Shown piece after piece: positions 1 through 45,527 of a DNA stretch of 45,527 nt. The notes below the pieces were generated by a model. It made no database searches. It had not been told where the DNA came from and worked only from the letters and a program-made list of their open reading frames with translations. The first letter of the stretch is position 1, and every line of letters begins with the position of its first letter. The stretch is taken from assembly GCA_947476195.1 (NCBI GenBank), contig CANJPT010000023.1, forward strand, positions 1 to 45,527, in the 5' to 3' direction. The stretch is from Lewinellaceae bacterium. GTDB lineage: Bacteria; Bacteroidota; Bacteroidia; Chitinophagales; Saprospiraceae. A program made the position numbers and the translations under genes.

Positions 1-1584
1 AAAACCTATTCCAACGGTCAGCGTACAGAAGCTTTGGATATCCACCAAACTACAGACGGAAACCTTTTGATCGTTTTTGACGCCTTCAACTCGAGCGGAG
101 AGGCCAAGGCAAGCTGGATGAAGATCAATCCGGCAGATGGTTCGGTTATTTGGAGTCGTCGTGCGAATCAAAGCTGTCGCCTGCCTAAGATCTCGCCCTT
201 AATGGACGGTTATCTGCTCACGGGAGATTTTGTAATCTCCTCAACCGACCGGGACGCGCTGGCGGTAAAGATCAACGAAAACGGCGATCTGGTCTGGTAC
301 CATATTTTTGGGGAACCCGGCTACGAACAGCTCGGAGAATGCTGGCAGGAACCACAGGGTTTTATCCATTGCAGCGGTTACCATATCGAGACAAATGAAT
401 CGCAGGGCATTTATGCCCGATTCGATGCCGCAGGAAACATGCCCGGCGCCATTCAACGATATTCCATCGGCAGTAATACGGATCTGTTGGGACACATCGC
501 CCCGCTTGAAAACGGAGGTCTGTTTTTTGCTGGCAATTCACAAGGATTTGATGATGGTTTTGCCCGCGCCTGGACCCTAACCACCGACCGGGATGGCAAC
601 TTAAAAACCTCCTATACCTATGGGGTTGCCGGCAAACATATCGGCGTGACAGACTTGATTTCCCTTCCGGGTGACCAATTTGTGTTGAGCCTCGGCAGGC
701 CTGCACCGAGCGGTACACCTGCTACTTTGATCAAGATCAACGGGGCAAATGACATGCTCTGGAACAATACCTATAAAGGCGATGGAACGGGCAATATCCT
801 TTGGCAGGTAAAGCAATATAAAGATGGCTTCGCAAGCATCGGCACCAGTACAAACAATAGTCAAACCAATTTTTTACTGGCAAAAACCGATCGCGAGGGC
901 AAAGCTGGCGATTGCTGCCCGGCTGCTTCCAGCTTAAAACGGGAGCTTGTTACACCAGAACAAACCTCTTTCGTACCTAATGAGACGCTTGGATTTTCGA
1001 CGCAAAATGCAATCCTCACGGTTGCGGCCATACCGATTATTCCTAAGACCATTTGTCTGCCCATTGCCCTTGATTTTGAGCTTGCAGATAGCACCCTTTG
1101 TCCTGGCGAATGTACTCAGCTCACTTTGATAGATAGTACTTTTGGGGTCAATTACAAGCTTGTGATAGAAGGAGCGACACCGGACCCAAACGAGCCAGGG
1201 CGAATTTGCCACGCGGATGGCGGGCGGATCGTGGTGACCCGAAAAGGTGAATTCAATGGCTGCAGCAATGAACTTTTAAAAATAGTAGAGATCGGCGCAA
1301 AAGAAGATGCATTTCCGAACGCATTCACCCCCAACGGCGATGGTGCCAACGATGTATTCCGGCCTATTTTTCCTTGCGAAGTAGTTTTTTCCAACTTAAA
1401 GGTCTTTTCTCGTTGGGGAGAATTGGTATTTGAGACCAATGAGCCTGCCACTGGATGGGATGGTAGCTTTAACGGGGTCGAGGCGCCTTCAGATGTGTAT
1501 GTCTGGAGGGTAGAATATGAAGGGATTCGCTCCGGCCAACAGCTTCATTTTGTAAAAAAAGGGGACGTTTCACTGTTGCGCTAA
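1..1584 (+). CDS. C-terminal part of a large T9SS-exported protein with gliding-motility-type CTD (5' partial)
   Basis: The reading frame is open from base 1, so the start lies outside the window. An apparent TTG at 34 is not a convincing start. The visible 527 or so residues begin with beta-propeller-like repeats (recurring DGNLL, KIN-DG and W-x-x-x-Y segments), as in SBBP/Kelch-like exported Bacteroidota proteins. The last 85 or so residues carry the hallmark FPNAFTPNGDGAND, then VFSRWGELVFE and a late GWDG segment. This is the gliding-motility-associated C-terminal domain (TIGR04131, type B CTD) that directs T9SS export and anchoring. The product should be at the cell surface or secreted; its ligand is unknown. 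It lies 25 bases upstream of mazG on the same strand, so read-through is possible, though no functional link is evident. Family assignment is firm; function is not. Confidence 0.88.
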   Translation, partial: KTYSNGQRTEALDIHQTTDGNLLIVFDAFNSSGEAKASWMKINPADGSVIWSRRANQSCRLPKISPLMDGYLLTGDFVISSTDRDALAVKINENGDLVWYHIFGEPGYEQLGECWQEPQGFIHCSGYHIETNESQGIYARFDAAGNMPGAIQRYSIGSNTDLLGHIAPLENGGLFFAGNSQGFDDGFARAWTLTTDRDGNLKTSYTYGVAGKHIGVTDLISLPGDQFVLSLGRPAPSGTPATLIKINGANDMLWNNTYKGDGTGNILWQVKQYKDGFASIGTSTNNSQTNFLLAKTDREGKAGDCCPAASSLKRELVTPEQTSFVPNETLGFSTQNAILTVAAIPIIPKTICLPIALDFELADSTLCPGECTQLTLIDSTFGVNYKLVIEGATPDPNEPGRICHADGGRIVVTRKGEFNGCSNELLKIVEIGAKEDAFPNAFTPNGDGANDVFRPIFPCEVVFSNLKVFSRWGELVFETNEPATGWDGSFNGVEAPSDVYVWRVEYEGIRSGQQLHFVKKGDVSLLR

Positions 1585-1609
1585 ATCAAAATTTTAAAAA
1601 AATTCAAAC

Positions 1610-2377
1610 ATGAATACCCAACAACAAAAAATAGAGGCTTTCGGTCGCTTGCTCACCATCATGGATGAACTTCGGGAGCAATGCCCATGGGATCGAAAAC
1701 AGACCATCGAAAGCCTTCGAAATCTTACCATCGAAGAAACCTATGAGCTTGCAGATGCCATCCTCTCCGCCGACCTGATCGGGGTAAAGGAAGAAATTGG
1801 CGATATTATGCTACACATGGTTTTTTATGCCCGGATTGCTTCCGAGCAAGGCGCCTGGGACATAGCCGATTCGCTTCATGCAATCTGTGATAAACTGATT
1901 TCCCGCCACCCACATATTTATGGCGATTTAAAAGTGGCAGACGAAGCAGAAGTAAAGCGAAATTGGGAACAACTTAAACTTAAGGAAGGTAAAAAATCCA
2001 TTCTGGAAGGTGTGCCCTCCAGTTTGCCCGCAATGGTGAAAGCATATCGGATGCAGGAAAAAACGAAACAAGTAGGATTTGAGTGGGAAAACACAGAACA
2101 GGTGTGGGCCAAGGTGGAGGAAGAGATCGGCGAATTGAAAGAGAATATCGAAAACAACGCACCCCAGGCGGATATCGAAGAAGAGTTCGGCGATGTGCTT
2201 TTTTCACTGGTCAATTACGCGCGTTTCATCGGCGTGGATCCTGAAACTGCCCTGGAACGGGTGAACCGAAAGTTCAAAAGCCGATTCGAACACATCGAAC
2301 GAAACGCGACGAAACCCTTGAATGACATGACTTTGGCTGAAATGGATGTGCTTTGGGAGGAAGCAAAAAAAAGATAA
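1610..2377 (+). CDS. mazG: Nucleoside triphosphate pyrophosphohydrolase MazG
   Basis: The protein has 255 residues, close to the usual 260 or so for two-domain MazG. MazG hydrolyses (d)NTPs to NMP and pyrophosphate in the cytoplasm, cleaning the nucleotide pool and affecting ppGpp signalling. Visible signatures are the N-terminal LREQCPWDRKQT segment, the metal-binding pair E42-E43-x-x-E46 and E61-E62-x-x-D65, and a second MazG repeat with EEEIGEL and EEEFGD near residues 175-205. The start ATG sits in an A-rich context (aaaattcaaacatg), normal for Bacteroidota, which rarely show a strong Shine-Dalgarno sequence. A GGGGC-TAC-GCCCC hairpin at 2386-2398 follows the stop and may mark the 3' end, facing the convergent protease gene. 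Confidence 0.96.
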   Translation: MNTQQQKIEAFGRLLTIMDELREQCPWDRKQTIESLRNLTIEETYELADAILSADLIGVKEEIGDIMLHMVFYARIASEQGAWDIADSLHAICDKLISRHPHIYGDLKVADEAEVKRNWEQLKLKEGKKSILEGVPSSLPAMVKAYRMQEKTKQVGFEWENTEQVWAKVEEEIGELKENIENNAPQADIEEEFGDVLFSLVNYARFIGVDPETALERVNRKFKSRFEHIERNATKPLNDMTLAEMDVLWEEAKKR

Positions 2378-2460
2378 ATGGTGCCGGGGCTACGCCCCTA
2401 TGCTGATCTCACGATGCCCAGATCGCTTCTTGACACTTCGGCTAAAGTGATAATGTAGAA

Positions 2461-3120
2461 TCAGGCCAATCTGCTTGTATTAAATACCCCTTTCAAATTC
2501 CAATAAAACAACAGCCCGGCCAGTCCCAACCAAATATACATCCAAACCTTGGCAGGAAACAGCCCAACCGCTTTTTCGTACATGGCCAGATCGCTGCTTG
2601 GCCCAACGTTGAAATCCTGTATGATGTATAACACGGCGGTCAGGCCGAGGAACATCAGCACGTCCTGGTCAAAATTGGTCTTCAACGCAATAAGCACCAG
2701 GGAGATTGCAAACGCCCATAATATCCCCGTGCTTTCAAAGGACTCAAACCAAACTACACCCGCCAGCCCCATAAAGGCAGCCATCACCAATAAAGTGCTC
2801 TGAGCCAGTTTGTGGTGTCGCGCTCCGATGCGAAAAAGAAGGTTTCCCAGAATTGCGCTGCCCAAATAGCCACCGATGAGGACAATACCTGGACTTCCGC
2901 CCAGCGTAGTGGTATAACCACTTCCGTCAGAATTAACCTGAAGTCCTTCAACACGACCGCCCGTCAGTATTGCCCCCATAGCATGGCCAAATTCGTGTAA
3001 AAAGGTGACCAGCATGGTAACCGGATAAAGCAATAAGGTGCCGGATAAGCCACCCATGTATTTGAGGACACCATATACCAGCAGCATCGCAAAAACGCGA
3101 AAGTAAAGTTGATTTTGCAT
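2461..3120 (-). CDS. M50B-like membrane zinc metalloprotease
   Basis: The protein has 219 residues with about six hydrophobic segments. The zinc-binding motif HEFGH is at residues 42-46, just after the first membrane segments, followed by a GAILTGGRVEGLQ stretch. This is the arrangement of the peptidase M50B-like family (PF13398), small integral-membrane proteases related to site-2 proteases. Substrate unknown. It follows the GH1 gene on the same strand after a 65-base gap without a clear terminator, so the two may be co-transcribed. The third metal ligand cannot be identified with certainty by eye. Confidence 0.8.
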   Translation of the reverse strand: MQNQLYFRVFAMLLVYGVLKYMGGLSGTLLLYPVTMLVTFLHEFGHAMGAILTGGRVEGLQVNSDGSGYTTTLGGSPGIVLIGGYLGSAILGNLLFRIGARHHKLAQSTLLVMAAFMGLAGVVWFESFESTGILWAFAISLVLIALKTNFDQDVLMFLGLTAVLYIIQDFNVGPSSDLAMYEKAVGLFPAKVWMYIWLGLAGLLFYWNLKGVFNTSRLA

Positions 3121-3185
3121 AAGAAAATTACATTTTCAGAAGAGGCACGTTAGAAAAAAGGGCAGTTCCGCACGTTTTAAAAGAT

Positions 3186-4364
3186 TCAAATTTCCAAACC
3201 ATTCTCCCGGACCACTTTTTCGTAAAACGCTCCAGCATCCGTTACTTCGCGGTCCATGGTATCCAAGTTTACCTGGGCAAGGCCAAAACGAAACGTCGGT
3301 CCAAGGTGCCATTCAAAATTATCCCAGGTACTCCAATGCATATAACCCTGTAGATCTACCCCTTCTTGAATAGCCTCATGACATACTTTCAGATAGTCTT
3401 TGATAGCTCCAATACGCTGCTGTGAATCATCTGTACAAACACCATTCTCAGTGATAATGATTGGTTTCCCATACTTTTTATAAAAAAAACGCATCACTTC
3501 GCCTAATCCTGCCGGACGGTAGCCCCACATTTTGTCGTGCGGGATCCCGAGTCTTACCAGATCCTTTTTTCTGGAGATGGCATCCATTGGGAAAGGATCA
3601 AAAATCATATAGGCGTAATAACTGAGTCCCCAAAAGTCGCAACGTTCAAAAGGACGTGCGGCCCGCGTCATAAACCACCAACGGACAAAAGCGGCCACCA
3701 GCTTTCCTAAAATGCCTCTTCCTTCAAAGCAAGCCGTGTTGAATGAAATTCCAACTGGAGCATCTGACTTGTCACGGATCATCGTTACAGCAATGTCGTG
3801 TGCCTTACCCATGTTGTCGAGTACTTTGTTGGCAGTCAGGTACCGGCCTTTTTTACGGGGCGGAAAATTGCCCAAAATAAACGCATTCATCGCATACACA
3901 TTCGGTTCATTGAACGTATTCCACACTTTTACATACTCCCCGAAATGCTTGATGCACTGTCGTGTAAAATCCAGGAACATGGGTATGTTGTCTTCCTTCG
4001 TCCATCCGCCATCTTGCTCAAACCAGTTAGGATGCGAAAAATGGTGTAGCACAAACATAAGACCGACACCGCGTGAGCGTAGATCCTCAAAAAAATCGCG
4101 GTATTCTGCGATGACCTTTTTTTCAAAATTAGCAAATGGCTCCCGTTGCAACCGACTCCAGTCCACGCCACAGCGATAGATCGAACCAAATCCTGCAATG
4201 ATCTTTGCATCCTCATCACGCCGAAGCTCATGATCCGTCGTTCGCTCAAAAATATAGCCGTCTACGGCACGCAGTCCGCGCCACGGGTGATCACTGGCCG
4301 TTTCCACTTGTGCTGCAGCTGTGGAAGTGCCCCATAAAAAACCAATTGGAAAAACAAGTCGCAT
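3186..4364 (-). CDS. Glycoside hydrolase family 1 (beta-glucosidase/beta-galactosidase type)
   Basis: The protein has 392 residues, shorter than the typical 440-480 of GH1. Catalytic residues are clear: acid/base E153 in TFNEPN and nucleophile E306 in IITENG. The N-terminal FLWGTSTAAAQVE is the classic GH1 start (FxWGxATAxxQxE), and the late WSTWDNFEWHLG segment is also conserved. The enzyme hydrolyses beta-linked disaccharides or aryl glycosides with retention. No signal peptide is present: the hydrophobic N-terminus is the first barrel strand, so the enzyme is probably cytoplasmic. It lies below three stacked minus-strand terminator-like hairpins, so it likely has its own promoter, but no TAnnTTTG box was found. 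Exact sugar specificity cannot be read from sequence. Confidence 0.94.
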   Translation of the reverse strand: MRLVFPIGFLWGTSTAAAQVETASDHPWRGLRAVDGYIFERTTDHELRRDEDAKIIAGFGSIYRCGVDWSRLQREPFANFEKKVIAEYRDFFEDLRSRGVGLMFVLHHFSHPNWFEQDGGWTKEDNIPMFLDFTRQCIKHFGEYVKVWNTFNEPNVYAMNAFILGNFPPRKKGRYLTANKVLDNMGKAHDIAVTMIRDKSDAPVGISFNTACFEGRGILGKLVAAFVRWWFMTRAARPFERCDFWGLSYYAYMIFDPFPMDAISRKKDLVRLGIPHDKMWGYRPAGLGEVMRFFYKKYGKPIIITENGVCTDDSQQRIGAIKDYLKVCHEAIQEGVDLQGYMHWSTWDNFEWHLGPTFRFGLAQVNLDTMDREVTDAGAFYEKVVRENGLEI

Positions 4365-4435
4365 GGAAAGATTCAGATTGTCGGGTGCAATTGTCGGGAC
4401 TGCAATTGATATATGTGGTTATTTTTGAAATAAAC

Positions 4436-4458
4436 AAAAAGACCCACCTAAGCGGGCC
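4436..4458 (-). terminator. Rho-independent terminator (minus strand)
   Basis: Read on the minus strand, GGCCCGC-TTAG-GTGGGTC forms a seven-pair stem with two G-U pairs, followed by TTTTT. It is the last of the hairpins between the porin gene and the GH1 gene. Confidence 0.6.
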
Positions 4459-4615
4459 TCTTTGCGGGGGGGGGTAGAAAAGATGATCAAAAACCCCGGC
4501 AAAATGGGGAAACCGAGAGGCTAAGGGCCATATTTCAAGTCGAATTCTTATTGTTCAGGTGATTTCCTTAGATCTGTTGAGTCTTATATTTAAAGCCAGA
4601 AATTGGCGTTTTTTG

Positions 4616-4652
4616 AAAAAAGCCCCTCACCGCGAGCTTAACCGGAAGGGGC
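4616..4652 (-). terminator. Rho-independent terminator (minus strand)
   Basis: The minus-strand stem GCCCCT/AGGGGC is extended inside by a CCG/CGG pair block and is followed by a T6 tract. It lies about 190 bases beyond the first terminator after the porin gene, so it may serve a separate short transcript. Confidence 0.65.
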
Positions 4653-4841
4653 AACCATGAGATTATATTTAATACAAAACATGAACCTTAAAACTGAAAC
4701 CACCGAAGTGGCAACAGCCAAGAACCACATAGTGTAACCTTACGGTCGTCGTGGTAGCGATTAAAAAGCAGACACTTTAAAACCTTAGAAAACTATCGGT
4801 TGGGAGCGTGAAATCGAGCAGAATACTGAGGATCTAGGATT

Positions 4842-4894
4842 AAAAAAAAGGTCGCTGCAAAGATAGCTTGACTACCTCATACAGCAACCTTTTA
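4842..4894 (-). terminator. Rho-independent terminator of the porin gene (minus strand)
   Basis: On the minus strand AAAAGGT-T-GCTG pairs with CAGC-GACCTTTT with one mismatch and a 24-base loop, and ends in T8. It begins about 120 bases after the stop codon of the OmpP1-type gene. Confidence 0.65.
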
Positions 4895-5016
4895 AAATCT
4901 TTTTTACGGTAACGGTACAACGCCAAATATTTGTACACGATAAAAAGACTATTATTGCAATCGATATTGCTAAAAACAAACTATTTTGTATTTCTATAGG
5001 CCAAAAATTTATTTAT

Positions 5017-6465
5017 TTAAAATTTAAAACCAAGGGTCAAAAGAAAGTCGTTGGTCACCACTTCGGTACTAGCTATCGGCGCATTTTCGTAAGGTTGGAC
5101 AGAACCAAAACGCTGACCATGCCGCCAGGCAAAATCCAAAAAGAATGATTTTAAGCGAACACCGGCACCGGCACTGTAGCCAGTGTTAAAACCTGTGGAA
5201 CCTACATTCGGCTTGCCTAAGAGATTTAAACCTCCCCTCAAACGGAACTGATCCAATGCGAGTTCGGCCCCAAGGCGCATATTCAGAGCTTGTTGATAGT
5301 TACGTTGTATATCATTGTTCACGTCTCGTTCCAATTGTTTGTTTTCTGTACTGGCCACATTCACTGTAAAATCATATCGGTTGGATGCATAGTCCACCCA
5401 TTCAACATCAGCACTCAAAAAACCCATTTTTTTAACTACAACTGCAGCGCTTGCACTGGCACGCCAGGTAGTTCGAAGTGTATAGTCAAAATTCCCATCC
5501 GGGGAGTACTGGGTCTCCCCCAGTGTAGAGCCATTTCCGTCCGTATAGTCGTATACAAAAGTGTTGCTGTACGAATCGGTAAAACTCAACGCAGTAGGCG
5601 TATGGAATGCTGCTCCCAGTCGTAGGGCTTGATTAACTTTGTAAATTACACCGAGTTTAAGATTTACGCCTACTCCGTTGGTATGCAAATATTCTGTGTA
5701 AGTCAATTGGTCAAAATAGTCTATAGCTTTTGCAGGATCACTTTCTACATACTCACCTTCTAAGCGGTAATTGACAAATGGAACACCTATGGTAGCTCCA
5801 ACCATTAATTTTTCATCATAATTCCCTGCAAAAGCGAGGGCCATTTCGTTCATGCTTCCGTAAGTATTGATAGACTGCGCACGTGTTACCCTGGCATTTT
5901 CGTTCCCTCCAAAATCATAACTCAGGTTGCCATCAGAATCTGCATAGATAGCATTGGCGTTTACAGCTAATTCAGACCCGAAGGGGTCCATATTGCCTGC
6001 CTTAGCTTCGGTGTAAAATCCATTCATTATGGTCCCCGGAGCTTCACCATCATAGTAAATGGAACGGTTGTAATCTGCCTGATGGTTGAACCCGATGCCC
6101 ACGTTAAAGGTCTTCCATAATTTACTTTTTGGTGTGGTATTAAAAACCAAACCAACATTGTCAAAACCAAAATTGCTTTTGCCTTCTCTATTCTCATATC
6201 CACCCTCTATTTTGGCAACAGTATTGGAGAAGCGTAGCGAGGGAGTTAACGTTAGTTCGTTCGACCGAAAGAGGGCTAATCCTGCAGGGTTTTGGCTAAT
6301 TGCTCCGAATTCTGCACCTAACGCACCAAAAGCACCAGCAGCGCCAATATATCTGGCCGACCCCCCTGGTTGGAGGTAAGAATAACGCAGTACATCACTA
6401 GCATTTTGAGCAAATATGTGGTCTGCGCACAGAAGTGCCAATGCAAGTATAGCGATCTGTTTCAT
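5017..6465 (-). CDS. OmpP1/FadL-type outer-membrane transport protein
   Basis: The protein has 482 residues. A signal peptide ends at about residue 19 (HIFA|Q). The mature N-terminus contains DVLRYSYLQPGGSARYIGAAG and then GAEFGAISQNPAGLALF, the hatch-region signature of Bacteroidota OmpP1/FadL/TodX proteins (PF03349). The rest is alternating amphipathic strand ending in aromatic FLLTLGFKF, as expected for a barrel strand recognised by BamA. Family members are 14-strand outer-membrane channels for hydrophobic compounds; many Bacteroidota paralogs have no known substrate. Its upstream neighbour, the low-complexity secreted protein, is separated from it by a terminator, so the gene probably has its own promoter in 6466-6500. 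Confidence 0.92.
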   Translation of the reverse strand: MKQIAILALALLCADHIFAQNASDVLRYSYLQPGGSARYIGAAGAFGALGAEFGAISQNPAGLALFRSNELTLTPSLRFSNTVAKIEGGYENREGKSNFGFDNVGLVFNTTPKSKLWKTFNVGIGFNHQADYNRSIYYDGEAPGTIMNGFYTEAKAGNMDPFGSELAVNANAIYADSDGNLSYDFGGNENARVTRAQSINTYGSMNEMALAFAGNYDEKLMVGATIGVPFVNYRLEGEYVESDPAKAIDYFDQLTYTEYLHTNGVGVNLKLGVIYKVNQALRLGAAFHTPTALSFTDSYSNTFVYDYTDGNGSTLGETQYSPDGNFDYTLRTTWRASASAAVVVKKMGFLSADVEWVDYASNRYDFTVNVASTENKQLERDVNNDIQRNYQQALNMRLGAELALDQFRLRGGLNLLGKPNVGSTGFNTGYSAGAGVRLKSFFLDFAWRHGQRFGSVQPYENAPIASTEVVTNDFLLTLGFKF

Positions 6466-6502
6466 AGTTGTTGTAAAATGGAAATAAGGTTAAACGGGAC
6501 AA

Positions 6503-6542
6503 AAAGAGGGCGGAAAAAGGCGGTCAGCACCGATTTCCGCCC
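6503..6542 (-). terminator. Rho-independent terminator of the low-complexity protein gene
   Basis: On the minus strand GGGCGGAAA pairs with TTTCCGCCC around a 17-base loop, then TC and a T5 tract follow. It starts about 24 bases after the stop of the upstream minus-strand gene. Confidence 0.75.
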
Positions 6543-6565
6543 TGCGATCTAAGTTTGTTGCGGTA

Positions 6566-7948
6566 TTAATTTCGGCCACCATGGCCGCCTCCACTGCTAC
6601 TGCGACCACTACTATTCCCGGAATTTTTACTACTCCCGGAATCACTGCTGCGTGTGCTGCTACCACTGTTTCCACCATTGCTGGAACGCGTGCTACTGCC
6701 ACTATCTGATGACCGGATTGGATGGCTTTCCTGAGAAGAACTGCCGCCACCATTGTTGTTCGTACGGGTAGGTCGCTCATATGAGCGTTCTTCGGTACGA
6801 CGAACTGGTCGACTTTCTTCTGTTCGGGTTGGCGCTGGCGCTGAACGACGCGGCGAAATGCTACCACTTTCGTTATCACTGCGGCGTGTCGGGGTTTCTG
6901 TGCCGCGTGGTTTGTAGCCTTCGTTTGTCCGCGGGGCTGGTGCTGTTTCCAACCGACGTGGTTGGTAGCCATCATTGGTACGCGGAGCTGGTGTTTCAAC
7001 ATTACGGCCCGTTGGGACTTCTGAGTTACGGGTACGACTCAAAGGCTCTGTGGTTGAACCTTGCGGGCGGCGGCCACCAGCACTTGGAGCTGCCGAGCGA
7101 TCGGATGCGGTTTTACCTCGACCTACTGCAGTGTTACCTTCTATGTCGTCAACCGTACGCCCTGGCCGAGCGGCTGTTTTTTCAATAGTTGGTACATTGT
7201 TTTCCGCGGTAGCCAACCGGCCTTTACTATCAGGTATGCGTGCATAACCAGGGTTAACACTGGACCCATGACGGCGTGGACCCGTATAGGTTTTGGGAGA
7301 ATAACCACTGCTGTTACCACCATTACCATTATGGGTATTGTAATAATAGTGGTCGTTTGACCAGCCATTACCATAATAGTTGTTTTGGTAGTATGGGTTG
7401 TACCCATTGCAAGTCCAGTAAGGGTCGTAATAGTAATTATTAACTACCCAAGGGTTATACCAAGGCGTATTGTACGAATAGGAGCTCTGCCAGCCCCAGG
7501 AATTCCAGCCACCACCGAATCCATAATTATAGTTATCCCAGGAATTCCAGCGCTGATAACGCCTCCATTGGCGATAAGACCAGTAGTCGTTGTAGTTATA
7601 AACATAAATGGAGGTCCCCGGAGAATAGAATGGGTCGTAGTTGTAAAGATCAATGAAAAAGGGATCATAATAATCCACTACTACAGCATGATGTTGGAAT
7701 CGGCGGATGCGCGAAGAATACTCATAAGCGTAATCGTTATCATCCTCATAATACTCGTCATTGTCGTTGTAAGTACGAGTGACGTTGTTGTTTGCATCGT
7801 ATTCCTCGGTATACTTAGCAACAGTTGGTGCAGATGCATCCGTAGCCGGATTGAAGTAGAGATCGTCTTGGGCATTAACCACTGGATTGAATGCCAATGC
7901 GAATAGGCTGGCGACAGACCATAACAGAAATTTATGTACTTTTTTCAT
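6566..7948 (-). CDS. Secreted low-complexity protein: Tyr/Asn/Trp-rich half, then Ser/Arg/Gly-rich half
   Basis: The chosen start is the ATG at 7948, giving 460 residues and a clear signal peptide (MKKVHKFLLW... NPVVNAQ). The open frame extends 24 codons further up, but that would bury the signal. Residues of about 50-230 are dominated by Tyr, Asn, Trp, Asp and Gly (e.g. NYNYGFGGGWNSWGW), and the region is rich in YY pairs. Then comes a basic disordered region containing two near-copies of APRTNxGYxPR, and a Ser/Gly tail with SGSSTRSS repeats ending GGGHGGRN. No enzymatic domain is recognisable. Similar compositions occur in uncharacterised exported Bacteroidota proteins. The several overlapping plus-strand frames here are by-products of the biased composition. 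A terminator follows the gene. Function unknown. Confidence 0.85.
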   Translation of the reverse strand: MKKVHKFLLWSVASLFALAFNPVVNAQDDLYFNPATDASAPTVAKYTEEYDANNNVTRTYNDNDEYYEDDNDYAYEYSSRIRRFQHHAVVVDYYDPFFIDLYNYDPFYSPGTSIYVYNYNDYWSYRQWRRYQRWNSWDNYNYGFGGGWNSWGWQSSYSYNTPWYNPWVVNNYYYDPYWTCNGYNPYYQNNYYGNGWSNDHYYYNTHNGNGGNSSGYSPKTYTGPRRHGSSVNPGYARIPDSKGRLATAENNVPTIEKTAARPGRTVDDIEGNTAVGRGKTASDRSAAPSAGGRRPQGSTTEPLSRTRNSEVPTGRNVETPAPRTNDGYQPRRLETAPAPRTNEGYKPRGTETPTRRSDNESGSISPRRSAPAPTRTEESRPVRRTEERSYERPTRTNNNGGGSSSQESHPIRSSDSGSSTRSSNGGNSGSSTRSSDSGSSKNSGNSSGRSSSGGGHGGRN

Positions 7949-8190
7949 GGCGTAAAAGTTTATGAATTTTTGCGCAGTTCTAATGCGCATATTTTCTGAG
8001 TCAAATGTATGCTCTTCCAATCTGTATTTTTGGTTAATGCTGCATTAAACTCAATTTAGTTGGAGGTTAAAGTTGGTTAAAAGGAGTTTTTATAAGCTTA
8101 GTTATGTTAAAATCATTATGTGTTTGATGCGTTTTTGCTTAAGAACAGATGAAATAACCGTGCAGCATAAAAAGGCATCGAGGCGAAAAT

Positions 8191-8274
8191 TTATTTTCCG
8201 CAGAGTCGCTGAGACGCAAAGCAAAATACTATATCAATACGGACTCTGCATCTCCACGCCTCTGCGGTAAATAA
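8191..8274. repeat. Imperfect inverted repeat (CGCAGAG... hairpin)
   Basis: The arms at 8191-8221 and 8244-8274 pair over 31 bases with about six mismatches. The core is the CCGCAGAGTCGCTGAGACG-type sequence and its complement, around a 22-base spacer. It resembles short palindromic elements built from CTCTGCG units seen in intergenic regions of many bacteria (recollection, not checked). No T tract follows. Confidence 0.6.
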
Positions 8275-8313
8275 TATCTACCCTGTCAGATACCGTTTAG
8301 GCTCAACGGGGCC

Positions 8314-8343
8314 TTGGTTAAACTGCTAAATCCGTTACATTTG
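8314..8343 (+). promoter_or_regulatory. Bacteroidota sigma-A-type promoter
   Basis: TTG at 8314-8316, a 19-base spacer and TACATTTG at 8336-8343 match the Bacteroidota consensus TTG-N19-21-TAnnTTTG. The ATG at 8373 is 29 bases beyond the -7 box. Confidence 0.8.
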
Positions 8344-8372
8344 CTTTTGTAATACCACCCAATGGTACACCC

Positions 8373-10241
8373 ATGAAAGAAACAAAATTCATTGAACAGA
8401 ACCAGGAAAAATGGTCCGACATTGAAAAGATGCTCCGGGAAGACCGCCGGGACCCTGATAAACTCAACGACCTGTTCATTCAAATTACCGATGATCTATC
8501 CTATGCCCATACTTTTTACCCCAACCGTTCCGTTCGGGTTTTCCTGAATGTATTGGCTCAGCAGATTTTTCACAACATATACCGGGGGCGGCGTTTTCCG
8601 GCAGAGCGCTTACGTTTGTTCTGGACAGACGAACTGCCTCGCATTATGTGGGAGGGGCGTAAAGCACTCTTCCTGTCGTTTGCTTTGTTTATATTTTCTT
8701 TTGGCATTGGGGTGGTGTCAAGCAGAATCAATCCGGATTTTGCGCGCATAGTTCTTGGAGACAACTATGTGGATATGACCCTGGCAAACATCAAAAGCGG
8801 TAATCCAATGGCAGTATACAAAGACTCAGGTCCCTTGGGTGCCACCGCCGGCATTACTGCAAACAACCTTTTTGTAGCCCTTCGCACCGCTATTTTCGGT
8901 GTTTTGGCGTCGATTGGTACGGTTTTCATCATGCTTCACAACGGGATAATGGTTGGGGCTTTTCAATACTTTTTTATCGAGCACGGCGTGTTCTGGGAGT
9001 CCTTCCTAAGTATTTGGATCCATGGAACCTTAGAGATCAGTGCCATTATTATAGCTGGTGCAGCAGGTTTGGTAGCAGGCTCCGGGCTACTATTTCCGGG
9101 AACGTATCGGCGAACGCAAGCTTTTCAGATCACAATGCGCCGTGGTCTAAAGATCTTTATTGGTATCGTGCCAATTATCATTTTGGCAGGCTTTTTTGAA
9201 GGCTTTCTTACGCGGTATGCTGATACTCCGGGTTTTATCCGCGCGGCTTTCATTTTCACCTCCTTGTTTTTTGTGTTGTGGTATTTTGTGTGGTTGCCCT
9301 GGCATAAGGCCCGAACCGAAAGCTTTCGGCCTGGTTTTTTGGATAGAGAATTGCCACCAACCCGCGAACAGGCCATTGATTTTAGCAGCATTAAGACCGT
9401 GGGTGAAATATTCTCCGATGGATTTACGACCCTGGTCCGCCATCCACGAACCACAGTGCTGGGGCTTTTTGCTACTACGGCTGCGTTTGCTGCTTGGGCT
9501 TTTGGGTCTTCTCAAAAATCCGCTGCACAAACCTTCCGTTTTCCTGACATTCCATATTGGCCTTTTGATATCTTGAGTGGAGTCGGTAATTTTTTTGGGA
9601 ATGAGGTGACACCTGGCCTTTACTTTTTTCAAATTATTCTCCTTACAGGGGTTACAGTAGCAGCTTTTCGCGCTTTGGAGCAGGAAATAAATACAGCACA
9701 ACGCCCGGTTTTTCAACCACGACGAGTATTGTTGTCAGTTCTTCCGCTTTTGTTGTTAATGCCTGGTTTTGCGCTGGGCCTGGAGTATTTATCGGGCTTT
9801 ATCGGGGTGTTGGTTTCCTGGGCCGTATTTCCATTCCTTTCGCTTTGGGCGGCAGTAATCTATTTTGAAACGCTTAACCCATTCACAGCATTGGCTCGGA
9901 CCAGGAGACTTATTGGTTGGGGGCCAGCTATGGGTCTGGGCTTATTGGCTGGCATACTCAATTTGTTGTTTTTCATGTTTTTAGAATCGCCGATCTGGGA
10001 TATGACCCTTGAGTTGTTCAGTTTTTTTGTGCCTCCGGCGGAGGGTGCCGTGGCCGCCTACAATACAATTGCTACTACTTGTGCAGCAGGGGTATTGATG
10101 TACTTTTTCTTTTTACTCACAGTGCTTTGTGGTGGATTGCAGTATTTTTCATTTCGGGAAGTGAGTGATGCAGCGAGTCTTCGCGAGGAGCTGGATCTGG
10201 TAGGACAGACTCGAAAAATTCGGGGATTGGCGCGGGAGTAA
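8373..10241 (+). CDS. SpoIIM-domain multi-pass membrane protein with extra C-terminal membrane half
   Basis: The protein has 622 residues. The first 320 or so match the stage II sporulation protein M family (PF01944): a cytosolic helical N-terminus (QNQEKWSDIEKML... ADDLSYA-like segment), then several membrane segments with conserved G-rich loops (FFIEHGVFWESFLSIWIHG). In Bacteroidota this family is unrelated to sporulation and usually sits in a cluster with RDD, DUF4129, MoxR and DUF58 genes. The last 290 or so residues add about six membrane segments and a short charged tail. They start at FSSIKTVGEIFSDGF, which looks like the N-terminus of a separate protein, so I infer a fusion of two genes that are separate elsewhere. 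The DUF4129 gene follows after 40 bases, and a strong promoter lies upstream. RDD, MoxR and DUF58 partners are absent here. Confidence 0.85.
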   Translation: MKETKFIEQNQEKWSDIEKMLREDRRDPDKLNDLFIQITDDLSYAHTFYPNRSVRVFLNVLAQQIFHNIYRGRRFPAERLRLFWTDELPRIMWEGRKALFLSFALFIFSFGIGVVSSRINPDFARIVLGDNYVDMTLANIKSGNPMAVYKDSGPLGATAGITANNLFVALRTAIFGVLASIGTVFIMLHNGIMVGAFQYFFIEHGVFWESFLSIWIHGTLEISAIIIAGAAGLVAGSGLLFPGTYRRTQAFQITMRRGLKIFIGIVPIIILAGFFEGFLTRYADTPGFIRAAFIFTSLFFVLWYFVWLPWHKARTESFRPGFLDRELPPTREQAIDFSSIKTVGEIFSDGFTTLVRHPRTTVLGLFATTAAFAAWAFGSSQKSAAQTFRFPDIPYWPFDILSGVGNFFGNEVTPGLYFFQIILLTGVTVAAFRALEQEINTAQRPVFQPRRVLLSVLPLLLLMPGFALGLEYLSGFIGVLVSWAVFPFLSLWAAVIYFETLNPFTALARTRRLIGWGPAMGLGLLAGILNLLFFMFLESPIWDMTLELFSFFVPPAEGAVAAYNTIATTCAAGVLMYFFFLLTVLCGGLQYFSFREVSDAASLREELDLVGQTRKIRGLARE

Positions 10242-10281
10242 ATATGCTTTGGAAAAGGTCATATAGAATTCGAATGGTCCA

Positions 10282-11055
10282 ATGAAATATATCCTCTTTT
10301 TACTCTTTTTTTCAGGCGCACTTTCGGCACAGGTCGGGGAGCTATTGCCGTATTCTTTGGATACAAAGCAAGTGGTAGGTGACACCTTCTACCTGGACGA
10401 AAATGAATCGTTAGAAACGGATTATGTGCGGGAGACCTACATAGCCCCGCCGCTAGCACCCATTGCGCTTCGCGAAGTTCCTACCGATAAATGGAATAAA
10501 GCCACGGATGGTATGGACTATAGCAAAGACCTGCCCAAGCTACCGAAAGAATACAATAAAAGAGAAGAAAACGAATCATCCTTGGACTGGACAGGGATGA
10601 CACTGGGCTTTGGAACGTTGCTTCAGCTAATAGCCGTGATATTTGCCCTTGGTGGCATCGCTTATGGTATTTATTGGATGATGCAGACCCCGCGTAACCG
10701 AGTCATTTCCAGAGATGGCACCGAGATTACACTCGCTAATCTGGAGGAGTATATCCACGAAACCGACCTCGACCGATTCCTCCGAGAAGCCCTTGCTTCT
10801 TCTAATTGGCCCCTGGCGGTGCGGCTCTATTTTTTGCAGATCATCAAGAAGCTGTCTGAAAAAGAAGCCATTGTATGGTCAAAAGAAAAGACCAACCGGG
10901 ACTATTTGCGCGAAATGCGCAGTCACCGTCTGAGTACGCATTTCCTGGATGCCACGCATCAATTTGAGCAGGTTTGGTATGGCAATCAGCCGATCACGGT
11001 GGAAGCGTTTGCTCAATTGGAGCCTAAATTTAAGTCATTATTGGGCGAGATCTAA
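10282..11055 (+). CDS. DUF4129 membrane protein
   Basis: The protein has 257 residues. A signal peptide (FLLFFSGALSAQ) is followed by an extracytoplasmic stretch, one membrane segment at about 115-135 (LLQLIAVIFALGGIAYGIYWMM), and a cytoplasmic helical domain. That domain contains ALASSNWPLAVRLYFLQ and WSKEKTNRDYLREM, the recognisable core of DUF4129. It lies 40 bases downstream of the SpoIIM-fusion gene and forms an operon with it, matching the SpoIIM-DUF4129 pairing seen in many Bacteroidota and Actinobacteria. Molecular role unknown; in related clusters it accompanies MoxR-type AAA ATPases. Its stop codon overlaps that of the convergent helicase gene within CTAA at 11052-11055. Confidence 0.88.
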   Translation: MKYILFLLFFSGALSAQVGELLPYSLDTKQVVGDTFYLDENESLETDYVRETYIAPPLAPIALREVPTDKWNKATDGMDYSKDLPKLPKEYNKREENESSLDWTGMTLGFGTLLQLIAVIFALGGIAYGIYWMMQTPRNRVISRDGTEITLANLEEYIHETDLDRFLREALASSNWPLAVRLYFLQIIKKLSEKEAIVWSKEKTNRDYLREMRSHRLSTHFLDATHQFEQVWYGNQPITVEAFAQLEPKFKSLLGEI

Positions 11056-14000
11056 TGTGCGGGAAATGTACATTCAACCATTTGCCCTTCTAGCGGGAAA
11101 ATCACAAAAAGTTGTACCACCCGATCTGACGAATTCGAGTCATCTGCCAACTTTCTCAACTCCTGCCACCAAGCCAAACTTGGCACCACTGCCATTGCCA
11201 TGTGCTTCCATTTTTTCATCCCCTCCGTAAAAGGTGCGAATGAAATAACCACCGCACCATTTTCTGTTTCCAGAAATAGATCTGTTTCTAATTTAAGCAG
11301 GCGACTGCCAGGGGTTATGCCCTCCACGGCATATTTCCCCAGAATCTTTTTTGGCTGAAACTTTTGCTCCAAAAAAGCCCGCAATGCTTCCGATTGATAC
11401 AACAACTGCTCCGCCGAAATTTGGTCCACACCCCCCCGAATTTGCAACTGCTTTTGAGCAACTGCCAAACGAGCTTCTCGCACCATCGTTGGATCATCCG
11501 CACTCAAAAAAGTAGAAACTGCTTTGTCCAGCGCAGTGGAATATTCTCCTTTGAACTCCAGCCAATTTCCCCAGGCCACAGGTTCGCTCAGCGTAGGTTC
11601 AACACCTGGCGGCATTTCGTGTTGGGTATCAATCCACAAAGACGGGCGTATTCGCATGGATTTTCCATGGCGTGTAGCATGGTATTTCACAGGAGATTCA
11701 TCAGGCAGTGTTTCAGGGAAATCTTTGGGTTGGTAGATGATTTCGGTTTCAATCCGAATGGGCATTCCTGCGTGGTAAAATGGCGTTTCGTTGGAGTTCC
11801 AGTCCAGCGTTGAGATTGTTTGGTCTCCATGGCTGAAAACACGGTTGAGCCAGTTTGTGCCTTTGGCCGTGGTAGGGAACACAAGATAATCACGGGCTCG
11901 GGTGAGGCCGACATAGAGCAATCGGGCCTCTTCTTCGAGTGCCGTTCGGTGGGCTTCGGCAAATTCATCCGTTTGCGAAAGAGCCTCTTCGAGGGGTGTA
12001 TTTTTTAATTGATCCGCGTAAGGATTTACCCAAAAACGCAGCCAGCGATTGCCCAGAATATTATTCAGATCTGGCACATCCACTTCGCTTACGAGGTTGA
12101 GCCCCCAAACCTTTTCTTTTAAATTTTCCTCCAATGCATGACAGATCGTGAGCGGATATTCCAAACCCTTGGAGCGGTGATAGGTAAGCACTTTTACGGA
12201 GTCCTCCGTTTCGCCGGAGCCTTGGGCATCTAACTTATTATCGGCCAATTGATTGAGCCACAATAGAAAACCACCCAATGAAGCGGCAGAGTGTAGCCTT
12301 TCGCAGGCAGATTCATAGTCCAGAGCATAACGGCGCAGGCGATCAAGATTATCCAGACGTTGGTCAGCATTACCAAGTTGGATGGCAGCCCGGCGCAGGT
12401 CAAGTTCTTCCAGTACGAGATTCAGGATCTCAGAAGCAGAAAGATCGGCGGTGCGAGGGCGTATTGCAAGGAGGTGATCCAGAATTAAGGACTCTCCCCA
12501 TCCGCCGCCATAAATAGGCGAGTCTGCGTTTTCAGACAAATATTTCAAGCGCCGTGCTACGATCTCCTCCAGATCCATGTTTCCTGTGAGGAATAAAATT
12601 TCCGCAGCAGCCAATGAATCTGAAGGTGTGAGCAGATATTTTAAGCAGGCTATGGCCAGTTTGGCCTCTGGAGTTTCCACTAGGCCATTTCGGGCGATCG
12701 CAGCTTTGAGCCCGGCGCGGTGCAGTGCATCAGCCATTGCCAGACATTGCCGGTTGCTACGGCACAGAATGGCAATGTCACCTGGACGGATTGGGCGGGT
12801 TTCGTCTCTTTTTTTGTTGAATATCAAGGGTTTTCGTTCGAGCATGATCCGCACCTGATCGGCGATGCAATGGTCGAACCAAGGCGCACCAGGCGGTCTT
12901 CTTTCGTCCAATTCGGAGCGAAAGTGCCAGTGTTGGAGTGCCCCCCCCAGTCCCCCATTGAATGGCTGGGGGGCTGGTTCCAGCACGATTTGCTCCCTCG
13001 GCATCCCTTCAAAAGCCCGTTCAAAAATGGCATTCGTGGCATACACGATGTCTGGCCGACTGCGCCATGACTTTTTGAGAATATTCTCGTCTTTTACCCC
13101 GCCTGTTGCATCGATGATGGCCTTCATGAGGGCCGGTTCGGCCCCCCGGAAGCCATAGATACTCTGCTTTGGATCGCCGACCCAGATGGAATGACGGGCG
13201 AGCTGACTGATTTGAAGAAAGATGTCGAGTTGAATGGGCGAGGTATCCTGAAACTCATCTACAAGCAAAAGATCAAGCTCTTCGCGGAGGGTTTCGCGCA
13301 CGGTCTCGACACGCAGCAGACTGCTGACATAGGTTTCCATGTCGGTATAGTCAATGAGACCTCGCTTCTTTTTGTACTGCTCATACTCACTCAAGGCATC
13401 GGAGGCAATATCAAAAACCAGTTCGATATAACCCCGAATGTCGTTTCGGAACTGCGGATGCTGGTCGTGGCTGAAGGCTATTTGCCGAAGATCTTCCATC
13501 AGGTCCCGACTTTTTGCACCAGGACTGGTTTTGGCGATCTTTACCCACTCATGCCAATATAGTTCGCCGCGATATTTAAGTTGGTTTTGGAATTGTTTCA
13601 ACACTTCAGCAGCATCTCTGGTGACTTTTGTAGTGTCTGCTTCGTTTGCATCGAGTGCAGCAATGGTTTGGTCAATGGCTGAAATCAGGCGGTTATTCCA
13701 GGCAATCGGGTCGGTATTCTGGGCAGGGGGGAGTAGTTGTTCAAACTTTTCCCAGGAGCGAATCTTGCTCGTTTCTAATATCTTTTTATCAAAATTATTA
13801 GCTCGTGCAACATCGGTCAGGTTTCGAATGTCTCGCCGCCAGTCGTAGGGATCTCCAATACTTTTTTTGGTTAATCCTAAGCGGTCCGCAAGCATATTCA
13901 TGCGCTCGATCCGTTGTTCAGTAAGAACCTGAGCGAGCGATTCGTTGAATAACCTTTGCTCATCGCCATCTGCAATAATCTCTACCAACGGCGACACCCC

Positions 14001-14312
14001 GGCTTCAAAAGCAAAGCGTTGCAACAATCGTGTACCGATGCTATGGACGGTACCGATGAGGGCTTCGCCAAGTTCGTTGGCCGCTTCGGTCATGCCTTCT
14101 TTTAATAAACTAACGCGTACCCGCTCCTGCAATTCTGCGGCAGCTTTTTTGGTGAATGTAGTGGCCATGATACCCGCCGGGCGCACGCCATTTTGCAACA
14201 ACGCCACCATGCGTTGGGTTAGTGTATAAGTCTTGCCTGAGCCAGCTCCGGCGGAAAGGACTTCAATGTTGAGTTGCGGACCTGTTGCGGGGTGAGTATT
14301 TATATTTGGCAC
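11052..14312 (-). CDS. UvrD/RecB/AddA-like superfamily I helicase with degenerate C-terminal nuclease
   Basis: The protein has 1086 residues. Helicase motifs are complete: Walker A AGAGSGKT (21-28), TTFTKKAA (motif Ia, 51-58), Walker B VDEFQD (351-356), GDPKQSIYGFRG (379-390), TYHRSKGLEYP (710-720) and LLYVGLTRARDYL (798-810). This is the RecB/AddA type, ATP-driven 3'-5' DNA unwinding in double-strand break processing. The C-terminus ends like a RecB nuclease: D1011 sits where the first catalytic Asp is expected, but the D-x-K position reads S-F-A (1024-1026), so cleavage activity is probably lost. The start is GTG at 14312: no in-frame ATG lies before the Walker A motif, and a stop codon lies six codons upstream. 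An AddB partner is not adjacent, which is unusual. The gene is convergent with the DUF4129 gene. Confidence 0.93.
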   Translation of the reverse strand: MPNINTHPATGPQLNIEVLSAGAGSGKTYTLTQRMVALLQNGVRPAGIMATTFTKKAAAELQERVRVSLLKEGMTEAANELGEALIGTVHSIGTRLLQRFAFEAGVSPLVEIIADGDEQRLFNESLAQVLTEQRIERMNMLADRLGLTKKSIGDPYDWRRDIRNLTDVARANNFDKKILETSKIRSWEKFEQLLPPAQNTDPIAWNNRLISAIDQTIAALDANEADTTKVTRDAAEVLKQFQNQLKYRGELYWHEWVKIAKTSPGAKSRDLMEDLRQIAFSHDQHPQFRNDIRGYIELVFDIASDALSEYEQYKKKRGLIDYTDMETYVSSLLRVETVRETLREELDLLLVDEFQDTSPIQLDIFLQISQLARHSIWVGDPKQSIYGFRGAEPALMKAIIDATGGVKDENILKKSWRSRPDIVYATNAIFERAFEGMPREQIVLEPAPQPFNGGLGGALQHWHFRSELDERRPPGAPWFDHCIADQVRIMLERKPLIFNKKRDETRPIRPGDIAILCRSNRQCLAMADALHRAGLKAAIARNGLVETPEAKLAIACLKYLLTPSDSLAAAEILFLTGNMDLEEIVARRLKYLSENADSPIYGGGWGESLILDHLLAIRPRTADLSASEILNLVLEELDLRRAAIQLGNADQRLDNLDRLRRYALDYESACERLHSAASLGGFLLWLNQLADNKLDAQGSGETEDSVKVLTYHRSKGLEYPLTICHALEENLKEKVWGLNLVSEVDVPDLNNILGNRWLRFWVNPYADQLKNTPLEEALSQTDEFAEAHRTALEEEARLLYVGLTRARDYLVFPTTAKGTNWLNRVFSHGDQTISTLDWNSNETPFYHAGMPIRIETEIIYQPKDFPETLPDESPVKYHATRHGKSMRIRPSLWIDTQHEMPPGVEPTLSEPVAWGNWLEFKGEYSTALDKAVSTFLSADDPTMVREARLAVAQKQLQIRGGVDQISAEQLLYQSEALRAFLEQKFQPKKILGKYAVEGITPGSRLLKLETDLFLETENGAVVISFAPFTEGMKKWKHMAMAVVPSLAWWQELRKLADDSNSSDRVVQLFVIFPLEGQMVECTFPAH

Positions 14313-14377
14313 GGTGTGGTATTTCTATTGGAATTGTTGTAATGTATTGGCGAAGGTCGAAAAACGCTGGGAGTATT

Positions 14378-14408
14378 TTGGGGTACAGTATTAGCAGTGG
14401 TACGTTTG
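14378..14408 (+). promoter_or_regulatory. Promoter of the DinB-like gene
   Basis: TTG at 14378-14380, a 20-base spacer and TACGTTTG at 14401-14408 match the Bacteroidota promoter. The position supports ATG 14426 as the start of the downstream gene, rather than the in-frame ATG at 14285. Confidence 0.75.
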
Positions 14409-14425
14409 AGGCAAAATTTTTCAAA

Positions 14426-14938
14426 ATGCACTCGTTAGAAATTCAAGAATTCGCCATCCAAATCGCGCATCACATGGAGCTGAATACACCCCGAATAGAA
14501 AAGACCCTGGCAGAATTGACAGAAGCTGAGCTGTGGCAACGACCCAATGCCCATTCTAATAGTGTGGGAAATCTGCTACTTCATCTTTGTGGCAACATCA
14601 CACAATACGTTCATGCATCACTTGCAGGCCAACCTGATCATCGGGTTCGTGATGCAGAATTTGTTGCAGAAGGTGGTCTTGACAAAGCTGCCTTGCTTGC
14701 AAAACTGTGCAGTACCGTGAGCCAGGCAACCCAAATCATCCGTACTGCCAGCAGGGAAGAAATGATGCGCGAACGAACTGTGCAAGGCTTCAAAATGAGT
14801 GGAATTGGAATTTCCGTCCATGTATGTGAGCACTATTCATACCACACCGGGCAAATTGCTTTTTGGGTCAAGCTTTTGAAGAACAAGGATCTGGGTTTTT
14901 ACGCGGGCATGGATTTGAATGCGCCCAATGAGTTTTAA
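14426..14938 (+). CDS. DinB-like four-helix metal-binding protein
   Basis: The protein has 170 residues from ATG 14426; the frame is open back to 14285, but the promoter lies between, so the longer form is unlikely. The sequence has the four-helix DinB/YfiT layout. There is an early SVGNLLLHLCGNI histidine and a late HVCEHYSYHTGQI segment with the paired histidines that bind a divalent metal in this superfamily (DinB/DUF1572-like). Members include thiol (bacillithiol-type) transferases and uncharacterised stress proteins; the reaction here cannot be assigned. It is divergent from the helicase gene, with only about 110 bases between start codons, and is followed by the lipoprotein gene after 85 bases. 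Confidence 0.82.
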   Translation: MHSLEIQEFAIQIAHHMELNTPRIEKTLAELTEAELWQRPNAHSNSVGNLLLHLCGNITQYVHASLAGQPDHRVRDAEFVAEGGLDKAALLAKLCSTVSQATQIIRTASREEMMRERTVQGFKMSGIGISVHVCEHYSYHTGQIAFWVKLLKNKDLGFYAGMDLNAPNEF

Positions 14939-15023
14939 CTGCTCCCATGAAACTAAGCGCATTTTCGGGAATTTGATTTGGGCGCAGCAACGTGCAAGCT
15001 TTAAATCCTTTAAAATATAAAAC

Positions 15024-15635
15024 ATGAACAAATTTAAACTAATCCTCGCCCTGCTCCTCCTATGCTCCTGTAATACCCCTGAAGCAAGACTGGCACGTTT
15101 GCAACATGATTTTTGGAAAAAATTTGCTCGTCAGAATTATTTTGAGATTAAGCTAAAGAACGAGGTTTTACACCTGCCACTTCCACCTCCTATTGAATCA
15201 TCCGGGGAACAAAAATTATTGGCCGAAAACCTTCAAAAAGAGGCAAGGTCCATTCAAAAAGAAAAGCTTGGTACGGCAGGCAAAAAGCAGTTGACCCTGC
15301 TCACTACAGCCCTGGACGACTGTGTGCTTTATGCAGGTAACCAGTTATTTGATCCATCACGATGTGTGATTGCCGGACATTTGGAGGAGCGCTCAAAGGA
15401 CCCGGACCTTCCATTGTTTCTCGAAAAAATTCCGGCATACTACGCTCAAATAGAGCAACATTGGCAAGTACCAGATGCCCGCTTTGTATCAAAAGCAGTA
15501 GACGGATCACAAACTGCCTTGGATCTGCTGATTATGTTGGAAAAAAAATCGGGAGAAAATAGTGTCCACACAGGAGCAGCACAGGCGGCGGTCAAGGATT
15601 TTATTGGCCTTTGCCAGAGTGCGCTTTTGAAGTAG
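15024..15635 (+). CDS. Small lipoprotein of unknown function
   Basis: The protein has 203 residues. An N-terminal signal MNKFKLILALLLLCSC ends in a lipobox, with C16 expected to be lipidated, so it should be tethered to a membrane facing the periplasm or outside. The mature part is mostly helical and charged (QKEARSIQKEKLG, MLEKKSGENSV) without recognised catalytic motifs. The family is not known to me. It follows the DinB-like gene on the same strand and ends 23 bases before the stop of a convergent gene. Confidence 0.82.
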   Translation: MNKFKLILALLLLCSCNTPEARLARLQHDFWKKFARQNYFEIKLKNEVLHLPLPPPIESSGEQKLLAENLQKEARSIQKEKLGTAGKKQLTLLTTALDDCVLYAGNQLFDPSRCVIAGHLEERSKDPDLPLFLEKIPAYYAQIEQHWQVPDARFVSKAVDGSQTALDLLIMLEKKSGENSVHTGAAQAAVKDFIGLCQSALLK

Positions 15636-15658
15636 GGCAAAATAATTGTTGCACCAGG

Positions 15659-16090
15659 CTAAATGGACTTCGCCTGATTTTTATCGGCGATAATATCCTT
15701 TAGTTCTTTCAAGAAGGCATATTGCTGTGGAAGTACGCGCTTAAAAGCTTCTTTTACGGCAACGTAAGTTCCGTTTTCAAAGTCAACGACCAAGTGTTTG
15801 ATATGCAGCCTGGCCTTTTCTTTTGCCACCCGATAGTCCTCATACACCAAGGCCCGAAGGGAAGGAATCTCATGCCAATCAGCCTCAATGGCAATTGCTT
15901 TACGGGTATCACCATTGGCATCGGCTACCGGGTCGAGTTCGATACAGTGTGCTGTAAACCGTTCTGATGCTGTTTCATCAGAAAAGGGTGCAGCCAGCGA
16001 ACCATCGCTTGCTTGGTTCACTAAAAACACTTCTAATCCGCTTTCGCGTACCCGGTAAATGATTACATCCACTTGCTCGTTCGATTTCAC
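15659..16090 (-). CDS. Nudix-fold-like protein lacking the Nudix box
   Basis: The protein has 143 residues and starts at GTG 16090; no in-frame ATG precedes it. The beginning (QVDVIIYRVRESGLEVFLVN) looks like the first strands of a Nudix fold, but the Nudix box G-x5-E-x7-R-E-U-x-E-E-x-G-U is not present. The central ADWHEIPSLRALVYEDY and the C-terminal helix LPQQYAFLKELKDII look conserved in character. If the fold assignment is right, it may bind nucleotides or act in regulation without hydrolysis. Assignment is tentative; function unknown. It stands alone between a convergent lipoprotein gene and the terminator of the HAD gene. Confidence 0.7.
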   Translation of the reverse strand: MKSNEQVDVIIYRVRESGLEVFLVNQASDGSLAAPFSDETASERFTAHCIELDPVADANGDTRKAIAIEADWHEIPSLRALVYEDYRVAKEKARLHIKHLVVDFENGTYVAVKEAFKRVLPQQYAFLKELKDIIADKNQAKSI

Positions 16091-16233
16091 GATGAAGAAT
16101 ATTTAGCTTGGAACGTTTTGCAATTAAAAAGGTTGGTTGTTTGAGTAGGCAAGGGAACCTTTTTTTTGCTAAGCCTTGTTATGGGTTGAAAGGAAGGGGA
16201 AAATGACAATGGGTGACCTTCTTCAGAGGTCCT

Positions 16234-16265
16234 TAAAAAAAAGTCGCCAGAACGCTTGCGCGACT
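16234..16265 (-). terminator. Rho-independent terminator of the HAD gene
   Basis: The minus-strand stem AGTCGC/GCGACT with a 12-base loop ends in T8, about 92 bases after the HAD stop codon. Confidence 0.75.
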
Positions 16266-16356
16266 GACGACTAATAAACCCCAAAAAACCAAATGAAAAC
16301 TTTTACAAAGGCCGTGATTTTTTTTGAAACAGTCAAGCTTTTTGGAAAATATTTTT

Positions 16357-17025
16357 TCAAAAAGCTCCTTTTTTTTTCAAGAGTGCTGCCAGACTTATGG
16401 CATCGGGCAACACAAAATCTGCGCCAGCCTCCCATAATTTTTGTCCGTGACCATCATGGATATGAGCAGCACCTAAGAATCCAACTGTTTGAATACCAGC
16501 ATTTTTTGCCGCTAAAACTCCGGTTACACTGTCTTCAACTACCAGTGTTTCCCCTGGGGAAAGCCCCAGTTTTTCGAGTGCAAAAAGATAGATATCGGGT
16601 GATGGTTTTGGATTGTCTACTTGCTCCGCTGAAAAAATAAAACCGTCGAGTGCACGATGCAAATGCACCTTCCGCAGGCATTTTTCCACGTGATGTATGC
16701 TGCCGTTAGACACCATACTCTTTGGTACTTTCAAATTTCGGAACAAAGTGGGCATACCCCGGACCGCACGAAGCGAGCGGTGAAACCCGGTGTTATGTTC
16801 GTCTTGAATTTGTTGGCTAAAATCAGGAGGTGCTTTAAAGCCCTCCTCCTCCTGCAATGCTTTGATGACATCGCGAGTTAACAAACCCGGGAAACGCATA
16901 TTGTATGCCCCTTCCTCCAAATGAAGCCCATGCCTGGCAAGAAGCTTCAACATGATACGTGCGGCAATGATCTCTGAATCTACGATCGTGCCGTCATTGT
17001 CAAAAAGGATGTGTTTGATAGACAT
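16357..17025 (-). CDS. HAD-superfamily phosphatase/phosphoglucomutase-like (subfamily IA)
   Basis: The protein has 222 residues from ATG 17025; eight further codons upstream overlap a terminator and are unlikely. HAD motif I is LFDNDGTIVDSE, with nucleophile D9 and acid/base D11. Motif II is VSNGS, the motif III lysine is in NPKPSPDIYLFAL, and motif IV is VVEDSVTGVLAAKNAG. The helical cap between motifs I and II is of the C1 type. This is the beta-phosphoglucomutase/phosphoglycolate phosphatase-like group, a cytoplasmic Mg-dependent enzyme acting on small phosphorylated metabolites. Substrate cannot be decided from sequence. It has its own downstream terminator, and another terminator immediately upstream isolates it from the small membrane peptide gene. 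Confidence 0.9.
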   Translation of the reverse strand: MSIKHILFDNDGTIVDSEIIAARIMLKLLARHGLHLEEGAYNMRFPGLLTRDVIKALQEEEGFKAPPDFSQQIQDEHNTGFHRSLRAVRGMPTLFRNLKVPKSMVSNGSIHHVEKCLRKVHLHRALDGFIFSAEQVDNPKPSPDIYLFALEKLGLSPGETLVVEDSVTGVLAAKNAGIQTVGFLGAAHIHDGHGQKLWEAGADFVLPDAISLAALLKKKGAF

Positions 17026-17036
17026 ATTGGTACAAC

Positions 17037-17072
17037 AAAAAAACCGCAACAGTGCCTGCGCCTCTTGCGGTT
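17037..17072 (-). terminator. Rho-independent terminator of the 42-residue peptide gene
   Basis: On the minus strand AACCGCAA pairs perfectly with TTGCGGTT around a 15-base loop, followed by a T7 tract. It ends 12 bases before the HAD start codon. A second small hairpin GCAGGTA/TACCTGC at 17093-17109 includes the stop codon of the small gene. Confidence 0.8.
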
Positions 17073-17102
17073 ATTATGTAGACTTCTTGCGTAGCAGGTA
17101 AA

Positions 17103-17231
17103 CTACCTGCCGAAATCTAACACTGAGCTTCGGTTGTAAAGCATAAGTATTACAGCTGTGAGGAAAAATAAGCCCATGAAAATGTAGAGAATACAGTATC
17201 CTTTACCGCGCGAGTTTTTAATATCGTCCAT
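17103..17231 (-). CDS. 42-residue single-span membrane peptide
   Basis: This short gene encodes MDDIKNSRGKG at its N-terminus, one hydrophobic span of about 20 residues (YCILYIFMGLFFLTAVILML), and a short tail YNRSSVLDFGR. Three features support it: a TACTTTTG promoter box at 17272-17279, 40 bases before the ATG; the hydrophobic span with charged flanks; and a strong terminator 30 bases after the stop. It would be an inner-membrane small protein of unknown role. It is transcribed away from the coiled-coil/HhH gene that starts at 17490. Confidence 0.7.
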   Translation of the reverse strand: MDDIKNSRGKGYCILYIFMGLFFLTAVILMLYNRSSVLDFGR

Positions 17232-17271
17232 ATTGTCCTGCAAAATTTTGTGGTGCGAAAAATAAGAGGTG

Positions 17272-17279
17272 CAAAAGTA
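17272..17279 (-). promoter_or_regulatory. -7 promoter box of the small membrane peptide gene
   Basis: TACTTTTG on the minus strand matches TAnnTTTG. No good TTG element is found 19-23 bases upstream, so strength is uncertain. Confidence 0.55.
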
Positions 17280-17348
17280 GGAAAGCTCAATTCACATTCT
17301 GATAGAACCGCGTTTTTTTTCGCAATTTCAGAACGGTTTTTAAAAAGG

Positions 17349-17450
17349 ATTTTGGCTAGCCAAAATTTTTTTTGCTAAAAACTACTTTTTTTACAACTCT
17401 AAACCCTTGATTGCCAAAAAGTTTAGAGATTTGTCTGTCGAAAATCGACA
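17349..17450. promoter_or_regulatory. Cluster of three palindromes upstream of the coiled-coil/HhH gene
   Basis: A perfect 18-base palindrome ATTTTGGCTAGCCAAAAT lies at 17349-17366. CTCTAAAC/GTTTAGAG at 17397-17404 and 17421-17428 forms an eight-pair hairpin, and TGTCGAAAATCGACA at 17436-17450 another. All lie within 140 bases of the start codon at 17490. They could be operators or leader-RNA hairpins. Confidence 0.4.
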
Positions 17451-17489
17451 TAGATTATGCCAGTATGTCGTCAAGGCAAGTGTTTTAAC

Positions 17490-18359
17490 ATGAATTTTTT
17501 TCTGGAAGATCCGGTACTATTTTGGCTTGTGTGGGGCATCTTCACACTGGCCGGCACGATCATCGGATGGTCGTTGCGCGCCAACACTTCCGAAAAAGAG
17601 GTACGTGGCGCTTTGGTCCGAGTTGAGCAGGAAAAAAATACTTTGGCAAGGCTTTATACCCAAATCAAGTATCAGCATGATTTGCGTGAAGCTGATTTTC
17701 GCAGGGCATCTTTGGACGTTGAAAAGCTACGGGAAATTATACAACTTATTGAACAGGAACAAATTACACTGCTTCCGGACGTCCCTTTTAATGCCGCTCG
17801 TATCGCCAACGCGGAGTCTGCCGCGGCTCAATATGCTCAAAAAGTGGCCGCCCTCGAGGTCCTTGCCAACAGTCTCCGAGCCCGCAATGCAGTGCTTTCT
17901 GAACAACTTGCCAGTACCCAAAAAGAGATGGGCGATTGGAATACCTTATACCGGGGCTTCAAATTAACCCAAGAGCGCCTGGAGGCTTTTGAGCAAAATT
18001 CCAGGGCTCTTGAAACTGCACGTGATGGGCTTCAAAAACAGCTATCTGAGGCCCATGCTGAGATTGAAAAACTTCAGCTTGATCTCCTGCAAAAGGCCGA
18101 AGCGCCCACTCAAAAACAAAAATCCTCCAAAATGGGCGGTGTTGCTGCTCCTCAGGTGGATGATTTAAAAAGTATCAAAGGAATGGCAGCTTTTGTAGAT
18201 CGATTGGCTGGAATGGGGATCTCCAGCTTCTCCCAAATCAGCCGTTGGGATGATGATACCGTGATTGCAGTGGCCAAATCACTCGATATTAGCCCTGGTA
18301 AAATCTATCGTGATGACTGGGTAGGTCAGGCACAACGCCTGGCTGGAGAGCGCAGATAA
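17490..18359 (+). CDS. Membrane-anchored coiled-coil protein with C-terminal HhH-like domain
   Basis: The protein has 289 residues from ATG 17490; the frame reaches up to 17457, but the inner ATG has the better context and a clean membrane segment. One membrane span (PVLFWLVWGIFTLAGTIIGW) is followed by a long coiled coil at about residues 35-205. The C-terminal 65 or so residues (LKSIKGMAAFVDRLAGMGISSFSQIS... GKIYRDDWVGQA) match the helix-hairpin-helix-like domain common in Bacteroidota proteins, with the usual end pattern SPGKIYRDDWV. Such domains are also attached to ribosomal proteins and NuoE homologues. Role unknown; a structural or DNA-associated envelope protein is possible. It is convergent with the FemAB-like gene, 12 bases apart. 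Confidence 0.8.
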   Translation: MNFFLEDPVLFWLVWGIFTLAGTIIGWSLRANTSEKEVRGALVRVEQEKNTLARLYTQIKYQHDLREADFRRASLDVEKLREIIQLIEQEQITLLPDVPFNAARIANAESAAAQYAQKVAALEVLANSLRARNAVLSEQLASTQKEMGDWNTLYRGFKLTQERLEAFEQNSRALETARDGLQKQLSEAHAEIEKLQLDLLQKAEAPTQKQKSSKMGGVAAPQVDDLKSIKGMAAFVDRLAGMGISSFSQISRWDDDTVIAVAKSLDISPGKIYRDDWVGQAQRLAGERR

Positions 18360-18371
18360 GATTGAAGTTTT

Positions 18372-19319
18372 TTATTTTCTCCATAACTTACCCCACTTCC
18401 ATAAGACCGACCATTCGTACCGTATCCGAAAATAGGGCCGTTGCTGTGCGCCAAAATCGCGTCGGCCTTGTTCAACGCCACGCAGCATACTTCCTTCAAA
18501 GTCAAAGATTGGTACGTTCACCACTTTTTTGGCATACTGGATAGCGGTCCATTTAAGCAAAACAGCTGCGCCCGAGGCGCGCAAATCTGGATCGTCGCCG
18601 CTTATGAGGTAATAGGCCGAACAACGGTCCCATACCAGAAGCGCAGCCGAATGCACTTCATGGGTATTTGGGTTGGTAGCAAAAAAGAGTTTACAACAAT
18701 CCTGTTCGGCAAGCGCGTTGTACAACTTTTGCAAAAAGGAAAGAGCTATAGGCGGTTTGAGCCCCTGACGTTCAAAGCTTAAGCCCATCAGTCGGTGCAA
18801 TTCAGTTAAAGGCAAATCGTGCCGGATGTTTAGGCTGGCCTCGGCCGAACGGATCTTTTGCCGGTAGTTTTTTTCTATATTTTTTAAGATCAACGCTTCA
18901 GAATCGCTTAGCGATAGGATGTAGGAATATAAAGTGGTTTGTTTAAACCCTTTCCAATAGAAAGGCAACCAGTTTGTGACCGAATAATTAAAGTTTTGCT
19001 CAAAGGCCGCAAGGCCTGCTGGAAGCTGTGCAATCAGATCTTTATACAGGCGCATTTCCCATTTTAAGCTGCGGTATTCTGGCAATAGATAGGGTCCCAG
19101 TTGTTTGCATAGCTGGGGCATGGTTATATATTTCCAGCCTAGTTTTTGTTTCAAAAAGAAGGGCAAAGCAGCTATGGTTCGCTCGCCTTTTTGTATCAAT
19201 ACCGCATCCCAGTGGCCTCCCTCGCACACCACATCAAGGTACCAAGGCTGCATGAACAGCGGCAGATCAGGTGCGTCAGCGGCAAAAGATCGGTACAGGT
19301 CGCGGTAGTTAAGGTCCAT
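18372..19319 (-). CDS. FemAB-like GNAT-fold acetyl/aminoacyl transferase
   Basis: The protein has 315 residues. The first part (DLPLFMQPWYLDVVC... ALPFFLKQKLGWKYITMPQLCKQLGPY) and the GNAT-like C-terminal half (SAALLVWDRCSAYYLISGDD... AAVLLKWTAIQYAKK... FDFEGSMLRGVEQ) match the FemAB/BioF2-like acyltransferase family (PF13480). Family members transfer acyl or aminoacyl groups to polysaccharide, peptidoglycan or lipid precursors. The protein has no signal peptide and should be cytoplasmic. The final FGAQQRPYFRIRY is typical of the group in Bacteroidota. The acceptor substrate is unknown. Confidence 0.85.
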   Translation of the reverse strand: MDLNYRDLYRSFAADAPDLPLFMQPWYLDVVCEGGHWDAVLIQKGERTIAALPFFLKQKLGWKYITMPQLCKQLGPYLLPEYRSLKWEMRLYKDLIAQLPAGLAAFEQNFNYSVTNWLPFYWKGFKQTTLYSYILSLSDSEALILKNIEKNYRQKIRSAEASLNIRHDLPLTELHRLMGLSFERQGLKPPIALSFLQKLYNALAEQDCCKLFFATNPNTHEVHSAALLVWDRCSAYYLISGDDPDLRASGAAVLLKWTAIQYAKKVVNVPIFDFEGSMLRGVEQGRRDFGAQQRPYFRIRYEWSVLWKWGKLWRK

Positions 19320-19640
19320 AACTTTTTGTTGTTTAAATCAGTATTACTGCGGTCCTTTATAGTCCGTGTGTTGTTGAAAACGGTGTTTCTGGATCCCTTA
19401 AGCATTTTCACGTATTGCTAATGTATTCAAGGCTGCTATGACAAATGGAGGCGCTTCTGCTTTGGGCTTTATCCTGTACGTTTGAGATACAAAAAAAGGG
19501 TAAGTGGGCGAAATGCAGCAAAAAAAGCAGTAACCGATTCCTCATTATGGGTTGGATACATGATTATGAACTTAGTTCAGGTATTACGGCCGCCCAAAAT
19601 AACAAAAAAGTAGGTGCACAAAACATTTGTATGCGTGCGC
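19320..19640. other. Intergenic region, 321 bases, without clear features
   Basis: It lies between two minus-strand genes. No TAnnTTTG box, strong terminator or RNA gene was found. The plus-strand frame 19445-19777 has no recognisable domain, runs into the Omp85 gene and is not called. Confidence 0.5.
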
Positions 19641-21080
19641 TCAAAAGCCTGTATTCACCCGTAAAAAAAAACCGCCCTCTCCATGGTCATTCCAGGTCCA
19701 TTCAAAACGGATGGATTTGTCGTAGTACAATACAAAATCAAGTCCGGGCCCGTAGCCATAAAGTATCCGGTTTGTAAGTGGGTTGGTGGCTGCATAGTGG
19801 GGGTCGTTGGTCCAACCGAGATCATTATTAACTGCTAGATATACTTTTAGAGGCAGCTTACGATAGGCCTTTACGGGCATGAACATGCCAAGATTAAAAT
19901 GTCGATCTAAGATCTGTAAGTGCCAGGAGGTATGTAACAGGCCAAAATCCAGCCCGTCGATTACGTAATAATCATATCCACGCACCAGATTTCCCCCGTA
20001 TCCCAGCGCTTGGTTGTTGCTTTGGGGTGGTTTTCCGCGTGGCAGGCTGGAACGTAATTTGCCTTTCAGTTCAAGACTCAGCCACTTATTGAACGAAAAA
20101 TACTGATTCCACTCTACAAAGGCGCGGAAGAGATGTAGATCATCCGTGGGCAGCAAGCCATTTTTTCTGACCTCAAAATAAGCCCGCCAGCCTTTGAGTG
20201 GATAAGGTCGAAAGTCGCGGTAGTCAAAAGAAAGCGTATAGATCGCACTGAAATGGCGTTGACGGTTTTTGCCATCCAGATAATAATCCGGGTTTAGTAC
20301 TTTGGCTATGGTATCAGAAACCTGATTGTCGCGATATTCCAGCGTTAATGATTGGCTTATGAAAAGTTTGGGACGCGAGATCAGCGTTATGGAGGCACGT
20401 AGTTGTTCAATCTGCCAGGCTTCGCGTACCCTTAAAAATTCAAGTTTATTGGCAGTGGTCTGGTAGGGAAGTTCGTGGGCACGGCCATAAGAAAGACTGG
20501 CTTCGAGGCCCAGGGTACGGCTGCGGTTGAAACCGGGGCTCCGATAAAAAAGTTCGTAGCTGTTTGTATATCCGAATTGGGCTTTGGCTTTAAGTACATC
20601 AGCACGACCCGTGAGATTGAGTTGACTCCAGTCGAGGCCATAATTTACCCGCTTGAAGGAGTGATCAAATTCATTCCACCAGACATTAACATTGCGATCG
20701 GAAAGCGAAAGTATCGGCACTGGATACACATACCAGCCTTCTGTCACGTGGACAAGAATATCTACTTGCCTTTCGTGGCCCCATTCTGCTACACTGAGGT
20801 TAACTTCCGTAAAAACACCAAGATTTAGCAAAAGAAGTCTGCTGCGTTCTAAAACGGTTTGAAGGTTGCCCAGGGGCAAAGAATCGCCTGTTTCGAACCT
20901 TAATTCCCTCAAAACGGTTCCTGTTTTGGTCCTTTTGTTGCCCTCGACCAGTATCTTTTGAATGAAAACAAATGGCTCGGAAATAGAATCATCTTGAGCA
21001 CAAAGCACCGCCGGGAGGAAGAAAAACAGGATTAATATCTTGAAATTCAAACAGTATGAAAGGGTTCGGCTAAGGGTCAT
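19641..21080 (-). CDS. Omp85-family outer-membrane protein with one POTRA domain
   Basis: The protein has 479 residues. A signal peptide (ILILFFFLPAVLCAQ) is followed by one POTRA-like domain at about residues 35-120 (VFIQKILVEGNKRTKTGTVLRELRFETGD... ERSRLLLLNLGVFTEVNL). A 16-strand type barrel follows, with GYGGNLVRGYDYYV carrying the VRGY motif, and the chain ends in aromatic F. This is the D15/Omp85 architecture. With one POTRA it is smaller than BamA (five) or TamA (three) and resembles FplA/patatin-associated or uncharacterised Bacteroidota members. It should sit in the outer membrane and act in protein or lipid insertion or translocation; the client is unknown. Confidence 0.9.
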   Translation of the reverse strand: MTLSRTLSYCLNFKILILFFFLPAVLCAQDDSISEPFVFIQKILVEGNKRTKTGTVLRELRFETGDSLPLGNLQTVLERSRLLLLNLGVFTEVNLSVAEWGHERQVDILVHVTEGWYVYPVPILSLSDRNVNVWWNEFDHSFKRVNYGLDWSQLNLTGRADVLKAKAQFGYTNSYELFYRSPGFNRSRTLGLEASLSYGRAHELPYQTTANKLEFLRVREAWQIEQLRASITLISRPKLFISQSLTLEYRDNQVSDTIAKVLNPDYYLDGKNRQRHFSAIYTLSFDYRDFRPYPLKGWRAYFEVRKNGLLPTDDLHLFRAFVEWNQYFSFNKWLSLELKGKLRSSLPRGKPPQSNNQALGYGGNLVRGYDYYVIDGLDFGLLHTSWHLQILDRHFNLGMFMPVKAYRKLPLKVYLAVNNDLGWTNDPHYAATNPLTNRILYGYGPGLDFVLYYDKSIRFEWTWNDHGEGGFFLRVNTGF

Positions 21081-21144
21081 CTTGTTTTTGTGTTCAATTC
21101 TTTAGTTGAATCCAAGGTTTAAAACCAAAGTGTCCGGTAGACCG

Positions 21145-21290
21145 ATTAAAGAACGGGTGAATAATAACTTGTGACTATCATAGAATTCCATTTCGCCTGT
21201 ATGGTCCATTTTTTCGCACAAAAAGATATTTGTCAGGCCAAAAAGCAATCTACCTGAAAGTCACTAGTTATTATTCACCCATTTTTTAGT
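21145..21290. repeat. 146-base palindromic element (MITE-like)
   Basis: The arms 21145-21180 and 21255-21290 are inverted copies over 36 bases with five mismatches. The inner 22 bases (GGGTGAATAATAACT...) match with a single mismatch at 21155-21176 and 21259-21280. The arms flank a 74-base non-palindromic centre. It fills the gap between two minus-strand genes. It lacks coding capacity and could be a miniature inverted-repeat element or a large RNA hairpin. Confidence 0.65.
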
Positions 21291-21292
21291 AC

Positions 21293-21874
21293 TCAGGCCC
21301 TTAAGCATTTTTCCAGGGGAGAGCAGTTGTCGAGGAGTATATTTCCCTTGTATTTAAAAACGACTCCAGGCGCGTAATCCGCTTCAAAAATCAACTGCGT
21401 GACGTTGGAGCTTGGGCTTAGTTCAAATTTGTATTGCCGCCAATCTGAATGGTCGATCAATGGAGAGGTAGCCAAGATTTGGCTGCGTCCCCCTTGTTCC
21501 GAGCGGCCCCAGATCCGCAGCCGGGTTGGTTTGTTGTACCCCACATACTTGGGTGAATGGGCCAGATAAAGGGTAAATGTGTAGCACTTCCCGGCCAGAA
21601 GCGGCTCGGATATGGACTGGCTGATGTCCTCGTGGGTACCGTCTTCCCGGACAATCAATCCCATACAGGTCTTGCCTTCCTGAGCAGGGAACATAATCTC
21701 CCAGGCTCCTGGCAAGATATCAGGCGTACTTCCTTGATTTCCAGTATACCAGCCTTTGGGGCATTTTCCAGTACCTGGCGCATCTTCAAACGAAGGATTC
21801 CAGAATTGAATCTTATCTGAAGGCTGTCCTAGAAACGAGCAGAGTGAAAGAGTAAGGAGCAATAGGTTTTGCAT
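21293..21874 (-). CDS. Secreted beta-sandwich (carbohydrate-binding-like) protein
   Basis: The protein has 193 residues with an N-terminal signal (LLLLTLSLCSFLGQ). The mature part starts FWNPSFEDAPGTGKCPKGWY, a pattern seen at the start of CBM-like or galactose-binding-like modules in Bacteroidota exported proteins. It continues with GKCYTFTLYLAHSPKYVGYNKPTRLRIWG and LIFEADY... GNILLDNCSPLEKC, the terminal LLDN being a common last strand of such jelly rolls. No catalytic motif and no T9SS sorting domain are present. A carbohydrate-binding or adhesion role is inferred. The gene lies downstream of the symporter on the same strand, with a long hairpin between them. Confidence 0.75.
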   Translation of the reverse strand: MQNLLLLTLSLCSFLGQPSDKIQFWNPSFEDAPGTGKCPKGWYTGNQGSTPDILPGAWEIMFPAQEGKTCMGLIVREDGTHEDISQSISEPLLAGKCYTFTLYLAHSPKYVGYNKPTRLRIWGRSEQGGRSQILATSPLIDHSDWRQYKFELSPSSNVTQLIFEADYAPGVVFKYKGNILLDNCSPLEKCLRA

Positions 21875-21897
21875 TTAATTTGGGTCAAGTTATTTCT

Positions 21898-21958
21898 GTC
21901 AAACAAGGGCTATCCCGTACTACCTCGGAGAGGCTGTACGGGATGCCCCATGTTTGAC
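21898..21958. terminator. Long hairpin between symporter and secreted-protein genes
   Basis: The arms 21898-21920 and 21936-21958 pair over 23 bases with three mismatches (GTCAAACA... ATCCCGTAC). The 15-base loop itself contains CCTC/GAGG. There is no T tract on either strand, so it may be a processing or attenuation hairpin rather than a classical terminator. Confidence 0.55.
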
Positions 21959-21986
21959 ACAAGCAAATTTCAATTATTAATGACTA

Positions 21987-23597
21987 CTACCAGAACACGA
22001 TATACAAGGCGGCCAGAACGCCAATAACCAACATTGCACCAATGGCAAACTGTTGAGAGGTCTTAAACATGGAAGTATCCACTTCCATTGCTTTTGGATT
22101 GTCTTTGCTTTTAGGGTCAGCCAGGCTGATGGCTACCATAAGTGCAACAATGATTGCAAATGCATAGCCCATTTGATCCAGGAAAGGCACGTCCGGCATG
22201 TATCTTTTGAAAGCAATACCCAGTGGAATGGTAATCAGGGCGGCTACCATCGCAGCATTAGCGTTGGCGCGTTTCCAGAAAAAGCCCAACAGGAAGATGG
22301 CTACAACCCCCGGGGAGATCAGCCCGGTAAACTCCTGAATGAACTGGAAGCCTTGCTCAAGTTTTTGCAACTGTGGGGCAACCAGCACCGCGATGACCAT
22401 GGCACCGATGATTACCCAGCGCCCTACGCGTACCTGTTTTTCTTCACCGGCAGCTTTGTCTACATACTTATTGTATAGGTCCAAGGTAAAGATAGTTGCA
22501 ATCGAGTTTGCTTTGCCTGCCAGAGAAGCTACAATGGCTGCGGTCAGTGCTGCGAAAGAAAGTCCTTTCAGGCCTGGCCCGAGCAGATTGAGTAGTACAG
22601 GATATGCCCGGTCTGGCTTTACCTCGCCAGCAGCGTTCAACATTTCCTGTTGAAACATACCTTTCTGGTGCAGTACATAGGCTGCAATACCCGGTAAAAC
22701 CACGATGATCGGCATCAATAATTTCAAAAAAGATGCGAAAAGCAGACCGCTGCGTGCAGTTTCGATCTTAGCGCCCAGGGCTCGTTGGGTGATGTATTGG
22801 TTGCAGCCCCAGTAATTGAGGTTGGCAATCCACATGGCGCCAATGAGTACGGTAAGGCCCGGGAGGACTTTGTAGTATTTGTCTCCTTTTTCAAAGATCA
22901 TGTGGAAGTGGTCAGGTGCCTGGTCTCTGATTAGACTAAGACCAGCTATTGCACCATGCGAGCCAAACTGTTGTGCCACCAGATCCAGGGCGAGATAGGT
23001 CGTAAACAGACCACCCAATACCAGAATGACCACCTGAATAACATCAGTATAAGCGATTACCTTCATACCGCCCAAGGTGATGAAAATAGCAAATATGGCC
23101 AGACCAACCGCACAAGCGGTAAAACTGAATCCTGAAATGGTGCTCACTGCAATGGCGCCGAGATACAGGATAGAGGTAAGGTTCACAAACACATATACCA
23201 GCAACCAGAATACAGCCATCATGGTTGCAACCAAAGGACTGTACCGCTTTTCAAGAAATTGCGGCATGGTAAAAATTCGATTTTTGATATAGCCAGGCAT
23301 AAAAAATACGGCAACAACCAAAAGTGTAGCGGCAGCCATCCATTCATAAGAGGCAATGGCCAGGCCCATGGCAAAACCTGAGCCGCTCATACCGACAAAT
23401 TGTTCAGCGCTGATGTTGGAGGCTATGAGCGATGCGCCAATGGCCCACCAGGTAAGGGAGCCTTCGGCCAGAAAGAAGTCATTTGCGGTGTTTTCGCCAG
23501 ATTTCTTTTTTAGATAAATCCAATAGCCATATCCCGCAACAATGACGAAATAGAGCAGAAAAACGGCATAATCCAATGATTGTAAAGCAGAACCCAT
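21987..23597 (-). CDS. Sodium/solute symporter, SGLT-type (SSS family)
   Basis: The protein has 536 residues with about 14 membrane segments. Family marks: AIGASLIASNISAEQFVGMSG in the first repeat (Na site region), LGGMKVIAYTDVIQV, the sugar-transporter segment ANLNYWGCNQYITQRALGAK, and FAALTAAIVASLAGKANSIATIFTLDLY. This places it with the vSGLT-like sodium/sugar (galactose/glucose) symporters in the inner membrane. A promoter TTG-N17-TACATTTG is present upstream. It is not adjacent to a sugar catabolic operon, although GH1 and GH3 genes lie elsewhere in the window. Exact sugar not determined. Confidence 0.93.
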   Translation of the reverse strand: MGSALQSLDYAVFLLYFVIVAGYGYWIYLKKKSGENTANDFFLAEGSLTWWAIGASLIASNISAEQFVGMSGSGFAMGLAIASYEWMAAATLLVVAVFFMPGYIKNRIFTMPQFLEKRYSPLVATMMAVFWLLVYVFVNLTSILYLGAIAVSTISGFSFTACAVGLAIFAIFITLGGMKVIAYTDVIQVVILVLGGLFTTYLALDLVAQQFGSHGAIAGLSLIRDQAPDHFHMIFEKGDKYYKVLPGLTVLIGAMWIANLNYWGCNQYITQRALGAKIETARSGLLFASFLKLLMPIIVVLPGIAAYVLHQKGMFQQEMLNAAGEVKPDRAYPVLLNLLGPGLKGLSFAALTAAIVASLAGKANSIATIFTLDLYNKYVDKAAGEEKQVRVGRWVIIGAMVIAVLVAPQLQKLEQGFQFIQEFTGLISPGVVAIFLLGFFWKRANANAAMVAALITIPLGIAFKRYMPDVPFLDQMGYAFAIIVALMVAISLADPKSKDNPKAMEVDTSMFKTSQQFAIGAMLVIGVLAALYIVFW

Positions 23598-23665
23598 AAG
23601 TGTCCAGTTGAAAAAAGTGAATTAATAAAAGGTGTGGTAAAAAATTGGGTCTGGTTAAGGCAGCT

Positions 23666-23693
23666 CAAATGTAGGAATGGTGCGGCAAATCAA
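23666..23693 (-). promoter_or_regulatory. Promoter of the symporter gene
   Basis: On the minus strand TTG (23693-23691), a 17-base spacer and TACATTTG (23673-23666) match the Bacteroidota consensus. The start codon follows after about 68 bases. Confidence 0.7.
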
Positions 23694-23774
23694 GTGTTTA
23701 GAAGGACATTTCTTTGCGATGACCCTAAATTAGAGGCTGTTGTCCAAAAAAATAAAAATCTTTGGGTTAAGGAC

Positions 23775-23806
23775 TTGTGGGTTTCATGAAAAAACCCGTT
23801 TCTTTG
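23775..23806 (+). promoter_or_regulatory. Putative promoter of tRNA-Cys
   Basis: TTG at 23775-23777, a 21-base spacer and TTTCTTTG at 23799-23806 match seven of eight positions of the -7 box. They lie 19 bases before the tRNA 5' end. Confidence 0.5.
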
Positions 23807-23825
23807 CAACCGCTTTCAGCAACAA

Positions 23826-23899
23826 GGTTTCCTGGCCGAGTGGTTAGGCACAGCTCTGCAAAAGCTGCTACAGCGGTTCGAATCCGTTGGAAACCTCCA
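23826..23899 (+). tRNA. tRNA-Cys (anticodon GCA)
   Basis: The acceptor stem GGTTTCC (23826-23832) pairs with GGAAACC (23889-23895), followed by discriminator T and encoded CCA. The D-arm is GGCCGAGTGGTTAGGC, and the anticodon arm CAGCT-CTGCAAA-AGCTG gives anticodon GCA. The T-arm carries GGTTCGAATCC. All four arms fold. A terminator follows seven bases later. Confidence 0.95.
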
Positions 23900-23905
23900 A
23901 AAATT

Positions 23906-23946
23906 AACGGCTAACTCTGTGATCTTCAGAAAGTTAGCCGTTTTTT
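23906..23946. terminator. Bidirectional terminator between tRNA-Cys and the permease gene
   Basis: AACGGCTAACT pairs perfectly with AGTTAGCCGTT around a 15-base loop. T6 follows on the plus strand (tRNA side) and an AATTTTT tract follows on the minus strand. The stop codon of the permease gene (23934-23936) lies inside the stem. Confidence 0.85.
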
Positions 23947-25409
23947 ATTGAAAACCGTACGCGCGGATCGGCCCATGCGTACAATACATCTGCAAGTAAG
24001 CTTCCTGCAATAGTGAGTGCCGCAGCAACCATCATTATGCCCGAAAGAAGCGGTAGATCCTTCCCAAGATAGGCTTCAAATGTTTTGATACCTATTCCAG
24101 GAAAACTGAAAAGGGCCTCTACCACGAGTGACCCGGTGAATACAGCAGGCAGTACGCTGGCAAATATGGTGATGATCGGAAATAGCGCGTTGCGAAACGC
24201 ATGACTCCAATAGATCTCTTCCTCCCCGACACCCTTGGCTCGTGCCGTGCGAATATAATCGTCGCCCAAAGTGCCGAGCATTCCACGGCGCATTTGCAGC
24301 GCCAGTACGGCCAGTGCATGCAGCGTCAGGATGGCGATCGGTAAAATACATTTGGCAGCATTTGCGCTCCACCAGTCACTAAAAGACGTTTTACCAGGCT
24401 GCCAGGCATCCTGAACATCAAAATAGATCGAAGGTAGGATCGCATGTCCCCACGAAGTATTCGTAAAAACCATGATCAGCAAGCCTCCAAGCCAAAAGAC
24501 AGGCATGGAAAAAAGAAAGAACAAAACTCTTTTCCCCCAGCGATCCTGCCATTTCCCTTTACGACGGGCCATTTCCACACCCATAGGTACTGCGATCAGA
24601 TAAGCCAAAAACAGGGCCATTCCATTGATCATCATCGTGGAAAGCAGGCTTGATTGAAGTTCTTCCCAGACTTTCATCTTTCTCCTTGTCAAACCCAGAT
24701 CACCGGATAAAAATCCTTTAAGCCAATGGTGGTATTGGTTTTTTGATCCGTACCAGTATAGCCCGGGGGCGCTGAGTTTGCCGGGAAGCTTTTGGGTGTT
24801 CAACACCATGGTTGCTGAATCCAGATGGAGCAATGCAATTTTAAGTGCCGGGAAAACGGACTCAGATTTTTTGGATGCTTCGAAAGTAATTAACTTCAAA
24901 GTTTGAGTGTCAGGTATTTGAGCGACCAATAAATGCAACTGACGCACTGCAGCATGGATCTGCGTCAGTTGATCGGCCCGAACCAAAAAAGTGAATTCAC
25001 TGCGGAGTCGGGCACTTTGCGTGAGGGATGCAGGCAAGGCTTCAATGGCCCCGGCGATTTCAGAGATCGCTTTATCATATGACCTGACTGCAGGCCAGTT
25101 ACCGGTCTGACCGATCAGTTTTTCCAGGCGTTCGCGGCGATCCAGCGGAAAGATGCGCCAAAGGGTATCAGGGTAAGCTGCTGTGGTCAGACTGAAGTAA
25201 AATGCAGGACCATTCAATCCAATCCTTGCTGCTTTGGAACGATAAGCATCGGCTTGTTTAGCCGGGTCAAGCGAATTGTAAGCCTCTTCTCCAAACACAT
25301 TCACAACAGGGTCACCCGGCGCGTATTTACCCAACCCAAATGCCAAAAATGAAATGACCAGCAAGGTGGGCAAAGCCATTAGTATTCGGCGAAGGAGGTA
25401 TTTGAGCAT
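23934..25409 (-). CDS. Opp/Dpp-type ABC transporter permease (DppB/OppB family) with long insert
   Basis: The protein has 491 residues, against about 310-340 for classical OppB/DppB. It starts MLKYLLRRILMALPTLLVISFLAF, the hallmark of the family, with KYAPGDPV shortly after. The transport core occupies about 265-491, with the EAA-type loop DDYIRTARAKGVGEEEIYWSHAFRNALFPI and terminal LLADVLYAWADPRVRF. The extra length is a 170-200 residue extracytoplasmic insert after the first membrane helix, as in other Bacteroidota members (recollection). Family members import peptides or related solutes. The second permease, ATPases and binding protein are not in the window. It starts 12 bases after tatC on the same strand, so the two are likely co-transcribed. 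Its stop lies inside the tRNA terminator. Confidence 0.92.
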   Translation of the reverse strand: MLKYLLRRILMALPTLLVISFLAFGLGKYAPGDPVVNVFGEEAYNSLDPAKQADAYRSKAARIGLNGPAFYFSLTTAAYPDTLWRIFPLDRRERLEKLIGQTGNWPAVRSYDKAISEIAGAIEALPASLTQSARLRSEFTFLVRADQLTQIHAAVRQLHLLVAQIPDTQTLKLITFEASKKSESVFPALKIALLHLDSATMVLNTQKLPGKLSAPGLYWYGSKNQYHHWLKGFLSGDLGLTRRKMKVWEELQSSLLSTMMINGMALFLAYLIAVPMGVEMARRKGKWQDRWGKRVLFFLFSMPVFWLGGLLIMVFTNTSWGHAILPSIYFDVQDAWQPGKTSFSDWWSANAAKCILPIAILTLHALAVLALQMRRGMLGTLGDDYIRTARAKGVGEEEIYWSHAFRNALFPIITIFASVLPAVFTGSLVVEALFSFPGIGIKTFEAYLGKDLPLLSGIMMVAAALTIAGSLLADVLYAWADPRVRFSIKNG

Positions 25410-25421
25410 ATAAACAGGCCA

Positions 25422-26309
25422 TTAATCTTCCTCGTAAGGGGTCACTTGACTACTCTTATTCCCAGCAGCCTTCAGGGCTTTTTCGCGGAGGCGTTGTACC
25501 CTTGCCACCACCAGAATACTTGCCTCATACAGTCCAAATAGCGGAATAGCCACCAGTGTTTGGGAAACTACATCCGGAGGGGTAATGATGGCGGCAATGA
25601 TCAGTATGATCACAATGGCCTGTCGTCGGTAAGTGCGCAAAAAAGCGGCCCCTACCACCCCGATTTTTGCCAAAAAGTAGGCAAATACCGGCAACTCGAA
25701 AACCAAACCCATTGGCAAGGTGAACATCGTCATGTAGCTAACATACGAATCCAGTGTAGGGGCTACTTCAAGGCCTTCCAGGGTGTAACCGGCTAAAAAA
25801 CTGATGGCAAACGGAGCGACAATGTAATAACCGAATGCAACGCCCAAAAGAAAAAGAACCGTGCAAATAGCCACGATGCCACGGACTGCTTTACGCTCGT
25901 TTTCATGCAACCCGGGCTTTATAAACCTCCAAAACTCCCATAAAATAAACGGGAAAGCACCAATCACCCCCAACCAAAATGAAATATACATGTGTTGCAT
26001 CAACACCTCCCCTAATTCCCGGGTGATGAGCTTGAACTGAGGAGGACTAAAACACATGTTTTCTCCAGCTCCTACCCAATGAGAGAAATTACAGATGATC
26101 CGATAAGTAGGAAAATCCGGATTCTTTGGACCAAAGATCACTGTACTGAAAATGAAATCTTTGTTTAGAAAACATGTGATCGCCACGACTGATATCGCCA
26201 TCACAGAGCGCAGGATATGGGTCCGCAGTTCAATAATATGGTCGAAAAAGGACATTTCGCTTCGGGAATCTTTCTTGCGGTCGTGTTCGTGTTGCTGATC
26301 GAGCGGCAT
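25422..26309 (-). CDS. tatC: Twin-arginine translocase subunit TatC
   Basis: The protein has 295 residues with six membrane segments. Signature segments are the N-terminal MSFFDHIIELRTHILRS, GVIGAFPFILWEFWRFIKPGLHENERKA, and the late IILIIAAIITPPDVVSQTLVAIPLFGLYEASI. TatC is the receptor for twin-arginine signal peptides and exports folded proteins across the inner membrane. A cysteine-containing loop insertion (NFSHWVGAGENMCFS) lies between helices 1 and 2. No tatA/tatB gene is nearby. It has its own promoter (26353-26386) and is followed by the permease gene after 12 bases. Confidence 0.96.
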   Translation of the reverse strand: MPLDQQHEHDRKKDSRSEMSFFDHIIELRTHILRSVMAISVVAITCFLNKDFIFSTVIFGPKNPDFPTYRIICNFSHWVGAGENMCFSPPQFKLITRELGEVLMQHMYISFWLGVIGAFPFILWEFWRFIKPGLHENERKAVRGIVAICTVLFLLGVAFGYYIVAPFAISFLAGYTLEGLEVAPTLDSYVSYMTMFTLPMGLVFELPVFAYFLAKIGVVGAAFLRTYRRQAIVIILIIAAIITPPDVVSQTLVAIPLFGLYEASILVVARVQRLREKALKAAGNKSSQVTPYEED

Positions 26310-26352
26310 GTTTGCTTGATTTAAGGACTGTAGGTGGTGGGGTTAGACGCCG

Positions 26353-26386
26353 CAAATGTAAAAAGTTAAGCCCCGAAGCAGGACAA
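26353..26386 (-). promoter_or_regulatory. Promoter of tatC
   Basis: On the minus strand TTG (26386-26384), a 23-base spacer and TACATTTG (26360-26353) lie 43 bases before the tatC start. Confidence 0.6.
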
Positions 26387-26596
26387 AACAGTGAAACTTA
26401 ATCAAAACAGTCTGAACAAATTAGACCTATTAAGCTTTATACCTGCCTACCAGACTGACTATATCAAACAGGGTATCCTCTTCAAGGTACATTTCTATAG
26501 CCAAAGCAGCCTGTTTTTGAACGATGATAGTTTATACCCATTTTAAAATCGGGCATTTGTATCACTCAAAGCATTCAAATCACCTCAATCAAAGTA

Positions 26597-26604
26597 TACC
26601 TTTG
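26597..26604 (+). promoter_or_regulatory. -7 box of the small membrane protein gene
   Basis: TACCTTTG fits TAnnTTTG and lies 41 bases before the ATG at 26646. No upstream TTG at proper spacing was found. Confidence 0.5.
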
Positions 26605-26645
26605 GCCACGAAAATCCAAACCCTGATTTTTTACACCGCAACAAC

Positions 26646-27116
26646 ATGAACAAATCTACCCTTCTAAAAATCGCCCTTGAATTGCTCTGGTGGGTCATTA
26701 CCTTCTTTGTAGTCTGGCTTGTCTTACGGCCCATTTATGAGGCGATGTATTTTTGGACTTTTAAATGGACCAATATATTTTCTGTGGTAGTGCTGCTCAC
26801 CCTGACGCGGTATGTTTTTTTGCTGAAACACACCTTTATAAGCAATCAGCAAGTGTTGAAGATCGCACTGATGTTTCTCATGTTCCCACTCACTTTTTTA
26901 TTAGTTGAGCGTGTCAATGAGTTTTTAGTATTCATTGAAGAACAAGGCTGGGAACCACTGACCGGGCATCTTCCTCCCGGTCAACAGCCCGCTATTCAGG
27001 AATACATCTGGGGCGAAATGTTGTTTTTTGGTGTAGGAAGTGCGTTTGCCGCTCCGACATTTGCCATTCGAATGATGCTTTCCATTTGGCGGACCCGAAA
27101 TCGGGGCACGGTTTAG
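26646..27116 (+). CDS. Small multi-span membrane protein, unknown function
   Basis: The protein has 156 residues with about four hydrophobic segments: WWVITFFVVWLVLRPIYEAM, FSVVVLLTLTRYVFLL, ALMFLMFPLTFLLVE, and a weaker one near GVGSAFAAPTFAIRM. An extracytoplasmic stretch rich in Pro and Gly (GHLPPGQQPAIQEY) lies between the last two. The C-terminus is basic (WRTRNRGTV). No known family is recognised. It is a monocistronic-looking gene with a -7 box 41 bases upstream; 100 bases separate it from the sigma factor gene. Confidence 0.8.
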   Translation: MNKSTLLKIALELLWWVITFFVVWLVLRPIYEAMYFWTFKWTNIFSVVVLLTLTRYVFLLKHTFISNQQVLKIALMFLMFPLTFLLVERVNEFLVFIEEQGWEPLTGHLPPGQQPAIQEYIWGEMLFFGVGSAFAAPTFAIRMMLSIWRTRNRGTV

Positions 27117-27216
27117 GAAAAAATCTTCCATTCCCGGGAACTCTCCCACCTGCCCCTTGCGTTGTGTTTGAATTTCGGTGACCTTTGCAGTCCTGATTTA
27201 CTAAAACCTAAGCGCT

Positions 27217-27840
27217 ATGGCAACACTAACCTACAAGGCAAACAGTGCGCAAAGCCGAGTATTCGAGCAGGAATTCGTCCCGCTGCTCGATGCGGTCTAT
27301 GCGTTCTCCTATCGCCTTACGGGCGACCGAACACAGGCTGAGGACCTCGTGCAAGAGACCTTTTTAAAAGCATGGCGCTTTATTGAGCGCTACACAGCAG
27401 AGACGAACGCCAAAGCATGGCTGTTCCGGATCTGCCGCAATGCTTTCATCAACGACTGGCGCAGCCGCAAGACCCAGCCCCCCACCCGGGATATTGAAGA
27501 TCCAACGGTGCGTCTTTTGCCCGTGGCCGAAAACCCACGCAACGCCCAGATGGGCGACGAGGTAATGCTCGCAGTCAATGCCCTCACCGTCAATTTCCGC
27601 ACGGTGATACTCCTCGACCTCGAGGATTTCACTTATGAGGAGATCGCGGCTATTCTGGATATCCCGATTGGTACCGTCCGTTCGCGTCTGCACCGTGCCC
27701 GCAACATTCTCGCCAAAAGACTCCTGAATTATGGACGCTCCAATGGCTATAATGTGCAGGACAATGAAGGCAAAATAGGCGAAGACGAAGATGCGCCCGC
27801 CGCATCCTTATTAAAGGGTTTGCCCGAAGCAGTTTTCTGA
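27217..27840 (+). CDS. ECF-type RNA polymerase sigma factor
   Basis: The protein has 207 residues. Region sigma-2 is at about residues 20-85 (FSYRLTGDRTQAEDLVQETFLKAWRFIERY, AWLFRICRNAFINDWR). Region sigma-4 is at about 115-167 (LTVNFRTVILLDLEDFTYEEIAAILDIPIGTVRSRLHRAR). This is a sigma-70 family extracytoplasmic-function factor that redirects RNA polymerase to a specific regulon. A 40-residue acidic tail (NVQDNEGKIGEDEDAPAAS) extends beyond sigma-4. A terminator overlaps the stop codon. No obvious anti-sigma factor with a canonical zinc motif follows; the next ORF is a candidate only. Confidence 0.95.
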   Translation: MATLTYKANSAQSRVFEQEFVPLLDAVYAFSYRLTGDRTQAEDLVQETFLKAWRFIERYTAETNAKAWLFRICRNAFINDWRSRKTQPPTRDIEDPTVRLLPVAENPRNAQMGDEVMLAVNALTVNFRTVILLDLEDFTYEEIAAILDIPIGTVRSRLHRARNILAKRLLNYGRSNGYNVQDNEGKIGEDEDAPAASLLKGLPEAVF

Positions 27841-27864
27841 ACTGCCCGCGGCAAACCCTTTTTT
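27816..27864 (+). terminator. Rho-independent terminator overlapping the sigma factor stop
   Basis: GGGTTTGCC pairs with GGCAAACCC, with an inner CAGTT/AACTG stem, and T6 follows at 27859-27864. The stop codon (27838-27840) is inside the hairpin. Confidence 0.85.
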
Positions 27865-27909
27865 GATTTTTGGATGATAGCCCTAAACAAAGTACAGCCT
27901 TTTATCTCC

Positions 27910-27948
27910 GTCCACCGTTAACCGTCCACCGTTAACCGTTCACCGTAA
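27910..27948 (+). repeat. Short tandem repeat upstream of the Cys-containing ORF
   Basis: GTCCACCGTTAACC occurs twice in direct succession (27910-27923 and 27924-27937), followed by a third partial copy GTTCACCGTAA. It ends at the putative start codon of the next ORF. Confidence 0.75.
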
Positions 27949-27949
27949 A

Positions 27950-28420
27950 ATGTCACTCACAAGTCAGCATTCTACCGCAGGTCAGCAGGCATTCCGTGCC
28001 GGCTCCTTCACATGTCTGACCCCTTGTTCAGCGTCCGAAATAAATTGGTGGCCCGCATCTATATGTCCAGACCCGGTTGGCAGCCGCGGCAGACAATGTG
28101 AGGCACCCGGCAATGGAACATGGGGCAGTTGTGGAAGTAGCAAGCCCAGCGATAGTATGCCGGCACAAATTCACTTTTTCATGAAAATAGCACGCAAAGA
28201 GACTGGCCTACCCGCCAGCGACAAACTTCTGGCCAATGGCCCCGTCCACCCTGCTCTTTATGAAGATCAGGTATTTTCCGAAAAACCAGGCTCCCGACAA
28301 CCAGAATCTCCACAAGTGGAATCCCTGCGCTCCCTGCTTAAAGCAAATATGACGCGCGAAAAAGCCTCCCCGGCGCTGATCGAACGCATCCGAAGCAGGA
28401 TGCATGAAAATAAAGGGTGA
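27950..28420 (+). CDS. Cys-containing ORF after the sigma factor; possible degenerate anti-sigma factor
   Basis: The protein would have 156 residues. The C-terminal part (QVESLRSLLKANMTREKASPALIERIRSRM) resembles the end of zinc-binding anti-sigma factors in Bacteroidota and Actinobacteria (pattern LRxxL...RExAPxxLxxRIRxxI). The N-terminal half has five cysteines (TCLTPC, ICPDP, RQCE, GSCG) but not the canonical HxxxCxxC motif, and its composition is unlike a normal protein. The other two plus frames over this half hit stops. A later start (ATG 28158, MPAQIHFF) would keep only the plausible part. A terminator at 28501 supports transcription. It could be a real divergent anti-sigma factor or a decayed one. 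Confidence 0.45.
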   Translation: MSLTSQHSTAGQQAFRAGSFTCLTPCSASEINWWPASICPDPVGSRGRQCEAPGNGTWGSCGSSKPSDSMPAQIHFFMKIARKETGLPASDKLLANGPVHPALYEDQVFSEKPGSRQPESPQVESLRSLLKANMTREKASPALIERIRSRMHENKG

Positions 28421-28773
28421 ATCCACCGTTCTTTTCCCACCTAAACGTATTTCCAACTTTTCCACGCTTTGCGTGAAGGCTTCGCTGGAGAGATTTGATG
28501 ATCGCTCCGGCGATTTTTTTTGGGGTGTTTTTGGGGATTTACCAAACGGCATGGTCTTTCCTCAGAACCGACCAGTTTTCAGAAATCATTGTGCTTTTTC
28601 ATTCGGTGACCTTACAAAGCTTATATTTACAGCTAATAAATCAAAAATACCCGACGGATTGAACAGAGGCAATCCAGAAGGTTTGTTCTTCCTGCTGAAT
28701 TGGTACTGAGGAAATCGATGCAAGGTAAAAATCAATGGAAGCTCATCTCCCAATTAAAAAGGATAATTAGATT
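28421..28773. other. Intergenic region with terminator, no supported gene
   Basis: It contains a terminator at 28501-28520 and a small CACGC-TTT-GCGTG hairpin near 28465. The 101-codon frame starting at 28404 runs through the terminator, has no domain and is not called. Confidence 0.5.
28501..28520 (+). terminator. Short Rho-independent terminator
   Basis: ATCGC-TCCG-GCGAT is a five-pair stem with a tetraloop, followed by a T8 tract. It lies 80 bases after the stop of the Cys-containing ORF. Confidence 0.6.
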
Positions 28774-29073
28774 ATGGAAAACATTGATTTTTTGCATGAT
28801 GCAATTCTTGAGCAAATTTGCATGAATTGGGCAGAAAGTGCTGTTTCTATCACATGCATACCAAATGAATTCTATAAATTTAAAAAGACTAAAGTTACTT
28901 TTTTAAATGTAAAAAATATAATCATATCCCACTTTAACGTATGGGGAGGAAGTTCTTTTATTAATGGAATTGCATTTGAAATAAATTGCGCTATAATTGA
29001 AATGCAATCTGGAGATAAAATCAAAATTGAATATCTTGAACCTTTGATCAAATTGACAGAAGTAATAGATTAG
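28774..29073 (+). CDS. AT-rich 99-residue orphan protein
   Basis: The protein starts MENIDFLHDAILEQICMNWAES and contains WGGSSFINGIAFE and a short acidic C-terminus. The layout LHDA-x-L...W...V-x-I is reminiscent of small immunity-type or cytoplasmic beta-rich families in Bacteroidota, but I cannot name the family. Codon use is markedly richer in A and T than in neighbouring genes (long runs such as ttttttaaatgtaaaaaatata), suggesting recent acquisition. It is flanked by a gene-free stretch on one side and a 124-base palindrome plus an AbiEii toxin gene on the other, which fits an accessory patch. Function unknown. Confidence 0.65.
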   Translation: MENIDFLHDAILEQICMNWAESAVSITCIPNEFYKFKKTKVTFLNVKNIIISHFNVWGGSSFINGIAFEINCAIIEMQSGDKIKIEYLEPLIKLTEVID

Positions 29074-29093
29074 CCTAAGTAATAATATTGATT

Positions 29094-29217
29094 TCCCTCC
29101 CGCTCGTGCGAAGAGCCCAACGCACGCTGGCGCGGAAGCTTCAGCTTCGTGCCCCATTACTTCCGCGCCAGCGTGTATTGGGCTTGGTATTGGGGAGCTT
29201 CCCTCGAGCGGGAGGGA
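29094..29217. repeat. 124-base palindromic element (REP/MITE-like)
   Basis: The outer arms TCCCTCCCGCTCG (29094-29106) and its exact complement (29205-29217) close the element. Inner arms 29114-29138 and 29160-29184 pair over 25 bases with two mismatches (core ACGCTGGCGCGGAAG). It is GC-rich in contrast to the AT-rich gene next to it, has no coding potential, and sits between convergent genes. It could form a strong RNA hairpin ending both transcripts. Confidence 0.75.
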
Positions 29218-29264
29218 TGAGAGGCGGCGGAGGATTTGTATTTTTAAGTTTGCATGGGAAAGGA

Positions 29265-29888
29265 TTATTGATCTGTGGTGAGCAATTTCACAGCGTTTCG
29301 GATGGTGGATTTCACTTTGCTCCACGAGACCGTTTTATCGAAAACAAGCGGGTCGGGGTAATTTTCTGCATCCTCAAAATAACTGAGACTTTTGATCACA
29401 TGAAAAACTTCGTTCTGCTTGAATTTTTGTGAAAACAAATTGAGCATTTCAGCCAATGAAAGGCTTTCTAACAAATAGTAGATGTCATAAAAATCCTTTT
29501 TACTGCCGCGTTGAGTTACCGCTTTCAGTTTCATGGGCGCGATGTCCCGCACTTCCAACATTCTTACCCCTTCTTCTATAATGGGCGGAAACAGGACAGG
29601 GTAACTCATTTTGACAAAATCCACCTTGATTCCGTTGATATTGGTAATGAGCATGTTCGCGCCTTCGGTTTCGATTAGTACCTCGAAAGACGATTGCAGG
29701 GTATCCAGCAATCCTGTTTTATCAATCGGTTGTTGCGTGAACATATCGAGATCAACAGATATACGATGCCCCAACTGCAATGCCAGTGCAGTGCCACCGA
29801 CCAAATAATAATGGTCCAATTCAGGCAAGGACATAAGGTTTTTCAATAATCCCAATGTCCCGGGTTCGACTGTGCGAGTTTGTAACAT
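29265..29888 (-). CDS. Nucleotidyltransferase AbiEii/AbiGii-type toxin
   Basis: The protein has 207 residues. The nucleotidyltransferase fold is marked by VGGTALALQLGHRISVDLDMF (G31-G32, D46, D48), the third acidic residue in KVDF (D90), and the late QRGSKKDFYDIYYLL (K130, K131, D132). This is the AbiEii family (PF08843), whose studied members transfer nucleotides to tRNA ends or other targets and act in type IV toxin-antitoxin and abortive-infection systems. It overlaps by 46 bases the upstream DUF6922-like gene, implying translational coupling. Cytoplasmic. The target here is unknown. Confidence 0.92.
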   Translation of the reverse strand: MLQTRTVEPGTLGLLKNLMSLPELDHYYLVGGTALALQLGHRISVDLDMFTQQPIDKTGLLDTLQSSFEVLIETEGANMLITNINGIKVDFVKMSYPVLFPPIIEEGVRMLEVRDIAPMKLKAVTQRGSKKDFYDIYYLLESLSLAEMLNLFSQKFKQNEVFHVIKSLSYFEDAENYPDPLVFDKTVSWSKVKSTIRNAVKLLTTDQ

Positions 29889-30133
29889 CTGAATTCTGTT
29901 TCCGATATATCAAAAATAGTACTGCAAAATGCGAGCGTGACTTTGTCGAGCCATCGGGCGTTGAGCATGGTTTTTTTTACGACGTCTTTACCATAAAACT
30001 GCATCAATGCCCGGAATTCGTCAAAATGTCCGCGGGTCATAATACGCTCAATGACAGCGGCTTTGTGCTTTTGCACATCTATGTTTTGTATATCAGTATC
30101 CCAAAAGAGGGAGGGACGAAGGTGTAGGGTCAT
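29843..30133 (-). CDS. DUF6922-like partner of the AbiEii toxin (putative antitoxin)
   Basis: The protein has 96 residues, starting MTLHLRPSLFWDTDIQNIDVQKHKAAVIERIM and ending DISETEFRCYKLAQSN. The FWD-x-D...ID-x-x-KH...VIERI...RG and terminal FRCYK pattern matches a small Bacteroidota family (DUF6922, from memory) that regularly precedes AbiEii-type nucleotidyltransferases. It overlaps the toxin start by 46 bases, the usual order being antitoxin first. A TAATTTTG box lies a few bases before the start codon, suggesting a nearly leaderless transcript. No DNA-binding motif is obvious. The antitoxin role is inferred from position. Confidence 0.8.
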   Translation of the reverse strand: MTLHLRPSLFWDTDIQNIDVQKHKAAVIERIMTRGHFDEFRALMQFYGKDVVKKTMLNARWLDKVTLAFCSTIFDISETEFRCYKLAQSNPGHWDY

Positions 30134-30265
30134 AACTCACAAAATTACGAAGGACCATCATAAAAATCTCAGGAATTAAAAGCTGAAGTGGGGATGGGTC
30201 AAAAAAAGACCCGAGCGCTGCGTGTAGAAGACCGTGCAGGGCGAAAAATCTTCCATGTTTGGCTC

Positions 30266-30273
30266 TACCTTTG
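30266..30273 (+). promoter_or_regulatory. -7 box of the M15 peptidase gene
   Basis: TACCTTTG matches TAnnTTTG and lies 24 bases before ATG 30298. This rules against the in-frame ATG at 30259, which is upstream of it. Confidence 0.6.
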
Positions 30274-30297
30274 ACGTTCTTTTTGAACCCCGGAAAT

Positions 30298-31140
30298 ATG
30301 CGCTTTTTTTTATCTGTTCTCCTGTTTTTCAATTGTTTACACAGCTATGCACAACCAGCCGCCCCCGTCCCGCCGGGTATCCAGCGCCTGTTGGCAGCCT
30401 ATCCGCATTACCTGACAGGTTATAATGACAATCAGGTCATCTGGAAAGACGGCTCAAAATTCAGGTATGACGACGGACGGGTGAAAACGGAAGAGGAGGC
30501 CTTCGATTCAACCGACCTGGAGGATCACCTGAATGCGCTGATCTACGAGCCAGGGATTCAGGTGGATACACCCGGCTATAATTGCGACCCCGGTACACTG
30601 CGCTGTCAGGAGTTTTTTATGAAGATGTATGGGAATAGCGAGGCGGAGGTAAAAAGCCACCTGGCGCCTGTGACATGGCTTGCGGCCAAACCGGGGCATA
30701 CCAAACGCATCTGGGTTACTTCGGTCAATGGTGTGGACAAGCACCTGCAGGCCGTTGCCAATGAACTGGCTGCCCGTCCCGATTTGTGCCCCTATGTGAC
30801 CGACATCGGCGGAACCTTTAACTGGCGACCAATCCTGGGCACCAACCGCATGAGTCCGCACTCTTTCGGCATTGCCATCGACATCAATACCAAGCATTCT
30901 GAATACTGGAAATGGGACCACCGGGACAACTGGCAGTTGGATTCTGTAGAATTAAACCTGCAATGGCACAATTCTGTGCCCCTTGAAATTGTGGAAATTT
31001 TCGAACGGCACGGCTTTATCTGGGGCGGTAAGTGGTTCCATTACGATACCATGCACTTCGAATTCCGGCCTGAAATGCTTCCTCCCGAGCCGGACCGGGT
31101 TCCACCAATCAAACATCCTCCTATCAAACATCGCCCCTGA
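30298..31140 (+). CDS. M15-family metallopeptidase (D,D- or L,D-carboxypeptidase-like)
   Basis: The protein has 280 residues from ATG 30298, which gives a clean signal peptide (MRFFLSVLLFFNCLHSYAQ). The zinc and catalytic motifs of M15 peptidases are present: H188-S-F-G-I-A-I-D195 in SPHSFGIAIDIN, and H253 in HYDTMHFEF. This corresponds to the M15C (D-Ala-D-Ala/L-Ala-D-Glu peptidase) type. It should cleave peptidoglycan stem peptides in the periplasm. The tail contains a repeated PPIKH motif (PPIKHPPIKHRP). It stands alone, followed by a repeat-containing intergenic region. Confidence 0.9.
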   Translation: MRFFLSVLLFFNCLHSYAQPAAPVPPGIQRLLAAYPHYLTGYNDNQVIWKDGSKFRYDDGRVKTEEEAFDSTDLEDHLNALIYEPGIQVDTPGYNCDPGTLRCQEFFMKMYGNSEAEVKSHLAPVTWLAAKPGHTKRIWVTSVNGVDKHLQAVANELAARPDLCPYVTDIGGTFNWRPILGTNRMSPHSFGIAIDINTKHSEYWKWDHRDNWQLDSVELNLQWHNSVPLEIVEIFERHGFIWGGKWFHYDTMHFEFRPEMLPPEPDRVPPIKHPPIKHRP

Positions 31141-31441
31141 CTTCAACAATCATCAATCATGTATTCTATTATTCGTCAATCAAAAAAACCTGCCTTTCCT
31201 AAAATTTGCTTCTAAATATTCATGCGTTTGCCTTGGGGGATACCGTGCAGCGCACAATCCAAAGCGCTTCAACCACCTGGACATTGGACATTCCTTGTTG
31301 GACATTGGATATTTCCCCCCCTATTTCCCAATCTTCATCCGTCAATTCCCGCCTTTTATCCAAGTCTTACACTTTCCTGCGGATCAAAATTGACCTTCGC
31401 CTCCTGAATCAGTTTTTCTCTACCAAAGGCATCCTAACATC
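31141..31441. other. Intergenic region with a GGACATTGGA-type repeat copy
   Basis: It contains one copy (31278-31314) of the dispersed repeat also found twice near 40.9-41.0 kb. No promoter of clear strength and no gene of its own is visible; short frames across it have no domain. Confidence 0.5.
31278..31314. repeat. Dispersed repeat, copy 1
   Basis: This 37-base stretch contains two GGACATTGGA units around TTCCTTGTT. It matches the arms of the palindrome at 40878-41020 apart from a few bases. Confidence 0.75.
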
Positions 31442-32932
31442 ATGGCAAGTCAACAGCCCAAACGAAAAAAAAGAACCCTGCTTTACGTACTCATTGGCGT
31501 ATTCGTGCTGCTCATAGCGGCAGCCGTATACAAAGCCAAACAAAAACCGAAAGGAGAGGAGGTGACGGTTGAAAAGGTCGAGAAGCGTACGATCAAAGAA
31601 ACCGTGAGTGCGAGTGGCAAAATATTCCCCGAAACGGAAGTCAAGATCAGTTCCGACGTTTCTGGTGAGATCATAGCGCTTTATGTGAAGGAAGGCGACT
31701 CCGTAACAGCAGGACAAATATTGGCCAAAATCAGGCCCGATGAATACCAAAGTGCCCTTGAACAAGGCCAGGCCTCGGTAGGTACAGCCCGCTCACAGCG
31801 CGAGATCTCGAGTTCCAATGCGCAAGGAAGCAGTGCTCAAATTGAACAATTGAAAGCCGACAGACAGCGGGTATTGGCCCAACTGGATGTGGCACGCAGC
31901 ACCCACCAACGCAATGAAAAACTGTACAAAGACGGGGTGATCTCTGCCTCAGAATTTGAAACATCCCAGAGCAACCTGAAGTCTGCCGAAAGTGCGGTAG
32001 CTGGTTCTGAAGCCAGTTTGCGTTCCGCTGAAAGCAATTATTCTAGCGCTAAAGCGGGTATCCAGGCCTCTGAATTTGGCATCAACAGCGCCAATGCCCG
32101 CCTGAAAGAACTCCGAACCAGCCTCCAAAAAACCATAGTTACCGCTCCGGTAAGCGGGATCATCAGCAAGTTGAATGTAGAAAAAGGCGAACGTGTAGTG
32201 GGTACCCTTCAAATGGCTGGTACAGAAATGATGCGTGTGGCCAACCTGCGCAGCATGGAAGTACAGGTGGAAGTGAGTGAAAACGATATCCTCAAAGTGA
32301 GCCTCAACGACGAAGTAGATATTGAGGTGGATGCTTACCTGGGCAGAAAATTCAAAGGACGTGTTTCGGAAATTGCAAATAGTGCCAGTAATGTAATCAG
32401 TGGCAGCGCAACCCTCAACACAGATCAGGTGACCAATTTCGTGATTAAAATCCGAATGGATCCGGCTTCTTATGCTGATCTTCTGACAGACGGCAGGCGT
32501 TATCCATTCCGTCCGGGCATGTCGGCTTCGGTGGATGTGTTTACCCATACTGCTGAAGGCCTGACGGTACCTATTATTTCCGTTACGGCCCGCGACGATA
32601 AAAAAGAAGAGGATACCAAAAACAAAAAGGAGGAGGATGAAAAACCCGCTTCGGCCGAGGCTTCGGCGAGTAAAAAAGACAAGGATCTTATAAAGGAAAT
32701 TGTGTTCGTAATGTCGGGTGATACTGTTGGTATCCGGGAGGTTAAAACCGGGATACAGGACAACGATTACATCGAAATCGTATCAGGACTGCAGGAGGGG
32801 GAAATGGTGGTTACCGGGCCTTATTCTGCCATAGCCCGAAAGTTGAAGGGAGGTAGTCAAATCAAGATTGTTGACAAAAATAAAGGAGATGCCACGGATA
32901 AGAAAAGCGGCGTAAAAGTGGAGATCGATTAA
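31442..32932 (+). CDS. Periplasmic adaptor (membrane fusion) protein, MacA/HlyD-like
   Basis: The protein has 496 residues. A membrane anchor (TLLYVLIGVFVLLIAAAVY) is followed by the lipoyl/barrel-sandwich half (VSASGKIFPETEVKISSDVSGEIIALYVKEGDSVTAGQIL). A long alpha-hairpin follows, rich in Ser and Ala (SAESAVAGSEASLRSAE), then the returning half TAPVSGIISKLNVEKGERVVG and a beta-barrel. It is the linker between an inner-membrane ABC or RND pump and a TolC-type channel. A highly charged Lys/Glu insert near residues 380-415 (KKEEDTKNKKEEDEKP) is unusual. No pump or TolC gene is adjacent, so the partner is unknown. The gene sits alone between M15 and a PH-like protein. Confidence 0.92.
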   Translation: MASQQPKRKKRTLLYVLIGVFVLLIAAAVYKAKQKPKGEEVTVEKVEKRTIKETVSASGKIFPETEVKISSDVSGEIIALYVKEGDSVTAGQILAKIRPDEYQSALEQGQASVGTARSQREISSSNAQGSSAQIEQLKADRQRVLAQLDVARSTHQRNEKLYKDGVISASEFETSQSNLKSAESAVAGSEASLRSAESNYSSAKAGIQASEFGINSANARLKELRTSLQKTIVTAPVSGIISKLNVEKGERVVGTLQMAGTEMMRVANLRSMEVQVEVSENDILKVSLNDEVDIEVDAYLGRKFKGRVSEIANSASNVISGSATLNTDQVTNFVIKIRMDPASYADLLTDGRRYPFRPGMSASVDVFTHTAEGLTVPIISVTARDDKKEEDTKNKKEEDEKPASAEASASKKDKDLIKEIVFVMSGDTVGIREVKTGIQDNDYIEIVSGLQEGEMVVTGPYSAIARKLKGGSQIKIVDKNKGDATDKKSGVKVEID

Positions 32933-33067
32933 GGATCTAAGCATACGGGCGGCAAAAACGGTCTTTGAAACGGGAAATAACACTTACACACCCACTTGCG
33001 CATGTTAAATGTGTCAATGCAGGTCGAAGTGTTTGTAACCCGTAAAAAACGGTACTGTTGAACGATG

Positions 33068-33075
33068 TACTTTTG
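33068..33075 (+). promoter_or_regulatory. -7 box of the PH-like membrane protein gene
   Basis: TACTTTTG lies 38 bases before ATG 33114 and fits TAnnTTTG; no TTG at proper spacing. Confidence 0.5.
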
Positions 33076-33113
33076 TCCCGCATTCCGCAAATGAGGGACG
33101 CAGCACAATTTTT

Positions 33114-33632
33114 ATGGAAAATCAAGACCCTCAAATTTCTATAGCCGACAGCGAACAACAACCGCCGGTTGACTCATCTGCTTCATCCTCTGAATGCCTT
33201 TCCTCCAATTCTACCTTGTTTTGGCGGGTATTTGTGCCCATTTTCGGCACGGTATTCCTGAGTGGGCTTCTGCTCTCTTTTTTACTCATCCCTGAGGAGG
33301 ATCTTTACCTTCCATTTCCACTGCTTTGGGGACGGGTTTTCTTATTGGTGTTATTGCTTGGCTGGTTGTTTTTGGTGCGTAGCACTTTGTGGCGCCTGAA
33401 GCGTGTGGACGCCAGTGCTTCCCATTTTTTTGTGACCAATTATTGGCAGACAGTCCGGTATCCCTGGAGCGATGTTGAAAAAGTAGAAGAAAAAAGGCAC
33501 TTGGGGCGTCGAGTCATTCATTTTAGCTTACGGGCCCCCGGTCGCTTTGGACAGAAGATCTCTTTTCTGCCGGATGGCCGTTTTGATGCCTGGAAAACGG
33601 AAAATGAAGGGGTTTTATCAGACAAACTTTAA
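33114..33632 (+). CDS. Two-span membrane protein with PH-like C-terminal domain
   Basis: The protein has 172 residues. A Ser/Pro/Glu-rich N-terminus precedes two membrane segments (VFVPIFGTVFLSGLLLSFLL and LLWGRVFLLVLLLGWLFLV). The C-terminal 75 residues (LKRVDASASHFFVTNYWQTVRYPWSDVEKVEEKR... FHFSLRAPGRFG) look like the bacterial PH-like or YcxB-like beta domain. Function unknown. Its stop codon shares TTAA (33629-33632) with the convergent porQ gene. Confidence 0.75.
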   Translation: MENQDPQISIADSEQQPPVDSSASSSECLSSNSTLFWRVFVPIFGTVFLSGLLLSFLLIPEEDLYLPFPLLWGRVFLLVLLLGWLFLVRSTLWRLKRVDASASHFFVTNYWQTVRYPWSDVEKVEEKRHLGRRVIHFSLRAPGRFGQKISFLPDGRFDAWKTENEGVLSDKL

Positions 33633-34696
33633 AAGAAATCCCTCAAGTTAGTCCCGATACCCAGATGCACTACGCCACCTGCCAGGTGATAGGCACCATA
33701 ACCAAAGTCAATGCGGAAGCGGTTGATTTTAACTCCTAAGCCACCTGAAAAACCAGCAAGGCTGCGGTAGTTGCTTACTGTCAACTCTCGTTTTAACTGG
33801 TGATTGTAGCCCAGACGAAGGCGAAAACCTTCGTTTTTACCCAGCAAAAACTCCCCGTTGAAGATCATGTGACGAAAAAAGTTGTCAATCGCTGCAGTGG
33901 CCTTGCTTTCCGTTGGCTGTTGGTCGCCGAATAGCAGTACCTCATTGCCCTGCAAATTTGGATCCTTATACCGGATATCCCATTGTTGCAAATCGTGCGC
34001 AATGGCACTGAACCGGAATGGCAAGTGTTTCAACCGTTTGCTCACCCCCAGTTGAATGTCAAAGGGCAAACCTTCTTTTATAGCATCATACGTCGATAAT
34101 TGGGTGCCGGCATTGCGGATTACCAGACCCGCTGTGAAGTTTCTGGCAGAATCCGCGTACATCAGACCCACGTCTGCCAGCAAAGCGGACGATTTGTAAG
34201 TATCAAGACTGGAAAAAGCCATACGGGCATTCAGTCCAAGCGATAATTTATCGGTTAGTGGACGTGCAGCTCCCAAGGTAAAAGCTGTTTCTCCCGCCTT
34301 GAAGGTGCCTTGTACCTCGCCATATTCGTCCGCGCGTTTCATCTCCCCATAGTTCAGGTATTGAATGCTGCCATGCATGGTGAAACCCCATTTGGGCAAC
34401 TGCTGCGCGCAAGAAACATAGCCATGTTGGATACCACCCAGAAAAAAATTATGGTTGAACGCCATGTGTCCCGACATAGATGGGTTGAGCGCCGCGGGGT
34501 TGTTGATGGCGAATACAGGGTCGTCGTCTCTTACTGCGATTTGAGCTCCCCCTAATCCGGTTAGCCTTGCAGATTGTGGCAGGGAGAGAAAAGAGAAAAC
34601 GTTTTGGCCACCAATCACCTGACTTTTAGCCTTTGGTATCAGGCAAAAGACGGTAGATAAAAGTAGGAATAAAGTCTTTCGTAGCAAAGTATTCAT
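33629..34696 (-). CDS. porQ: Type IX secretion system protein PorQ
   Basis: The protein has 355 residues with a signal peptide (FLLLSTVFCLIPKAKSQ). The mature part starts VIGGQNVFSFLSLPQSARLTGLGGAQIAVRDDDPVFAINNPAALNPSMS, the recognisable PorQ start: FLxLpxSARxaaLGG and a hatch-like NPA segment of the OmpP1-related superfamily. The rest is beta-barrel ending GIGTNLRDFF. PorQ is an outer-membrane component of T9SS, needed with PorU, PorV and PorZ in the attachment complex that processes cargo. It is monocistronic here. No other T9SS core gene is in the window. Confidence 0.9.
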   Translation of the reverse strand: MNTLLRKTLFLLLSTVFCLIPKAKSQVIGGQNVFSFLSLPQSARLTGLGGAQIAVRDDDPVFAINNPAALNPSMSGHMAFNHNFFLGGIQHGYVSCAQQLPKWGFTMHGSIQYLNYGEMKRADEYGEVQGTFKAGETAFTLGAARPLTDKLSLGLNARMAFSSLDTYKSSALLADVGLMYADSARNFTAGLVIRNAGTQLSTYDAIKEGLPFDIQLGVSKRLKHLPFRFSAIAHDLQQWDIRYKDPNLQGNEVLLFGDQQPTESKATAAIDNFFRHMIFNGEFLLGKNEGFRLRLGYNHQLKRELTVSNYRSLAGFSGGLGVKINRFRIDFGYGAYHLAGGVVHLGIGTNLRDFF

Positions 34697-34817
34697 TGTT
34701 AGATCTGTTTTTACCGACTGTCCAACCTTTTTATGGCTGACCCTTCGAAGTCCTTCTTATTTTTCTAAGCCATATCACGACTTTTACAATATGACTCAAA
34801 ACATACAGATGATTAGT

Positions 34818-35438
34818 TTATTTATTCCAGCGAGTCAGACACTTCCCGTTTTTGCAATCGGCGATTCGGATAAGTTGCCCGGATTCGTCATATTCCTTTA
34901 ATTCGCCATCCTCGACACCATCACCGTCCTCGTTAGGCGTGTAGGTGCCTTCGGTCTTCAGGTTCCCATTTTCGTGATATTCTGTAAAAGTTCCGTTTTC
35001 AACATTGTCCTTCAGCAATACCTTCTCCTGGATCTTGCCATTGGGGTAGTAACGTATACTAAACCCGGTCAGCGCACCCTGGACAAAATCCTGTTCAATT
35101 TTCACCGTTCCTTCCGGATAAAAGGCCTGAAATCTCCCATGGATCTTGTTGTTTTGATAGTGCTCGATACTTTCCAGAATTCCGGTAGCAGAAAAGTGTT
35201 TCCGATCCCCATCCAAAGAATCAGCAAGGTAATGTGCCTCTTCGAGCAGCACGCCTTCTGGCGAAAAACGTTGAAAAAGTCCTTCTTTTACCTTGTTATC
35301 TTTTCGACGTTGCCAGCGCTCGAGTTGGCCTCGCTCGTTTTTGGCTTCGATTGTTTCAATGTGGTCTTGAGTGCAGAAGGCCTGGAATACAAGCAGAAGC
35401 ACTACGCTTAGGCGCGAAAAAGCTTTAATGTGTTGCAT
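34818..35438 (-). CDS. MORN_2-type repeat exported protein
   Basis: The protein has 206 residues with an N-terminal hydrophobic signal (LSVVLLLVFQAFCTQ). The C before TQ lacks a good lipobox, since the preceding residue is F. The mature part consists of six or so MORN-variant repeats of about 23 residues: GLFQRFSPEGVLLEEAHY, GRFQAFYPEGTVKIEQDF, GFSIRYYPNGKIQEKVLL, GTFTEYHENGNLKTEGTY. Such proteins occur often in Bacteroidota; some are labelled toxin-antitoxin YwqK components. A role as an extracytoplasmic scaffold or binding protein is inferred. Confidence 0.85.
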   Translation of the reverse strand: MQHIKAFSRLSVVLLLVFQAFCTQDHIETIEAKNERGQLERWQRRKDNKVKEGLFQRFSPEGVLLEEAHYLADSLDGDRKHFSATGILESIEHYQNNKIHGRFQAFYPEGTVKIEQDFVQGALTGFSIRYYPNGKIQEKVLLKDNVENGTFTEYHENGNLKTEGTYTPNEDGDGVEDGELKEYDESGQLIRIADCKNGKCLTRWNK

Positions 35439-35628
35439 AGAAATTAGAGCTGGTCATGAATAACCCTTGGGTGTATCATAGGACATTTAGACGTTGGTTA
35501 CTGGACCCGGTAAGTGCATGATGGCAGGACAAGTCCAGGGTCTAAAGGTCCAAAGTCTCCTTCGGGTGATTCAAGAACGCAAAGATTGACGACAAAAGTC
35601 TAAAAGAGGCTGCCTGTGGAAAGAAAAA

Positions 35629-36687
35629 TCACCAGGCATTCATCAACTCCGGCTGATTCAGGTAAAGATCCTTGACTGCTGACACGAGCCAGTCACCGCT
35701 AAAGCTGATGGTATAGTGGTGGGAAAAGTAGACGACCCACTCGAAACTGGCATCGAAGACCATGCCTTCATGCGAACCCTCAAAAATTTGGTCGGTATCG
35801 ATTTCGAAAAGCCCCGTTTCACAATCGAGGAGATAGAGTGGCTCCTGAAGCTTTTGTTTAAGGAGTTCAGCGATTGCCAGTTTTTTATCCTCGGTCATTC
35901 CATTCAGGAATACCACTTCGGAAGGCGCTGCCTGCGTAAGCGGATCCCAGAAATTTGAATCAAAATTCCATTTTTCTTTGAGTGTACTGCGGAGTTGAGC
36001 GGCGGCTTCGCCGATGATACGCCTGTTGGCAGTTCCATTAGGTACAAATTCGGGCTGGAGCGGATCGGTAGGAAAAAGCACCGGGAGTTCGCGTGCAATA
36101 GTGCGGGCCGATTTCTCGACAACCCGAAAGAGAGAGCGCAGGTATTCGGGTACATTCGGGTCAATCGGGATTTGTACCTGTTTTTCACGGCTGGCAATGT
36201 GAATATCGAGCAGAAACTTGACTGGTGCAGCTGCGGCGATTTTTTCCACGGCTTCTTTTGCCAGATCACTGTTAAAAATGGTGTAATAGTGCAGGTAATT
36301 CCCCGAAAATCGCTCGTCACTACGCGGGATACCATTACAGGTTTCGTCCAGCACCTGATGAATTGGGTCGAGATAGCCAGAGGTCCAGTCGTCATACCAA
36401 GGCGCACCAGCAGCATATCCAGTCCAACGGCGCATCTGAAAATGCAGGGTCATCACTTGCAGGCTATTGGGTTGGGGTTTGGTGTAACCCTCTTCGAGCC
36501 ATAATTCGCCTTCCTGGCGTAGCGCAGCGATATGATCTACATTTGCAGGAATCTCTTTGATGTCGGTACGCTCTGGCATATGGCCGCAGCAGCCTGTTTC
36601 GATGCACAAATCTGGCGTTGCCGCAGCCATCAGCCGAACATAGTGCCAGCGGTGGTCAATTTGTTTGTAAAGGATTATTCGCTGCAT
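35629..36687 (-). CDS. WGR-like N-terminal domain protein, function unknown
   Basis: The chosen start is ATG 36687 (MQRIILYKQIDHRWHYVRL), giving 352 residues; an upstream start at 36735 is less likely. Residues 1-75 have the layout of a WGR domain: a strand-rich start, a small Cys/Gly turn (ETGCCGHMPERTD) in place of the usual WGRIG core, and the terminal EEGYTKP. The rest is mixed helical/strand with RTIARELPVLFP and LLDCETGLFEIDTDQIFEG, without a known family. WGR domains bind nucleic acids in PARPs and bacterial DNA-damage proteins; that is only suggestive here. Assignment is tentative. Confidence 0.6.
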   Translation of the reverse strand: MQRIILYKQIDHRWHYVRLMAAATPDLCIETGCCGHMPERTDIKEIPANVDHIAALRQEGELWLEEGYTKPQPNSLQVMTLHFQMRRWTGYAAGAPWYDDWTSGYLDPIHQVLDETCNGIPRSDERFSGNYLHYYTIFNSDLAKEAVEKIAAAAPVKFLLDIHIASREKQVQIPIDPNVPEYLRSLFRVVEKSARTIARELPVLFPTDPLQPEFVPNGTANRRIIGEAAAQLRSTLKEKWNFDSNFWDPLTQAAPSEVVFLNGMTEDKKLAIAELLKQKLQEPLYLLDCETGLFEIDTDQIFEGSHEGMVFDASFEWVVYFSHHYTISFSGDWLVSAVKDLYLNQPELMNAW

Positions 36688-36851
36688 TTTCCGAGAGATT
36701 AAGTATTTGGTTAGGGGAGGCTGATAACATACCATAAGGAAAGTAAGAACCTAAGGTCGAAGCCCTCAAAATGCTACTTACTTCCTATGAAAAGTTCGTG
36801 CCACAAACTGAAAAGGACTTCTTTTTAAGAAGATTTTAAAAAAATAATTAG

Positions 36852-36892
36852 TTAAAAAGGGCTTAAAAGGGCTTAAAAAGGCTTAAAAAGGC
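36852..36892 (+). repeat. Tandem 10-11 base repeat with phased A-tracts
   Basis: Four units, TTAAAAAGGGC, TTAAAAGGGC, TTAAAAAGGC and TTAAAAAGGC, follow each other. The A4-A5 tracts repeat about every 10 bases, one helical turn, which favours DNA bending. The promoter TTG is 51 bases downstream. Confidence 0.75.
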
Positions 36893-36942
36893 AAGGAACG
36901 GTCTTGTTTTGGGATCATGCGGGATTTATTTTGAACGGTAAC

Positions 36943-36974
36943 TTGCAAAAGTTGTTAAAAGTAGCTTAATTTTG
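36943..36974 (+). promoter_or_regulatory. Promoter of the RsbW-like kinase gene
   Basis: TTG at 36943-36945, a 21-base spacer and TAATTTTG at 36967-36974. The leader to ATG 37159 is about 175-180 bases long. Confidence 0.6.
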
Positions 36975-37158
36975 TGCCAGTAATGAGGCAACTCATTCCA
37001 ACCTAAACATTTGCGGACAGACCTTGTAATCCGTCGAGATTGTTGTTTTAATCAAGTTCCTAATTTTACTGTGTAATCTAAGTTGCAAACGCTTTTGACC
37101 GCTCAACCTTTGGAAATCAGTATTTTGACAATTAGATTCTGAAACTAAAAATTTGCGA

Positions 37159-37563
37159 ATGAACGACTTACACACGAATCTTACATTTCCTTCCGATCCC
37201 CAGAATGTATCCAAAGTTGAACCATTTGTCCACGATGTAGCTACCCGATATAACCTCTCTCCCGACACGCATGGCAATATTCTGGTAAGCCTTACTGAGG
37301 CTGTAACGAATGCCGTTTTACATGGGAATCAGGGAGACTGTCGCAAAAGTGTGTCTATTTGTCTTAGTCGTAATCAGGATGCCTTAGCCATCACGGTGAG
37401 CGACGAAGGCCCGGGTTTCGACCCAAACAAGGTGCCCGATCCAACCAATGTAGATCATCTGCATTGTTGCGGTGGCAGAGGTCTATTCCTGATGCGTCAC
37501 TTAAGCGATGAATGTCGCTTTGTACGCGGCGGCAGGACAGTAGAGATGCGGTTTAAGCTCTGA
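37159..37563 (+). CDS. RsbW-like ATP-binding anti-sigma/serine kinase
   Basis: The protein has 134 residues, beginning at ATG 37159; a TTG two codons earlier is less likely. The GHKL ATPase motifs are visible: N box SLTEAVTNAVLHGN (residues 50-63), G1 box VSDEGPGFDP, and G2 box GGRGLFLM. This is the HATPase_c_2 type used in partner-switching anti-sigma regulation and stress response. Three Cys and a His cluster around the ATP lid (HLHCCGGRG... DEC). No anti-anti-sigma gene is adjacent. A perfect terminator follows 20 bases after the stop. Confidence 0.9.
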   Translation: MNDLHTNLTFPSDPQNVSKVEPFVHDVATRYNLSPDTHGNILVSLTEAVTNAVLHGNQGDCRKSVSICLSRNQDALAITVSDEGPGFDPNKVPDPTNVDHLHCCGGRGLFLMRHLSDECRFVRGGRTVEMRFKL

Positions 37564-37582
37564 GTTTAAAGTTTTTTAGTAG

Positions 37583-37637
37583 AAAACAAAAGCGGGGTTC
37601 TCGTCCAAATGGAACGAGAACCCCGCTTTTGTTTTGT
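37583..37637 (+). terminator. Strong Rho-independent terminator
   Basis: AAAACAAAAGCGGGGTTCTCG pairs perfectly with its complement at 37615-37635 around a short loop; GC-rich centre flanked by A and T tracts. It is usable in both directions. Confidence 0.9.
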
Positions 37638-37746
37638 CAAACCCTGACAGAACAATTTAATCCCCCACCATATCAAAATAAAAAAGTTCCTTCGCAGGTA
37701 CATTTATCACATTGGCCACATTATAAAATAGACCACATTAATTCCC

Positions 37747-39075
37747 ATGTCCGAACTCCGCCGCTCTCTTTCGCTCTACAGCCTCACCATGATCGCCATC
37801 GGTTGCACCATTGGCAGTGGCATTTTTAGAACCCCCGGAAATGTAGCCGTGCAGGTTCATCTGCCTGAATATGTCATCGCGCTTTGGGTATTAGGCGGGG
37901 TGGTAGCCCTGGCAGGCGCCCTCACCTTCGCGGAAATGGGTGGGATGTTCCCCGGCGCAGGCGGTTTATATGTGTACCTGCGCGAGGCGTATGGCGATGT
38001 GATCGGGTTTCTTTATGGCTGGTTCATTCTTTTTTGCAGTACTGCTGGGGCCATTGCTGCGCTGGCATTGGTCTGCTCGGAGCATTTATGCTACCTCTAT
38101 GGTTCGGGAGGAGACAGTAAATGGGAATTACCCCTCGCAGCCGGGATCATTATTTTCCTGACCACCGTCAACCTTTTTGGTGTGAAGATCGGAGAATGGA
38201 TCGCCAATATTTTTGGCGGCGCAAAATTAGTTGGCCTGGCCCTGATCATCGGCGCGGGTTGGTTTTTTGCTAATCCGCAGGCGGCGGCTGTCAACGCGAC
38301 CAGTAGTTTTGCCAATACCCAGCCCGACAATCTGATGAGTGCATTTGCGCTCGGCTTTATCGGTGTCCTCTGGAGTTTTGGGGGTTGGCAGCATGCATCC
38401 TACATGGCTGGCGAAACCATCAACCCACAACGAACGGTGCCACGTGCCATGATCATTGGCGCGATCGTCATTACACTCGTATATGTATTGGCAAACATGG
38501 CCTACATGCGCCTGCTCCCGGTGGAACAGATCGCAAACTCCAAAACAGTTGCCGCAGATGCCCTGAATACCGTCACCCCCTGGGGCGGCACCCTCATGGC
38601 ATTCCTGATCGCACTCAGTACATTTGGCAGTATCGGCATTTACGCCATGACCTCCCCCAGAATGTATTACGCCATGGCCAAAGACGGCGTTTTCTTTGCT
38701 AAACTTGCGGAAATACACCCCAAATGGCGCACGCCTGTATGGGCTATGCTCATCCAAAGTGGTTGGGCTTTGTTCCTGCTTTTTTTCTGGGGAACTTTTA
38801 ATGACCTGATCGAATATGTCACCTTCCTGGACTGGATCGGGCTGATGCTCGTGGGCACGACCATTTTTGTTTTTCGCAAAAAACGCCCGAATGCGGAGCG
38901 CAGTTACCGGACTACTTTATACCCATTCACCCCGATCGTGTTTGTGGGCATTTGTGCCTGGTTCGTGTGCTTCAATATCGTAGGCAGTTGGGAAAAAGCG
39001 CTGGCGGGACTGGTGGTGGTGGTTGCGGGGCTATTGGCTTATTGGTTGTTCTTTCAGAAGAAAACAAGGGAGTGA
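37747..39075 (+). CDS. APC-family amino acid permease
   Basis: The protein has 442 residues and about 12 membrane segments. The first helix motif IAIGCTIGSGIFRTPG is the APC substrate-binding GSGIF signature. It continues with FAEMGGMFPGAGGLYVYLREAYG and, near residues 190-215, an aromatic FIGVLWSFGGWQHASYMAGE segment typical of the LAT-like group. It likely exchanges or imports amino acids across the inner membrane; the specific substrate is unknown. It lies behind the RsbW-like gene but is separated from it by a strong terminator. The stop codon overlaps the base of the hairpin at 39075-39109. Confidence 0.93.
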   Translation: MSELRRSLSLYSLTMIAIGCTIGSGIFRTPGNVAVQVHLPEYVIALWVLGGVVALAGALTFAEMGGMFPGAGGLYVYLREAYGDVIGFLYGWFILFCSTAGAIAALALVCSEHLCYLYGSGGDSKWELPLAAGIIIFLTTVNLFGVKIGEWIANIFGGAKLVGLALIIGAGWFFANPQAAAVNATSSFANTQPDNLMSAFALGFIGVLWSFGGWQHASYMAGETINPQRTVPRAMIIGAIVITLVYVLANMAYMRLLPVEQIANSKTVAADALNTVTPWGGTLMAFLIALSTFGSIGIYAMTSPRMYYAMAKDGVFFAKLAEIHPKWRTPVWAMLIQSGWALFLLFFWGTFNDLIEYVTFLDWIGLMLVGTTIFVFRKKRPNAERSYRTTLYPFTPIVFVGICAWFVCFNIVGSWEKALAGLVVVVAGLLAYWLFFQKKTRE

Positions 39076-39109
39076 AAAGCCGTTGCGCAACCTTTTGTTA
39101 CGCAACGGC
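39075..39109 (-). terminator. Terminator of the T9SS-remnant/ATPase side
   Basis: GCCGTTGCG (39079-39087) pairs with CGCAACGGC (39101-39109). On the minus strand it is followed by a T4 tract; on the plus strand it also ends the permease transcript region. Confidence 0.65.
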
Positions 39110-39123
39110 AAAAGGACGGAGAA

Positions 39124-39466
39124 CTAGCGTTTCTGAATCACCAGACTCCTGTTCAGGAGCAGCTTGGCATCCAAAGAAGAAAATTGCACCTGATATATTC
39201 CTTCTGACAAAGCACTCAAATCAAGCATGTTATCTGGCGTGTTGCGATCTGCCACCAACTGGCCTAATGCGTTGAACACGCGCACATGTAGGTGCTGACC
39301 TTCAAGGCCAGTCCAGAATATTTGTCCTGTGGTTGGATTGGGGAACAGCAGCACTTCTTCTCCTTTGGAAGAAGCCGAGTGGATGCCTACCATTGGCGCA
39401 TCAATCCCCGGCGAATCACAAATACTGCCAGGCACATCATAAAGCCGGTAATGTGGAAAATTCGGC
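39124..39466 (-). pseudogene. 3' fragment of a T9SS cargo gene (type A sorting domain)
   Basis: The translated stretch begins PNFPHYRLYDVPGSICDSPG, the usual end of a family of Bacteroidota exported proteins. It continues into a type A T9SS sorting domain: VLLFPNPTTGQIF, VRVFNALGQLVADR, DLSALSEGIYQVQF, RSLVIQKR. The frame can be extended to 39648, but there it only reads the DUF4143 ATPase gene out of frame. The recognisable T9SS part begins at the ATPase stop codon, so the N-terminal body of the cargo protein is missing. I read it as a gene fragment left after an insertion or deletion. Confidence 0.7.
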
Positions 39467-40783
39467 CTATTTGCCCCGCACAAAATTAGACACTGCGTAT
39501 AAGGGGAGCACTTTAATATCATCGTATCGGGCAAAATTTTCAAGAGAGAATCTGAAACCGAAGGGCTTGTTCTTTTCTGAAAGGAATGTACGGAGGCTTT
39601 GCATTTGCCCTTTGCCGGAAGATTTAACCTCCACGGGAAATAATTCATTGTTGCGTTGAATGATAAAATCTACTTCTGCGTTGGCTTTCCCTTCCCGGTG
39701 CCAGTAATACAGCGCAGGCTCCTGGTCAGGCGACTGGTACTTGAGGTACTCAAGTCCCCAAAAATGTTCTGCCAGGACCCCTTTGTTTCCAAAGGCAAAG
39801 TTGCGATCGGTATAAAGCGTTGCCAAATCAAGACCCAGGATGCGCTGGAAAAGGCCCGTGTCCAAGAGTAGTATTTTTCGCTTTTTTTCATTTGATTCGG
39901 CGCCTATGGGGATGATGTTGGCCGCTGTGTGCGTAACAGGTATTACCCAACCTGCCAGTCGAAGTAATTCTAGCGCCTCCTTTGCCTGGTAATCCTTAAT
40001 TTGTTCCGAGGCTTTTGAGTAAATAAACTTCCCGCCGGCCTGACTGACAACTGCATTCAATACTTCCTGTAAACGAAAAACAGGAACCGAATTTTTATAC
40101 TTGGCAAAATCGGAGCGCAAGGTGCGGAGCAAATCATCCAATACAACCTGTACCTGCAATAATTGCTGCGTCTCAGCATATCGCTTGACGGCTTCCGGCA
40201 TGCCACCTGTTACAAAAAAAAGCGACATGAGCGCCACCAATCGCTCGTGCATGATATCGGGCAATGGGTGCTCCATGTCAGCTTTTCTTTTTGCATCGAG
40301 TAACAGGCTTTCTCCAGCGGCCTCCAAAAATTCGTCAAAAGAAAACGGAAACATATAATAAGACCTCACCCGCCCAACGCCGAAGGAGGGCAACGATTGT
40401 AGCGCAAATTCAAGCAGAGAACCTGCTGCAATCAGATGCAAAACCGATTCCTGTTCGTAGAAAAATCGCATGGCTGAAATGGCTTTCGGACAGGCTTGTA
40501 TCTCATCAAAAAACAAAAGTGTTTTGCCCGATACAATTTGCTTTCCGCGCATCACCGATAACTGTTCAATAATTCTGGCAGGGGTTAAATCACTTTCAAA
40601 AACAGTCTTGAAGTGCGGTTTTTCTTCGAAATTGATTTCCATGAAATCTTCAAAGCTTTCGGCGAGTTGCCGTACAGCCGATGATTTCCCTACCTGGCGG
40701 GCGCCTCTCAGGATCAGAGGCTTCCGATAGCGGTCGTTTTTCCACTCCAATAAGTAGTTGTCTATTTGTCTATTAAAGTACAT
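39467..40783 (-). CDS. AAA ATPase with DUF4143 nuclease-like C-terminus
   Basis: The protein has 438 residues. Walker A is GARQVGKS (27-34) and Walker B is FFDEIQ (91-96). The C-terminal half holds the DUF4143 domain with an AEVDFIIQRNNELFPVEVKSS segment, the E/D-x(10-15)-E-x-K arrangement of PD-(D/E)XK nucleases. This large, mobile family is common in archaea and Bacteroidota; its physiological role is unclear. It is cytoplasmic. A TATGTTTG box at 40833-40840 and a 16-base direct repeat lie upstream. It overlaps the T9SS fragment region at its 3' end and probably arrived by transfer. Confidence 0.92.
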   Translation of the reverse strand: MYFNRQIDNYLLEWKNDRYRKPLILRGARQVGKSSAVRQLAESFEDFMEINFEEKPHFKTVFESDLTPARIIEQLSVMRGKQIVSGKTLLFFDEIQACPKAISAMRFFYEQESVLHLIAAGSLLEFALQSLPSFGVGRVRSYYMFPFSFDEFLEAAGESLLLDAKRKADMEHPLPDIMHERLVALMSLFFVTGGMPEAVKRYAETQQLLQVQVVLDDLLRTLRSDFAKYKNSVPVFRLQEVLNAVVSQAGGKFIYSKASEQIKDYQAKEALELLRLAGWVIPVTHTAANIIPIGAESNEKKRKILLLDTGLFQRILGLDLATLYTDRNFAFGNKGVLAEHFWGLEYLKYQSPDQEPALYYWHREGKANAEVDFIIQRNNELFPVEVKSSGKGQMQSLRTFLSEKNKPFGFRFSLENFARYDDIKVLPLYAVSNFVRGK

Positions 40784-40788
40784 TTTAG

Positions 40789-40869
40789 AAAATTCGGATC
40801 AAAAATAAATAAATTTTATGAAAAATACGAGGCAAACATATAGATATTTTTTAAAAATTCGGAGCAAAA
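40789..40869. promoter_or_regulatory. Promoter of the DUF4143 ATPase with flanking direct repeats
   Basis: AAAATTCGGATCAAAA (40789-40804) and AAAATTCGGAGCAAAA (40854-40869) are direct repeats, 15 of 16 identical. Between them the minus-strand box TATGTTTG (40840-40833) lies about 50 bases before the start codon. The repeats could bind a regulator, or mark the edge of a mobile unit. Confidence 0.55.
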
Positions 40870-40877
40870 GGGGACAA

Positions 40878-41020
40878 AAATGTCCAACATCCAACAAGGA
40901 ATTTCCAATTAAGCATTCTGCGTAGTAGCTCACAGTGACCTAAAAGAGTTGATTTACAACAAATTCCAGGAGTAGCGCCTATTTGGACATTGGAAATTCC
41001 TTGTTGGATATTGGACATTT
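40878..41020. repeat. Palindromic pair of the GGACATTGGA-type repeat, copies 2 and 3
   Basis: The arms 40878-40909 and 40989-41020 are inverted copies over 32 bases with one mismatch (AAATGTCCAA... TTTCCAAT). They enclose a 79-base centre. The right arm ends one base before the GH3 stop codon. The same sequence unit occurs at 31278-31314. Confidence 0.8.
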
Positions 41021-41021
41021 C

Positions 41022-43289
41022 CTACCGTGCCAATTCAAACTCCCCTTCCATAACCTCCACAGAATTCCCGCCCACAAACACCTTGAATTTTCCGGGATCT
41101 GCTTTCCATTTCAATTCATTGTTCCAGTAAGAAAGGTCATGCTCTGAAAGGCGGAAGGTCACTCCCCGACTTTCGCCGGCGTTCAGTTTGATCTTTTCAA
41201 AACCTTTCAATTCCTTTACCGGGCGGGCAATATCTGCCGCCAGGTCTCTGGTATAACATTGGACGGTCTCTTCTCCTGGCAGGCTGCCGGAGTTGGTCAC
41301 CGTAACCGAAACCTCTACCGTTTCACCCATTTTGTACTGCGTTTTGCTGAGTTTTAGATTCGAGTAGGTATAGGCCGTATAGCTCAACCCAAACCCAAAT
41401 GGATAGGCTGGCGAGGTGGGCGAATCCAGATAACCACTCGTAAAGATCTGGCCATATTGTGTTTGCGGCCGGCCGGTGTTGAGGTGATTGTAATAGATCG
41501 GCACCTGACCCAGGGAGCGCGGGAAAGTCATCGGTAGTTTTCCGGAAGGATTTACTTTGCCGGTAAGTACATCGGCGAGGGCATTGCCGGTTTCGAAGCC
41601 GGGTTGCCAGGCCACCAGGATCGCTGGTATGTTTTGGCTGGCCCATTCGAACACCAGCGGGCGACTGTTGAATAGCACCATCACGGTAGGTTTTTTGAGG
41701 CGGCCAAGAATGTTCAGGAGTTGGTCTTGTTTGCGCGGAAGTTCCAGGCTTGATACAGAGCGACTTTCGCCACAGTCGAAGCCGCGCTCCCCTACACATA
41801 CGATCACAACATCCGCGGCACGAGCGGCATTGATCGCTGCTGCATAATCCTTTTCCGTGCAGGTACTATCCAGGCAAGTTTCAGTCACCGTTACTTCGTA
41901 CCCAAGTTTTTCAAGGGCTGGTTTGAGGGCCTGGGCCGGACGAACGACCTTGGTGGAATCATATTCGCGCATTCCTAGTCCTATGGTCCAGAAACTCAGG
42001 TAGTCCTTGTTTCCTTTGCTATCGGCATAAGGACCGATTATGGCAATTTTTTTAAACCGGCTACCTGCTGTGAGCGGCAACAGGCCACCGTCATTTTTAA
42101 GCAGCACCATACTTTTGGCGGCGGCTTCGCGGGCGACGACCCGGTATTCCGGCTTCTCTAAGGTCGTGTCATGACGTTTCTGATTCAGATAGCGAAATGG
42201 ATCATCAAAGAGTCCGAGGGAAAATTTGAAGCGCAACACCCGACGTACCGCTTCGTCTATCTGAGCCTGGGTGACCCGTCCGGCTTCAAGTGCTTTTTTT
42301 AGTCCTTTTTGAAAAGTTCCACCCACCATATCCATGTCGCTGCCGGCTGAAAGGCATTTGGCGGAAGCATCTGTTTCATCTTCTGCGGCACCGTGTATGA
42401 TGGTTTCGCCAAAAGAATTCCAATCGCTTACGATCATACCATTCCAGGCCCATTCGCCACGCAAGATATTGGTGATCAGGTTTTTATTCATACTGGCCGG
42501 CACCCCGTTCAGGGTGGTAAAGGCATTCATAAAGGTGGCAGAACCCGCATTTGCCGCTGCCTGAAAAGGAGGAAGTACGATTTCCCGCAGGCGTTGATCG
42601 CTCATATCCACCGTATTATATTCCCGGCCTGCTTCGATAAAACCGTAGCCTGCAAAGTGTTTGGTACAGGCAGCCACGGTATTATTTGCCGAGAGGTCAT
42701 CGCCTTGAAAGCCCCGGATCCTGGCTTCACCTACCCGACTTCCCAGATAGGGATCTTCCCCGGCGCCTTCCATGACACGCCCCCAACGAGGGTCGCGCCC
42801 AACATCTACCATCGGCGCAAAAACCCAGTTTTGGCCATCTGCACTCGCCTCTTCTGCAGCGATCCGTTCGATACGCTCCACCAGGCCCATATCCCAGCTG
42901 GCCGCTTGCGCAAGCGGAATCGGGAAAATCGTTTTATACCCGTGTATCACATCGAAGCCAAAGACCAGCGGAATACCAAGTCGTGTTTCATTCACGGCCA
43001 CACGCTGCATGGTTATTTTATTTTCAAAATTGACGTGGGATAGTACTGAGCTAACTTTATTGGCACGAATTTGAGCGATCAGATCATCTTTAGCAAGGTC
43101 TGTGCCCGTACTGATATCACCTACCACCTGATTAAGCTGACCAATTTTTTCATCCAGGGTCATTTTGGTCAGCAGGGTTTCCACCCGGCTTTCTATGTTT
43201 TTTACGGAAGTTTTTTGTGCAAAAACCGTTGTAAATGAAAGAATTAGAAAAATGAGGAGGATTGATCTAGGCACTATTATTTTAGTCAT
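41022..43289 (-). CDS. bglX: Secreted GH3 beta-glucosidase
   Basis: The protein has 755 residues, the normal length for BglX. A signal peptide (LLIFLILSFTTVFAQ) gives periplasmic or surface location. The N-terminal barrel has GFDVIHGYKTIFPIPLAQAASWD, the KHFAGYG motif (210-216), and nucleophile D289 in GMIVSDW. The second alpha/beta domain has SMVLLKNDGGLLPL (about 390-405), and an Fn3-like domain closes the C-terminus (CYTRDLAADIARPVKELKGFEK). It releases glucose from the non-reducing ends of beta-glucans or oligosaccharides. A TATTTTTG box lies at 43306-43313, 17 bases before the start. The gene is divergent from the nucleotidyltransferase gene. Confidence 0.96.
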   Translation of the reverse strand: MTKIIVPRSILLIFLILSFTTVFAQKTSVKNIESRVETLLTKMTLDEKIGQLNQVVGDISTGTDLAKDDLIAQIRANKVSSVLSHVNFENKITMQRVAVNETRLGIPLVFGFDVIHGYKTIFPIPLAQAASWDMGLVERIERIAAEEASADGQNWVFAPMVDVGRDPRWGRVMEGAGEDPYLGSRVGEARIRGFQGDDLSANNTVAACTKHFAGYGFIEAGREYNTVDMSDQRLREIVLPPFQAAANAGSATFMNAFTTLNGVPASMNKNLITNILRGEWAWNGMIVSDWNSFGETIIHGAAEDETDASAKCLSAGSDMDMVGGTFQKGLKKALEAGRVTQAQIDEAVRRVLRFKFSLGLFDDPFRYLNQKRHDTTLEKPEYRVVAREAAAKSMVLLKNDGGLLPLTAGSRFKKIAIIGPYADSKGNKDYLSFWTIGLGMREYDSTKVVRPAQALKPALEKLGYEVTVTETCLDSTCTEKDYAAAINAARAADVVIVCVGERGFDCGESRSVSSLELPRKQDQLLNILGRLKKPTVMVLFNSRPLVFEWASQNIPAILVAWQPGFETGNALADVLTGKVNPSGKLPMTFPRSLGQVPIYYNHLNTGRPQTQYGQIFTSGYLDSPTSPAYPFGFGLSYTAYTYSNLKLSKTQYKMGETVEVSVTVTNSGSLPGEETVQCYTRDLAADIARPVKELKGFEKIKLNAGESRGVTFRLSEHDLSYWNNELKWKADPGKFKVFVGGNSVEVMEGEFELAR

Positions 43290-43305
43290 TGAAAATATTT
43301 TTGGG

Positions 43306-43313
43306 CAAAAATA
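43306..43313 (-). promoter_or_regulatory. -7 box of the GH3 gene
   Basis: TATTTTTG on the minus strand fits TAnnTTTG; no upstream TTG at usual spacing. Confidence 0.45.
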
Positions 43314-43426
43314 AAAAAGGAAAACGGGGAATAGTTCACAGGTTTTATGATCAAGCCCTTAAAATCTGCGCTGCTTTCCGACTTTTGCACTTGGTTCTGT
43401 TATTCCTACACTATTAACCTACTGAT

Positions 43427-44302
43427 ATGCAACCCACACTTTTGATTTTAGCTGCCGGCGTTGGCTCCCGTTACGGAGGCCTGAAACAAGTAGATGGCAT
43501 GGGCCCCGGCGGCGAAGCCATTCTTGAATATTCCGTAGACCAGGCTATTCGGGCAGGGTTTGGAAAAGTTGTTTTTGTGATCCGAAAAGAGATTGAGGAT
43601 GCTTTTCGTGAAAAAGTAGGGCATCGTGTCGAATCCAGGATCAAAACAGAATACGCCTTCCAGGAGTTTGATTCCTGTCTTGATTGGCTCGCCGAAAAAC
43701 CCCACCGGGAAAAACCCTGGGGTACTGGTCATGCCATCCTTTCGGCCAAGCACCTGCTGAACGTGCCTTTTGCTACGGTCAATGCCGATGACTTTTATGG
43801 CGCAGATGCATTCTTGCAACTGGGAGAATTTCTCCAGAACGAATGCTCACCCAGCGCTTACGGAATGGTAGCGTATCAATTAGGCAACACCCTGTCTGAA
43901 AACGGTGCTGTGTCCCGAGGTGTTTGTGCCGTAGACGATGAAGGTTTTTTAAGTGGAGTGACTGAGCGCACCAAAATAGAACGCAATGCTGAGGGCATTC
44001 ATTATAGTGATGAATCAGGACTGCATTTTTTGGCCGACACGACACCGGTTTCAATGAATCTCTGGGGACTACATCATTCCGTTCTGGACGAAATAGAAAC
44101 CCAGTTCCGCGCATTTGTACGGGAAAATATGGAAAAGCCCAAAGCCGAATTTTATATCCCGACTGTTATTAACAACCTGATTGAAGGTGACGAGGTTCGC
44201 CTCAAGGTACTTTATAGTAACAGTCAGTGGTATGGCGTTACCTATCCGGAAGACAAGGCTACCGTCCAGGAAGCCTTGCAAGAAATGGGCAGCATCCTTT
44301 AA
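43427..44302 (+). CDS. Sugar-1-phosphate nucleotidyltransferase-like protein
   Basis: The protein has 291 residues. The N-terminal LILAAGVGSRYGGLKQVDGMGPGGEAILEYSVDQAIRAG is the NTP-transferase signature (LAAGxGxRxGxxK), and VNADDFYGADAF is the metal-binding Asp motif. Usually NDPs of this kind activate sugar-1-phosphates or related alcohol phosphates for glycan or lipid synthesis; substrate unknown. The G-rich GMGPGGEAILEYS insertion is typical for this Bacteroidota group. Its stop TAA (44300-44302) overlaps the TAA of the convergent gene within TTAA. Divergent from GH3. Confidence 0.9.
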   Translation: MQPTLLILAAGVGSRYGGLKQVDGMGPGGEAILEYSVDQAIRAGFGKVVFVIRKEIEDAFREKVGHRVESRIKTEYAFQEFDSCLDWLAEKPHREKPWGTGHAILSAKHLLNVPFATVNADDFYGADAFLQLGEFLQNECSPSAYGMVAYQLGNTLSENGAVSRGVCAVDDEGFLSGVTERTKIERNAEGIHYSDESGLHFLADTTPVSMNLWGLHHSVLDEIETQFRAFVRENMEKPKAEFYIPTVINNLIEGDEVRLKVLYSNSQWYGVTYPEDKATVQEALQEMGSIL

Positions 44303-45084
44303 AGACAATCCCAGTCATACAATACCCGCGAAAAGTCCAGCGCGGCCAGGTCATTTTTTCGAATAAAAAAATGACCTACACCCATATCGCCCCACATCAA
44401 GTCCATACGCTCATCCGAGTCTAACTGCAACAATAAGATCATGGGGTCTTCGAGCCGGCGTGGATCGTCCTGTGTGAAATAGGCGTAGCCCCCGATTTTA
44501 TGTCCTTGTGAACGGATCGACTTTTCCAGTTGCCCCATTACGTCCCATTCATTTTCGCCAAACTGGCGAAAAAATTCGCTTCCAAAGAATTGATAGAATT
44601 GGTAATCTGAGATTGGCACAACCTCTTCATCAATTGTAAACACGAGCGGATAACTTTCATCCGGATGATGTGGAAGTAATTCTGCCTCCCAATCTGTTGA
44701 GGGTAATTTGGTTTGTAACAGAGATTCCTGCTCGATCACTTCCGGATGGAAGAGTACTCTGAAAGTATCCGGGTTCTCGCCATCATCGAAGTCCATACCA
44801 TAGAGGTCATCGTCATTGATAAAAAACTGCACGATCCCTTTGGACGGAAACGGTTCAAGCGCGGGTACTTCTGCAAAATTTATTTGCGCGAGAAAACAGA
44901 GCGTTTGCCCATCCGGCGCCATTGGCCAGTCTAATCCTTTCGGTAAATAGGGTTGGCCTCCTACCTTACTTTCCCAAAGCTTAGTTTTGCGGGGAGCTTG
45001 CGAGTTCGCTTTGATAAAAGTTGTTTTGGTCTCTAAAAGCTGTTGACGGTAAGGCTCGAGGGCCTGAGGAATTTTAATTTTCAT
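44299..45084 (-). CDS. DUF1963 (YwqG-like) protein
   Basis: The protein has 261 residues from ATG 45084; the longer frame to 45120 is less likely because the -7 box at 45118-45125 would lie on top of it. Family marks are SKVGGQPYLPKGLDWPMAPDGQTLCFLAQINFAEVP, GIVQFFINDDDLYGMDF, and HKIGGYAYFTQDDPR... LLLQLDSD... WGDMGVGHFFI. This is DUF1963 (YwqG/YwqG-like beta-barrel), frequently near toxin or immunity genes but without known activity. Cytoplasmic. It is the last protein gene before the 23S rRNA gene, transcribed in the opposite direction. Confidence 0.9.
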   Translation of the reverse strand: MKIKIPQALEPYRQQLLETKTTFIKANSQAPRKTKLWESKVGGQPYLPKGLDWPMAPDGQTLCFLAQINFAEVPALEPFPSKGIVQFFINDDDLYGMDFDDGENPDTFRVLFHPEVIEQESLLQTKLPSTDWEAELLPHHPDESYPLVFTIDEEVVPISDYQFYQFFGSEFFRQFGENEWDVMGQLEKSIRSQGHKIGGYAYFTQDDPRRLEDPMILLLQLDSDERMDLMWGDMGVGHFFIRKNDLAALDFSRVLYDWDCL

Positions 45085-45117
45085 GTAAAAATCGTAAACA
45101 ATGTGTGTTTTTGAGGC

Positions 45118-45125
45118 CAAAAATA
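45118..45125 (-). promoter_or_regulatory. -7 box of the DUF1963 gene
   Basis: TATTTTTG on the minus strand fits TAnnTTTG and lies 33 bases before ATG 45084, supporting that start. Confidence 0.5.
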
Positions 45126-45164
45126 GCCTTTTTAAAAAATATCAAAAAAAACTTTTAAAATAAC

Positions 45165-45196
45165 TTGGTCGTACCCGATTTAGAATTCTACCTTTG
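45165..45196 (+). promoter_or_regulatory. Promoter in front of 23S rRNA
   Basis: TTG at 45165-45167, a 21-base spacer and TACCTTTG at 45189-45196 match the Bacteroidota consensus. An AT-rich stretch (45130-45162) precedes it like an UP element. Confidence 0.75.
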
Positions 45197-45384
45197 CCGC
45201 CCCAAACGAAAGAAACACGTTGTACACCACACTTTTTAAGAAGTTATAAAGAAGTGGTTTCACGATAAAAGTTCATTGACAAGACTGGAAGGAACAGAAG
45301 TAGAAAGGTAAAAGTAATTGAGTCAAATGAGTAATCCGTAAGGATGCTTAATGATAATTCTAATCTATTATGATTAGGAAAGAG

Positions 45385-45527
45385 TAGGAAGTGAATAAGG
45401 GCGCATGGGGGATGCCTTGGCTCCTGGGGGCGACGAAGGACGCGGTAAGCTGCGAAAATGCGCGGGTAGGTGCAAACGACCGTTTGATCCGCGCGTGTCC
45501 GAATGGGGAAACCCCACAGATTGAAGA
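45385..45527 (+). rRNA. rrl: 23S ribosomal RNA, 5' end (partial)
   Basis: From 45385 the sequence aligns with the start of bacterial 23S rRNA. AAGTGAATAAGGG, GGATGCCTTGGC, GGCGACGAAGGACG, TAAGCTGCGAAAA and GAATGGGGAAACCC are in the usual order and spacing. The gene runs off the window end. The 5' end was placed by counting back from the GATGCC landmark. No 16S rRNA gene precedes it, and a protein gene on the opposite strand lies only about 300 bases upstream. Confidence 0.95.

Follow-up and report, generated by a model that had tools for sequence, protein, structure and literature searches.

The stretch of DNA analysed here, called the window throughout, is contig C23 (45,527 bp) of G000, the genome of an uncultured Lewinellaceae bacterium (Saprospiraceae in GTDB), which measures 4.76 Mb in 224 contigs and is 97% complete. 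At its end lies the 5' end of a bacterial 23S rRNA gene (45385..45527, + strand; Rfam RF02541, model 1-142, 100 bits), which is truncated after 143 nt because the contig stops at exactly 45,527 bp. A preliminary description of this DNA had placed a minus-strand DUF1963 gene 300 bases upstream, and such a gene is indeed found at 44299..45084 (-; Pfam PF09234, E 3.6e-67), starting with ATG, divergent from and outside the 23S transcript, with 300 nt between the two. The same description held that the 23S gene has no 16S gene before it, and this proved correct, as Rfam finds no 16S rRNA gene in the whole window, ~45 kb 5' of the 23S gene; tRNA-Ile and tRNA-Ala are also absent from the window, the sole tRNA being a tRNA-Cys at 23826. 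The locus therefore departs from the linked layout of Bacteroidota, where 16S, tRNA-Ile and tRNA-Ala stand immediately 5' of 23S, and its 23S gene counts as unlinked under the threshold of PMC7761764, more than 1500 bp from 16S to 23S. An AAA_14/DUF4143 ATPase gene occupies 39467-40783 (-) of the window.

Predicted promoter, leader and processing stem

The gap between the DUF1963 and 23S genes had been said to hold a consensus promoter, and the corresponding sequence, TTG-N21-TACCTTTG, is present at 45165..45196 (+), in agreement with the TTTG (-33) and TAnnTTTG (-7) consensus that PMC7366714 gives for the primary sigma factor of Bacteroidota. The pattern TTG-N21-TANCTTTG has one match in the window against 0.12 expected (12 of 100 shuffles contained a match), and taken alone it could be due to chance at about the 10% level. 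Stronger evidence for a promoter comes from the constant spacing in the genus, where exactly 21 nt separate TTG from TACCTTTG in 8/8 23S leaders, all of which also have an A/T-rich tract 5' of the promoter and a C-rich start region 3' of it. This tract, a possible UP-element, spans 45127..45162 (+) in the window, just 5' of the promoter, with 89% A+T, the equivalent tracts of the eight leaders ranging from 69 to 92% A+T. Among 24 16S leader loci from the genus, the spacing between TTG and TACCTTTG is 21 nt in 18 and 20 nt in one, and in the remaining five, including L038, which is a wrong downstream match, TTG was not found at a spacing of 17-23. The layout common to 16S and 23S leaders suggests promoters of one class on both units, and the sequence proposed as the promoter of the 23S unit is conserved in the genus. 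We do not claim that a 16S promoter was duplicated onto the 23S gene within this genus.

The putative pre-23S leader runs from 45203 to 45384 (+); a transcript start near 45203, as proposed in the preliminary description, agrees with the position of the promoter, from which the start itself is deduced. Within the leader is a boxA-like element, GTTCATTGACA (45271..45281, +), which has a single match in the window against 0.02 expected from shuffles and whose 3' tail overlaps the processing stem described below. By its resemblance in sequence we take this element to be like the boxA of rrn antitermination, where NusB/NusE bind, and it may have such a role here. Identical or near-identical elements occur in 16S leaders of the genus, and the linked spacers of Flavobacterium also have one, which is true by construction, the element being part of the search pattern. 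Three pairs of 16S leaders, each pair from one genome (L049/L056, L044/L055 and L291/L292), are near-identical from the boxA-like element onwards, as far as they could be read, and diverge 5' of it, as if gene conversion ended there.

The resemblance of the leader to a pre-23S spacer, also remarked on at the outset, is supported by its complementarity to the DNA behind a 23S gene. G000 has two 23S 3' ends: contig C27 carries one together with a 5S gene, and contig C71 carries that of a second 23S gene. The 5' arm of the predicted pre-23S processing stem (45271..45398, +) pairs with the 23S-5S spacer of C27; the duplex of leader and spacer reaches -78.1 kcal/mol (z -6.6), with 0/200 shuffles as low, vs -39.7 kcal/mol (z -1.5; 14/200 shuffles as low) for the spacer of C71. 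The pairing therefore ties the window to C27 and not to C71, and through this predicted link 5S probably stays with 23S in G000, as it usually, though not necessarily, does where rRNA genes are unlinked. Leaders also pair with their own 23S-5S spacers in G034 (z -5.2, 0/200 shuffles as low), G013 (z -6.9, 0/200) and G033 (z -3.2, 2/200), and a run with shorter arms gave z -3.2 for G034 and -8.1 for G013. The own pair ranks best among 11 spacers in G034, G013, G033 and G000, with spacers of close relatives nearly matching it (in G034, -75.1 for the own pair vs -73.1). The leader of G021 does not pair with the single 23S 3' end known from that genome (z +1.9), and this end may therefore come from another copy. 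An equivalent test of the 16S processing stem returned z -0.8 to 0.2 and is without power.

rRNA gene ends and the number of operons

A DNA query with the window region found matches in 13 of 42 genomes of the genus, G000 counted, and at 10 of the 13 matched loci Rfam recognised a 23S 5' end. With the window counted, no 16S gene lies upstream in 8/8 of these 23S starts with readable upstream DNA (3.8-45 kb), the other two (G007 and G004) being unreadable just 5' of the gene. The 16S side of the genus was read in a set of 11 3' ends plus that of G027, three contigs being followed to 12 kb, and 12/12 of these ends, from 11 genomes, have no 23S gene in 3.2-16.8 kb of downstream DNA. According to ARAGORN, three of the 12 are followed by tRNA-Ile and tRNA-Ala, four by tRNA-Ile alone and five by neither. 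The 3' flank of the G033 16S gene has a truncated tRNA-Ile and then a terminator-like hairpin. When the DNA 3' of three stand-alone 16S genes was scanned for terminators, L178 had a single long hairpin, L181 likewise, and L182 two short hairpins, numbers that are close to the shuffle counts. Two 16S 3' ends of G005, on contigs C52 and C33 (L177 and L178), share a flank of ~65 nt, past which one continues into tRNA-Ile and tRNA-Ala and the other directly into a terminator-like hairpin.

For G000 itself, whole-genome Rfam scans missed the genome's own 23S gene; their zeros were left unused and DNA queries were used instead. The genome search that the preliminary description had suggested located 5S, on C27 with the 23S 3' end, and no 16S gene; 16S-type leaders, classified by similarity, are present on C27 and C35. 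Of the 23S sequence, the first 143 nt and ~157 nt of 3' ends are known. The genome shows two 23S 3' ends and these two 16S-type leaders vs one 23S-type leader. One end of C27 (43 kb; L243, L291) carries its 23S 3' end with 5S, and the opposite end, on the same strand, its 16S-type leader with a promoter, which would probably place a 16S gene ~43 kb downstream of that 23S-5S.

The leaders of the whole genus were counted with the exact pattern RAGTTCATTGACR, which gave 107 matches, every one of them read with its flanks; leaders with a variant boxA escape this pattern. One promoter-bearing 23S-type leader was found in each of 12 genomes and two in none, the leaders of G008, G012 and G027 being classed by similarity only, at a contig end, and those of G008 and G012 weakly so. 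Of these 12 genomes, which were selected by the presence of a 23S-type leader, 6/12 have a doubled 16S-type leader (in four of the six pairs the class was assigned by similarity, at contig ends), 4/12 have a doubled 23S 3'/5S end, and none has a doubled 16S 3' end or 23S leader. Outer ends are thus doubled in 10/24 cases vs 0/24 for inner ends (Fisher p 3e-4, 12 genomes), or in 8/24 (p 0.002) when G027 and G030 are left out. The paired leaders of G027, and likewise those of G030, have similar promoters and are 70-71% alike over 500 nt, and are therefore hardly strain variants. A split trait of the whole genus was considered and was dropped after these end counts. The preliminary description's suggestion of a split rRNA arrangement accordingly holds for the 23S gene of the window and for its relatives in the genus, and is not established genome-wide, given the numbers of leaders and 3' ends in G000 and the counts in the 12 genomes.

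We consider it likely that the window is the start of a stand-alone 23S-5S unit that resulted from the break of one of two operons, and that the second locus is probably linked; G000 would then probably have one split pair and one intact operon, the spacer contig of the latter being short and unbinned. No linked 16S-23S contig was seen in any genome bearing a stand-alone 23S leader, and the intact second operon therefore rests on the end counts. The same absence would be expected if all rRNA genes were split, giving two stand-alone 16S genes and two stand-alone 23S-5S units, an arrangement to which we assign a minor but real chance and which would also account for G005, a genome outside the 12 that has two 16S 3' ends, neither with a 23S gene, and so tells against the split-plus-intact count. 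Against it stands the lack of a second 23S-type leader in all 12 genomes, despite their doubled 23S 3'/5S ends and 16S leaders. In G000, moreover, the window leader does not pair with the 23S 3' end on C71, and the bin lacks a further leader of this type, as is expected if that leader sits in a short unbinned spacer contig.

Other genomes of the genus show further end patterns. G019, G022 and G035 each have two 16S 5' ends, two 5S ends and zero inner ends, the pattern expected of two linked operons. The near-complete genomes G007 and G009 may also be linked; ~2.5 kb 5' of one 23S copy in each, G007 shows by eye an TACCTTTG element and G009 an A/T tract resembling those that precede 16S promoters, the strict promoter pattern having no match at these sites and 16S not being visible there. 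Neither such an element nor such a tract was seen upstream of 23S in G004. A leader-like match in the latter genome (L272, contig C544) lies near the contig start, with no visible promoter and neither rRNA gene just 3' of it.

Recurrence of the junction and a proposed origin

The junction of DUF1963 gene, promoter and 23S gene is found in four species, represented by G000 and by G033, G060 and G021, the latter three from different accession series, with DUF1963 orthologues of 68-80% identity. Other 23S neighbourhoods are shared as well: a transporter gene and tRNA-Cys stand beside 23S in both G034 and G030, and G013 and G026 have another gene in common, 0.3 and 7.6 kb upstream of 23S. The 23S-5S unit of G034 sits between orthologues (69-71% identity) of a sodium:solute symporter gene with tRNA-Cys on one side and an HlyD-type gene on the other. 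In the window these genes (symporter, 21987-23597, -; tRNA-Cys, 23826-23899, +; HlyD-type, 31442-32932, +) lie 12-22 kb from 23S, and the HlyD-type gene is inverted relative to 23S compared with G034. By gene order, the two genomes appear to differ by local rearrangement around the 23S gene.

That the window might hold a dead 23S copy kept alongside intact operons is a reading we regard as very improbable: a second 23S 3' end is present and the 23S gene of G000 is known in part, as such a copy would allow, but the promoter, boxA-like element and processing stem are all conserved, and the stand-alone 23S genes of G034 and G013 are full-length (2631 and 2671 bits) and form complete units with 5S. 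Least probable of all is a chimera or mis-joined repeat in which a normal operon was stitched to unrelated DNA. The preliminary description had named a chimera as a caveat, and in its favour this MAG contig terminates within a repeated gene; it is contradicted by the repetition of the DUF1963 junction in three related MAGs, by the recurrence of the gene-tRNA-Cys-23S junction and by the entire 23S-5S unit within a 377-kb contig of G034.

For the break of one of two operons, the following course may be proposed. One rRNA operon would have broken between its 16S(-Ile-Ala) part and its 23S gene. RNA polymerase would then initiate on the 23S side at an rRNA-class promoter, made up of the A/T tract, TTG-N21-TACCTTTG and the C-rich start region, of the class found on the 16S units, and the boxA-like element in the leader would probably recruit antitermination factors. 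Pairing of the pre-23S leader with the 23S-5S spacer could allow 23S to be excised, presumably by RNase cutting, without the 16S half. With matched promoters and leaders, the two separate units, 16S and 23S, may stay balanced in output, and a second rRNA locus, probably a linked operon, would persist in the genome.

Linked and unlinked rRNA genes in other lineages

In a collection of species genomes, a boxA-to-23S pattern found 72 loci, mostly from Flavobacterium. A 16S gene lies upstream in 60 of them; six have none, all from the genus of the window, and six were unjudgeable (four being contig starts). The linked Flavobacterium loci run from 16S, usually through tRNA-Ile and tRNA-Ala, to 23S; this operon shares with the window the boxA-like element 5' of 23S and differs from it by the 16S gene before 23S. 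Two MAGs titled Gammaproteobacteria (L113 and L116) also have a contig with the Bacteroidota-like pattern in a linked operon, probably through binning contamination.

An order-wide search gave matches in 78 of 298 genomes, and the best 30 loci outside the genus were examined. Among these 30, 15 are linked (including five from three further genera of the window's family), 12 have insufficient readable upstream DNA and three (G038, G113 and G044) have no 16S gene within 1.5 kb, 16S being still absent over 7 to 10 kb 5' of 23S. Stand-alone 23S genes are present in two other families too. G038 has one 16S match and one 23S match, on separate long contigs, with a near-identical promoter block (by eye) in both leaders; G113 and G044 have a promoter-like match 5' of the stand-alone 23S gene, the order in G044 being promoter, tRNA-Ala, 23S. 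G131, from the family of G038 and G113, is linked. No promoter-like match was found within 600 nt 5' of 23S in 12 of the 15 linked loci, and the three with a match have it in the spacer (G164), inside the tRNA region (G051) or before the tRNAs (G322). A TAnnTTTG-like spacer element is present in the linked loci of G164 and G243, which belong to one genus; the element of G243 was recognised only by eye and lacks a clear -33 counterpart. These genomes can tentatively be arranged as a stepwise break-up of the operon, an ordering we put forward as possible rather than probable, from a spacer promoter (G164 and, by eye, G243), through the splitting of one of two operons with a twin of the 16S promoter on 23S (the genus of the window), to separation with near-identical promoters (G038). 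If this series were true, the spacer promoter would arise first and render separation harmless.

Unlinked rRNA genes in bacteria were reportedly described by Brewer et al. in 2020. The reduced genomes of Buchnera and Wolbachia are those of insect symbionts, whereas the window genome measures 4.76 Mb. Judging by the titles of papers on them, both have 23S-5S operons unlinked from 16S, the likeness to the window being the stand-alone 23S-5S. PMC7761764 reports 574 unlinked and 270 'mixed' genomes among 15,521, mixed genomes being those with linked and unlinked copies together, and CPR bacteria with 16S unlinked from 23S-5S are reported in PMC8172020. The emphasis of these two papers lies on symbionts, CPR, Chloroflexota, Spirochaetota and Campylobacterota, whereas the genome considered here is a Bacteroidota genome of 4.76 Mb; the main text of PMC7761764 contains no word beginning 'Bacteroid', and its genome table may hold such cases. 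Narrow word searches of the literature returned no paper linking unlinked rRNA genes to Saprospiraceae, Chitinophagales or Bacteroidota rRNA operons. The arrangement is known in other bacteria and little noted in Bacteroidota, and the window genome is best read as an example, from a lineage of this phylum, of the known class of 'mixed' rRNA genomes.

Unlinked genes are given in PMC7825169 as one likely reason for taxa being absent from long-amplicon data. Surveys based on long 16S-ITS-23S amplicons would overlook split copies such as those of this genus. The usual explanation for linked rRNA operons is that 16S and 23S are required in equal amounts, and a single lineage in which split and probably linked copies occur together with matched promoters would permit this idea of equal output to be tested.
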